DNA from: Thermoplasmatota archaeon
GTDB lineage: Archaea > Thermoplasmatota > Thermoplasmata > UBA10834
Assembly: GCA_016930135.1 (NCBI GenBank)
Contig: JAFGHM010000099.1
Span: 1-40,826 of the forward strand
DNA: 40,826 nucleotides
Direction: 5' to 3'
Below are positions 1 through 40,826 of this stretch, in pieces. The position numbers and the translations under genes are program-made. The notes beneath the pieces were generated by a model. The model ran no database searches. It was not told where the DNA came from and saw nothing but the letters and a program-made list of their open reading frames with translations. The first letter of the stretch is position 1. Every line of letters starts with the position of its first letter.

Positions 1-176
1 GGACTGCACATATGAAGACGCCCTCGGAGAACGACGAGGAGGAAGAGCCCCCGCCGCCTCCCGACGAACTGCCCGAGCCGCCGGGAGCAGACACCCCCGG
101 GGAGCCCCCGGAGAAGCTAGCCGAGCCAGCCTCGGGAAAGGCAGGTTCAGACCCACATTCTGGTGGCGGCATATGA
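1..176 (+). CDS. C-terminal tail of an acidic, proline-rich protein (5' end outside window)
   Basis: An open frame enters from the left edge (first full codon at base 3) and stops at TGA 174-176. The visible 57 or so residues are a low-complexity tail: runs of Glu/Asp followed by Pro-rich stretches, ending in a Gly-rich tip. No domain is visible and the frame has no stop up to the window edge, so this is most likely the disordered end of a longer protein. Its stop overlaps the start of the KaiC-like gene in an ATGA arrangement, so the two are probably co-translated and functionally linked, perhaps a signalling partner of the ATPase. An in-frame ATG at 12 could alternatively start a 54-residue peptide, which I think less likely. 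Confidence 0.55.
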   Translation, partial: TAHMKTPSENDEEEEPPPPPDELPEPPGADTPGEPPEKLAEPASGKAGSDPHSGGGI

Positions 177-1003
177 GCGACTCGCGCGAGGACAGGGTGG
201 GCACGGGCATACAGGGCCTGGATGAGATGCTCAGGGGAGGGCTGATAGCTGGCAGGCCGTATGTCGTGTCGGGGACGACAGGAAGCGGCAAGACCACCCT
301 GGGGATCCAGTTCCTGCACCAGGGCGTGAAGAACGGCGAGCGGTCTCTTCTGGTGGCCGTCGACGAGCCCCCTGCGGAGATCCGGGAGAACTTCCGCACG
401 CTCGGCTGGGATGTGGGGAAGATAAGGATTCTGGATGTGCACCCCGCCACAAAGGCGTTCAGCAAGCGGGTCTCCCTGGTGGAGGTCGCCGCACAGAGGA
501 CCGTCGGGGTCCTGAGGGAGATGGGTGGTGGCGGCAGGGCGGAGGCTGTGAAGCAGGCCGCGCCAGAGATATCCATCCAATCGCTGCAGCTGATGCTCAA
601 GCAGGAGTTCCAGGACGCACACTATGACCGCCTTGTCATAGACTCGCTAAATTCGCTGAGGAAGCTCTCCGAGACAGACGAGGACCCATCCTCACCAATA
701 ATGTCTCTGCTTCGCTTCATATCGGAGTCCTCTGTGACGGCCCTCGTGATCACAGATCTGCCCGACCCCACTGAGCTGGAGCCCGAGATATTCATCTGCA
801 GAGGCGAGATCCGGCTGCACAAGCGGCTGATCTCGAACAAGATCGACAGGTGGGTTACGATTGAGAAGTTCCGCGGGTCGGCCCATGACACGGTCCCAAG
901 GCCGGTCACGATATCCGAAACGGGGTTATCCGTGGACCGCAGCAAGAAGATACCTAAGAACTCCATCCGCGCGCTCCAGGCGTTCACCTACTCTGCAAGA
1001 TAG
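173..1003 (+). CDS. KaiC-like RecA-superfamily ATPase
   Basis: A single-domain KaiC/RadA-type ATPase of 276 residues. The N-terminal GTGIQGLDEML segment is the typical KaiC entry motif. The Walker A is GTTGSGKT at residues 34-41 and the Walker B is in RLVIDS at 153-158. The conserved acidic pair after strand 2 is present as DEPP (64-67). The C-terminal RGSAHD-type segment near 234-240 matches the KaiC end motif that closes on the neighbouring subunit. Archaeal single-domain homologues are generally annotated as RecA-like ATPases implicated in signal transduction; the actual partner is unknown. The gene overlaps the upstream acidic-tailed gene by 4 bases, so it is likely the second gene of an operon. 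Its substrate or client cannot be told from sequence. Confidence 0.85.
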   Translation: MSDSREDRVGTGIQGLDEMLRGGLIAGRPYVVSGTTGSGKTTLGIQFLHQGVKNGERSLLVAVDEPPAEIRENFRTLGWDVGKIRILDVHPATKAFSKRVSLVEVAAQRTVGVLREMGGGGRAEAVKQAAPEISIQSLQLMLKQEFQDAHYDRLVIDSLNSLRKLSETDEDPSSPIMSLLRFISESSVTALVITDLPDPTELEPEIFICRGEIRLHKRLISNKIDRWVTIEKFRGSAHDTVPRPVTISETGLSVDRSKKIPKNSIRALQAFTYSAR

Positions 1004-1024
1004 CCGATCCCGGATCGCACTAGA

Positions 1025-1032
1025 TTTTATAG
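1025..1032 (+). promoter_or_regulatory. TATA box for the C45-type gene
   Basis: TTTTATAG lies about 36 bases upstream of the ATG at 1064, in a 60-base intergenic stretch that is otherwise GC-rich. A start site about 26 bases downstream (near 1054) would give a very short leader. The match is to the archaeal TATA consensus by eye only. Confidence 0.5.
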
Positions 1033-1063
1033 ACAGAAACACGCTTCGGAGCTTCTGGTCAAG

Positions 1064-2131
1064 ATGAGGAAGACAACTCTCCCGGTCGTCGAGGCGTCTG
1101 GAAGGCCGTACGATCTGGGCAGGGCCGTCGGCAGGAAGTGCGCCGCGAGGGCGGTCAAGTACAGAAAGAGCATAGCCAGCTCTATACTGCACTACACAGG
1201 GAAGAGCTGGACGGAGGCGGTCGCGAGGGCGCGGCTGTATGTCCCGTTCGCGGAAGACTTCTACGGAGACTATGTCGAAGAGCTTCGGGGTTATGCGGAG
1301 GGCGCAAAGTTGCCCTTTGAGGACGTGTTCACGTTCTGCTGCCACGAGCTGCTGACAGAGCAGGGCTTCAAGGGCTGCACGGACCTGGTGGTCAATGCAG
1401 ACGTCTCCAGAGACGGGAAAGTACTCGCCGCGCACAACGAGGATTGGTCCTTTGATGCGCTGGAGACGGTGGTGCTGCTGCACGCAAAACCGAAAGGCAA
1501 GCCGGAGTTCTTCGCGACAGCCTATGCAGGCATACTTCCATCGTGCGGGATGAACAGTTCTGGGGTCAGCCTCACTGGTAACGCTCTCTCCCCCAACGAC
1601 ATGCGTTTGGGCGTTCCCAGGATATTCCCCGTGCGCAAGGTTCTCGAGGCGAGACGGATAGGTGAGGCGATTGAACATGCAATGCCAGCAGGGCGCGCAT
1701 CGAGCTACAACAACATAGTTGCGGATAGAAACGGGGAGATGTATTCGCTCGAGGGGTCCGCTACCGACTGCGCCCATTTGTATGGTATCGACGGATACAT
1801 GGTCCACACGAACCACTACGTCGCTCCCAAGATGGAGCGGTTCGAGTCTGACCCGGATTCGCTCTCCTGTTCGAGATTCAGGTATAACAGGGCCCTTCGG
1901 CTCCTGGAAGATCAACTGGGGAATGTCACGCCCGAATCGCTGAAGCACATATTGCGGGACCATGTGAACAAGCCCTGTTCGCTCTGCAGGCATGCTGACC
2001 CGGGAAAGCACCCTCTCGACGTCTCGGAGACGATATTCTCAGTGATATATGATTTGACAGCGCTCGAGGCGCATGTCGTGAAGGGCAAGCCGTGCGCGGG
2101 GGAGTACGCGCGGCTCCTGCTAAAGAGTTGA
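1064..2131 (+). CDS. C45-family acyltransferase/peptidase (isopenicillin N acyltransferase-like, Ntn hydrolase)
   Basis: This 355-residue protein resembles the acyl-CoA:6-aminopenicillanate acyltransferase / peptidase C45 family. These are Ntn hydrolases made as precursors that self-cleave at a Gly-Cys bond, exposing Cys as nucleophile. The candidate site is Gly104-Cys105 (KGCTD), close to the Gly102-Cys103 site of the fungal enzyme. The family motif HN-x-DW follows at 124-128 (HNEDW). The residue ahead of the cleavage site forms an alpha-helical pro-segment. The gene has its own TATA box and stands alone between the KaiC-like gene and tRNA-Ile. The natural substrate is not predictable; amide hydrolysis or acyl transfer on small amides is the family theme. 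A penicillin-related role is not implied. Confidence 0.8.
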   Translation: MRKTTLPVVEASGRPYDLGRAVGRKCAARAVKYRKSIASSILHYTGKSWTEAVARARLYVPFAEDFYGDYVEELRGYAEGAKLPFEDVFTFCCHELLTEQGFKGCTDLVVNADVSRDGKVLAAHNEDWSFDALETVVLLHAKPKGKPEFFATAYAGILPSCGMNSSGVSLTGNALSPNDMRLGVPRIFPVRKVLEARRIGEAIEHAMPAGRASSYNNIVADRNGEMYSLEGSATDCAHLYGIDGYMVHTNHYVAPKMERFESDPDSLSCSRFRYNRALRLLEDQLGNVTPESLKHILRDHVNKPCSLCRHADPGKHPLDVSETIFSVIYDLTALEAHVVKGKPCAGEYARLLLKS

Positions 2132-2153
2132 CTGGGTCAGACGTGCATTATGC

Positions 2154-2164
2154 AAAGTATTTAA
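2154..2164 (+). promoter_or_regulatory. Box A / TATA element of tRNA-Ile
   Basis: AAAGTATTTAA sits about 36 bases upstream of the tRNA. A purine-rich BRE-like part followed by an AT-rich core is the usual archaeal tRNA promoter layout and implies a leader of about 10 bases removed by RNase P. Confidence 0.5.
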
Positions 2165-2195
2165 TCCACATCACTGTATTGCGCAAGAGCTTAAC

Positions 2196-2270
2196 GGGCC
2201 CATAGCTTAGCATGGTTGGAGCACCCGGCTGATAACCGGGAGGTCACCGGTCCGAATCCGGTTGGGCCCA
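2196..2270 (+). tRNA. tRNA-Ile (GAT anticodon)
   Basis: A complete cloverleaf can be drawn. The acceptor stem GGGCCCA pairs fully with TGGGCCC (2263-2269) with discriminator A at 2270. The D arm is GCTT/GAGC, with one T-G pair. The anticodon stem is CCCGG/CCGGG around loop CTGATAA, giving anticodon GAT. The variable loop has five bases and the T stem is ACCGG/CCGGT. No CCA is encoded and no intron is seen. The T loop reads TCCGAAT, so position 55, normally T (pseudouridine), is C. The bases after the gene show no obvious T-rich terminator. Confidence 0.95.
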
Positions 2271-2477
2271 CTCACACTCCTTGCGCGACTGTAGGCGGCA
2301 AATCTTCTGTCGTCCTGTCATCGGAACACACGCAATTGACGCAGCATTAGAGAGATCAGGTCCATTGTGCGGGGAATCACGGTTCCGGGCGCTTCATGCC
2401 AATCGGGCATCGGATCTCATCGCTTCGGAAGGAAATCTTTATGAAGCGGTAGCGGACCTTATCTATTGGAGGAATGA

Positions 2478-3470
2478 GTGGTGACTGCCACGAGGGGGTT
2501 CCCCTCATTGCTGGCAGCGACAGTGATTCTGCTGGCCTCGCTCTCATTGGTGCCAGCGAACCACTCAGCGTCTTGGGATGAGCCTGTAATCGTCACTACA
2601 GACAAGGAATTGTACATCGCAGGAGATGCAGTGCAAGTCAATGTGTCCGTGGTTGGACCGTTGTTTGCCTGCTTCAGCTCGGCTTGCCAATCATTTTTCG
2701 TCGTTGAGAATGCGTCAGGAGAAGTCGTCTATGACTTGAGGAAGCACTATTACTGGGCGCAGATTCCGACATGTCTGTGCGCTCCGCCAACCGTGAACTT
2801 CCTTTACACCTGGGACCAGAAGGATGACAGTGGCGAGGATGTCCCTGTGCCTGGAGACTACACGATATGGGGATTTGTTGCGGGATACAATCAGGGAGAT
2901 CCGCCTGTGGCTGGGGATTCCACGCTGATATCGATTGGTGAGGAGACGGCCTCCGAGTTCGCACTCGTCGCAGGCTGGAACTTCATATTGCTTCCACTGG
3001 CGGGATGCGACTACTTCGCAAGCAATCTGGGTCTGGCCTTCGGCGATGCCATCTTCGGGTGGGACTCCTCCGCTCAGAGCTATGATGGTGCCTACGTCGT
3101 CGGAATATCTCCGGAGAGCGCGGACTTCGCACTGGAACCGAGCGTGGGCTACTGGATTCATTCGAGCACGGCGAGGAGCCTGGTCATATCCGGGACAGCT
3201 CCTCCATCGACGCAGAATGTGCAGTGCGCTGTGCCTGCACAGGGCGGCTGGATCGCCCTGGGCTTCCTGGGATTCAACTCGACCAGACGCGCTAGCGACG
3301 TACCCGCGATGTATAGCGAGCCCGGCGGCATAATGGCAGTGGTCGCATATGACGCTGGGCTGTACGAGCCCTTCTATGTGTTCGATCTGTCAACGGACTT
3401 CGAACTGACGGTGGGACAGGCGTACTGGGTCTTCTGCAGCGCGAGCGGAGTCCTGACGTACGCAGTGTGA
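2478..3470 (+). CDS. Secreted protein with Ig-like N-terminal part and duplicated C-terminal module
   Basis: I do not recognise a named family. The start is GTG at 2478 or the adjacent GTG at 2481; a GGAGGA Shine-Dalgarno at 2468-2473 favours 2481. Residues 8-28 form a signal peptide with a hydrophobic core, so the product is exported. Residues 35-155 look like a beta-sandwich: WDQKDDSGEDVPVPGDY at 112-128 resembles the Trp-Asp-x-x-Asp...Pro-Gly-x-Tyr motif of FlgD/BsuPI-like Ig domains. Residues 162-239 and 250-330 appear to be two copies of one module: GWN-ILLPL versus GWIALGF near the start, and GYWIHSST versus AYWVFCSAS near the end. Several Cys residues could form disulfides. It ends without a membrane anchor. 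A cell-surface or matrix role is inference. Confidence 0.65.
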   Translation: MVTATRGFPSLLAATVILLASLSLVPANHSASWDEPVIVTTDKELYIAGDAVQVNVSVVGPLFACFSSACQSFFVVENASGEVVYDLRKHYYWAQIPTCLCAPPTVNFLYTWDQKDDSGEDVPVPGDYTIWGFVAGYNQGDPPVAGDSTLISIGEETASEFALVAGWNFILLPLAGCDYFASNLGLAFGDAIFGWDSSAQSYDGAYVVGISPESADFALEPSVGYWIHSSTARSLVISGTAPPSTQNVQCAVPAQGGWIALGFLGFNSTRRASDVPAMYSEPGGIMAVVAYDAGLYEPFYVFDLSTDFELTVGQAYWVFCSASGVLTYAV

Positions 3471-3526
3471 GGGAAGCTCCTGACGCACAACGCTCTTCTC
3501 CAGGCTTGGAAGGAGAGCGATTCCCG

Positions 3527-4636
3527 TCACTCTCGGCGACTGGATTGCTTCCGGTACCGTTTCTTCTTCGGCTTCTTCCGGCTACGAGTCGGCCAGTCCC
3601 GGCTCTTTGCCTTGATGCGATACTCCTCAGGTATTTCCATCCTGAACCTGCACACGTCGTCCCCCCACAGCACCGACTTGAGCACCGTGGTCTTGACCGG
3701 GGCGCCGAACGCCACCTCGTAGGGCATCTTTTCATAGCCTGCGCTGCAGTAGCAGAAATCACGCGGTATCGTGGCCCCTGAGAGAATCGATTCCCTGGCA
3801 AGGGGGCAGTGGCAGTAGTGGTATCTCCTCATCGTGGGGTCCTTCTCGCGAAGATACTCCTTCATCATGTATGGGATTTTGGTCTGGTATATGCTGTCCC
3901 CTTTCCGAACCCCGCCGGCAACCTCAGGGTTGTTGCGAACGAATTCCAACGACAAGTCGTCTATCTCCTGAGTGTAGAATAGGGTCCCGTTTCTGAAGTG
4001 CTCCTCCAGCAGGTCGATCCGTTGCTGCCTTCTCTTCGCGAGATACTCATCGACGTCTTTCGATTCTCGGAGCATCTCCTTCTCTTCAGCGTACGCCTTG
4101 GGGGGACCTGCATGGACACCGGTGAGGAGTATCGCCCTCCATGTCTCTCGATCGGTCCCTTTCATCAACCGACTCATGAACTCCTGCGTGAACGCTGGCA
4201 TCTCCTTGTGGGGCGTGCCCAGCGAGGGAGGCTCAAACCCCGCGAACATCCTCTCGTGGTCCTTCTTCCCGAGATGTCCCTTGGCGGCCTCAACGAGCTT
4301 GCCCAGGACATCGACGCCGTCGAGCGTAACGAGGAGCTCCAGCTCCATGGCCCTGTTTCCGATGAACCTCGAGTACCTCAGCAGTCCGATGAGCTTGTCG
4401 AATCTGTTATCCCCGCTCTTCGCAAGGTGCTTGATGAAGAGCCTGACGTCCCTGTCAGTGGCATTCACTGCCGACCGTCGCGGGAATGTCTTCGCGAGGG
4501 ACTCTTCGAACCGCTTGGCGAGCCTCACGTTGTCCCGGATGACGTCGGCCTTGAGGCCTTTCGGCACCAGCTTGCCCTCTCTCAGAAACGACCTGAACCC
4601 TCTCTCATCCGTAGCTCCCCCCTCCTGTGACAGCAC
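3527..4636 (-). CDS. Unrecognised two-part protein: helical N-terminus and Cys-rich C-terminal domain
   Basis: A 369-residue product from a GTG start. Residues 10-110 are all-helical and resemble in pattern the SAM-like core-binding domain of tyrosine recombinases, but there is no catalytic recombinase domain. The C-terminal half carries a conserved-looking segment: YHYCHCPLARES, then FCYCSAGYEK, then WGDDVCRF (roughly 270-335). This resembles uncharacterised bacterial and archaeal proteins related to the L-2-amino-thiazoline-4-carboxylate hydrolase-like group, but the assignment is weak. The C-terminus is a very basic Lys/Arg tail, suggesting nucleic-acid or polyanion contact. The gene converges with the secreted-protein gene and diverges from the zinc-ribbon gene. 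The function is unknown. Confidence 0.6.
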   Translation of the reverse strand: MLSQEGGATDERGFRSFLREGKLVPKGLKADVIRDNVRLAKRFEESLAKTFPRRSAVNATDRDVRLFIKHLAKSGDNRFDKLIGLLRYSRFIGNRAMELELLVTLDGVDVLGKLVEAAKGHLGKKDHERMFAGFEPPSLGTPHKEMPAFTQEFMSRLMKGTDRETWRAILLTGVHAGPPKAYAEEKEMLRESKDVDEYLAKRRQQRIDLLEEHFRNGTLFYTQEIDDLSLEFVRNNPEVAGGVRKGDSIYQTKIPYMMKEYLREKDPTMRRYHYCHCPLARESILSGATIPRDFCYCSAGYEKMPYEVAFGAPVKTTVLKSVLWGDDVCRFRMEIPEEYRIKAKSRDWPTRSRKKPKKKRYRKQSSRRE

Positions 4637-4687
4637 GAAGACGGTTCGCAGATAAAACCTTCATTGTCGAGGCTGGGGCGCCGCTCT

Positions 4688-4700
4688 TACATGACATGTA
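4688..4700. repeat. 13-base interrupted palindrome in a divergent promoter region
   Basis: TACATG-A-CATGTA is a perfect 6-1-6 inverted repeat between the divergent genes starting at 4636 (minus) and 4756 (plus). Its position makes it a candidate operator. No second copy was noticed in the window. Confidence 0.35.
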
Positions 4701-4755
4701 CGTCAACAACTATTCAAGATGTGCGAGCTGTTGAAGTCTCGGGAGGATGAGAAAG

Positions 4756-5061
4756 ATGCCAAAGAAACTGAAGCACAAACGCCACACCGCCAGTGAGGCC
4801 AGGGAGGAGCTCAAAGATGTCGTGGGGTGCATGAGCTGCGGACTGCCCATGAAGAGGACCCAGCGCGAGGTCGCATCTGAGATCGCGGGCATATGTCCTG
4901 GCTGTTCGGACCAGCATGGGCATCTGAAGAGCTACGAGGAGGTTTTCGAGCGGCTGGTCACACGTCACTACATGAAGGAGCTCAAGATGGACAGACCTGG
5001 GGCGGAGAGGGCTGCGAAGGAGAGGCTTTCAGAGATGCCCGCCTGGAAGGACCGCAGGTAG
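4756..5061 (+). CDS. Small zinc-ribbon domain protein
   Basis: A 101-residue protein with a single zinc ribbon: CMSCG then CPGC about 20 residues later, followed by a helical tail. The arrangement (Cys-x-Ser-Cys-Gly-Leu-Pro-Met, second CxxC, then a helix with conserved aromatic and Met residues) resembles the small putative zinc-ribbon family found in many bacteria and archaea, whose function is unknown. The start at 4756 was chosen over the ATG at 4747 because GGGAGG at 4741-4746 would abut the first ATG but sits 9 bases from the second. The N-terminus is very basic (KKLKHKRH). The Lrp-type regulator gene follows after about 50 bases, so the two may be co-transcribed. Confidence 0.7.
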   Translation: MPKKLKHKRHTASEAREELKDVVGCMSCGLPMKRTQREVASEIAGICPGCSDQHGHLKSYEEVFERLVTRHYMKELKMDRPGAERAAKERLSEMPAWKDRR

Positions 5062-5110
5062 TCAAAACCATCGAAAGGTACGAAAACCGGAAGAGTAATA
5101 CGTGCCTTCC

Positions 5111-5506
5111 ATGGATGAGACCGACATCAAGATCCTGAGCCTGCTCAGGCAGAACTCCAGGATGAAGAACACGGAGATCGCCAGACGGGTCAGCCTGACT
5201 GAGAGGGCCGTCAGGGCGAGGATCGAGAAGCTGACCCGCGAGGGCACGATTAAGAAGTTCACGATCGAGACATCGCCAGTGGGCGTCGAGGGCATCGTGC
5301 TCATCGATACGAATGTCGGGAGGACGGCAGCGGTCAGGGAGAAGGCCACGCAGATGTCTGAGAGCGTGTTCGAGTGCACTGGCGAGTTCGATGTGGCCGC
5401 CAAGCTGAGAGCCGATTCGTTGGATGAGCTGAACAAGAAGGTGGACGAGCTCCGAGCCTTTCCGGGCGTCTTAAGGACATCGACCCTCGTCAAACTCAAT
5501 GAGTGA
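5111..5506 (+). CDS. Lrp/AsnC-family transcriptional regulator
   Basis: A standard-length Lrp/AsnC protein of about 131 residues. It has an N-terminal winged helix (MDETDIKIL, then NTEIARRV and SERAVRARIEKL-like recognition helix) and a C-terminal RAM domain with the FECTGEFDVAAKL segment. ATG 5111 gives the usual family start; an in-frame GTG at 5102 would add three residues. Such regulators bind amino acids and control amino-acid metabolism or transport. No target can be assigned from sequence. The amino-acid catabolic genes further along the window are possible targets, which is inference. Confidence 0.88.
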   Translation: MDETDIKILSLLRQNSRMKNTEIARRVSLTERAVRARIEKLTREGTIKKFTIETSPVGVEGIVLIDTNVGRTAAVREKATQMSESVFECTGEFDVAAKLRADSLDELNKKVDELRAFPGVLRTSTLVKLNE

Positions 5507-5583
5507 TGGTGTCCGACGACGCTTTCGCCGGGGCATTCTTCGTAGTTGCTGGTCCACCCTTGTCATTCTTGAGAAACACTAGC

Positions 5584-5596
5584 AAAGGTTAATACT
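5584..5596 (+). promoter_or_regulatory. BRE/TATA element for the nitroreductase gene
   Basis: AAAGGTTAATACT lies 32-44 bases upstream of the ATG at 5628, in a 120-base gap, with purines just 5' of the AT-rich core as in archaeal BRE-TATA pairs. Confidence 0.45.
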
Positions 5597-5627
5597 CCGT
5601 CTGACTGTTTAGCGCACCAGTGACCTA

Positions 5628-6146
5628 ATGGACTTGATGGATGCCATCAGGACTAGAAGGAGCATAAGGAAGTACAAGCCCGCTCCGGTCCCGGAGTCGG
5701 TGCTCAAGGAGGTCCTGAACGCCGCTCGCCTGGCCCCATCCGCTGACAACGCCCAGCCATGGAAGATGGTGGTCGTGAGGGACGAGGAGACAAAGGTCCG
5801 GCTAGCCGTTGCGTCCAATGGCCAGAAGTTCATCGCGCAGGCCTCCTTGGTCCTTGTGGTGTGCGGGCTGCCTGACGAGGCGTTCCAGACGGTGGGCGGG
5901 TACATGAGCAGCCACGTGATTGACGCGACGATAGCATTGGACCATCTGACACTGGCGGCCCATGCCCAGGGCCTGGGCACCTGTTGGATCGCATCGTTCA
6001 AAGAGGACAAAGTCAGGGAGATACTAGGTATCCCCGAGGACGTCCGCGTGATTGCGCTCACTCCGCTCGGATATCCCGACGAGACCCCGGAGAAGAGCCC
6101 GAGGAAGAACCTTGAGGAGCTCGTGATCTTCGAGAGGTATCAATAG
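5628..6146 (+). CDS. Nitroreductase-family flavoprotein
   Basis: A 172-residue FMN-dependent oxidoreductase of the nitroreductase superfamily. The FMN-binding signature is TRRSIRKY near residues 9-16. A Pro-Ser-x-x-Asn-x-Gln-Pro-Trp segment (37-46) is the conserved second FMN contact, and GLGTCWIASF (115-124) is the third. It is at the short end of the family. Members use NAD(P)H to reduce nitro compounds, quinones, flavins or enones, so the true substrate is unclear. It has its own TATA element and no obvious operon partner. Confidence 0.88.
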   Translation: MDLMDAIRTRRSIRKYKPAPVPESVLKEVLNAARLAPSADNAQPWKMVVVRDEETKVRLAVASNGQKFIAQASLVLVVCGLPDEAFQTVGGYMSSHVIDATIALDHLTLAAHAQGLGTCWIASFKEDKVREILGIPEDVRVIALTPLGYPDETPEKSPRKNLEELVIFERYQ

Positions 6147-6228
6147 CTGTCAGGATGCTAGACCTTCCAATCCGTTCAAGGTCGCAAAAAACCCTTCGAC
6201 ATCACCCCCGCTCAGGAGATTCAGACCC

Positions 6229-7497
6229 ATGGCCTCCAAAGGGATTACCCGCACAGGAGAAGCTTACTGTCTGGCATGCCGTCAGATGGTGGAGCGGGAT
6301 GCTGGACAGTGCCCGGGCTGTCTTACTGAACTCACTGACGAGGTCAAAGCCTTCGCATGCCCGAAGTGCAAGACCGTGATGGCTCTGGGCGAACCGCAGT
6401 GCCCTACATGTGGCCTCAAGTTCAAGATCAGGTCTGTCAGGCCCGCTGAAGAGGCGAAGGACGACCAGTTTCTGGCCAAGCTACTGGAATGGAGCGGCAA
6501 GCCCCCTCAGGCAACAGAGAGGAAAGACACTGTAACCGATGCATCTCCAGAGCCGACACCAGGATCCTCTCCTGAGATCGAGCGCCTTCGGAAGCTTGCC
6601 GAGCTCAAGCAGAGCATCAACGAACTGACCGCGAACAGGTCCGAGATGCTGGACCGCATGGAGAAGAGACTGGAGCAGCAGAAGTCCAGGCTGGCCCAGA
6701 TATCCGAGGCGCAGGACAGCGCTTCGGCCGCTAGGCAGATAGAGGCTGAGATCATGTCCCTCGCGGACGAGATGGCGGACATAACGATGCTCCAGGCCCA
6801 CATGGACGCTCTCGCGGATGAGATATCCTCCCTGCTCGAATCGGTCGATGTGAGCGCTCCCGTTAGGGAGCGCGGCCTTGCTGCGCGCGCGCTCAGGAAG
6901 AAGCTGGAGGCCAAGGAGAAGGAGATCGACGAGCTCAGGGACAGAGAGGAGCAGCTGGTCAAACGCGAGGAGATGGTCGACCGCAAGATCCAGGCCTATG
7001 CGCAGAAGAAGAAGAAGCTCGATGAATCGGAAGCCGACCTGCAGATCAGGCTGTCCAAGCTCGAGGCTGACCGGGAGGCGCTCGAGAGGCTCAGGGCTCA
7101 GATGGAAGGCGCTCGGACCGAACCCGAGAGGGAGTCGGCTGCAGCCGAGTGGGAGGAAGCCAAGAAGTCCGTGGCGAAGAAGCTGCTTGGGCTCAAGTCG
7201 AAGATCCAGTTCCACAGGACTGGCAAGGAGGTCGCCGAGGAGGAGATCGAGGCGGTCGAGATCAATCTTGATGAGGCAATATCACATGTGGAGGAGCAGC
7301 TGACAGCGCTGATCATGGAGAAGATCAAGGTCCAGACGGACATGGAGGATGCCTCCATCGTCGACGAGGACCTCAAGAAACTGCTGAAGGTGCTGGACCA
7401 GATGCTCGGCCAGTTGCCCGAGGAGACGATAGACCGTTTCTCCAAATCGGAGGATTTCGCCCTCTACGAGAGAGTGCTTGACCGGTTCAAGATATGA
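6229..7497 (+). CDS. Coiled-coil protein with two N-terminal zinc ribbons
   Basis: A 422-residue protein. Residues 14-61 hold two zinc ribbons of identical spacing: C14-x2-C17-x10-C28-x2-C31 and C44-x2-C47-x10-C58-x2-C61, suggesting an internal duplication. Residues about 70-100 are a polar linker. From about 105 to the C-terminus the sequence is a nearly continuous charged coiled coil, with a short break around 215-222 (SAPVRERG). There is no signal peptide or membrane segment, so it is cytoplasmic. It lies directly upstream of the giant DUF835 coiled-coil gene in the same orientation, and both may take part in the same scaffold-like structure. I do not recognise a characterised family. Confidence 0.75.
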   Translation: MASKGITRTGEAYCLACRQMVERDAGQCPGCLTELTDEVKAFACPKCKTVMALGEPQCPTCGLKFKIRSVRPAEEAKDDQFLAKLLEWSGKPPQATERKDTVTDASPEPTPGSSPEIERLRKLAELKQSINELTANRSEMLDRMEKRLEQQKSRLAQISEAQDSASAARQIEAEIMSLADEMADITMLQAHMDALADEISSLLESVDVSAPVRERGLAARALRKKLEAKEKEIDELRDREEQLVKREEMVDRKIQAYAQKKKKLDESEADLQIRLSKLEADREALERLRAQMEGARTEPERESAAAEWEEAKKSVAKKLLGLKSKIQFHRTGKEVAEEEIEAVEINLDEAISHVEEQLTALIMEKIKVQTDMEDASIVDEDLKKLLKVLDQMLGQLPEETIDRFSKSEDFALYERVLDRFKI

Positions 7498-7521
7498 GAA
7501 GCGATTAAATGTATGAGCGGG

Positions 7522-7528
7522 TATATTA
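7522..7528 (+). promoter_or_regulatory. TATA box for the giant coiled-coil gene
   Basis: TATATTA in a 101-base gap, 70 bases ahead of the ATG at 7599. If used, the transcript would have a leader of about 48 bases, longer than is usual here. Confidence 0.45.
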
Positions 7529-7598
7529 CTCAACCAGATTCACCGCAAGAGACGACGAGAACCCCCCTAACACGTAATGAACACGGAGCTAGTCCAAA

Positions 7599-10500
7599 AT
7601 GGGTCTGAGGGACAGAGCCAGAGAGACGGCTTCAAGGCAGACAGCGGAGCAGCCGGCGCCCTCCAGAGAAGAGGGTGCTGATGAGAGGCCTGCCGCGCAG
7701 CGGCCTGAGCAAGAAGCGGACGATCAGCAGCCTGTGCTCGAGTCCAGTGTGACCTATCTTGTCGAAGAGGAGAAGCCGGAGCTCGTCTATTCGCTGTTCG
7801 CCACCGCCACGCGCAGCGGCGTGCGCGGTATGATCATCTCAAGGACATACCCCAAGAATCTCCGGAAGTCGCTGAATCTACCAGATGTCCCCATATACTG
7901 GCTGACAAACGCCATGAGCGAGGATGCCATCGGCCCCAAGGACCTGGAGCGCCTCACGCTCAACATCAGGAGGTTCCTCGATGAAGGCGGGGGCCAGCTG
8001 GTGCTGATAGACTCCCTTGAATACATCATCACCAACAACAAGTTCGTCAGCGTCCTGAGGCTCATCCAGACGATAAGGGACCTCGTGGCCATTCATAAGG
8101 CGGTCGGTCTGGTGGGGCTCAAGGCATCCACGCTCGAGCCGGCAAAGCTGGCCTCGATACAGAGGGAGCTGGAGGTGTTTTCTGGTGACAAGCCCGCAGC
8201 GCCTCATCCTCGCGGCGAGGCCGAAGCCGAGGTAGTGGCCGAATTGAAGCAGGATGAGATGCTGGTCGAGGTCGAGAAGCTCGAACAGGAGAAGAAGAAG
8301 CTTGCGGCTCAGGCAGCCAGGTTGGCCGGGGAGTCTCAGAAGAACGCGGCGGACAGGGCCGAGCTCGAGAAGGAGCGGCAGGAGGTTCGGCAGACGCTAG
8401 TCCGGGTCCGTCAGACCAGGAAGGAACTGGAGAGCTTCAGGATCAAGCTCACGAGCGAGGAGGCGGAGCTCACCTCGAAGGTCAGGGCGAAACTGGCCAA
8501 GGAGATGCAGGCCCTCGATTCGAAGAGGGCGAACCTCGAGATGATGGAGAAGGAGATAGAGTCGAGGTATCAGCAGCTGGATAGGATAGTCGGGCTCAAG
8601 ACTGAACAGAGGATGGTCGAGGTCCAGGGTGAGAAGCGGCGACTCGAGCAGGAGAGGCAGAAGGTCGCGAGCCTGATGGAGGAGGTCCAGACCGAGAAGA
8701 AGACGATGGAGGAGCGCCTCCAGGCAATACAGGAGAACGAGGAGTCGCTCGAGCGGACGATACAGGAGGCAAAGGATCGCGACAAGAAGCTCGCCGAGAA
8801 GGAGCGCGCCCTGGCTCTTGACAGGGTCGAGCTGGAGAAGGTTCGTGCGAACACGGATACAGAGCGGAAGGAGCTCGAGCGACTCAAGAAGGCGCAAGAG
8901 GAGGAGACAGCCCATACGCGTTCCGAGCTCTCCCGAATAACCGCCGAGGTGAATCAGCGCGAGGAATCCATCTCCAAGCTGACGCATGAGCTGGAGAGCC
9001 TCAAGTCGAAGCTTGTCACTCAGGAGCAAGCACTCAACGAGCGCGAGAAGGCCATAGGCGCGAAGCTAGAAGCCCTCGACATGAAGGAGAAGTCCCTCGT
9101 CGCAGCCGAGACCGACTCGAAGCAGGCGTTGGAGAAGGCCTCGATGCTCGATGCTGCAGCGAAGGCAAGGGAAGAGCAGCTCAGGAAGGATCACGAGAAG
9201 TTCCAGGCGGACATGGAGGTCATGCGGATCGAACTCGTCAGGAAGACTGCGGAGCTGCAGAAACGCGAGGAGAAGTTGAGGGCGGACGAGGACAGGTTCT
9301 CCTCGGAGAGCGAGGCCAGGAACAAGGCGCTATCCGAACTCGAAGTTCAGCTCAAGGAAAGCAGCGTTGCCTTCCAGAAGACGGGAGATATGTTGGACAA
9401 GCGGGAGGCAGCCATCAAGAAGCTCGAGGAGGAGATGGAATCGATGAGGGCCGAGGCTGAGGAGTTCGCAGCCTCGCTCAACGATGAGAAGTCCTCCTTC
9501 GAGCGAGAGTCGCAGAAGGCCAGAGAGGAGCTTGTCAAGGATCGGAACACCTTCGAGCAGGACAAACTCGCATTCGAGCAGGAGAGGGGGGAAGCCGAGA
9601 GACAGATAACCGAGGCCCAGAAGGAGATCGACGAGAAGCTCGCGAGGATTGAGGAGGAGCGCAAGGAGGGAGAGGAGAAGGCTATCTCGGTCGACGAGAT
9701 GAGGAGCATCTTGAACCAGCGGGCGAGCGATGTCGCTGCTTCCGAACTGAAGATGGCCGAGGAGCGCGTCGCCTTGGATGGGATGCGTCGGGAGCTCGGC
9801 AAGAGGAAGGAAGAGCTGGAGCAGATCGAGAAGGAGCTCGCCGTCAAGAAGGAGCGGCTGGACCAGGCCACGGTGGAATTGCATGAGGCGAAGGCAGAGG
9901 TCGAGGACAGAGAATCGCTCCTGAAGGAGCAGCTCACTACTTCTGAGGGCGAGAAGGACGCCCTGGAAGCCAGAAGGAGCACGCTGCTGGAGCAGGAGCA
10001 AGCGCTCGAGAAATCCAAGACGGAGATGGAGGCCAAGGCTCAGGAGATAGCTTCACAGCAATCGGAGCTCGAGGAGTGGAAGGGGCAGCTTGACGATATC
10101 TCAGAATCGCTCAAGTCGAGGACAGCGGAGCTCGGGCAGAGAGAGAAGACACTGCAGTCCCGGCAGTCCGAGCTCGATTCTCTTCATGAATCGCTGAGGG
10201 AAGAGAAGGCGAAACTGGAGAGTGACTACGCATCCAAGTTCGCCGAGCTCGAGGCGATGCGAAAGACGTTCGAGGCAGAGTCGGCGTCCATGGAGGCGGC
10301 CAGGAGTAAGATGACCGCCACCGAGCAGGAGGCGAGCAACCGGGAGAAGAAGATCATCGAGGGCGAGAATGCGCTGGCCGAGAAACGGAAGGCTCTTGCC
10401 GACGCGGAGAGCGCCATCCAGTCCGCCAAGAAGGCGACTGCCGAGCAGGTAGAGAGCCTCAGAGCCGAGAAGCGCGAATTCGAATCGCAGCGCGAATCGC

Positions 10501-12656
10501 TTTCGAAGGAATGGGAGGCTCTGCAGCGGGAGAAGGATAAGATCCTCAAAGAGAACGAGGCCATCTGGGCTGACCTGGAGGAGGCCAAGGCGCAGCTGGA
10601 GCAGAGGGCAAGGGGGCTGGAGGAGAAAGACCAGCACATCTTGGCGAGGGAACTGACACTCAAGGCCTCCGCGAAAGGCATCTCGACGAAGGAGGTTGAG
10701 CTTGGGGAGCTGGAGAGCCGCCTCATGAAGACGGAGCAGGAGCTGAGCGAGAAGCAGGATGAGCTGGGAAGGGCCGAGGCAGAGCTGAGGGCGTCCCGGG
10801 CCGGCATTCAGGAGAAGGAAGCGCGCCTGAAAGACGTCGAAGCGAAGCTCGTCGAGTCCCAGGCCAGGCTCGACGAACGCGGGGCAGAGCTCAGGAATAT
10901 GGAGAAGGAGCTGGAGGAGTCTAGGGCGAGCCTGCGGACGAGGGAGTCCGAGCTTGGCCAGCTCGAGTCGGAATTGACGCAATCGCATTCACAACTCATG
11001 ACCAAAGAGGTCGAACTGAAGAGCTCCGAGGAGGAATTGAAGCAGTCTCGCGCGGATCTCGAATCCAGGGGCAATGAACTGAGGCAGATGGAGTCCCGTT
11101 TGCTGGATTCAGAATCAAGGCTCGGGACAAGGGAGGCGGAGCTCCGGGCGACGGCGGACGAACTCACGGCCTCGCGTGCCGATCTCGAAAAGGAGAGGGC
11201 GCACATCGCCAAGGTAGAGGAGAAGCTCAACCTGTCCGAGTCCCGGCTGTCCGCGAAGGAGTCGGATCTCAGAGATCTCGAATCCAGACTCGCGGAGTCA
11301 CAGGCGAAGCTTCATGCCAGGGACGAAGAGCTGAAGACAACCGCTCAGTCGCTCGAGGTCCAGAGGGAGGATCTCGGCCAGAGAACTCAGCAGTCAGAGC
11401 AGAGCATCCTGGAGGCCCAGACCGAGTTGGACAGACGGGCCGCCAGACTCCAGGGGGACTTCGAGGTCTTGAAGACCGAGAAAGGCCGGCTTGAGGCCGA
11501 GAGGGCGCGCCTGGAGGACGAACGAGGCGCCCTCGCTCAGTCGCAGGCGGAGATCGACAAGATCAAGGGTGAGCTCGAAGGCAGGGCTCACGAGCTCACT
11601 AGGCTGCAACAGGGCCTGTCAGGTAGAGAGGTGGCACTCGCCGAGCGAGAGGCGGCTGCTGCCGCGTCCGAGGCAGATATCAGGAAGCTGCAGTCGGATG
11701 TTGAGACCGTCAGGGAGGAGACAGCGGCATCCCTGAAGGATTTGGAGGAGCACGAAGCGAAGATCTCGGAGAAGGAGGAGGCATTGAGGGCGGATGAGGC
11801 CTCGGCTCTCGAGCTTGCGAACGAGCTGGAGAAGCGCGTTGTCGCCGTCGAGCAGAGGGAGGACAAGCTGAGCCAGGAGATCGAGCTGTTCGAGAAGCAG
11901 AGGAATGCGCTCATGACCAAGGAGCGGGAGGCCGGGCAGTCCCTTGAAGAGTACAGAGAGGTGCTCGACGAGATAGCCCGACAGCGGGACGCCCTGGCGG
12001 CCCAGCAGAAAGAGATATTCTCCCGGACTTCAGCCCTGGAAGAGACCATCGCCGAGATCGAGCTCATGCAGGAGGACCTGGACAGAGAACGGGGGCTCCT
12101 GGACCAGAAGGAGAGAGGCCTGGAGCAGCTGAGAGCGGAGCTGGACAAGTGGCGGCTCGAGCTGATGGGCAAGAGGGAACAGCTCGAAGAGGAAGTGAGG
12201 GTCAGGGTGTCCGAGGTGTCGAAGGAGGCGGCGGCCCTCACCAGGCCCCAGCCGATACAGGTCAGTGAGGACGAGCTTATCCGGAGGGAGCTGGAGCTGC
12301 GGAACCTCGGGGAGCGCATGAAGGAAAGAGAAAGGGACCTCGAGACCCGGGAGAGGACCGTCGTTGTCGAGATGGAGCAACTCGAGAAGGAGCGAGCGGA
12401 GGTGCAGGACCTCTGGGACAACATCGAGGCCTCGAGGAAGGGTCTGGCCGAGGGGCTGGACGAGAAGGCAATCACAGAGCTGGAGCGCAGGAAGACGGAG
12501 CTGGATGAGATCTATCTCAGACTCTCTCAGAGGGAGGAGGAGATACGCCGCGACGAGCGGAGGCTCGAGGACGAGTGGGCGCGGCTGCAGTCGATAGAGG
12601 GAGAACTCACCGATCTTGCCAAGGTCCTGAAGTCCAAGGAAGAGGACGCTGGGTAG
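7599..12656 (+). CDS. Giant coiled-coil protein with N-terminal DUF835 domain
   Basis: A 1685-residue protein. Residues 1-48 are a polar disordered leader. Residues 50-191 are a DUF835 domain closely matching the one at the end of the isoleucyl-tRNA synthetase in this window (shared YLVEE, YP, WL, PKDLE, D-x-LEY, ITNN and VLRLIQ motifs). From about residue 216 to the end it is an almost uninterrupted, highly charged heptad coiled coil of some 1450 residues. As a single dimeric rod that would exceed 200 nm, which is inference from 0.15 nm per residue. Residues 1000-1251 consist of 21-residue tandem repeats. No Walker motifs, signal peptide or membrane segment are seen, so it is neither an SMC/Rad50 protein nor exported. 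It is likely cytoskeletal or scaffolding; DUF835 probably gives the attachment point. Confidence 0.85.
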   Translation: MGLRDRARETASRQTAEQPAPSREEGADERPAAQRPEQEADDQQPVLESSVTYLVEEEKPELVYSLFATATRSGVRGMIISRTYPKNLRKSLNLPDVPIYWLTNAMSEDAIGPKDLERLTLNIRRFLDEGGGQLVLIDSLEYIITNNKFVSVLRLIQTIRDLVAIHKAVGLVGLKASTLEPAKLASIQRELEVFSGDKPAAPHPRGEAEAEVVAELKQDEMLVEVEKLEQEKKKLAAQAARLAGESQKNAADRAELEKERQEVRQTLVRVRQTRKELESFRIKLTSEEAELTSKVRAKLAKEMQALDSKRANLEMMEKEIESRYQQLDRIVGLKTEQRMVEVQGEKRRLEQERQKVASLMEEVQTEKKTMEERLQAIQENEESLERTIQEAKDRDKKLAEKERALALDRVELEKVRANTDTERKELERLKKAQEEETAHTRSELSRITAEVNQREESISKLTHELESLKSKLVTQEQALNEREKAIGAKLEALDMKEKSLVAAETDSKQALEKASMLDAAAKAREEQLRKDHEKFQADMEVMRIELVRKTAELQKREEKLRADEDRFSSESEARNKALSELEVQLKESSVAFQKTGDMLDKREAAIKKLEEEMESMRAEAEEFAASLNDEKSSFERESQKAREELVKDRNTFEQDKLAFEQERGEAERQITEAQKEIDEKLARIEEERKEGEEKAISVDEMRSILNQRASDVAASELKMAEERVALDGMRRELGKRKEELEQIEKELAVKKERLDQATVELHEAKAEVEDRESLLKEQLTTSEGEKDALEARRSTLLEQEQALEKSKTEMEAKAQEIASQQSELEEWKGQLDDISESLKSRTAELGQREKTLQSRQSELDSLHESLREEKAKLESDYASKFAELEAMRKTFEAESASMEAARSKMTATEQEASNREKKIIEGENALAEKRKALADAESAIQSAKKATAEQVESLRAEKREFESQRESLSKEWEALQREKDKILKENEAIWADLEEAKAQLEQRARGLEEKDQHILARELTLKASAKGISTKEVELGELESRLMKTEQELSEKQDELGRAEAELRASRAGIQEKEARLKDVEAKLVESQARLDERGAELRNMEKELEESRASLRTRESELGQLESELTQSHSQLMTKEVELKSSEEELKQSRADLESRGNELRQMESRLLDSESRLGTREAELRATADELTASRADLEKERAHIAKVEEKLNLSESRLSAKESDLRDLESRLAESQAKLHARDEELKTTAQSLEVQREDLGQRTQQSEQSILEAQTELDRRAARLQGDFEVLKTEKGRLEAERARLEDERGALAQSQAEIDKIKGELEGRAHELTRLQQGLSGREVALAEREAAAAASEADIRKLQSDVETVREETAASLKDLEEHEAKISEKEEALRADEASALELANELEKRVVAVEQREDKLSQEIELFEKQRNALMTKEREAGQSLEEYREVLDEIARQRDALAAQQKEIFSRTSALEETIAEIELMQEDLDRERGLLDQKERGLEQLRAELDKWRLELMGKREQLEEEVRVRVSEVSKEAAALTRPQPIQVSEDELIRRELELRNLGERMKERERDLETRERTVVVEMEQLEKERAEVQDLWDNIEASRKGLAEGLDEKAITELERRKTELDEIYLRLSQREEEIRRDERRLEDEWARLQSIEGELTDLAKVLKSKEEDAG
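10596..11351 (+). repeat. Tandem 63-base / 21-residue repeats within the coiled coil
   Basis: Twelve consecutive in-register units of exactly 21 residues (residues 1000-1251), with no indels. Units 4-12 are the clearest. Consensus by position: Leu 1, Ser 4, Leu 8, Arg/Lys 11, Glu 12, Glu 14, Leu 15 and Glu 19, so Leu recurs every seven residues (three heptads per unit). Flanking sequence keeps the heptads but loses the Ser-4 and Glu-Leu 14-15 pattern. DNA copies have diverged, so the duplication is old or constrained at protein level. Confidence 0.85.
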
Positions 12657-12685
12657 TTCGAAAGGGCCATTGAGTCGAGCTCAGG

Positions 12686-13882
12686 CTAGAACACGGATAT
12701 CTTGCCAGCGACTATCTTGTCCGTCAGGTCCGTGATATTGGCCAGCCTCTCATCGAACAGGGCGGCGACATCTTTTTCGTACTTTCTCGGGTTGACGTTG
12801 TCGGCATACTTGATCCTCGCACTCGCCGCCTGCGGGCTGTCGATCGGCTTGCCTATCTGGGACAGTATGCGCGTGTGTACCTCCAGGATGTCCCCCCTTC
12901 CGGCCTTGACTACGTCGTTCGCAACATGGTTCGCGAGTATGTTGTAGAGCTTGCCTACATGCGTCACGGGGTTCTTGCCCGCGCAGGCCTCCATGCTCAT
13001 CGGCCTCATCGGGGTTATCAGACCATTCGCCCTGTTGCCTCTGCCCACAGAGCCATCGTCACCGTTCTCCATGCTCAGCCCTGAGACCGTCAAGTAGAAT
13101 ATGTTCCCTCTGTAGTCGTCAGCTGTGTTCACGAACACCCTCAGCTGTCTGTCGGTGAACTTCTGCGCGAAGTCCGCGACCCTCTCCGTGAGCTGCTCTA
13201 TGGAGCTCTTGTATTCGTTCTTGCCCGACAACCTGCAGTCTACCATCGCCACCGCTATGGTCAGGTCTATCCGATCCCCCATCCGACAGGCCATGACCTT
13301 CACATCCTCCCCGAGCTCAGGCATCGTCCTGCTGAGCTTACCGTTGATGTGCTTCTCGGTCTCGAGCGTGATCGTCTCGGTCTCGCTGAAGGGAGCGAAC
13401 CCTACCCCGAACGAGGTGTCGTTCGCCAGCAGACGCTTGGTCTCGTAGACCCCTCTGAGGTCGACGCTCCCCTGTCCAATCCGGCAATCGATTGTGACGC
13501 CCCATTCGGTGTCGAGGTGCTTGCAGTTCTTCTCGAGGTAGTTGTAGGCCGCCTTCACGGCGCAGGTCCTGTAGGGGAGTCTCTCGCCGTTGACCTCGGT
13601 CGTCGCCCTCCCGACCAGGAGAACGTAGCTCGGCTCCAGTATGGCCCCTCCTCCGAACTTCGGAGCTGACTGCCCGCCAACGACCTCCACCTCGTCCGTG
13701 TTGTGGTGCAGGATCCTGCCGTATCGTTCCGTGTACATCTTGCACAGCGCTCGGCTGACGCTCTCCGCAAGGCCGTCCGCAATGCTGTCCGGATGTCCTA
13801 TGCCCTTCCTCTCGACGAATTCCACACCTTGCTTCTCGATTGGGAGCTGGTTGAGTTCCTCGATGAAAATATTCCTAGACAT
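12686..13882 (-). CDS. mat: S-adenosylmethionine synthetase, archaeal type
   Basis: A 398-residue archaeal methionine adenosyltransferase, which makes S-adenosylmethionine from methionine and ATP. Recognisable family segments are [19 protein letters not shown] near the N-terminus, [12 protein letters not shown], the acidic and Gly-rich [19 protein letters not shown] region and the C-terminal [14 protein letters not shown]. Length is as expected for the archaeal family, which is distinct from bacterial MetK. It lies 95 bases downstream of, and codirectional with, lysine 2,3-aminomutase, a SAM-dependent radical enzyme. A TATA-like GGTTAAAAG on the minus strand at about 13927-13935 suggests that it also has its own promoter. 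Confidence 0.95.
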
Positions 13883-13977
13883 CGGCTCATCTCACAAAGG
13901 TGGGCCGGAAGAATCCTTCTCCGCTTTTAACCTTTTCGGAGCGAGCACGCGAAGAAGGCCAGCATCGGGCCGAGGCG

Positions 13978-15252
13978 CTACTTCTTCTTGTGGTACGCCT
14001 TGCGCCTAGCCTCGCGCAGCGTTCCCTGAGGGACAAGGCACAGCTTCTTCCCGGAGAGGACTCCAGCGACCCCTTCCTTGCTCTCGACGCTGCTGTAGTC
14101 CTCGCACATCTTGCATTTGGGCGGACAGACACTAGTGCGGTCCTTGGGCTGCGGGTAAGTGAATATGCCTCCTTCGTAGTTCCTGAGCACGACCCTCTTG
14201 TCTGACATCGAGATGAGGTAGTTGGGGCCCACCGGTATCTTCCCCCCTCCGCCAGGAGCGTCTATGATGAAAGTCGGGACAGCGAACCCGGAGGTGTGTC
14301 CCCTCAGGGCCTCTGCGATCTCGATGCCCTTAGCGACGTCGGTCCTGAAGTGCTCTATGCCTTTCGACAGGTCGCACTGATAGTAGTAGTACGGCCTGCA
14401 CCTGATCTTGACGAGTTCGTGGGAGAGCTTCTTCATGATGGCAGGGCAGTCGTTGATGCCCTTCAGGAGCACGGACTGGTTCCCGACCGGTATGCCGTGA
14501 TCTGCGAGCATCTCGACGGCCCGTTTGGACTCCGGCGTGATCTCCTTCGGATGGTTGAATTGGGCGTTGAGCCAGATCGGATGGTACTTCGCAAGCATCT
14601 TGCAGAGTCCTGGCGTCACCCGCTGCGGGAGCGTGCAAGGGGCCCGGCTGCCTATTCTGACTATCTCGACATGGTCTATCGCCTTCAGACGCCTGACTAT
14701 GTCCTCGAGCATCTTGTCGGAGACCATCAGGCCGTCCCCTCCGGAAAGGAGGACGTCCCTGACCTCCTCGTGCTCCTTGATGTACCTGATGGACGCATCG
14801 ATGGTGCCCCGGTCGGCCTGCTTGTCCCTGTGACCCGCGAACCTCCGGCGGGTACAGTGCCTGCAGTAGTTGCCACACATGTCCGTTATCAGGAAGAGCA
14901 CCCTGTCGGGATACCTGTGCGTCAGGCCGTGGGTGGGAGAGTCGACGTCCTCGAACAGCGGGTCCTCCATGTCGGAGGCGCTGAAGTCTATCTCCTTGAT
15001 TGTCGGCACGGCCTGCATCCTGATCGGGCAGTAGGGATCGTCGGGGTCCATCAGCATCGCGAAATACGGGCTGATCGCCATCCTGAGGACCTTGAGAGAC
15101 TCTCGGACGCCCTGTTCCTCGTCCTCCGTGAGGTTGATGACCTCCTTGAGCTGCTCAAGAGTGGTGACGCGGTTCCTCATCTGCCACTTCCAGTCGTCCC
15201 AATCCTTCTTTGGGACGTCCTCCCAAAGAGATACTTCTCTATACGAACGCAT
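13978..15252 (-). CDS. kamA: L-lysine 2,3-aminomutase (radical SAM, PLP)
   Basis: A 424-residue KamA/AblA-family enzyme that converts L-lysine to L-beta-lysine. The radical-SAM cluster motif is C126-x3-C130-x2-C133 (CGNYCRHC). The PLP lysine is K338 in the family motif DAPGGGGK. Asp294 (QCDL) and Asp331 (DAPGG) correspond to the two Asp residues that bind the substrate epsilon-amino group in the clostridial lysine enzyme; glutamate 2,3-aminomutases replace them, so lysine is the likely substrate. Zinc ligands C269, C376, C380 and C383 match the clostridial set. ATG 15252 has GGAGG 8 bases upstream and a minus-strand TATA at 15305-15313. It is divergent from the thiolase-to-aminotransferase block. 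The alternative role is osmolyte synthesis (N-epsilon-acetyl-beta-lysine), but no AblB acetyltransferase is adjacent. Confidence 0.92.
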   Translation of the reverse strand: MRSYREVSLWEDVPKKDWDDWKWQMRNRVTTLEQLKEVINLTEDEEQGVRESLKVLRMAISPYFAMLMDPDDPYCPIRMQAVPTIKEIDFSASDMEDPLFEDVDSPTHGLTHRYPDRVLFLITDMCGNYCRHCTRRRFAGHRDKQADRGTIDASIRYIKEHEEVRDVLLSGGDGLMVSDKMLEDIVRRLKAIDHVEIVRIGSRAPCTLPQRVTPGLCKMLAKYHPIWLNAQFNHPKEITPESKRAVEMLADHGIPVGNQSVLLKGINDCPAIMKKLSHELVKIRCRPYYYYQCDLSKGIEHFRTDVAKGIEIAEALRGHTSGFAVPTFIIDAPGGGGKIPVGPNYLISMSDKRVVLRNYEGGIFTYPQPKDRTSVCPPKCKMCEDYSSVESKEGVAGVLSGKKLCLVPQGTLREARRKAYHKKK

Positions 15253-15304
15253 AGCACGTGCCTCCGGGCAATCCGTACGCTGGTTCTACCCATTGCACGA
15301 TTCC

Positions 15305-15313
15305 GTATTTAGC
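15305..15313 (-). promoter_or_regulatory. TATA box for kamA
   Basis: GCTAAATAC on the minus strand, about 57 bases from the start codon. It implies a leader of roughly 33 bases that includes the GGAGG at about 15261-15265. It lies in the 326-base divergent gap 15253-15578, which holds promoters for both directions and no convincing gene. Confidence 0.45.
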
Positions 15314-15452
15314 ATCTTGTCAGCGGAGGTCCCACTGCGTTACGAACTCCGATTGCGCGATACGATTTGAGGACGGGCGCGCGCATCGACCTGTTCGCTT
15401 TCGTAACCGGATGTCTATTTGCAGCTTGGAGGGCCGTGTAAATCGCCAATCG

Positions 15453-15530
15453 TTATATAGCCTGACCTTGATTCGAGCCGTTGTTGTTCCAGACATCCAG
15501 AATCGGTCGCCTGGACCGCCTTAGGAGGTG
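15453..15530 (+). promoter_or_regulatory. Promoter and leader of the thiolase operon
   Basis: TTATATA at 15453-15459 is the best plus-strand TATA in the divergent gap and predicts a start near 15482. That gives a leader of about 97 bases to the ATG at 15579. The leader contains a very strong Shine-Dalgarno, AGGAGGTG (15523-15530), placed 9 bases before a TTG at 15540 that is in frame with the thiolase. Translation may therefore start at TTG 15540, adding 13 residues. Confidence 0.45.
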
Positions 15531-15578
15531 TCCGGACGATTGCGTCTTGAAAGGGGGCCGGGCGGGAGCGTCTTTCGG

Positions 15579-16745
15579 ATGAAGAAAGTGGCGATTGTTG
15601 GTGCAGGGCAGAGTAGATACGGCGACTTCCCCGACAAGGGAATAAAGGAACTGTTCTTCGAGGCCTACAAGGACATGATCTCCAGCGTCGACAACGGTAT
15701 CGACCCGAAATCGATCGAGTCGGCATACATAGGCAACCTCGGCTCTGGGGGATTCCAGCTGGGCAACATGTCCGCGCTGGTGACGGAGTACTGCGGGCTC
15801 ACACACCTCAATACGATGAGGATAGAGAACGCCTGCGCCTCGGGCGGATACGCGATCATCGCCGCGGCGATGGATGTGCTCTCGGGCGCTCATGAGGTCG
15901 TTCTCGCAGGGGGTGTGGAGAAGATGACGGACGTCTCCGGCATGAAGCAGAAGTATTGGCTGGGCGTCTCGGGGGACACTGAGTACGAAAGGCTCGCGGG
16001 CACCACCTTTGCTGGCCTGTACGCGCTCATGGCCCAGAGACATATGCACGAGTTCGGGACCAAGAGGGAGCAGCTGTCTATGGTCGCTGTGAAGAACCAC
16101 AAGAACGGCGCTCAGAACCCGAAGGCGCAGTTCCAGCGGGAGATCACCATGGAGCAGGCCCTCAAAGGGCCCATCGTGGCGCATCCCCTCAATCTGTTCG
16201 ACTGCTGCTCCACGACGGATGGGGCGTCTGCGTTGATCATCTGCGATGCCGACATGGCCAAGAAGTACACAGATACGCCCGTGTACGTCGCCGGCTTCGG
16301 AGGCGCCAGCGACTTCCTCGCGATCCACGACAGAGTCAGTACCGTTGCGCTCGAGGGCACGAAGCGCGCGGCAGCGGCGGCGTACAAGATGTCTGGCCTC
16401 TCGCCTAAGGACATCCAGACCGCAGAGGTTCATGATTGTTTCACGATAGCCGAGCTGCTTGCCTACGAGGACCTGGGGTTCTGCGAGAAGGGCAAGGGCG
16501 GGCAGTACATGGAGGAGGGCCATACGAAGCTGGATGGCGACAGACCAGTCAACGCGAGCGGGGGCCTGAAGTCGAAGGGCCACCCGATTGGATCGACCGG
16601 GACTGGGATGGCCTATGAGATGTTCAACCAGCTGAGAGGGACTATCCAGAAGCCTGCGAGGCAGGTCAAGGGCGCAGAGGTCGGGCTGATCCACAATGTG
16701 GGCGGGTCTGGCGGCACTGTCGCGGTTTCCATCTTGAGGAGGTGA
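15579..16745 (+). CDS. Thiolase (acetyl-CoA C-acetyltransferase family, archaeal SCP-x-like type)
   Basis: A 388-residue thiolase. The nucleophile is Cys86 (ENACASGG). His285 in VHDCFTIAEL and His335 in GGLKSKGHPIGSTG complete the active site, and HNVGGSGGTVAV (372-383) is the archaeal C-terminal motif. All catalytic residues are present, so it should be active in forming or cleaving 3-oxoacyl-CoA. ATG 15579 matches the family start (MKKVAIVGAG); TTG 15540 is the alternative described under the leader. It is the first gene of a tight block: the HMGCS-like gene follows within 6 bases, then DUF35, CoA-transferase A and B and an aminotransferase. In archaea, thiolases of this type need a DUF35 partner. 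Context favours thiolysis of a 3-oxoacyl-CoA, but acetoacetyl-CoA formation for mevalonate remains possible. Confidence 0.9.
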   Translation: MKKVAIVGAGQSRYGDFPDKGIKELFFEAYKDMISSVDNGIDPKSIESAYIGNLGSGGFQLGNMSALVTEYCGLTHLNTMRIENACASGGYAIIAAAMDVLSGAHEVVLAGGVEKMTDVSGMKQKYWLGVSGDTEYERLAGTTFAGLYALMAQRHMHEFGTKREQLSMVAVKNHKNGAQNPKAQFQREITMEQALKGPIVAHPLNLFDCCSTTDGASALIICDADMAKKYTDTPVYVAGFGGASDFLAIHDRVSTVALEGTKRAAAAAYKMSGLSPKDIQTAEVHDCFTIAELLAYEDLGFCEKGKGGQYMEEGHTKLDGDRPVNASGGLKSKGHPIGSTGTGMAYEMFNQLRGTIQKPARQVKGAEVGLIHNVGGSGGTVAVSILRR

Positions 16746-16751
16746 ATGATG

Positions 16752-17768
16752 ATGGCGGTCGGGATCTCCGGCTACGGAATCTACATACCGAGGTTCAGGA
16801 TAAAGCGAGAGGAGTACGCGAAGGCGTGGGGGTCGTTCTCGGCGGCCGGGGTGACCGAGAAGTCCGTGTTCGGCTTCGACGAGGATGCTCTCACAGCGGC
16901 CGCCAAGGTCACGAGGCGAGCGCTCGAGTCGGTCCCGATGGAGGCGGACATGGTGACGAGGTTCGCACTGGCCACGACATCCGCGCCGTACCTCGAGAAG
17001 CTGCTCTCCGGGACCGTCCTGGTAAGCGTGGGAATTCCCAACAGCGCCTTCACATCGGACCACACCAGCTCTACCAGGGCAGGGACCGAGGCCATGCTGG
17101 CTGCGTTCGAGCACGTCATGGCCACCCAATCAGGGAAGGCGGTGGTGGCGGCGGCAGATGCGCCTAAGGCGAGCATGTGGGACGCCGTGGAACACGCTTT
17201 CGGGGCCGGGGCGGCTGCGTTCGTCATCTCATCCGACAACCTCATCGCCGAACTCGAAGGACATTTCTCGTATGCTAGCGAGCACTTCGGAGAGAGGTTC
17301 AAGCCAAAGGACGACCCGCTCGTGCGCGACCTCAACGTCAAGAAGTTCGCCGAGGGATCCGTCGTCCGCAACACGACCAGTGCGGGATCTGCGCTCCTCA
17401 AGAAGCTGGGGAGGAAGCCTGAGGATTACCAGCATGTGGTCATCCAGCAGCCTGATGCCAGAGTGCCAGTCACCGTGGCATCCAGGCTCAAGTTCACTGA
17501 TGCGCAGCTCGCCTCGAGCCTCGTTTCGAAGACCCTGGGGGACCTGGGTGCGGCCTCCGTCCCCGTAGCTCTCGCATCTGCGCTTGATGCGGCAAAGGCT
17601 GGAGACAGGATCATGGTCATATCATACGGCTCCGGGGCTGGGAGCGACGCACTCAGCTTCAAGGTCGTGACGGACAAGAAGGCCACGGTCAGGGTGCAGG
17701 CGGATACCGAGAGAAGGGAGTACATCGACTATGTGAAGTATCTCAAGATCAAAGGAGCTATCCAGTGA
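16752..17768 (+). CDS. HMG-CoA synthase-like protein lacking the catalytic triad (probable pseudoenzyme)
   Basis: A 338-residue homologue of archaeal HMG-CoA synthase. N-terminal VGISGYGIYIPRFRIK, the EKSV...DEDA segment and C-terminal YGSGAGSDA mark the family. Compared from memory with the methanococcal enzyme, all three catalytic positions are changed. The Glu of SESHPY is Thr76 (TTSAPY), the nucleophilic Cys of ACKAGT is Thr108 (STRAGT), and the His of FHQP is Gln232 (IQQP). Canonical HMG-CoA synthesis is therefore unlikely. The start is the third of three consecutive ATGs, 6 bases after GGAGGTGA, which itself overlaps the thiolase stop. In the known archaeal thiolase-HMGCS-DUF35 complex the synthase contacts both partners, so this copy may be a structural or CoA-binding subunit of the thiolase. 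Confidence 0.85.
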   Translation: MAVGISGYGIYIPRFRIKREEYAKAWGSFSAAGVTEKSVFGFDEDALTAAAKVTRRALESVPMEADMVTRFALATTSAPYLEKLLSGTVLVSVGIPNSAFTSDHTSSTRAGTEAMLAAFEHVMATQSGKAVVAAADAPKASMWDAVEHAFGAGAAAFVISSDNLIAELEGHFSYASEHFGERFKPKDDPLVRDLNVKKFAEGSVVRNTTSAGSALLKKLGRKPEDYQHVVIQQPDARVPVTVASRLKFTDAQLASSLVSKTLGDLGAASVPVALASALDAAKAGDRIMVISYGSGAGSDALSFKVVTDKKATVRVQADTERREYIDYVKYLKIKGAIQ

Positions 17769-17779
17769 GGTGAGATGAG

Positions 17780-18193
17780 ATGGCGCATGTTTCGGTGCCC
17801 ATGTACTGGCGGACGATACCCCAGCGGTACAAGCTGATAGGCTACAAGTGCAAGAAGTGCGGAGCAGTGAACTTCCCGCCCAAGGGCGTGTGCAAGCAGT
17901 GTCAGAGCTCCTCCGAGTTCGAGGAGACGCACCTCAGCGGCAGGGGGAAAGTGCACACGTTCGTGCTCATAAGCGCAGGCGGGGCGCCTCCGGAGTTCGC
18001 AGAGCAGGAGAAGGCCGGAGGGCAGTATCCAGTTGCGATTGTGGAGCTCGAGGAGGGGCCCAAGGTAATAGGGCAGATCGCCGACATCGACCCCAAGGAG
18101 GTCAAGATAGGCATGCCCGTCAGGACCGAGCTCAGGAAGATATACACCGAAGAGGAAGTCATCAGATACGGCTTCAAGTTCGTTCCAGCATAG
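17780..18193 (+). CDS. DUF35 zinc-ribbon/OB-fold acyl-CoA-binding protein
   Basis: A 137-residue DUF35 protein: an N-terminal rubredoxin-like zinc ribbon (CKKCG then CKQCQ, residues about 24-43) followed by an OB-fold (G-x-VHTFVLI, PVAIVELEEGPKVIGQI, then KIGMPVRTEL). In archaea these proteins bridge thiolase and HMG-CoA synthase in the acetoacetyl-CoA channelling complex and are needed for activity of some haloarchaeal beta-ketothiolases. Here it sits directly behind a thiolase and an HMGCS-like gene, 11 bases from the latter, so a three-protein complex is the natural reading. GAGGTGAG provides the ribosome site. Confidence 0.9.
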   Translation: MAHVSVPMYWRTIPQRYKLIGYKCKKCGAVNFPPKGVCKQCQSSSEFEETHLSGRGKVHTFVLISAGGAPPEFAEQEKAGGQYPVAIVELEEGPKVIGQIADIDPKEVKIGMPVRTELRKIYTEEEVIRYGFKFVPA

Positions 18194-18210
18194 AGGCGGA
18201 GGTGGAGAAG

Positions 18211-19128
18211 ATGGAAGCAGGCAAGTTGACGACGATGAAGGAGGCCGTGTCCAGGTTCGTCAAGGACGGCGACACTGTGTACCTCGCCGGGTTCACGCAT
18301 ATGATCCCGTTCGCAGCAGGGCACGAGATAATGAGACAGAAGAGGAAGGACCTCACGCTCGCCAGGGCGACCCCCGACATAGTCTACGACCAGATGATAG
18401 CCGCGGGATGCTGCAAGAAGGTCGTCTTCAGCTACGCTGGCAACCCAGGAGTGGGCTCCCTGAGATGCTTCAGACGAGCCTTCGAGAAGGGGCTGCCGAA
18501 CCGGATAGAGATAGAGGAGTACTCGCACTTCGGGATGTCAGGCAGGCTCTTCGCGGGCGCGACCAACATGCCCTTCCTGCCGATTAGGACCAACACCGGC
18601 TCCGACCTGCCCCCTCAGAACCCGAACATACGCACTGTCAAGGACCCCTACACGGGCGATGAGATATCCGTGGTTCCCCCTCTGAAGCCAGATGTTGCTG
18701 TCGTGCACGTCCAGAGATGCGACGCGAACGGCAACTCGCATGTCTGGGGGATCATCGGGGAGCAGAAGGACACGGCATTCGCCTCCAAGAAGGTCATAGT
18801 CACCGCAGAGGAGATCGTGGACGAGTCCCTCATCAGGTCGGACCCCAACAGGACGCTGATACCGGACTTCGTCGTTCATGCGGTTGTGCACGAGCCCTGG
18901 GCGTGCCATCCGTCGTATGTGCAGGGCTACTACGACAGGGACAATGATTTCTACATGGAGTGGGACGAGATCACAAAGGAGCACGAATCCACGATGAGAT
19001 GGATGGACGAGTGGGTCTTCGGGGTCGAGGACAGGCAGCAGTATGTGAAGAAGATGACCACCGAGAAGATACTGAAGCTGCTCCCGAAGGCAGCGTATAG
19101 CTCCCCTGTGAACTACGGGAGCGTGTGA
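18211..19128 (+). CDS. CoA-transferase subunit A (glutaconate CoA-transferase type)
   Basis: A 305-residue family I CoA-transferase alpha subunit, close in pattern to GctA-type proteins. Visible family segments are VKDGDTVYLAGFTHMIP near the N-terminus, VGSLRCFRRAFEKG, and DVAVVHVQRCDANGN. ATG 18211 was chosen because GGCGGAGGTGGAG lies just upstream; the open frame continues 5' into the DUF35 gene only as an out-of-frame shadow. The catalytic Glu is contributed by the B subunit, whose gene follows after 13 bases. The GctAB group covers glutaconate and 3-oxoadipate transferases, so 3-oxo acids are plausible substrates; the context suggests the 3-oxo acid formed by the aminotransferase downstream. 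Confidence 0.85.
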   Translation: MEAGKLTTMKEAVSRFVKDGDTVYLAGFTHMIPFAAGHEIMRQKRKDLTLARATPDIVYDQMIAAGCCKKVVFSYAGNPGVGSLRCFRRAFEKGLPNRIEIEEYSHFGMSGRLFAGATNMPFLPIRTNTGSDLPPQNPNIRTVKDPYTGDEISVVPPLKPDVAVVHVQRCDANGNSHVWGIIGEQKDTAFASKKVIVTAEEIVDESLIRSDPNRTLIPDFVVHAVVHEPWACHPSYVQGYYDRDNDFYMEWDEITKEHESTMRWMDEWVFGVEDRQQYVKKMTTEKILKLLPKAAYSSPVNYGSV

Positions 19129-19141
19129 GGAGGCGATGGTG

Positions 19142-19894
19142 ATGGTGGATTACTCATCCAGTGAGCTGATGGTCGTCGTGGCGGCAAGGGAACTGAAGGA
19201 CTACGAGTCGGTGCTTGTCGGTGTCGGGATCCCGAACCTCGCCGCGAACCTCGCCAAGAAATTGCAGGCGCCACACCTGAACATGGTCTATGAGTCGGGT
19301 GCCGTCGGGTCGAACCCCACCAGGATGCCGTTGTCCATCGGCGACCCATGCCTCGTGACCGGCGCGAAGAGCATATGCTCGATGTACGAGCAGTTCGCGT
19401 ACTACCTTCAGGGAGGAAGGATAGACGTCGGGTTCCTCGGGGGGGCACAGATCGACAAGTACGGGAACATCAACTCGACCGTGATAGGCGGCTACAAGGC
19501 CCCCAAGGTCAGGTTGCCCGGGAGCGGAGGTGCCTGCGACATCGCCTCGAACGTCAAGAAGATCATAGTCATCACCCCGCACGAGAAGAGGCGGTTCGTC
19601 GAGAAGGTCGACTTCCTGACAAGCCCGGGCTTCATCGAGGGCAAGGATAAGTGGAGGCTGCTGAAGCTTCAGGGGGGAGGACCGTATGCTGTCATCACCA
19701 ACCTCGGCACGCTCAAGTTCGACGACGCCACGGGCGAGATGACCGTCGTGTCCCTGCACCCGGGTGTGACCATGGAGAAGGTCCAGGAGAACACACCCTG
19801 GAAGCTCAAGGTGGCCGACAAGCTGGAGCAGACCCAGGCGCCGTCGGAGAGAGAGATAATGGCGCTCCGGGCCCTGGACCCCGACAGGACATAA
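19142..19894 (+). CDS. CoA-transferase subunit B (glutaconate CoA-transferase type)
   Basis: A 250-residue beta subunit partnering the preceding gene. Glu51 in VYESGAVG is the expected catalytic Glu that forms the glutamyl-CoA thioester. Its presence separates this protein from IpdB-like CoA hydrolases of the same fold, which lack it. Further family marks are DVGFLGGAQIDKYGNINST and a Gly-rich GSGGACDIAS segment. The start at 19142 was preferred over ATG 19136 because GGAGG (19129-19133) leaves only 2 bases to the first ATG and 8 to the second. It lies between subunit A and the aminotransferase in one operon. Confidence 0.87.
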   Translation: MVDYSSSELMVVVAARELKDYESVLVGVGIPNLAANLAKKLQAPHLNMVYESGAVGSNPTRMPLSIGDPCLVTGAKSICSMYEQFAYYLQGGRIDVGFLGGAQIDKYGNINSTVIGGYKAPKVRLPGSGGACDIASNVKKIIVITPHEKRRFVEKVDFLTSPGFIEGKDKWRLLKLQGGGPYAVITNLGTLKFDDATGEMTVVSLHPGVTMEKVQENTPWKLKVADKLEQTQAPSEREIMALRALDPDRT

Positions 19895-19910
19895 CTGGGG
19901 TGAGGTTCTC

Positions 19911-21260
19911 ATGTGCGCTGGATTCAACCCGATCGCCGAGTACGAGGCGAGGACCAAGAAGAGCCGGCAGTGGTTCCACGAGGCGAGCGACCACCTTCCG
20001 GGTGGCGTTACTGGCAACGTGAAGTTCTACAAGCCATATCCCATATGTGCTGCAAGGGCCAAGGGCTCACATCTATGGGACCTTGACGGCAACGACTACA
20101 TAGACTACATGTTGTGTTTCGGCCCACTCATACTCGGACACGGCCACCCCAGGGTCATCAAGGCGATCCAAGATCAGCTCGAAAGGGACGGCACCACGAT
20201 CTTCGGGCCGCCTCACGAGCTGGAGACGAAGATGGCCGAACGCCTGAACAGGATATTCCCGTGCGCTGAGAGGACGCGCTTCACCAACTCGGGGCTCGAG
20301 GCGACTTTACATGCCCTCAGGGTCGCGAGGGGGTACAAGCGCAAGAACCGAATCGCGAAGTTCGAGGGGCACTACCACGGCTGCTACGACGAGGTCTTGG
20401 TCAGCCTCACGCCTTCCGAGGAGATCGCAGGGCCCGAGGTGGCGCCCCAATCGGTCTCCTGCTCTCTGGGCACCTCCGACTACACCCTCCAGAGCGTGCA
20501 GGTCCTCCCGTTCAACGACGTTGAGAGCTCAGTGCGGCTACTGAAAGCTCACAAGAACGACCTGGCCGCGCTGATAATGGAGCCGGTCCAGAGAGGATTC
20601 GTTGCAGCGGACCCAGAGTTCCTGAAAGCCATCCGGGAGGTAACGGACGACCTCGACATCATACTCATCTTCGACGAGGTGATGTCCGGCTTCAGGATGG
20701 ACAGGCTGGGAGGTGCGCAGACGATGTTCGGCGTCACCCCAGACATGATGTGCCTCGGCAAGATCATAGGTGGCGGGTTCCCGTGCGGGGCCTTCCTTGG
20801 CAGAAAGGACATAATGGATGTGGTCAATCCAGCCACACGCGCAAAGGACCAGCGGGTCTTCCACGGCGGAACATTCAACGGACACCCGACCGTCCTGGCC
20901 GCGGGCATGGCAACGCTGGATGTACTCGAGGAACCGGAGACCTACCCCTACCTAAACCGCATCACGGCGAAGCTGCAAGACGGCCTGAACGACCTGTTCG
21001 AAAGGCTCGGTGTCGTCGCGCAGGCGATCGGTCCAGGGTCGACCTTCAACATCGTCTTCGGCGACCAGAAGATATGCGACTACAGGGACGCGCTGCTCTG
21101 TGACGAGAAGAAGCGGCAGATCTTCGACTTCGGCATGCTGGCCCGGGGGATCCACTACCATCCGGACAAGCCGCTCTATACGTCGACAGCGCACACCGAC
21201 GAAGACATCGACCAGGCGCTGAAGACCGCTGAGGAAGTCCTCAAGCTCATGGGCAGCTGA
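19911..21260 (+). CDS. Class III PLP aminotransferase (glutamate-1-semialdehyde aminomutase-like)
   Basis: A 449-residue fold-type I PLP enzyme of the GSAM-like branch. The PLP lysine lies in LGKIIGGGFPCGAF (about residues 282-295), the cofactor Asp in LIFDEVMSGF, and the Gly/His-rich cofactor segment is GHYHGCYDE. It is probably not a haem-pathway HemL. The context is catabolic, HemL motifs such as NSGTEA are altered to NSGLEA, and the GSAM-like branch also contains beta-amino-acid aminotransferases. In this operon a role in transaminating beta-lysine or another beta-amino acid to the 3-oxo acid fits best (inference). ATG 19911 has GGGGTGAGG upstream. Its 3' end overlaps the convergent dapF gene by 14 bases. 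Confidence 0.83.
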   Translation: MCAGFNPIAEYEARTKKSRQWFHEASDHLPGGVTGNVKFYKPYPICAARAKGSHLWDLDGNDYIDYMLCFGPLILGHGHPRVIKAIQDQLERDGTTIFGPPHELETKMAERLNRIFPCAERTRFTNSGLEATLHALRVARGYKRKNRIAKFEGHYHGCYDEVLVSLTPSEEIAGPEVAPQSVSCSLGTSDYTLQSVQVLPFNDVESSVRLLKAHKNDLAALIMEPVQRGFVAADPEFLKAIREVTDDLDIILIFDEVMSGFRMDRLGGAQTMFGVTPDMMCLGKIIGGGFPCGAFLGRKDIMDVVNPATRAKDQRVFHGGTFNGHPTVLAAGMATLDVLEEPETYPYLNRITAKLQDGLNDLFERLGVVAQAIGPGSTFNIVFGDQKICDYRDALLCDEKKRQIFDFGMLARGIHYHPDKPLYTSTAHTDEDIDQALKTAEEVLKLMGS

Positions 21261-22134
21261 GACGTAGTCCAGGCCCCAGGGGCAGCTCCAAGGTTCCTTC
21301 GAACACGCGCACTGCCGGACCCGACATGACGATCGTGCCGTCATCTCTCACGCTTATCCGCATCCTGCCCCCCTCGGCGAACACGGTGACCGGGCCAGGG
21401 CGCACCCATCCTAACAGGAGCGACACGGCCGCACTCGCGGTCGCACCAGTCCCACATGCGAGCGTTTCGTCGTAGACACCTCTTTCGTAGGTCCGTATCC
21501 TTATCGTGTGCGGGGATGCTACCTGCACGAAGTTGAGGTTGACGCCTCGGGGGAAGAGGCGTTTGTTCGCGTTGACCGCATCTCCCATCTCCGACACCTT
21601 CAGTGGCCTGAGGTCGCTCGTCCTCGTCACGAAGTGCGGCTCCCCTGAGTTCACGAGGGCTCCAACCAAGGACCTGCCCCCTGTCCTGATTCGCACGTTC
21701 ATCATCGAATCCGAGTCGTGCCTCACGCCGGAATAGTAGGCCTTCAGGTGGCGTCCTGACGTGCGCACTCTGCCCATCTCGACGGAGTACTCACGGCCGG
21801 CCCTGACAACTTTCTTGATGCCGTCCTTCGAGAGCACCTCCACCTCATCCAACCCAAGCTTGTCCATCAGATGCGCGCCCACGCAACGTATACCGTTCCC
21901 GCACATGTCGGCTTCGTTGCCTGCAGGTTCGAACAATCGCATGGAACCGTCCACGCCCCTCGCGCGCTCGACGAATATCACCCCGTCGGCGCCGATCCCG
22001 AAATGACGGTCGGTCAGCATCCTAGCAAGTCTGCTGCGCTCTCTGTCACTCGTCTTCCTGCCTTGCATCTCGTCCGCGACTATGAAGTCGTTGCCGCAGC
22101 CATGGTACTTCTCGAACGCGAACCTGCGACTCAT
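21247..22134 (-). CDS. dapF: Diaminopimelate epimerase
   Basis: A 295-residue DapF-family protein that interconverts LL- and meso-diaminopimelate without a cofactor. Both catalytic Cys are present: Cys78 in ADMCGNGIRC and Cys227 in ACGTGATAS. YHGCGNDFI at 10-18 is the family entry motif. The start ATG 22134 lies about 29 bases from a minus-strand TATA, so the mRNA is probably leaderless. No other lysine-biosynthesis gene is beside it. It instead stands among amino-acid and D-amino-acid catabolic genes, so it might act in lysine synthesis or in handling DAP from bacterial peptides. Other epimerases of this superfamily (proline-type) have different surroundings of the Cys motifs. Confidence 0.9.
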   Translation of the reverse strand: MSRRFAFEKYHGCGNDFIVADEMQGRKTSDRERSRLARMLTDRHFGIGADGVIFVERARGVDGSMRLFEPAGNEADMCGNGIRCVGAHLMDKLGLDEVEVLSKDGIKKVVRAGREYSVEMGRVRTSGRHLKAYYSGVRHDSDSMMNVRIRTGGRSLVGALVNSGEPHFVTRTSDLRPLKVSEMGDAVNANKRLFPRGVNLNFVQVASPHTIRIRTYERGVYDETLACGTGATASAAVSLLLGWVRPGPVTVFAEGGRMRISVRDDGTIVMSGPAVRVFEGTLELPLGPGLRLSCP

Positions 22135-22158
22135 CCGACACCCCAGATGACGACTCCG

Positions 22159-22168
22159 GATATAAATC
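22159..22168 (-). promoter_or_regulatory. TATA box for dapF
   Basis: The minus strand reads GATTTATATC here, centred about 29 bases from the dapF start codon. This spacing fits a leaderless or nearly leaderless transcript. It lies in the 128-base divergent gap shared with the D-aminoacylase gene. Confidence 0.55.
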
Positions 22169-22262
22169 GTGGCTGGCGGCATCGCTCCATTGGAAACCTT
22201 CAATAGCCAGTCTGGCCTTCCCGGAGTCGTAACCCGGACTATCTCATTTCAAGAGGGAACGA

Positions 22263-23873
22263 ATGCACGACATGCTCATCGCGGGCGGCACTCTCGTCGA
22301 CGGCACCGGAGCGAAGCGCATCCCGAGGGACATCGCAATCGACGGCCACAAGATCTCGGGCGTCTACAAGCACTCGGAGGCGAAGGCGAAGGTCTTAATC
22401 GACGCAACCGACATGGTGGTCTGTCCTGGATTCATAGACATACATTCGCACTCAGAACTCCATCTTCTTGCCAATCCGTTCGCCGAGAGCAAGATACGGC
22501 AGGGCGTCACTACTGAGCTCGTGGGCAACTGCGGGGGGTCACCCGCACCTGCGCTCGGAATGGCGCGGGAGTCGCTTTTGGACTTCGCAAAGCAACTGGA
22601 CATCGATGTAGACTGGAGCACTCTGGACGAGTACCTTCTCAGGCTCTCGAACCTGACTACCTCCGTCAACGTAGCATGCCTTGTTGGCGCGACCAATCTG
22701 AGGGCTTCGGTGATGGGCAACCGAGATGCAAGGCCATCGGAGGAACAGATGTTCCAGATGAAGCATCTGCTCGCCGATGCGATGTTACAAGGCGCCTTCG
22801 GTCTCTCCTCTGGGCTGATATACGCTCCTGGATGTTACGCCGATACCGATGAGCTAGTGGACCTGGCATCGGTGTCGGCGTCTTTGGGCGGGTTCTACGC
22901 CAGCCACATAAGGGGCGAGGGGAGGACGCTTCTGAAGGCTGTCGCTGAGGCTTTGGAGATAGGCCGGCGCGCGCGCACCCGCGTTCAGATATCACATCAC
23001 AAGGCTTGTGGTAGAAGCTGCTGGGGCAATGTACGGAAGACGATGATGATGATCGAGGAGGCCAGGAGGTCGGGGGTGGACGTCGGGTTCGACGTCTACC
23101 CATACACCGCATCCTGCACCAGCCTTGACACCATTCTGCCCCCATGGGCCAGGGAGGGGAGCAAGGAGGACATAATCACCCGCCTGAAGGATCCTCTGGC
23201 CAGAGAGAAGGCGAAGGAGCAGATGACGGTCTTTTCCGATGAGTGGGAGGCGATCGCGGCAGAGGACGGATGGGAGAACATATGCGTGATAGGCCTCAGG
23301 AGCGACAAGTACCGGCCCTTCGAGAACAGGTCAGTTTCGGACATTGCGCTGGAGCTCGGCCGTGATCCTTCTGAAGTCGCACTCGACCTGATGATCGACG
23401 AGGACCTGATGGCAGGGGCGGTCTTTCATGAGATGTCGGAGGAAGATGTCGCCAGTGTTCTCGCCCACCCTCTGGCCTCAATAGGCTCCGACGGCGAGGC
23501 GGAGGCGCCCTATGGTATTATGGGCGAGACCGCGTCGCACCCCAGGGCCTATGGGACCTTCCCCCGGGTCCTCAGGCACTACGCACTCGACGCAGGACTG
23601 ATCACACTGGAGGAGGCCATCAGGAAGATGACATCACTGCCCGCGGAGAGGATCGGATTGAAGGACAGAGGCCTGGTGGCCCGCGGGATGAGAGCCGACA
23701 TAGTGATCTTCGACCCGCAGAGGGTCCGCGACAAGGCCACGTTCGACGATTCGCACGCCTATCCTGAAGGGATAGACTATGTGCTGGTGAACGGGATCGT
23801 GACGATAGATCATGGCAAGCATACGAGGGAGCGGGCCGGCCAGGTCCTAAGGCATTCTCCGAGCGTGTGCTAG
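22263..23873 (+). CDS. N-acyl-D-amino-acid deacylase (D-aminoacylase family amidohydrolase)
   Basis: A 536-residue amidohydrolase of the D-aminoacylase branch, releasing free D-amino acids from N-acyl-D-amino acids. The metal motif HSHSE is at 61-65 (H61, H63). The bridging Cys region is GNCGGSPAP, followed by ASHIRGEG, QISHHK and GSDGE, which supply the remaining His and Asp ligands. The N-terminal small beta-domain (MLIAGGTLVDGTG) and the C-terminal return (GMRADIVIFDP...VLVNG) are both complete. ATG 22263 follows GAGGG. It is divergent from dapF and convergent with the M20 peptidase. Some members act on N-acyl-D-Glu/Asp or on dipeptides; specificity cannot be told here. Confidence 0.9.
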   Translation: MHDMLIAGGTLVDGTGAKRIPRDIAIDGHKISGVYKHSEAKAKVLIDATDMVVCPGFIDIHSHSELHLLANPFAESKIRQGVTTELVGNCGGSPAPALGMARESLLDFAKQLDIDVDWSTLDEYLLRLSNLTTSVNVACLVGATNLRASVMGNRDARPSEEQMFQMKHLLADAMLQGAFGLSSGLIYAPGCYADTDELVDLASVSASLGGFYASHIRGEGRTLLKAVAEALEIGRRARTRVQISHHKACGRSCWGNVRKTMMMIEEARRSGVDVGFDVYPYTASCTSLDTILPPWAREGSKEDIITRLKDPLAREKAKEQMTVFSDEWEAIAAEDGWENICVIGLRSDKYRPFENRSVSDIALELGRDPSEVALDLMIDEDLMAGAVFHEMSEEDVASVLAHPLASIGSDGEAEAPYGIMGETASHPRAYGTFPRVLRHYALDAGLITLEEAIRKMTSLPAERIGLKDRGLVARGMRADIVIFDPQRVRDKATFDDSHAYPEGIDYVLVNGIVTIDHGKHTRERAGQVLRHSPSVC

Positions 23874-23881
23874 CAGAGGCT

Positions 23882-25111
23882 TCACCCGCATATGTCCAAG
23901 GCCGCCATCGAGTACACATGGGCGCATTGAATAAGGTCATCCACGAAGACGTACTCCACCCTCGAATGTGCTCCCGCGCCCCCCGGGCCGAAGACGACCG
24001 TGGGCATCTTGCCGAAGTGGGTCATGAGCGCCGCATCCGTCCATCCCCAGAACGTGGAGATCTTGGCTGGCCTCTTCGTCACGTCTTTGATCGCCCGCGC
24101 CAGAGACACCACGACCCGGTGGTCCTTCCTGACCACGTTCGGCACGTGCGTCATCGTCTTCATGTTGGCCGGGTCTCGCCTCAGCTCCGCCTTGAATCTC
24201 GGGTCCTCCTTCTTGAGCTCGTCGAATATCTGGAGTATCTCTCCGAAGACCTGCTGAAGCGTCTCCTCGGGCACCCATCTTCTGTCGATCCTGACGACGC
24301 AGTGGTCGGCCACGGAACTTGGCTGCTGGCCTCCTTGGATGACTCCCAGGTTGAGCGTCGGCGGAAGCGTGTGCCTGGACTTGCGCGCCCTCAGCTTCGG
24401 GAGCAGATCCTCCTCGACCTTGCCGACGAATCTCGCAGCCATCGAAATGGCGTTCACCCCTCTGTCCGCCTGTCCACCGTGGGCCGCCTTGCCGTGGAAG
24501 TGCGCCTCGAGCCATTCCAGGCCCCTATGAGATGGCTGTATCTCCATGTCCGTGGGCTCCCCCACGATGGCCATGTCCGCTCTCGGACCCCTGAGAATGA
24601 TGTCCTCTGTGCCCTCGCTCCTGCGCTCCTCACCGACGACCGCCGTCAGATAGAGGTTTCCGTCCAGCTCCACCTTCGAGCGCTCGATGGCAACCAGCGC
24701 CATCGCCATGGCTCCCAGGCCACCCTTCATGTCCAACGAGCCGCGTCCGTACAGCCTACCGTTCCTCACATCTGGCTTGAAGGGGGGTATGTTCATGTCG
24801 TAGGCTGGTACAGTGTCGGTGTGGCCGTTCAGCATCAAGCTCCTGCCACCGGACGATCCCTTCACTGCCGCGATCACGTTCGGCCTGTTCCTCTCGACGG
24901 TCCTGAGCCTGGACTCCACGCCCTCGTCCTCGAGGAACTCGTGGAGATGCTCCGCAACCTCCTTCTCCTGGGTGGGGACGTCCTCGTGGCTGGGTATCCT
25001 GACGAGGTCCCTGACGAGTCTCTCGACCTCCGCCTTCTTGACCGTCCGGAGAACCTTCTGCGGGTCCTTCCTGCGACCGGATGCCATATGAGCCCTCGCT
25101 GCCCGTGCCAT
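23882..25111 (-). CDS. M20-family metallopeptidase (ArgE/DapE/carboxypeptidase type)
   Basis: A 409-residue di-zinc amidohydrolase/peptidase. Ligands are H97 and D99 in NGHTDTVP, D127 in GRGSLDMKGG, the catalytic Glu161-Glu162 in GEERRSEGTED, a Glu in VGEPT and the final His in GAGAHSRVEYV. An inserted dimerisation domain with HGKAAHGGQADRGVNAI is typical of ArgE/DapE. ATG 25111 with GGAG 5 bases upstream was preferred over an upstream TTG at 25144. It is the last gene of the minus-strand operon behind DmpA and the two peptide ABC ATPases. That placement suggests a di- or aminoacyl-peptidase rather than a dedicated biosynthetic deacylase, though DapE-like desuccinylation cannot be excluded with dapF close by. 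Confidence 0.88.
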   Translation of the reverse strand: MARAARAHMASGRRKDPQKVLRTVKKAEVERLVRDLVRIPSHEDVPTQEKEVAEHLHEFLEDEGVESRLRTVERNRPNVIAAVKGSSGGRSLMLNGHTDTVPAYDMNIPPFKPDVRNGRLYGRGSLDMKGGLGAMAMALVAIERSKVELDGNLYLTAVVGEERRSEGTEDIILRGPRADMAIVGEPTDMEIQPSHRGLEWLEAHFHGKAAHGGQADRGVNAISMAARFVGKVEEDLLPKLRARKSRHTLPPTLNLGVIQGGQQPSSVADHCVVRIDRRWVPEETLQQVFGEILQIFDELKKEDPRFKAELRRDPANMKTMTHVPNVVRKDHRVVVSLARAIKDVTKRPAKISTFWGWTDAALMTHFGKMPTVVFGPGGAGAHSRVEYVFVDDLIQCAHVYSMAALDICG

Positions 25112-25162
25112 CGTGTCTCCGGGCAGATGCGTCTCCTCGTCCAAATAACTATCCAGATGGCC

Positions 25163-26257
25163 TTATCTTCCCCTGAGGCGGCCGTGCTCCCTGAGCACCT
25201 CGAGCGCCTGGTCTATCGGCAGGGCCAACGCCATGTTGCCATCCCTGCCCTCCATGGACTCAGCCTTGAAGAGCGAGTTGATGATGGACTCGGCGGTCGA
25301 ATCGACGGCGGCTCTGAACAGACCGTCGATGTCCATGTCCGTCATGAGCTTCTCCGTCACCAGGCCGTTTCTCGCGAACCGCTCGACGACGTTCGCGGTG
25401 GAGAACGCCAGGACGATGTCTCCGCTGCCGTTGTGCGACGATGAACCCGTGACGGCAAGGCCCATGATCGCGCGTCTGGCGATCCTCTGCAGCTGCCTCG
25501 AGTCGACCGGGGCGTCGGTGCCCACCACCATTACTATTGAGCCGTGCTCCTTCCTCGTGGTCGGTGGAGAGCCGAGGATGCTGCCCACGGGCACCCCGTC
25601 GATCCTCAGCTCGCTCCAATCCCCGTGATTCGTCAAGACCAGTGTGCCGAGAGTGTACTTCCCAGCAGGCGTGGAGACGACCCTGGACGAGGTCCCTATC
25701 CCACCCTTGTAGTCGTGGCAGACCATGCCGGTGCCGGCTCCGACCGCACCCTCGTGGACCTCTGTCCCAGCCGCCGCGAGAGCTGCGAGGACATGCTCCT
25801 CCCTCACATGCAGCCCCTGCGCGTCGTTCAAGTGGCTGTCGTCGCACTCCGAGACGATCGGGATGATGGTGTCGTTGTTCACGCCTATGCGTGGGTTCTG
25901 CTTGATCATGTACCTGATGAGTGCTTCCGAAACGGTGCCCATGGACATCGTGTTGGTCAGCATTATCGGCGTATCTATCACACCGAACTCGCGTATCTGC
26001 AGGGCGCCCCCGAGCCCTCCGCAGCCGTTGAAGTCGAAGTAAGTGCCCTTGACGGGCCTTTCATACATACTCCCGTTGTGCGGCAGGATTGCGGTCACAC
26101 CAGTCCGCACCGGCCCTTCCCCTAGCTTGAGAGGACCGTTGCCCCTGATTATGGAGCAGTGCCCGACCTTGACCCCAGAAACATCCGTCAGCATGTTCTT
26201 TGGGCCGGTGGGCAACTCCCCGAACCATATTCCGGTTTCCCGCGCCCTAGCTCTCAT
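25163..26257 (-). CDS. P1-family (DmpA/BapA-type) aminopeptidase
   Basis: A 364-residue Ntn-type serine aminopeptidase. Members self-cleave before a Ser that becomes the N-terminal nucleophile; the likely site is Gly277-Ser278 in HNGSGDIVLAFST. Other family marks are TDVSGVKVGH (24-33), the NNDTIIPIVSECDD segment, and GAVGAGTGM. Length is close to DmpA (375). Known members remove N-terminal L- and D-residues (DmpA) or beta-amino acids (BapA) from small peptides. The true start, ATG 26257, overlaps the stop of the upstream ABC ATPase by ATGA, so peptide import and cleavage are translationally coupled. The D- or beta-residue preference is unknown, but D-aminoacylase and beta-amino-acid genes lie nearby. 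Confidence 0.9.
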   Translation of the reverse strand: MRARARETGIWFGELPTGPKNMLTDVSGVKVGHCSIIRGNGPLKLGEGPVRTGVTAILPHNGSMYERPVKGTYFDFNGCGGLGGALQIREFGVIDTPIMLTNTMSMGTVSEALIRYMIKQNPRIGVNNDTIIPIVSECDDSHLNDAQGLHVREEHVLAALAAAGTEVHEGAVGAGTGMVCHDYKGGIGTSSRVVSTPAGKYTLGTLVLTNHGDWSELRIDGVPVGSILGSPPTTRKEHGSIVMVVGTDAPVDSRQLQRIARRAIMGLAVTGSSSHNGSGDIVLAFSTANVVERFARNGLVTEKLMTDMDIDGLFRAAVDSTAESIINSLFKAESMEGRDGNMALALPIDQALEVLREHGRLRGR

Positions 26258-27363
26258 TCCGCCTTGCCCTCGCCGGCTGCCAGCCAGCACGAAACCCAGT
26301 GCTCCTGAGAGACATAGATCGGCTCGGGTTCCTCGACCTTGCACTTCTCCATCACGTACGGGCACCTCGGGTGGAACCTGCAGCCAGGAGGTATGTGTGC
26401 CGGATCGGGCCGCTCGCCCTTGAGGATGATCTTGTCCGTCTTCATCCTCGGGTCGGGCTTCGGGACGACGGATATGAGCGCCTTGGTGTAGGGGTGCATC
26501 GGCTTCTTGATGACCTCCTCAGTGGGTCCGAGCTCGACTATCTTGCCGAGGTACATGATCCCTATCCTGTCGCTGAACACGTACGCCACGCTCAGGTCGT
26601 GCGTGATGAACAAGTAGGTGAGGCCTTTGTTGTTTCTCAGGTCCAGCATCAACTTGAGGATCTCGGACCTGATCGAGACATCGAGCATGGAGACGGGTTC
26701 GTCTGCGACCAGGAACTGCGGCTCGAGCACCAATGCCCCCGCAATGCCGACCCTCTGCCTCTGACCTCCGGAGACCTCGTGAGGGTACCTCCACATGAAG
26801 TCCTTGGGGGGTCTGAGGCCAGAATCGTCGAGCGCCTTGGCCACCCTCTTCTCCCTCTCCGCCTCGTTCGCGCCGATGCTGTTGACCATCAGCGGCTCCG
26901 CGACGATGTCGTAGATGGACTGCTTGGGATTGAGCGACTCATAGGGGTCCTGGAAGATCATCTGCATCTTCTGCCGGAGCATCTTCATCTTGTCCTTCGT
27001 GAGCTTCCTGACATCCACGGTCCCGGCAGCGAGTGCCTCCTCTCCCTCTTTCGCCGTCATGAGCTTCTTCGAGACCGACCTCTTCACTGCGTCCTTCATC
27101 ATCGCCGCGCTGAGGCCCGAGCCGAAGTACCTCACATCTCCGCCCGTGGGCTCGACGAGCCTCAGGATGGCCTTGCCAGTGGTCGTCTTGCCGCAGCCCG
27201 ACTCCCCGACCAGGCAGAATATCTCCCTCTCCTTGATTGCGAACGACACTCCATCGACTGCCTTGACGTACTTCTGCTCCTTCGACGTCAGGCTTTCGAC
27301 GAACCCCCGCCTTACGGGAAACCACACCTGTAGCCCCTCCACCTGCAACAGATCCTTTGCCAT
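26254..27363 (-). CDS. Oligopeptide/dipeptide ABC transporter ATPase (OppF/DppF type)
   Basis: A 369-residue ABC ATPase. The Walker A is GESGCGKTT, the Q-loop FQDPYESLNP, the signature VSGGQRQR, the Walker B FLVADEP and the switch His in ITHD. The C-terminal oligo_HPY zone (HPYTKALIS, then CRFHPRCPYVMEKC) carries the Cys residues that bind an iron-sulfur cluster in peptide transporters. About 45 residues rich in Ala, Lys and Met separate the first beta-sheet lobe from the Q-loop (SGLSAAMM...KDKMKML), longer than in typical OppF. It is translationally coupled to DmpA (4-base overlap) and follows the OppD-type gene after 3 bases. Permease and binding-protein genes are not in the window. Confidence 0.92.
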   Translation of the reverse strand: MAKDLLQVEGLQVWFPVRRGFVESLTSKEQKYVKAVDGVSFAIKEREIFCLVGESGCGKTTTGKAILRLVEPTGGDVRYFGSGLSAAMMKDAVKRSVSKKLMTAKEGEEALAAGTVDVRKLTKDKMKMLRQKMQMIFQDPYESLNPKQSIYDIVAEPLMVNSIGANEAEREKRVAKALDDSGLRPPKDFMWRYPHEVSGGQRQRVGIAGALVLEPQFLVADEPVSMLDVSIRSEILKLMLDLRNNKGLTYLFITHDLSVAYVFSDRIGIMYLGKIVELGPTEEVIKKPMHPYTKALISVVPKPDPRMKTDKIILKGERPDPAHIPPGCRFHPRCPYVMEKCKVEEPEPIYVSQEHWVSCWLAAGEGKAE

Positions 27364-27366
27364 CGG

Positions 27367-28332
27367 TCACACCCCCTTCGGCTTGACGAAGTGACAGGCC
27401 GCGAAGTGGCCTGGGAGGACCTCGATCAAAGGCGGCTCCTGTTCGATGCATATGTCCTGCTTCATGTAGCACCGCTCCGCAAACCTGCACCCCTTTGGCG
27501 CCCTGATCAGGTTTGGGGGGTTGCCGGCGATGGACGCTGGCATCTTCCGGTCGCCCTTGATGTTCGGGAAGGCAGCGATGAGACCCTTCGTGTACGGGTG
27601 CTGCGGGTTCGCGAAGACCTCGACCGCAGACGACCTCTCGACTATCTTGCCCGCGTACATGATCGACAGCAGGTCGCACGTCTCCGCAAGGACGGACAGG
27701 TCGTGCGAGATGATGATCATGGCCAGTTCCAGCTCCTGCTGTAGGTTCTTGAGCAGCGTCAGTATCTGCGCCTGGATCATGACGTCCAAGGCGGTGGTGG
27801 GCTCGTCGCATATGACGAGCTTCGGCCTGCAGGCAAGCGCCATGGCGATCATGACCCTCTGCCTCATGCCGCCGCTGAACTCGTGGGGGTACTCCCTTAT
27901 CCTGTTCGGGTTTATGCCCACAAGCTCGAAGAGTTCCTTGACCCTCTTGATGGCGACCTCCTCGTCAACCTTCTCGTGGAGCAGGATCGGCTCCACGATC
28001 TGGTCGCCGACCCTCTTGACCGGGTTGAGCGCGTTCATCGCACCCTGGAAGATGATGGATATGTCCCTCCACCTTATGGCCCTGAGCTTGTCCCCAGTGA
28101 CTTTGGACATGTCCTGGCCCATGAAATTGATGCTTCCGCCTGCGATGAAACCATTCGCGGGCAGGAGCTTCATGATGGACAATGCTGCAGTGGTCTTGCC
28201 GCACCCCGATTCGCCTGCCAACCCCATGGCCTGACCCCGGTCAAGGTCGAAGCTTATGTTGTCGACGGCCTTCAGCGTGCCTTCCTGGGTCTTGAAGTAA
28301 GTCTTGAGTCCTTCTACTTCCAATAACACCAT
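27367..28332 (-). CDS. Oligopeptide/dipeptide ABC transporter ATPase (OppD/DppD type)
   Basis: A 321-residue ATPase that pairs with the OppF-type protein. The Walker A is GESGCGKTT, the Q-loop FQGAMNALNP (typical of OppD/DppD), the signature FSGGMRQR, the Walker B LVICDEP and the H-loop ISHD. The C-terminal HPYTKGLIAAFP and CRFAERCYMKQDIC segments are the oligo_HPY region with its cluster Cys residues. ATG 28332 has GAGGGGGA at good spacing; the TTG at 28353 is inside the leader. It heads the four-gene operon (ATPase, ATPase, DmpA, M20), whose promoter is at about 28448-28455, so the mRNA has a leader of about 94 bases with inverted repeats. Confidence 0.93.
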   Translation of the reverse strand: MVLLEVEGLKTYFKTQEGTLKAVDNISFDLDRGQAMGLAGESGCGKTTAALSIMKLLPANGFIAGGSINFMGQDMSKVTGDKLRAIRWRDISIIFQGAMNALNPVKRVGDQIVEPILLHEKVDEEVAIKRVKELFELVGINPNRIREYPHEFSGGMRQRVMIAMALACRPKLVICDEPTTALDVMIQAQILTLLKNLQQELELAMIIISHDLSVLAETCDLLSIMYAGKIVERSSAVEVFANPQHPYTKGLIAAFPNIKGDRKMPASIAGNPPNLIRAPKGCRFAERCYMKQDICIEQEPPLIEVLPGHFAACHFVKPKGV

Positions 28333-28455
28333 CGGTCGATTCCCCCTCAACAACTTGAGTTGTCGGTCTTCCCTCGCACCCGAGCGGACGAGGCAGAGAT
28401 GTCCCTAATGGCCTCTTTGCTCTGGACATCCCGTGAATCTTCTTTTGCTATAAAT
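28333..28455 (-). promoter_or_regulatory. Promoter and structured leader of the peptide-transport operon
   Basis: The minus-strand TATA ATTTATAG is at 28448-28455 and predicts a start near 28425. Two inverted repeats follow: GATGTCC (28398-28404) with GGACATC (28424-28430), 19 bases apart, and ACAACT-TG-AGTTGT (28350-28363), ending shortly before the Shine-Dalgarno. The first brackets the predicted start and could be an operator. The second could form a small hairpin next to the ribosome site. Confidence 0.4.
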
Positions 28456-28534
28456 GCGTTCCGGGGCGACACAGCACGCTGTTGTGGACAGGGTCGGACA
28501 GCATCCAGCTCGAATGCGCCTTGGCGCCCCGGGC

Positions 28535-29221
28535 TCATCTGTCGGTCCTAGCCCTCCTGTAGGTCAGCACCTCGCCTTCCTCGTCCTCGCCGATCTCATC
28601 CTGCAGGAGCCTGCATCTCTCATACAAGATCGCGAGATCCTTCACGGGGTCGTTGCTGAGGTCTATCCTCAGGTTGTGGTAGATCTTCGGTCTGCTGGAA
28701 GCGACTAGGAGCGTTGCGGACACCTTCCCCCTCATGTCCCCGCCCGCCTCCTGCCCTGCCTGCACTGCCGACAGTATCCTGTGTGAGAGCTCACCCTTCG
28801 CCCTCCTGAACGACTCCTCCATCTTGCCCAGGACGTCCACGCTCGTCAGTATGTTGCCAGCTACCGCGAAATCCTCGTGGACGAAGTGCGCCTTCTCGCT
28901 CGTGCATTCGACACCTGTGAACCCGAAACAGCCTCTTGAGTCGACGCCTATCACCTGCCTCTTCTCCCTCCCCGGGTCTTCCGACAGCAGGCTCTCGAGC
29001 GCGGTCTTCACCGAAAGTCCCGTCCTCATCAGGGCGAGGCCCTGGTAGCCGAGGTTAACATTCACCCATGCCTGTGTGGCTATCGCGCCCACGCCGACCT
29101 CAGCGAAGGGCAGGAGCGCTCCCACGCAGGGCGCCGCCGTGGCAGATCCGACCCCGAAGTCCCCCGTGTTCCTGTCCCGCGCGACAATGGAGAAGGTCCC
29201 AAGCTCCATGTTCTCTGTCAT
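28535..29221 (-). CDS. DUF1028 protein (Ntn-hydrolase-like fold)
   Basis: A 228-residue DUF1028 protein. TFSIVARD near the N-terminus, GVGSATAAPCVGALLPFAEVGVGAIATQAWVN, and GLSVKTALESLL are the family marks. The family has an Ntn-hydrolase-like fold and unknown activity; members are often near peptide or amino-acid catabolic genes. Start ATG 29221 lies 9 bases after GGAGGTGA; a GTG at 29230 sits too close to it. It follows RNase Z by 18 bases, probably as the last gene of the MFS-RNase Z-DUF1028 operon, and precedes the peptide transporter operon, which has its own promoter. Confidence 0.88.
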   Translation of the reverse strand: MTENMELGTFSIVARDRNTGDFGVGSATAAPCVGALLPFAEVGVGAIATQAWVNVNLGYQGLALMRTGLSVKTALESLLSEDPGREKRQVIGVDSRGCFGFTGVECTSEKAHFVHEDFAVAGNILTSVDVLGKMEESFRRAKGELSHRILSAVQAGQEAGGDMRGKVSATLLVASSRPKIYHNLRIDLSNDPVKDLAILYERCRLLQDEIGEDEEGEVLTYRRARTDR

Positions 29222-29239
29222 ACTCGCCACTCACCTCCC

Positions 29240-30148
29240 TCAATCTCTGTACCTAACCACATACTCGGAGAGGTCTTCAGCGACCTTCGAATTCATGAAT
29301 ATGGACCTGGCCTCCTCCTCCACCACCTCGTGGCTCTCGTACCTGGGGCTCAGGTGCACGAGGAAGAGCATGCCGACGCTGGCCTCCTTCGCGACCGTCG
29401 CAGCCTCGGCTGCCGTGGAGTGGCCGAAGTCTGCTGCGAGCGTCGAGTGCGACGAATCCAGAGTGCAGTCGTGTATCAGCACATCCGCATCTCTTGCCAG
29501 CTCGACAATCCTCGGGCTCGGCCTAGTGTCTCCGCTGTAGACGACCTTCCTGCCGGCTCTCGCAGGGCCGAGGACATCCCCGGGCTCTATCCTCCGCCCC
29601 TTGACCGTCACAGGCCTTCCCTGCTGGAGCTTGCGGAACATAGGTCCTTCGGGTATGCCGAGCGCCTCTGCCCTCTGCACATCGAACCTGCCCGGCCTGG
29701 AGGTCTCCTGCAGCGCATAGGCGAGCGACGGGACAGTGTGCTCGGCCTCGACGCATCGTACCGTGTATGAAGAGAAGTCAAGCTCTTCATCGGGCTCGAT
29801 GTCCTTCGTTTCGACCTCGAACCCGCTCTTGAAGTACCCCAGCCTGAGCATCGATCTCACGTTGGACGAGGTGCCATTCGGTCCGAACACCTCTAATGCG
29901 TCCTCCCTGCCGTTGAGGCTCATGCTCTGGATCAGCCCTGGGATGCCGAGGAAGTGGTCCGCGTGCAGGTGCGATATGAATATCTTCCGTATCTTCATGA
30001 AGGAGACCGACGAATGCATCAGCTGTCTCTGGGTGCCCTCGCCGCAGTCGAACATGACCACCTCGCCTGGCATCTGGACAGCGATGGAGGTCACGTTTCT
30101 CAGCTTCGAGGGGTATGTCCCGCCTGTCCCGAGGAAGACTATCTTCAT
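29240..30148 (-). CDS. rnz: Ribonuclease Z (tRNA 3' endonuclease)
   Basis: A 302-residue short-form tRNase Z that cuts the 3' trailer of precursor tRNAs, needed here because tRNA-Ile has no encoded CCA. The metallo-beta-lactamase motif is H60-x-H62-x-D64-H65 (SHLHADH). Further ligands are in EAEHTVPS, SGDTRPS and HLSPRY, and the GTGGTYPS N-terminus and FDCGEGTQRQ are family signatures. The exosite arm for tRNA lies around residues 150-190. It overlaps the upstream MFS gene by ATGA. Confidence 0.95.
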   Translation of the reverse strand: MKIVFLGTGGTYPSKLRNVTSIAVQMPGEVVMFDCGEGTQRQLMHSSVSFMKIRKIFISHLHADHFLGIPGLIQSMSLNGREDALEVFGPNGTSSNVRSMLRLGYFKSGFEVETKDIEPDEELDFSSYTVRCVEAEHTVPSLAYALQETSRPGRFDVQRAEALGIPEGPMFRKLQQGRPVTVKGRRIEPGDVLGPARAGRKVVYSGDTRPSPRIVELARDADVLIHDCTLDSSHSTLAADFGHSTAAEAATVAKEASVGMLFLVHLSPRYESHEVVEEEARSIFMNSKVAEDLSEYVVRYRD

Positions 30149-31266
30149 GCCAGGCCCCTTGAAAGGACTCTGATGCGATAAAGCTCACCCGAGCGCATGA
30201 GGTCATAGACGAATATCACCAGAGCCACCAGGGCCATGACCGTGGCCACGCCGATGGTGCCCTTGAAACCCACCGCTGTCGCAGCGATGCCGCCGAACAC
30301 TGGGCCCAGTATGCCGGAGAGGCTCATCGTGCTCGAGAGCAGCCCTGTCACAGTGGCCTTCTCCTTGTTCCGATCCATGACGTACCTCAGGCTGCCGACG
30401 TAGAGGCACCCCCAGGCCGTCGCCAGTAGCACCTGGGCGGGTATGATCTGCCAGTAGCTACCTACAAGCGTGAACGCGAAGAAGGTAGCTGCCGAGCTGC
30501 CGAGGCCCACGACCACCAGGAGGGCGGGGTCGAAGGAGTCCAGGAGGTTCATCACGAAGAACTGCCCGAAGGCGTTCACAGCGTATATGATCCCGATCCA
30601 CCTGGCATCTGCGCCTATGCTTGCGAGGAAGAGGGGGTAGGTCACCCATATCATGTTCGCCCCTGTGTGCCTGATCAGCATCGCGCTGTAGACAGGGGCG
30701 TTGCTCTTGATGAGCGCCGTGGGGAACAGAGGGATGTCCATCCTCGCCTCTTGCGTGATAGGCAGCCTGAGCGCGACCGCGAAGGACACGAAGAGTATCG
30801 CGGCGCAGTAGAGATAAGCCGCCTCATAGAAAGTCCCGAAGAGGCCAACGGTGAGGTTGCCGACACCCCACCCGGCAGCACCCCAGGCGCTGAACTTACC
30901 CATCTTGGACTTCGATTCGTAGGCGTATGCCAGCAGCGCGGCCGGGAATATGCCTCCGCAGAATCCCAGCAACACCCTCACGCCCGCGAAGAAGGCGAAT
31001 CCGCCCCATGCGAGAGACGCGGCCTGGATGATGGTCAGAGACGCCGAGAGAAGCAGCCCGAGGAGGAGGACGTTCCTTCTGCCGTGCATGTCGGAGGCCC
31101 GTCCGAAGATGTACGACGATATGAACCCGAACGCTGCGAAGGCCCCCGCGATGAGGCCTATGACGTCCTTCGTGGCCCCGAAGTCCTCTTGGAGTATCAC
31201 GGGGACAAGGATGACCGGACCGAACAGGCCTGCGTTCGACAGGAGCTGAATGGCCTCGGGCTTCAT
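30145..31266 (-). CDS. Major facilitator superfamily transporter
   Basis: A 373-residue membrane protein with about 11-12 hydrophobic segments. The MFS loop 2-3 motif appears as GRASDMHGRRNVLLLG (about residues 55-70). The central loop between helices 6 and 7 contains RLPITQEARMDIPLFP. The C-terminal half repeats the fold with a MDRNKEKATVTGL loop. The substrate is unknown; it looks like a drug/metabolite-efflux or sugar-type MFS. ATG 31266 is its first methionine, and its stop overlaps the RNase Z start, so translation is coupled to a housekeeping tRNA enzyme, probably by chance of operon packing. Confidence 0.85.
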   Translation of the reverse strand: MKPEAIQLLSNAGLFGPVILVPVILQEDFGATKDVIGLIAGAFAAFGFISSYIFGRASDMHGRRNVLLLGLLLSASLTIIQAASLAWGGFAFFAGVRVLLGFCGGIFPAALLAYAYESKSKMGKFSAWGAAGWGVGNLTVGLFGTFYEAAYLYCAAILFVSFAVALRLPITQEARMDIPLFPTALIKSNAPVYSAMLIRHTGANMIWVTYPLFLASIGADARWIGIIYAVNAFGQFFVMNLLDSFDPALLVVVGLGSSAATFFAFTLVGSYWQIIPAQVLLATAWGCLYVGSLRYVMDRNKEKATVTGLLSSTMSLSGILGPVFGGIAATAVGFKGTIGVATVMALVALVIFVYDLMRSGELYRIRVLSRGLA

Positions 31267-31338
31267 GCCGGCGGAGAACCTGACAGGAGTATATCGTCCT
31301 TTTGCACTGGAATCCGGCCAAGTACCAGCTCTGACCGG

Positions 31339-31557
31339 TCACCAGCCGAGCCGTTCCAGGGTCCTGTCCTTCTTGGTCTTCTTCTTGAACTCCCGGTAGT
31401 GATTCCTACAGAGGTGCGCGTTCTTGGACGGGTCTGAGGCGAGGCTGAGGCCAGCCTTCTCGGCCCTCTTGCCCGACACGGACCTCACCGCCTCGGCGCC
31501 GCAGCCTTCGACATCGCATCTCTTCGCGCTCTCAACGGCATGTCTCCGCTCGGGCAT
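31339..31557 (-). CDS. Small zinc-finger-like protein
   Basis: A 72-residue basic protein with likely zinc ligands C14-x4-C19 and C50-x2-H53 (CDVEGC; LCRNHY), followed by a Lys-rich C-terminus. I do not recognise a named family. ATG 31557 was preferred over an upstream TTG because a minus-strand TATA at 31577-31587 lies at leaderless distance from it. It is divergent from rpe and upstream of the MFS gene. A nucleic-acid-binding or ribosome-associated role is plausible from its size and charge, nothing more. Confidence 0.6.
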   Translation of the reverse strand: MPERRHAVESAKRCDVEGCGAEAVRSVSGKRAEKAGLSLASDPSKNAHLCRNHYREFKKKTKKDRTLERLGW

Positions 31558-31576
31558 GCCTTGAGAATCCCCATGC

Positions 31577-31587
31577 GATATTAAAAA
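31577..31587 (-). promoter_or_regulatory. AT-rich promoter core between the small zinc protein and rpe
   Basis: The minus strand reads TTTTTAATATC, centred about 26 bases from ATG 31557, fitting a leaderless transcript. The same element read on the plus strand (TATTAAAA) could serve rpe, with a leader of about 29 bases. Confidence 0.45.
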
Positions 31588-31637
31588 GCCTCGGGACGGC
31601 AAAACCCATATCTTGTCCATCGCATTCGGTGTGTCCG

Positions 31638-32300
31638 ATGCCGAAAGTAGCGCCCTCGATACTTGCTGCGGACTTCTCGAGGCTTGGCGACGAGGTGAGG
31701 AAGGTCACCGAGGCCGGGGCGGACTACATCCACATCGATGTCATGGACGGCTTCTTCGTGCCGAACATAACCATAGGCCCATCGATGGTCAGGAGCCTTC
31801 GGTCGCACACGCACCTACCGTTCATATCGCATCTGATGATAACGCACCCGGAAAGGCACATCAAGGCCTTCGCCGAGAGCGGGTCGGACATCATCGAGGT
31901 GCATATCGAGGCCGAGCAGGACCTCGGGTACACGCTCAGGCTCATAAGGGACCTCGGCAAGAAGGCAGGCCTTGCGGTCAACCCACCGACTCCGATCGAG
32001 GACGCCTATCCGCACCTGCAGGAGATAGACCTTCTTCTGGTCATGTCGGTCAACCCTGGCTTCGGAGGGCAGAAGTTCATCCCCGATGTGCTCCCGAAGA
32101 TCGGCCTTGCCCTCGCGGAGATGGAGAGGCAGGGTGTGCGCGTGCCCGTGGAGATAGACGGCGGCATCACCCCGGAAACGGGTGAGCTGGCGGCGCGGGC
32201 GGGGGCGGACATACTCGCTGCGGGCACATCCGTCTTCAAGGCCGAGGACATGAAGGCCGCCATAGAGGTGTTGAGGCGGTGCGGTTCCTCGAAGGATTAA
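31638..32300 (+). CDS. rpe: Ribulose-phosphate 3-epimerase
   Basis: A 220-residue TIM-barrel epimerase interconverting D-ribulose 5-phosphate and D-xylulose 5-phosphate. The start MPKVAPSILAADF holds the catalytic Ser. HIDVMDGFFVPN contains the metal and acid/base Asp, and ISHLMI corresponds to the HLMV metal-His motif. MSVNPGFGGQKF is the phosphate-loop signature, and EIDGGI supplies the second catalytic Asp. ATG 31638 is the family start; a GTG at 31629 would add three residues. It heads a short operon with a small membrane protein and FEN-1. Confidence 0.94.
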   Translation: MPKVAPSILAADFSRLGDEVRKVTEAGADYIHIDVMDGFFVPNITIGPSMVRSLRSHTHLPFISHLMITHPERHIKAFAESGSDIIEVHIEAEQDLGYTLRLIRDLGKKAGLAVNPPTPIEDAYPHLQEIDLLLVMSVNPGFGGQKFIPDVLPKIGLALAEMERQGVRVPVEIDGGITPETGELAARAGADILAAGTSVFKAEDMKAAIEVLRRCGSSKD

Positions 32301-32301
32301 T

Positions 32302-32520
32302 ATGCCAGGTGGCGCTCACGGGGTCGATAGGATGTCGGAGAAGCTGAGGGAACACCCGCTCATAGTGTACCTCGCGTTCGTGCTGCCCGCACTGCTGTTC
32401 GCCTGCGCCATGATACTGAAGGCGAACGTGCTGATATTCCTGGTGATCCTGGCTTGGATAGGCATCTCGTTCATGGTGCTCTTCCTGCCGGTCTCGAACG
32501 ACAGTGGCTCATCCCAGTGA
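32302..32520 (+). CDS. Small membrane protein with two transmembrane helices
   Basis: Up to 72 residues. A polar N-terminus is followed by two hydrophobic helices (about residues 19-39 and 43-63), then a short Ser/Asn-rich end. There are two possible starts: ATG 32302, one base after the rpe stop, and ATG 32332, which would give 62 residues (MSEKLREHPL) and keeps both helices. No family recognised. The position between rpe and FEN-1 in the same direction suggests co-transcription. The coding case rests on the two clean membrane helices and the tight spacing. Confidence 0.6.
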   Translation: MPGGAHGVDRMSEKLREHPLIVYLAFVLPALLFACAMILKANVLIFLVILAWIGISFMVLFLPVSNDSGSSQ

Positions 32521-32553
32521 GCTCCTCCGCCCTACCGGGTGGTCCGGAACGAC

Positions 32554-33573
32554 ATGGGCGTCGACATTTCCGTTCTGGTCAAGGGAAGGCCGATCAAGAT
32601 CGAGGATCTCTCCGGGAGATCCGTCGCCGTCGATGCCTTCAACACACTCTACCAGTTCCTTTCGATGATCCGCCAGCCCGACGGCACTCCCCTGATGGAC
32701 AGGGACGGGCATGTGACCTCACACCTCTCCGGGCTCTTCCATCGAACTGCCGCACTGCTCGAGTTCGGTATAAGACCAGTCTATGTCTTCGACGGGAAGC
32801 CGCCCGAGCTGAAAAGGAAGACCATCGAGGACAGGAGAGCGGCCAAGGAGGAGGCCGAGCGCGAGTGGAAGAGGGCGCTGGAGGAGGGCGACCTCAAGCG
32901 CGCGCTCTCGAAGGCCACCCGGACTTCCAGGCTCGATTCCGATATGATAGAGGAGTCGCTGGCTCTCCTGGACGCCCTGGGGGTACCTTGGATCAAGGCC
33001 CCGAGCGAGGGGGAGGCGCAGATGGGCTTCATGGTGAGAAGGGGTGACGTCTGGGCCGGAGCCTCGCAGGACTTCGATGCCCTCTTGTTCGGCACACCTA
33101 ATCTCGTGAGGAACCTGACACTCGCATCGAGACGGAGACTGCCCTCGGGCAAGACCGTTGATGTCCTCCCGGAGATGGTGACGCTGGCCGAGGTGCTCTC
33201 GACCCTCGGGCTCACACACAGGCAGCTCGTGGACATGGCCGTGCTCATAGGCACGGACTTCAACGAGGGCGTCAGGGGGATCGGTCCGAAGAAGGCCCTT
33301 GCACTCATGAAGCGTCTTGGAGACATCGAGGGCGTCCAACGGGAGGGCAAGGTCGCGGTCCCTGACGAGGCCTACGAGGTGCGACGCATATTCCTCGAGC
33401 CCGAGGTATCAGAGGACTACTCTCTGGAATGGGGGAGAGTCGATCCCGAGCAGGTCAGGAGGATCATGTGCGACAGGCACAGCTTCTCGGTCGACAGGGT
33501 CGATTCCGTGCTCTCCAAGGTATTGGCCAAAGAGAGCGTGAGGGCTCAGAAGAGCTTGGACGGGTGGTCGTGA
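32554..33573 (+). CDS. fen: Flap endonuclease 1
   Basis: A 339-residue FEN-1, which removes 5' flaps in Okazaki-fragment maturation and repair. ATG 32554 gives the conserved start Met-Gly-Val-Asp, in which the N-terminal Gly is near the active site. Metal ligands are D27 (AVDAFN), D80 (VFDGKPP), E152 and E154 (PSEGEAQ), D173 and D175 (SQDFDALLFG) and the Asp in IGTDFNEGVRGIGPKKAL, the helix-two-turn-helix region. The C-terminus ends QKSLDGWS, a PCNA-interacting-peptide-like motif in which the final aromatic is Ser. It is third in the operon after rpe. Confidence 0.95.
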   Translation: MGVDISVLVKGRPIKIEDLSGRSVAVDAFNTLYQFLSMIRQPDGTPLMDRDGHVTSHLSGLFHRTAALLEFGIRPVYVFDGKPPELKRKTIEDRRAAKEEAEREWKRALEEGDLKRALSKATRTSRLDSDMIEESLALLDALGVPWIKAPSEGEAQMGFMVRRGDVWAGASQDFDALLFGTPNLVRNLTLASRRRLPSGKTVDVLPEMVTLAEVLSTLGLTHRQLVDMAVLIGTDFNEGVRGIGPKKALALMKRLGDIEGVQREGKVAVPDEAYEVRRIFLEPEVSEDYSLEWGRVDPEQVRRIMCDRHSFSVDRVDSVLSKVLAKESVRAQKSLDGWS

Positions 33574-33639
33574 GCCGACCTCGGGCGCGACGCGGTGGAT
33601 GCTGGCAATTGACGTCTCGATGATTTCGTGCTCAATATC

Positions 33640-33647
33640 TTTAAAAT
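33640..33647 (+). promoter_or_regulatory. TATA box for ileS
   Basis: TTTAAAAT centred near 33644 predicts a start near 33670. That would exclude ATG 33661 and makes ATG 33682 the most likely start of IleRS with a leader of about 12 bases. Confidence 0.5.
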
Positions 33648-33681
33648 ACCAGCCAGCAATATGGCCTATGGACGAGTCCTT

Positions 33682-36600
33682 ATGCGACAAGTCGACGAGA
33701 ATTACTCCCCCGTCCAATTAGAGAAAGACATAAAGGCGTTTTGGGAGAAGAACCGGATCTACGAGAAGACGAGGAAGGCTCGGGAGTCCGGGAAACCATA
33801 CTACTTCGTCGATGGGCCGCCCTACACGACCGGCTCCATCCACGTGGGCACCGCCTGGAACAAGATACTCAAGGACACGGTCGTCAGGTACCGGCGCATG
33901 CAGGGTCTGAGGGTGAGGGACCAGCCGGGGTTCGACATGCACGGCCTGCCGATCGAGGTCAAGGTCGAGCAGGCGCTGGGCATCAAGACCAAGCGGGAGA
34001 TCGAGGACCACGGGATTGACAAGTTCGTCTCCACCTGCAGGGAGTTCGCGCTCAAGTTCAAGGCGAAGATGACCGAGGAGTTCCGGTCACTGGGCGTCTG
34101 GATGGACTGGGATGCTCCTTATCTCACGGTCGACCCTAGCTACATCGCGTCCGTCTGGTGGACGCTCAAGCAGGCGCACGACAAGAACCTGCTCCTCATG
34201 GACCACAGGGTGCTTCCCTGGTGCCCCAGGTGCGAGACCGCCCTTGCCGAGGCGGAGATAGAATACTGGGACGAGACAGACCCGTCCATCTATGTCAAGC
34301 TCCCGATCGAGGGCGAGCCCAACTCGTATCTTCTGATATGGACCACGACGCCTTGGACCATCCCTGGGAATCTCGCAGCGGCGGTGCACCCCGAGTTCAC
34401 CTATGTCGTCGCGCGCGTCAGTAGAGGCACGATTGAGGAGAACCTCATCCTGCTGGAAGAGAAGCTCGAGGAGCTCAGGGCTGTCGCCGGGATCGAGGAT
34501 ATGACCGTCCTCGAGACCGCCAAGGGCTCGGAGCTCGTTGGCATGAAGTACAGGCATCCGCTTGAAGACCTGGTGCCGTACCAGAAGGAGGTCGGAGGGG
34601 CGCATGTCCACTCTGTCCTATCAGCCGACTCGGTGACGAACGAGAGCACAGGCATTGTGCACATCGCCCCCGGACACGGCCCTGAGGACTACGAGATAGG
34701 CAAGCGGCACGGCCTCGAGGCGTTCTCCCCCGTGGACGAGCGAGGCTGCTACACCGATGAGGCAGGGCCCAAGTACGCCGGCAGGAACGTGAGAGAGGCG
34801 AACCCCGTCGTCTCAAAGGACTTGGTCGAGCACGGCGCCATGTTTCACGAGGCAACGGTGACCCACAGGTACGGCCACTGCTGGAGATGCAAGAAGCCGA
34901 TCATATACCGCATAACGGACCAGTGGTTCCTCAAGGTCACGCAGTTCAAGGACGACCTGATCGCCGCCAACGACCAGGTCAGATGGTATCCGGATTGGGC
35001 CGGTTCGAGCCGGGAGAAGGACTGGATCGAGAACGCCAGGGACTGGTGCATAAGCAGACAGAGGTACTGGGGCACGCCTCTCCCGATATGGCGCTGCGAG
35101 TGCGGTAACTTCAGGCTCGTGTCTTCCATAGACGAGCTCAGGTCCGCCAAGGGCTACGTCGAGGGCATGGACGTCCACAGGCCTTGGATCGACAGGCTCA
35201 CGTTCGAATGCGACAAGTGCAGGAAGACCATGAAGAGAGTGCCCGATGTGCTGGATGTGTGGTTCGATGCAGGCGTGTGCTCGTGGGCTTCCCTGGGCTA
35301 TCCCGCACGCAAAGAGGAGTTCGAGGCGTGGTGGCCGAGCAAGTGGATCACTGAGGCCCATGACCAGACCAGAGGCTGGTTCTACTCCCAGCTCGTGACA
35401 GGGGTGCTCGCGTTCCGCAGGTCCCCCTATGAGTCAGTGCTCATGCACGGGTGGGCGCTCACGCCGGAAGGCCAGGCGATGTCGAAGAGCGACGGGACCG
35501 CCATGGATCCCGTCTCGATAGCCAACACTTCGGGCGCGGACTCCCTGAGGCTCTACCTCCTCAAGGCCAACGCGCCCTGGGACGACCTCTCGTTCCAGCC
35601 GGAGGGGGTCAAAGCCGCGAACAGGACGCTGAACATACTCTGGAACGTCTACAAGTTCGCCACGCTGTACATGTCCATAGACAAGTTCGACCCGGCATCG
35701 GTCAATCTGGGAGGCTTGACCGAGCACCTGAGGCCGGAGGACCGGTGGATGCTCTCGAGGACCGAATCACTGAAGGCGAAGGTCTCCGAGGCCATGGAGA
35801 AGTTCGAACTCCACACCGCAGCTAGGGCTCTCGAGAACTTCGTGGTCGAGGACCTCTCCAGATGGTATGTGAAGCTTGTCAGGGACAGGCTCTGGAAGGA
35901 GGGCGAGGACATGGACAAGTTCGCCGCCTTCAAGGTGCTGCACGAGTCACTGACAGCCTCCATAACCATGATGGCGCCCATGGCACCCTATGTGACAGAG
36001 GCGATACACTCCAATCTCGGGGGCAAGGAAGAGAGCGTCCACATGATGGACTGGCCTTCTTCCGATCCGAGGGCGATTGATGAGAAGCTCGAGGAGGGCA
36101 TGGCCGTCGTGAGGGAGATATCTGAACTCGTCGCCAGAGTGAGGCAGGAGTCCAACATCAACCTCAGGTGGCCCCTCAAGCGGATAGTCATCAAGGCACA
36201 GTCCGAGATCGTCAAGGATTCCATACTCACGCTCAGGGACTCGCTCCTGTCCCAGAACAACATCAAGGATCTCCAGATGGTCGCGGTCGGAGAGGAGTGG
36301 GACGAGATGATGCTCAGCGTCGTCCCGAACCCGAACGCGATAGGGAAGGTCTACAGGCAGTGGTCCAGCAAGATCGCCGTCCTGCTCAAGAACCGGCCCG
36401 CGAAGGTGATCAAGGCTGGCATAGACAAGGGGGAGTATTCGCTCGGCATAGAGGGCCAGCTCGTGAAGATCCTGCCGAACATGGTCTCCTTTGCGTCCAC
36501 GCTGCCGCCCGAGGTCGTCAGCGCGGAGTTCTCCAAGGGCATCATATACCTGGACCTGGAGCAGACGCCCACTCTGGAGGCCGAGGGGTTCTCGAGGGAG

Positions 36601-37911
36601 GTCATCAGGCGCGTCCAGCAGATGCGGAAGGACATGAAGCTCAATGTCGAGGAGTTCATCGGGATCGAGGTCGAGTGCAGCAAGCGCGTCGATGGCTTCC
36701 TCGATGTCTGGAAGGACAGGATCGTGCGGGAGACGAGGGCGACGAAGCTCGACATCGTCGATCAGCCCAAAGGGGACTACATCGTCGAGTGGAACGTCGA
36801 GTCAGAATCGCTCATCATAGCCGTCTCGTCCAAGAAGACGAAGAAGGTCTTGGAGGACATGTCAGGTATGCCCGGCATGACTGGCGAGAAGGCGAGGAGG
36901 CTCTACGAAGCGGGCTATACGACACCGGAGCACCTCAGCGCCGCCACTTTGGAGGACCTCGCCGCAGTGGCTGGAATAACCAGACTAGACGCCAAGGGCA
37001 TATACGACCACTATCACAAGGGAGAGGCCCCGCCAGCGCCGCCGGCCACTGCGCCCGCGACGCCGAAACCCCAGCCCGCTCCTGCGGCACCTGAGCCCGC
37101 CCCTGTGCCCACAGCGCCTGTCCAAGCTCCAGAGCAGCCCCCTGCAAAGGCCCCTGAGCCAGCACCTGCGCCCGAGCCCCAGAAGAAGGCGGAGGGGACA
37201 TTCATTGAGATCCTGAGGGGGATCGAGGGACTTGATCCCGGGGCGGCAGAGGCGGTCTACGAGGCCGGCTATCAGAGCCCACAGTCGCTGAAGAATTCCT
37301 CACTGGCGGATCTGATGAGGTCGACTGGCATCGCCGAACCAGCTGCGACCGTGCTGATCGAGCATTTTAGGGAGGAGGCCGCACTGGCCGCGCCCCCGCC
37401 CGCCGTTCCGAGACCAGTCAAGGCCGAGGTCGTCGGAGCGCCACAGGTAAGGGAGCTGGAGAGGTCGTTCTCATATCTTGTCGAGGAGGACAAACCGGAG
37501 GCGTCTTACAACCTGTTCATCAACACCCTCAGCAAGGGCATGAAAGGATACTGCATAACCAGGAACTACCCTGCGAAGATACGCAGCAAGTTCGACCTAA
37601 GCGACACGCCCGTGATCTGGCTTTCGAACGTCGGTCGTGAGAACACCATCCGTCCGAAGGATCTGGAGAAGCTGAGCCTCACACTCGAGCAGTTCCTGTC
37701 CCAGGAGGGAGGGGGCATAGTGCTCCTCGACGGGCTGGAGTACCTCATCACGAACAACAACTTCATCACGGTCCTGAGGCTGATACAGTCTCTCAGGGAC
37801 CAGGTCGCGATCAACCAGTCGATACTCCTGATGGCTGTGAACCGGTCCACGCTGGAGAGCCACCAGCTGAACCTGCTGGAGCGCGAGGTGGACTACACAA
37901 TCACTGCTTGA
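33682..37911 (+). CDS. ileS: Isoleucyl-tRNA synthetase with C-terminal HhH-HhH-DUF835 extension
   Basis: A 1409-residue class I synthetase that charges tRNA-Ile, against about 1040-1070 for archaeal IleRS. The HIGH motif is HVGT (54-57) and KMSKS is MSKS (600-603), with an intact CP1 editing region and C-terminal anticodon part up to about 1055. Beyond that, residues 1057-1113 form a helix-hairpin-helix-like unit (GMPGMTGEKARRLYEAGY). Residues 1115-1172 are a Pro/Ala linker, and 1173-1232 a second, similar HhH unit (GLDPGAAEAVYEAGY). Residues 1260-1409 are DUF835, strongly resembling the head of the giant coiled-coil protein. The reading frame is continuous with uniform codon use, so the fusion looks real. 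DUF835 may tether the synthetase to another protein or sense a signal (inference). Confidence 0.93.
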   Translation: MRQVDENYSPVQLEKDIKAFWEKNRIYEKTRKARESGKPYYFVDGPPYTTGSIHVGTAWNKILKDTVVRYRRMQGLRVRDQPGFDMHGLPIEVKVEQALGIKTKREIEDHGIDKFVSTCREFALKFKAKMTEEFRSLGVWMDWDAPYLTVDPSYIASVWWTLKQAHDKNLLLMDHRVLPWCPRCETALAEAEIEYWDETDPSIYVKLPIEGEPNSYLLIWTTTPWTIPGNLAAAVHPEFTYVVARVSRGTIEENLILLEEKLEELRAVAGIEDMTVLETAKGSELVGMKYRHPLEDLVPYQKEVGGAHVHSVLSADSVTNESTGIVHIAPGHGPEDYEIGKRHGLEAFSPVDERGCYTDEAGPKYAGRNVREANPVVSKDLVEHGAMFHEATVTHRYGHCWRCKKPIIYRITDQWFLKVTQFKDDLIAANDQVRWYPDWAGSSREKDWIENARDWCISRQRYWGTPLPIWRCECGNFRLVSSIDELRSAKGYVEGMDVHRPWIDRLTFECDKCRKTMKRVPDVLDVWFDAGVCSWASLGYPARKEEFEAWWPSKWITEAHDQTRGWFYSQLVTGVLAFRRSPYESVLMHGWALTPEGQAMSKSDGTAMDPVSIANTSGADSLRLYLLKANAPWDDLSFQPEGVKAANRTLNILWNVYKFATLYMSIDKFDPASVNLGGLTEHLRPEDRWMLSRTESLKAKVSEAMEKFELHTAARALENFVVEDLSRWYVKLVRDRLWKEGEDMDKFAAFKVLHESLTASITMMAPMAPYVTEAIHSNLGGKEESVHMMDWPSSDPRAIDEKLEEGMAVVREISELVARVRQESNINLRWPLKRIVIKAQSEIVKDSILTLRDSLLSQNNIKDLQMVAVGEEWDEMMLSVVPNPNAIGKVYRQWSSKIAVLLKNRPAKVIKAGIDKGEYSLGIEGQLVKILPNMVSFASTLPPEVVSAEFSKGIIYLDLEQTPTLEAEGFSREVIRRVQQMRKDMKLNVEEFIGIEVECSKRVDGFLDVWKDRIVRETRATKLDIVDQPKGDYIVEWNVESESLIIAVSSKKTKKVLEDMSGMPGMTGEKARRLYEAGYTTPEHLSAATLEDLAAVAGITRLDAKGIYDHYHKGEAPPAPPATAPATPKPQPAPAAPEPAPVPTAPVQAPEQPPAKAPEPAPAPEPQKKAEGTFIEILRGIEGLDPGAAEAVYEAGYQSPQSLKNSSLADLMRSTGIAEPAATVLIEHFREEAALAAPPPAVPRPVKAEVVGAPQVRELERSFSYLVEEDKPEASYNLFINTLSKGMKGYCITRNYPAKIRSKFDLSDTPVIWLSNVGRENTIRPKDLEKLSLTLEQFLSQEGGGIVLLDGLEYLITNNNFITVLRLIQSLRDQVAINQSILLMAVNRSTLESHQLNLLEREVDYTITA

Positions 37912-37914
37912 GGC

Positions 37915-38676
37915 TCATCGCTCCAGGAGCATGCACACTACCTTCTGCAGCCCTGGGACAGTCGGATACCTCGCGACGTCCGCAGGCGACACCCACTCGG
38001 ACCTCTCGTGCTCCCAGTCGAGTTCCAGGTCTCGGCGGCCGACATCGAACAGGAACGGATGAACGCACCAGACAACGTCCGAATCCCTGAACCGCTGGGT
38101 CTCGAGACGCTTCCTCAGGACCGCCTTCTTCATGCCAACCTCCTCCTCCAGCTCTCTCCTGGCCGCGGCTTCGTCGTCCTCGCCGGATTCGATGAAGCCA
38201 GAGACGCCAGCCCACTGACCCCTGTAGGAGCCGACCCGCCTGCTCCTCTGGAGGAGCAATATCTTGTCCCCATGTCTGACCACGCTAGTCACGACGTGCT
38301 TCTCGAGCACATTGGCCACTTCGAGCGACCCCTTGTCGGCATCCACAGTGATATCGTCTCCCGTCCTGAGCATCTCCACATCCACGCCGTCGACCATCGG
38401 CACGTCGGAGATGATCGCCCCAGTGGCCATGATGGGCTCAGCGCTTCCGTTGACGACCGCTGCGGGGGCCTTTCCGATCAGCTTCAGCTGGTACATCGAA
38501 TAGGAACCCACGGTGCTGCCCTTCCCGAACGGGAAGCAGAACACCTTTCCCGCCACGCTGAGCCCCTTTGACTCACACTCCGGGTCCAGTATCTTGCCGG
38601 TGACAGGGTCGACTCCGCCCAGGAACGACATGGGGCAGGAACATACGACCGCCTCCGCCGAGGCCTTCCCGGCCAT
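37915..38676 (-). CDS. Phosphomevalonate dehydratase small subunit (AcnX swivel) fused to Nudix hydrolase
   Basis: A two-domain protein of 253 residues or slightly more. Residues 1-121 are the DUF126/aconitase-X swivel domain: SFLGGVDPVTG, GKGSTVGSY with the conserved Ser54, and NGSAEPIMATGAI. Residues 125-253 are a Nudix hydrolase with a canonical Nudix box from Gly160 to Met182 (GFIESGE, then RELEEEVGM). The swivel pairs with the catalytic subunit encoded just upstream to dehydrate mevalonate 5-phosphate in the archaeal mevalonate pathway. The ATG at 38676 cuts into the first strand expected for the fold (IKVRKI). Translation may therefore start at a non-standard CTG (38697) or ATT (38694) overlapping the large-subunit stop, with GGAGG about 10 bases upstream. 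The Nudix substrate is unknown. Confidence 0.85.
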   Translation of the reverse strand: MAGKASAEAVVCSCPMSFLGGVDPVTGKILDPECESKGLSVAGKVFCFPFGKGSTVGSYSMYQLKLIGKAPAAVVNGSAEPIMATGAIISDVPMVDGVDVEMLRTGDDITVDADKGSLEVANVLEKHVVTSVVRHGDKILLLQRSRRVGSYRGQWAGVSGFIESGEDDEAAARRELEEEVGMKKAVLRKRLETQRFRDSDVVWCVHPFLFDVGRRDLELDWEHERSEWVSPADVARYPTVPGLQKVVCMLLER

Positions 38677-38693
38677 GATCTTCCTGACCTTAA

Positions 38694-39863
38694 TCAGCGC
38701 GATATCGCCTCCAGGAGTGCCCGCGTGGGGCGGAAGGATGCAGATTGTCTCCCGAGGCTGGGCAGGTATACCATCGCCTTGCCCGAGTCCGAGGCGGTCC
38801 TCCTGTACATCTTCTCGATTGGCGAAACGACCATGCAGGTGTCGCAGAGCACCTTGCCGAACCTTCTCAGGACGGTCAGTTCCTTGGGGCATCTGCCGTA
38901 GACGGCCCTCGAGGTGCAGAACCACACATCGCACTCATCCCTCGGCTTCTTGTCCTTCAGGAATCTGGCCATTGCCCGTATCTCGGCCTCGGAGCAGTGA
39001 GGGCAGCCGATTGCCACCAGGTCCCAGGCGTCATCACCCTTCAGCTCTTCAGCGCACTCGTTCAGCTCCGACAAGGGCACGTGGACGCACTCCTCCACCT
39101 CCGAGACGTCTGTCCTCTTCCGTGTATCAGGGCTCGATAACAGATACATGGAGACGGCCCCTGTGGCGGCCATCGCGGCTCCGAAGGACTTGTGCTGGTC
39201 TGGGGTCATCGAAATGCCTCCGATGTACGGGACACGCTTGCCCGCGATCTTGCCGACAAGATAACCTGCGAGTGGAACCAGCCCTTCGGGAACTTCCTCG
39301 AACTCTATCTTGACCTTGGGCCTCCTGTTCCCGTCCATGTGCAGGCCGTACTCCGCCGTCTTCCCGATGATGGCCGCTGCCAACGCGGACGGGCCGCCTT
39401 CCCGGTTCGTGCGTGCACCGAGGTAGGAGTTCGCGAAGACCGTGGCTGAGGACTCCGCCCATGCAAGGTGCTGACCTCTTCTCGGGCGGTTGCCGGCCAG
39501 GTACGGCGTGCACGTGTATGACGGTTCGACGCCGAGTGCCCTGTATGCAGACACTATCCTGCCCTGCTTCGCGTGGAAGTCGTCGTCAACTCCCATCGCG
39601 CGCCATCGTCTCAGGTCCAGCCCAAGGGGGTTGAGCGACGTTCTGACAGTCACCTTTGCGTGCTCGGAGAAGTCCTCGAGGAACTTGATGCCCGCGTCTC
39701 CTATGGTCTTGAAGGATGCCCCGGAGACCTGAGCCGAGGCGATGGGGATGAGCCTCTCGGCGCCGTATATGTCCCCGAGGGCGACCAGGAGCTGCATCGC
39801 CTTGGCCCTGCCAGGGCCCTCTTCGCCTGCCAGGACCCGCTCCTCCTGGGCGGTCAGATGCAT
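38694..39863 (-). CDS. Phosphomevalonate dehydratase large subunit (aconitase X catalytic subunit)
   Basis: A 389-residue AcnX catalytic subunit. The N-terminal LTAQEERVLAGEEGPGRAKAM segment, IASAQVSGASFKTIGDAG, and CTPYLAGNRPRRGQHLAWAESSA are family signatures. Iron-sulfur ligands are expected from CTPY, GCPHCS and DTCMVV. In archaea this enzyme with its small subunit converts mevalonate 5-phosphate to anhydromevalonate 5-phosphate, the step before decarboxylation and isopentenyl phosphate kinase. Bacterial AcnX proteins act instead on hydroxyproline-derived compounds; no such genes are near. A minus-strand TATA at 39885-39893 places transcription start right at the ATG, so the mRNA is probably leaderless. 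It overlaps or abuts the small-subunit gene downstream. Confidence 0.92.
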   Translation of the reverse strand: MHLTAQEERVLAGEEGPGRAKAMQLLVALGDIYGAERLIPIASAQVSGASFKTIGDAGIKFLEDFSEHAKVTVRTSLNPLGLDLRRWRAMGVDDDFHAKQGRIVSAYRALGVEPSYTCTPYLAGNRPRRGQHLAWAESSATVFANSYLGARTNREGGPSALAAAIIGKTAEYGLHMDGNRRPKVKIEFEEVPEGLVPLAGYLVGKIAGKRVPYIGGISMTPDQHKSFGAAMAATGAVSMYLLSSPDTRKRTDVSEVEECVHVPLSELNECAEELKGDDAWDLVAIGCPHCSEAEIRAMARFLKDKKPRDECDVWFCTSRAVYGRCPKELTVLRRFGKVLCDTCMVVSPIEKMYRRTASDSGKAMVYLPSLGRQSASFRPTRALLEAISR

Positions 39864-39884
39864 GCTCCTCGGATGATTGGACGC

Positions 39885-39893
39885 GTATAATAG
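39885..39893 (-). promoter_or_regulatory. TATA box for the phosphomevalonate dehydratase operon
   Basis: CTATTATAC on the minus strand, centred 26 bases from ATG 39863, the spacing expected for a leaderless archaeal mRNA. The rest of the gap up to 40093 shows no gene that I can support. Confidence 0.55.
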
Positions 39894-40093
39894 CGTGATG
39901 GAGGGGACGAGCGGGCCTGTCGGGAGTTTCGAGGGCAGTGAAGGCCCTTTTCGAACCCGAGTTTGAGGCTCTCCCCGCGCGGTTGATGCGCTCCGGAGGC
40001 CTCAGTGATATCCGAGCTACACTACAGGCCCGAGTCCGTTGAAAGGCTAGTCCGTATATCTACCTTGGCCCAAGCGGTGAATGCCACTTATCC

Positions 40094-40826
40094 TCAGAGG
40101 CTGACGCCTATCAAGATCAATCCCGAGACGACCACTGCGAGAGCGCCTGCCTGCAGCCCGCTCACTTTCTCCCTGAGAAGCCCGACCGCCAAGATGATGG
40201 TCACGAGGGGGTAGGCGCTTGAGATGGGCACGACGAGCGATGCCGCCCCCTCCTCCAGCGCGAACGAGTAGGCGAACGCGCCGATCACGTTTATCGCCAG
40301 GCCAATCGCTCCGAAAAGCCACATACGCTTGCCCGGGTTCTGGGTCGCGGGACCACCTGGTCTGATCCGACGGAACCATGCGTACAGCAACGGCGCCGTA
40401 AGGGAAGATACCACATAGAACCCGAAGATGTTGCCCGCTCCCACCCTGTCTATCGCCATCTTGGATGTGAGGCTCCACAGGCCCCACAGACAGAATGCCA
40501 AGAGCGCGAACACCAGAGAGCGCTTAGGCATAGCGCTTTTTGAGCCGGGATTCGGCTCGTAGGAGAGGGCCGCGACCCCGCTTATGATGGCGAATACCCC
40601 GACCGCCTGCGTTGCTGTGAGCTCCTCGGATAGCAGCAGGAGCGCCCCGAGGACGGTCAGAGCCGGGTACGCTGCCGATATGGTGCCCGCAATGGATACC
40701 TGGCCATCCATGATCGACTCGAAGAAGCACAGGAACCCCACGACCCCTATGACGCAGGAACCAGCTGCAAGGATGCCGTCGGAGAGCGTCACATCCACAT
40801 CCTGGCGCCAGTACAAGAACGCGGCC
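40094..40826 (-). CDS. EamA/DMT-family transporter (5' end outside window)
   Basis: The reading frame runs off the right edge, so the N-terminal helices are missing. The visible 243 residues hold about eight hydrophobic helices arranged as two EamA halves. The first half ends with a short loop of Pro/Ser/Lys (NPGSKSAMPKR). The second begins FALLAFCLWGLWSLTSKMA and ends with the typical AYPLVTIILAVGLLREKVSGLQAGALAVVVSGLILIG. Such proteins export or import amino acids, sugars or other metabolites. There is no context to suggest which, although an amino-acid exporter role is common in the family. Confidence 0.85.
   Translation of the reverse strand, partial: AAFLYWRQDVDVTLSDGILAAGSCVIGVVGFLCFFESIMDGQVSIAGTISAAYPALTVLGALLLLSEELTATQAVGVFAIISGVAALSYEPNPGSKSAMPKRSLVFALLAFCLWGLWSLTSKMAIDRVGAGNIFGFYVVSSLTAPLLYAWFRRIRPGGPATQNPGKRMWLFGAIGLAINVIGAFAYSFALEEGAASLVVPISSAYPLVTIILAVGLLREKVSGLQAGALAVVVSGLILIGVSL

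Follow-up and report, generated by a model that had tools for sequence, protein, structure and literature searches.

An Isoleucyl-tRNA Synthetase with a C-Terminal HhH-HhH-DUF835 Tail in the Class Thermoplasmata: Spread of the Fusion and Its Separation from Catalytic Motifs

Main Finding

The isoleucyl-tRNA synthetase (IleRS) encoded in the window, i.e., the whole 40,826 bp stretch of DNA analysed here (contig JAFGHM010000099.1 of the Thermoplasmatota archaeon assembly GCA_016930135.1), continues in one reading frame into a tail ending in a DUF835 domain. The fusion is widespread in the class Thermoplasmata, DUF835 is its most constrained part within the window's family, and, as judged from the sequences compared, the tail is evolutionarily independent of the catalytic motifs in both directions. 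The tail probably has a second, undescribed job, since tail and active site were lost separately in different lineages.

Gene Structure and Domain Composition

The ileS-like gene occupies positions 33628-37908 of the forward strand as a single uninterrupted frame, with the stop codon extending to 37911. It begins with a GTG codon at 33628, but translation may in fact start at an internal ATG a few codons further on. The following features were assigned:

33628..37911, + strand: IleRS with C-terminal HhH-HhH-DUF835 tail (ileS-like gene), 1427 codons plus stop
33733..35571, + strand: class I synthetase catalytic domain with editing (CP1) insertion, PF00133 (Pfam, motifs)
33841..33852, + strand: HVGT, the class I HIGH motif in its archaeal HxGT form, residues 72-75
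35479..35490, + strand: MSKS (KMSKS motif), residues 618-621
35740..36183, + strand: anticodon-binding domain PF08264 (Anticodon_1), residues 705-852 (Pfam)
36259..36828, + strand: IleRS C-terminal domain PF19302 (DUF5915), residues 878-1067 (Pfam)
36853..37005, + strand: first HhH_5 unit (Pfam, AlphaFold)
37006..37188, + strand: Pro/Ala-rich linker, low confidence in the AlphaFold model
37189..37389, + strand: second HhH_5 unit (Pfam, AlphaFold), which several members of the family lack
37492..37887, + strand: DUF835 (PF05763), residues 1289-1420, E 2.9e-36 (Pfam)

The tRNA-synt_1 profile of Pfam matched residues 36-648 with an E value of 5.5e-125, and both editing motifs, WTTTPWT and HIAPGHGPED, were present. 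The core scored 977 bits with the ileS equivalog TIGR00392 (NCBIfam), for which the cut-off is 621. HHH_5 was matched in two stretches (E 1.5e-14), and DUF835 scored 124.7 bits, with a gathering score of 33.1. Pfam, NCBIfam, and the single frame bear out the original prediction of a complete IleRS (HVGT and MSKS) extended in frame by an HhH unit, a Pro/Ala linker, a second HhH unit, and DUF835. The linker is probably disordered, to judge by the model. A REC domain was not found in the window IleRS by Pfam, so the protein does not qualify as a response regulator. HVGT is the usual form for this archaeal IleRS type, with HxGT seen also in Halobacteria and Methanosuratincola, and its reading as a decayed HIGH was ruled out.

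Occurrence of the Fusion

Neither a misassembly or frameshift nor an absence of the fusion from relatives, either of which would have spoken against the original prediction, was found. The same junction with an intact frame was present in congeners from separate assemblies (75-76% identity), and other members of the family, single-contig genomes among them, share it in assemblies of their own. Named relatives bearing the fusion include RBG_13_57_23 (the window's genus), Prado237, bin41, bin352, SpSt-1159, and several Methanomassiliicoccus genomes. A tail-profile search in a 300-genome survey of the class Thermoplasmata gave long fused frames under about two dozen family codes (f1, f2, etc., which are anonymous labels of the genome search, f1 being the window's family). 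IleRS and DUF835 were joined in one frame in the same-family genomes with a complete locus as well as in many other families; the architecture thus recurs in independent assemblies.

Outside the class, none of the 16 genomes of the same phylum had an IleRS match running into the tail; many of them do have DUF835 proteins, and their long DUF835 frames were not IleRS matches. In the IleRS tree, unfused out-of-class sequences of type A (defined below) lay outside the fused ones, the deepest nodes being weakly supported; all trees were quick searches with SH-aLRT support only. A split IleRS gene in genome G034 was considered as a split intein and rejected, both halves ending in N stretches at contig joins.

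Tail Anatomy, Constraint, and Predicted Fold

DUF835 is the constant element of the tail, and the HhH units are optional. From protein to protein, the interval between synthetase and DUF835 may hold one to three HhH units, zinc ribbons, TPRs, or Pro/Ala linkers; in f9, it is reduced to a mere 31-45 residues without HhH, and the second HhH unit is absent in many f1 members. The original prediction also allowed that the HhH units bind nucleic acid. As the main purpose of the tail this is unlikely because these units vary and, in other families, give way to zinc ribbons or are lacking altogether; for the same reasons, HhH was ruled out as the core of the feature.

When the window protein was compared with seven f1 members, dN/dS lay at 0.04-0.10 in DUF835 and at 0.10-0.22 in the catalytic region; values for the first HhH unit began at 0.15, and HhH and linker were mostly above the catalytic region (Nei-Gojobori-type counts with synonymous sites partly saturated). 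DUF835 was the slowest-evolving part of the protein in these comparisons.

In the AlphaFold model, the tail consists of two small well-predicted helical units and a compact alpha/beta DUF835, with low-confidence linkers between them (mean pLDDT 86 for the tail and 95 for DUF835 alone). The best PDB matches of the DUF835 model in Foldseek included FlaH, the RecA-family ATPase PH0284, and KaiC, with TM scores over the query of 0.69-0.78, which corresponds to a RecA-like fold for the predicted model; the whole tail (HhH and DUF835) matched Rad51/RadA. The curated RadA/Rad51 score was about 30 bits, from the HhH part only, versus 259-361 required. A Walker A motif (GxxxxGK[ST]) was found in none of 77 DUF835 sequences, and an active ATPase was ruled out owing to the missing P-loop. 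On the predicted structure, DUF835 is an inactivated KaiC/RadA-type ATPase fold without a P-loop, which agrees with the label of inactivated KaiC (iKaiC) that the domain bears in archaeal response regulators (PMC5847659). The same paper reports DUF835 from archaeal signalling proteins, as the original prediction had stated.

Two IleRS Types and Loss of Catalytic Motifs

The tree revealed two deeply separate IleRS types in the class Thermoplasmata. Type A (HxGT) is the tail carrier; type B (HIGH) is about 33-40% identical to the window protein and was never fused among the sequences read. Type A alone was found in f2, f9, f13, f15, f16, and f20, among others. The fused enzyme is the sole IleRS found in these six families, where "sole" means that no other was found in genomes that are mostly incomplete bins; families of this kind support aminoacylation of tRNA-Ile by the fusion, as far as sequences can indicate it. 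Type B alone was found in f10, f14, f18, f26, and f31, and both types in nine families (f1, f4, f7, f12, f17, f19, f22, f25, and f28). None of the nine two-type families had the canonical motifs in both copies.

In f4, f7, f12, f17, f22, f25, and f28, HIGH and/or KMSKS are missing from type A, and type B keeps its motifs. The window's family f1 shows the reverse: type A has its motifs, whereas KMSKS is gone from type B in each of the seven genomes read, in some of them together with HIGH. The type B fragment of the window genome has KISRE at the KMSKS site, its HIGH region lying beyond the contig end, and that of the congener G007 keeps HIGH and has KISRA. Despite the loss of KMSKS, the f1 type B proteins (L150/L284, L151-L154, L256, and L257) are under purifying selection (dN/dS 0.12-0.20) and therefore probably have some role too. 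In the window genome (G000), a DUF835-only gene and a gene that reads as Orc1/Cdc6-like lie on the same contig (C37) as the type B IleRS. In the f19 type B protein (L156, genome G043), GVHH replaces HIGH, the same swap as in the mupirocin-hyper-resistant form of bacterial IleRS2, in which GXHH is active (PMC10485003). An initial reading of this copy as dead was withdrawn for that reason, and both IleRS copies of f19 may work.

The 15 motif-less type A sequences, which come from seven families, formed a single clade (100 SH-aLRT). This is consistent with a single loss of catalysis, where loss of activity is read from the motifs and the placement is provisional because of many long branches. Their complete frames are 1310-2929 residues long, and pN/pS of the synthetase part, at 0.21-0.43 in the three families compared, indicates purifying selection, so they do not look like pseudogenes. 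In f12, DUF835 of the motif-less proteins had pN/pS of 0.08-0.10; in f7, DUF835 was not clearly more constrained than the body. The motif-less fused proteins L138-L141 (f12 and f17) are 1758-2929 aa long; in the two scanned with Pfam, L139 and L141, the stretch from synthetase to DUF835 includes TPRs, zinc ribbons, and several HhH units.

Separation of the Tail from Catalysis

Six families of the motif-less clade kept a good DUF835, the exception among the seven being f4. The motif-less paralogue of f4 has several HhH units, but its DUF835 is decayed in one species and went undetected in two more, so tail loss is possible in this clade too. In the opposite direction, the tail was lost about five times on the tree from IleRSs with intact motifs, namely in f21, in nearly all f6 (gut Methanomethylophilaceae type), in two f29 genera, and in one further lineage; these tail-less enzymes end 3-13 residues after the core. 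Since enzymes with intact motifs have dispensed with the tail several times, it is less likely to act in charging itself.

The f6 genomes contain at most one or two DUF835 proteins, and tail-bearing genomes mostly 5-13 or more (13 was the largest number of candidates scored per genome, so that upper counts mean "at least"). The sole f6 genus with two DUF835 proteins (g59) also has the fused IleRS. The parallel between DUF835 scarcity and tail loss in f6, together with g59 keeping both, suggests that the tail works together with other DUF835 proteins. Family f21, with about seven DUF835 proteins and an IleRS without tail, is a misfit, so tail and DUF835 network do not always go together.

The class offers a natural experiment in which a housekeeping enzyme and its attached module were split in both directions, so a further role for an archaeal synthetase can be put to the test. 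DUF835, a domain of unknown function, gains a highly conserved context. Moreover, Thermoplasmata lineages differ in which IleRS type keeps the catalytic motifs. Automatic annotation presumably names the motif-less proteins isoleucine--tRNA ligase as well, and genome-based work could choose the wrong IleRS copy if they are annotated alike.

Other DUF835 Carriers and Long Helical Proteins

A second DUF835 protein is encoded in the window:

7599..12656, + strand: giant coiled-coil protein, 1685 aa, headed by DUF835, candidate partner of the IleRS tail
7770..8171, + strand: DUF835 of the coiled-coil protein (Pfam)

The original prediction had noted that a related DUF835 heads this protein, and the domain was indeed the closest to the IleRS DUF835 among the 12 other copies of the assembly (48% identity vs. 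27-37%). In the DUF835 tree, the coiled-coil copy fell within the IleRS-DUF835 clade (branch support 95) and the other copies of the genome outside it; the alignment had 141 columns, and many nodes were weak. Coiled-coil proteins of equal length and layout were found in f1 and f2. In f7 and f9, a second DUF835 protein likewise grouped with the IleRS DUF835 of the same family. In f7, the examples read were soluble and helical with zinc ribbons; in f9, a membrane segment was predicted, and the one protein scanned and read fully was PEGA-like. These groupings fit a paired module whose second carrier would switch between lineages. Anchoring of the IleRS tail on a coiled-coil scaffold, as the original prediction proposed, is plausible because the coiled-coil DUF835 is its nearest relative in the genome.

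DUF835 looks like a widely reused module in the window genome. In this archaeal genome bin (G000), L008 (contig C2, about 17248-19131) has a DnaA ATPase domain of the bacterial type (E 2.9e-50) ahead of its DUF835. Among the other G000 DUF835 proteins (L012 on contig C118, L004, L005, and L013), one has V4R and several have predicted membrane segments.

In addition, a copy of the IleRS C-terminal domain (DUF5915, residues 818-1066 of the window IleRS) forms the end of a set of large helical proteins, about 1000-2400 aa long. They were found in f15 (L251, 3-3050), f19 (L252, L253, L258, and L259), and f21, f23, and f27 (L243-L247); those of f15 and f19 are encoded immediately upstream of the fused IleRS. 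This connects IleRS parts to long helical proteins for a second time, and independently.

Proposed Role of the Tail

The best explanation, in which we have moderate confidence as a whole, is that the window protein would be a working IleRS that has carried, since early in the class Thermoplasmata, a non-catalytic DUF835 assembly or signalling module not needed for charging. DUF835, as an inactivated KaiC/RadA-type fold, would assemble proteins by binding itself or a matching DUF835 elsewhere; by analogy with KaiC/RadA assemblies, such a fold would be suited to self-type binding. The likeliest partner in the window lineage would be the giant coiled-coil protein of the same window. If a coiled-coil or membrane protein carried a matching DUF835, pairing with it would bring the synthetase onto a scaffold or make its state readable. 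The module would tether the synthetase, or report its state, in a DUF835-based scaffold or signalling network. The sequences themselves show the fusion, its spread, the constraint on DUF835, and its independence from the catalytic motifs; the assembly role of DUF835, the partner's identity, and the direction of any signal are inferred.

A bolder form of this explanation, which we regard as speculative, is that an IleRS connected to a coiled-coil or signalling scaffold by an inactivated KaiC domain would be an archaeal counterpart of eukaryotic synthetase-based amino acid sensing, with one branch having become a non-catalytic sensor or hub and a second IleRS doing the charging. The most interesting version of the assembly or signalling reading, although an unlikely one, is a Gcn2-like sensor: the synthetase body would sense isoleucine or uncharged tRNA-Ile, DUF835 would relay this to signalling partners, and in seven families the body would now be a pure sensor. 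The presence of DUF835 in archaeal response regulators (PMC5847659), motif-less bodies held together with a signalling-type domain under whole-protein selection, and the well-known synthetase paralogues with new roles (PMC9437257) argue for it. Against it, the f4 and f7 bodies are strongly diverged, editing motifs included, and the fusion has neither a kinase nor a receiver domain.

We consider it rather improbable that the tail is an accessory element that binds tRNA or the ribosome through its HhH units, with DUF835 helping them, and improves aminoacylation as the RNA-binding domains added to eukaryotic synthetases do. Both HhH_5 units and zinc ribbons commonly bind nucleic acid, and they sit between synthetase and DUF835 in most families. 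However, f9 has no HhH and many f1 members lack the second unit, the tail persists without catalytic motifs and is missing from intact enzymes, and HhH evolves fastest and DUF835 slowest. A passive passenger, i.e., an old functionless fusion never purged, is very unlikely: several tail losses occurred without obvious harm, but DUF835 persists in about two dozen families and its constraint, the strongest in the protein within f1, contradicts this reading. That an assembly artefact or frameshift joined two genes has a negligible probability, for although the window comes from a 125-contig genome bin, the identical junction in congeners and many other independent assemblies, single-contig genomes included, excludes it for practical purposes.

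Comparison with Known Systems

Appended domains and synthetase-like regulators are of a known kind. The IleRS-DUF835 combination, its spread, and its two-way separation from catalysis were not found in the part of the literature that could be searched, and no published account of the fusion turned up there. In the same literature, DUF835 was treated in PMC5847659 alone. The archaeal response regulators described there have the same domain, and Thermoplasmata are among their hosts; DUF835 is joined to REC/PAS in them and to a synthetase here.

Bacterial IleRS1/IleRS2 pairs also represent two divergent IleRS genes per genome, both of them active and the second conferring mupirocin resistance (PMC10485003, PMC9437257). 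In contrast, Thermoplasmata usually have one copy with both canonical motifs, and the tail occurs on one type only. RadA/Rad51 are alike in the order of parts (HhH_5, then a RecA-like core) and in fold; the IleRS tail differs in lacking Walker A, in its shorter core, in the HhH units that are not always present, and in being fused to IleRS. In Gcn2, a synthetase body is used outside or beyond charging. The same applies to HisZ and other synthetase-like regulators (PMC9437257). Unlike in Gcn2 and HisZ, the fusion involves another synthetase and another appended domain, and motif-bearing and motif-less orthologues occur within one class.
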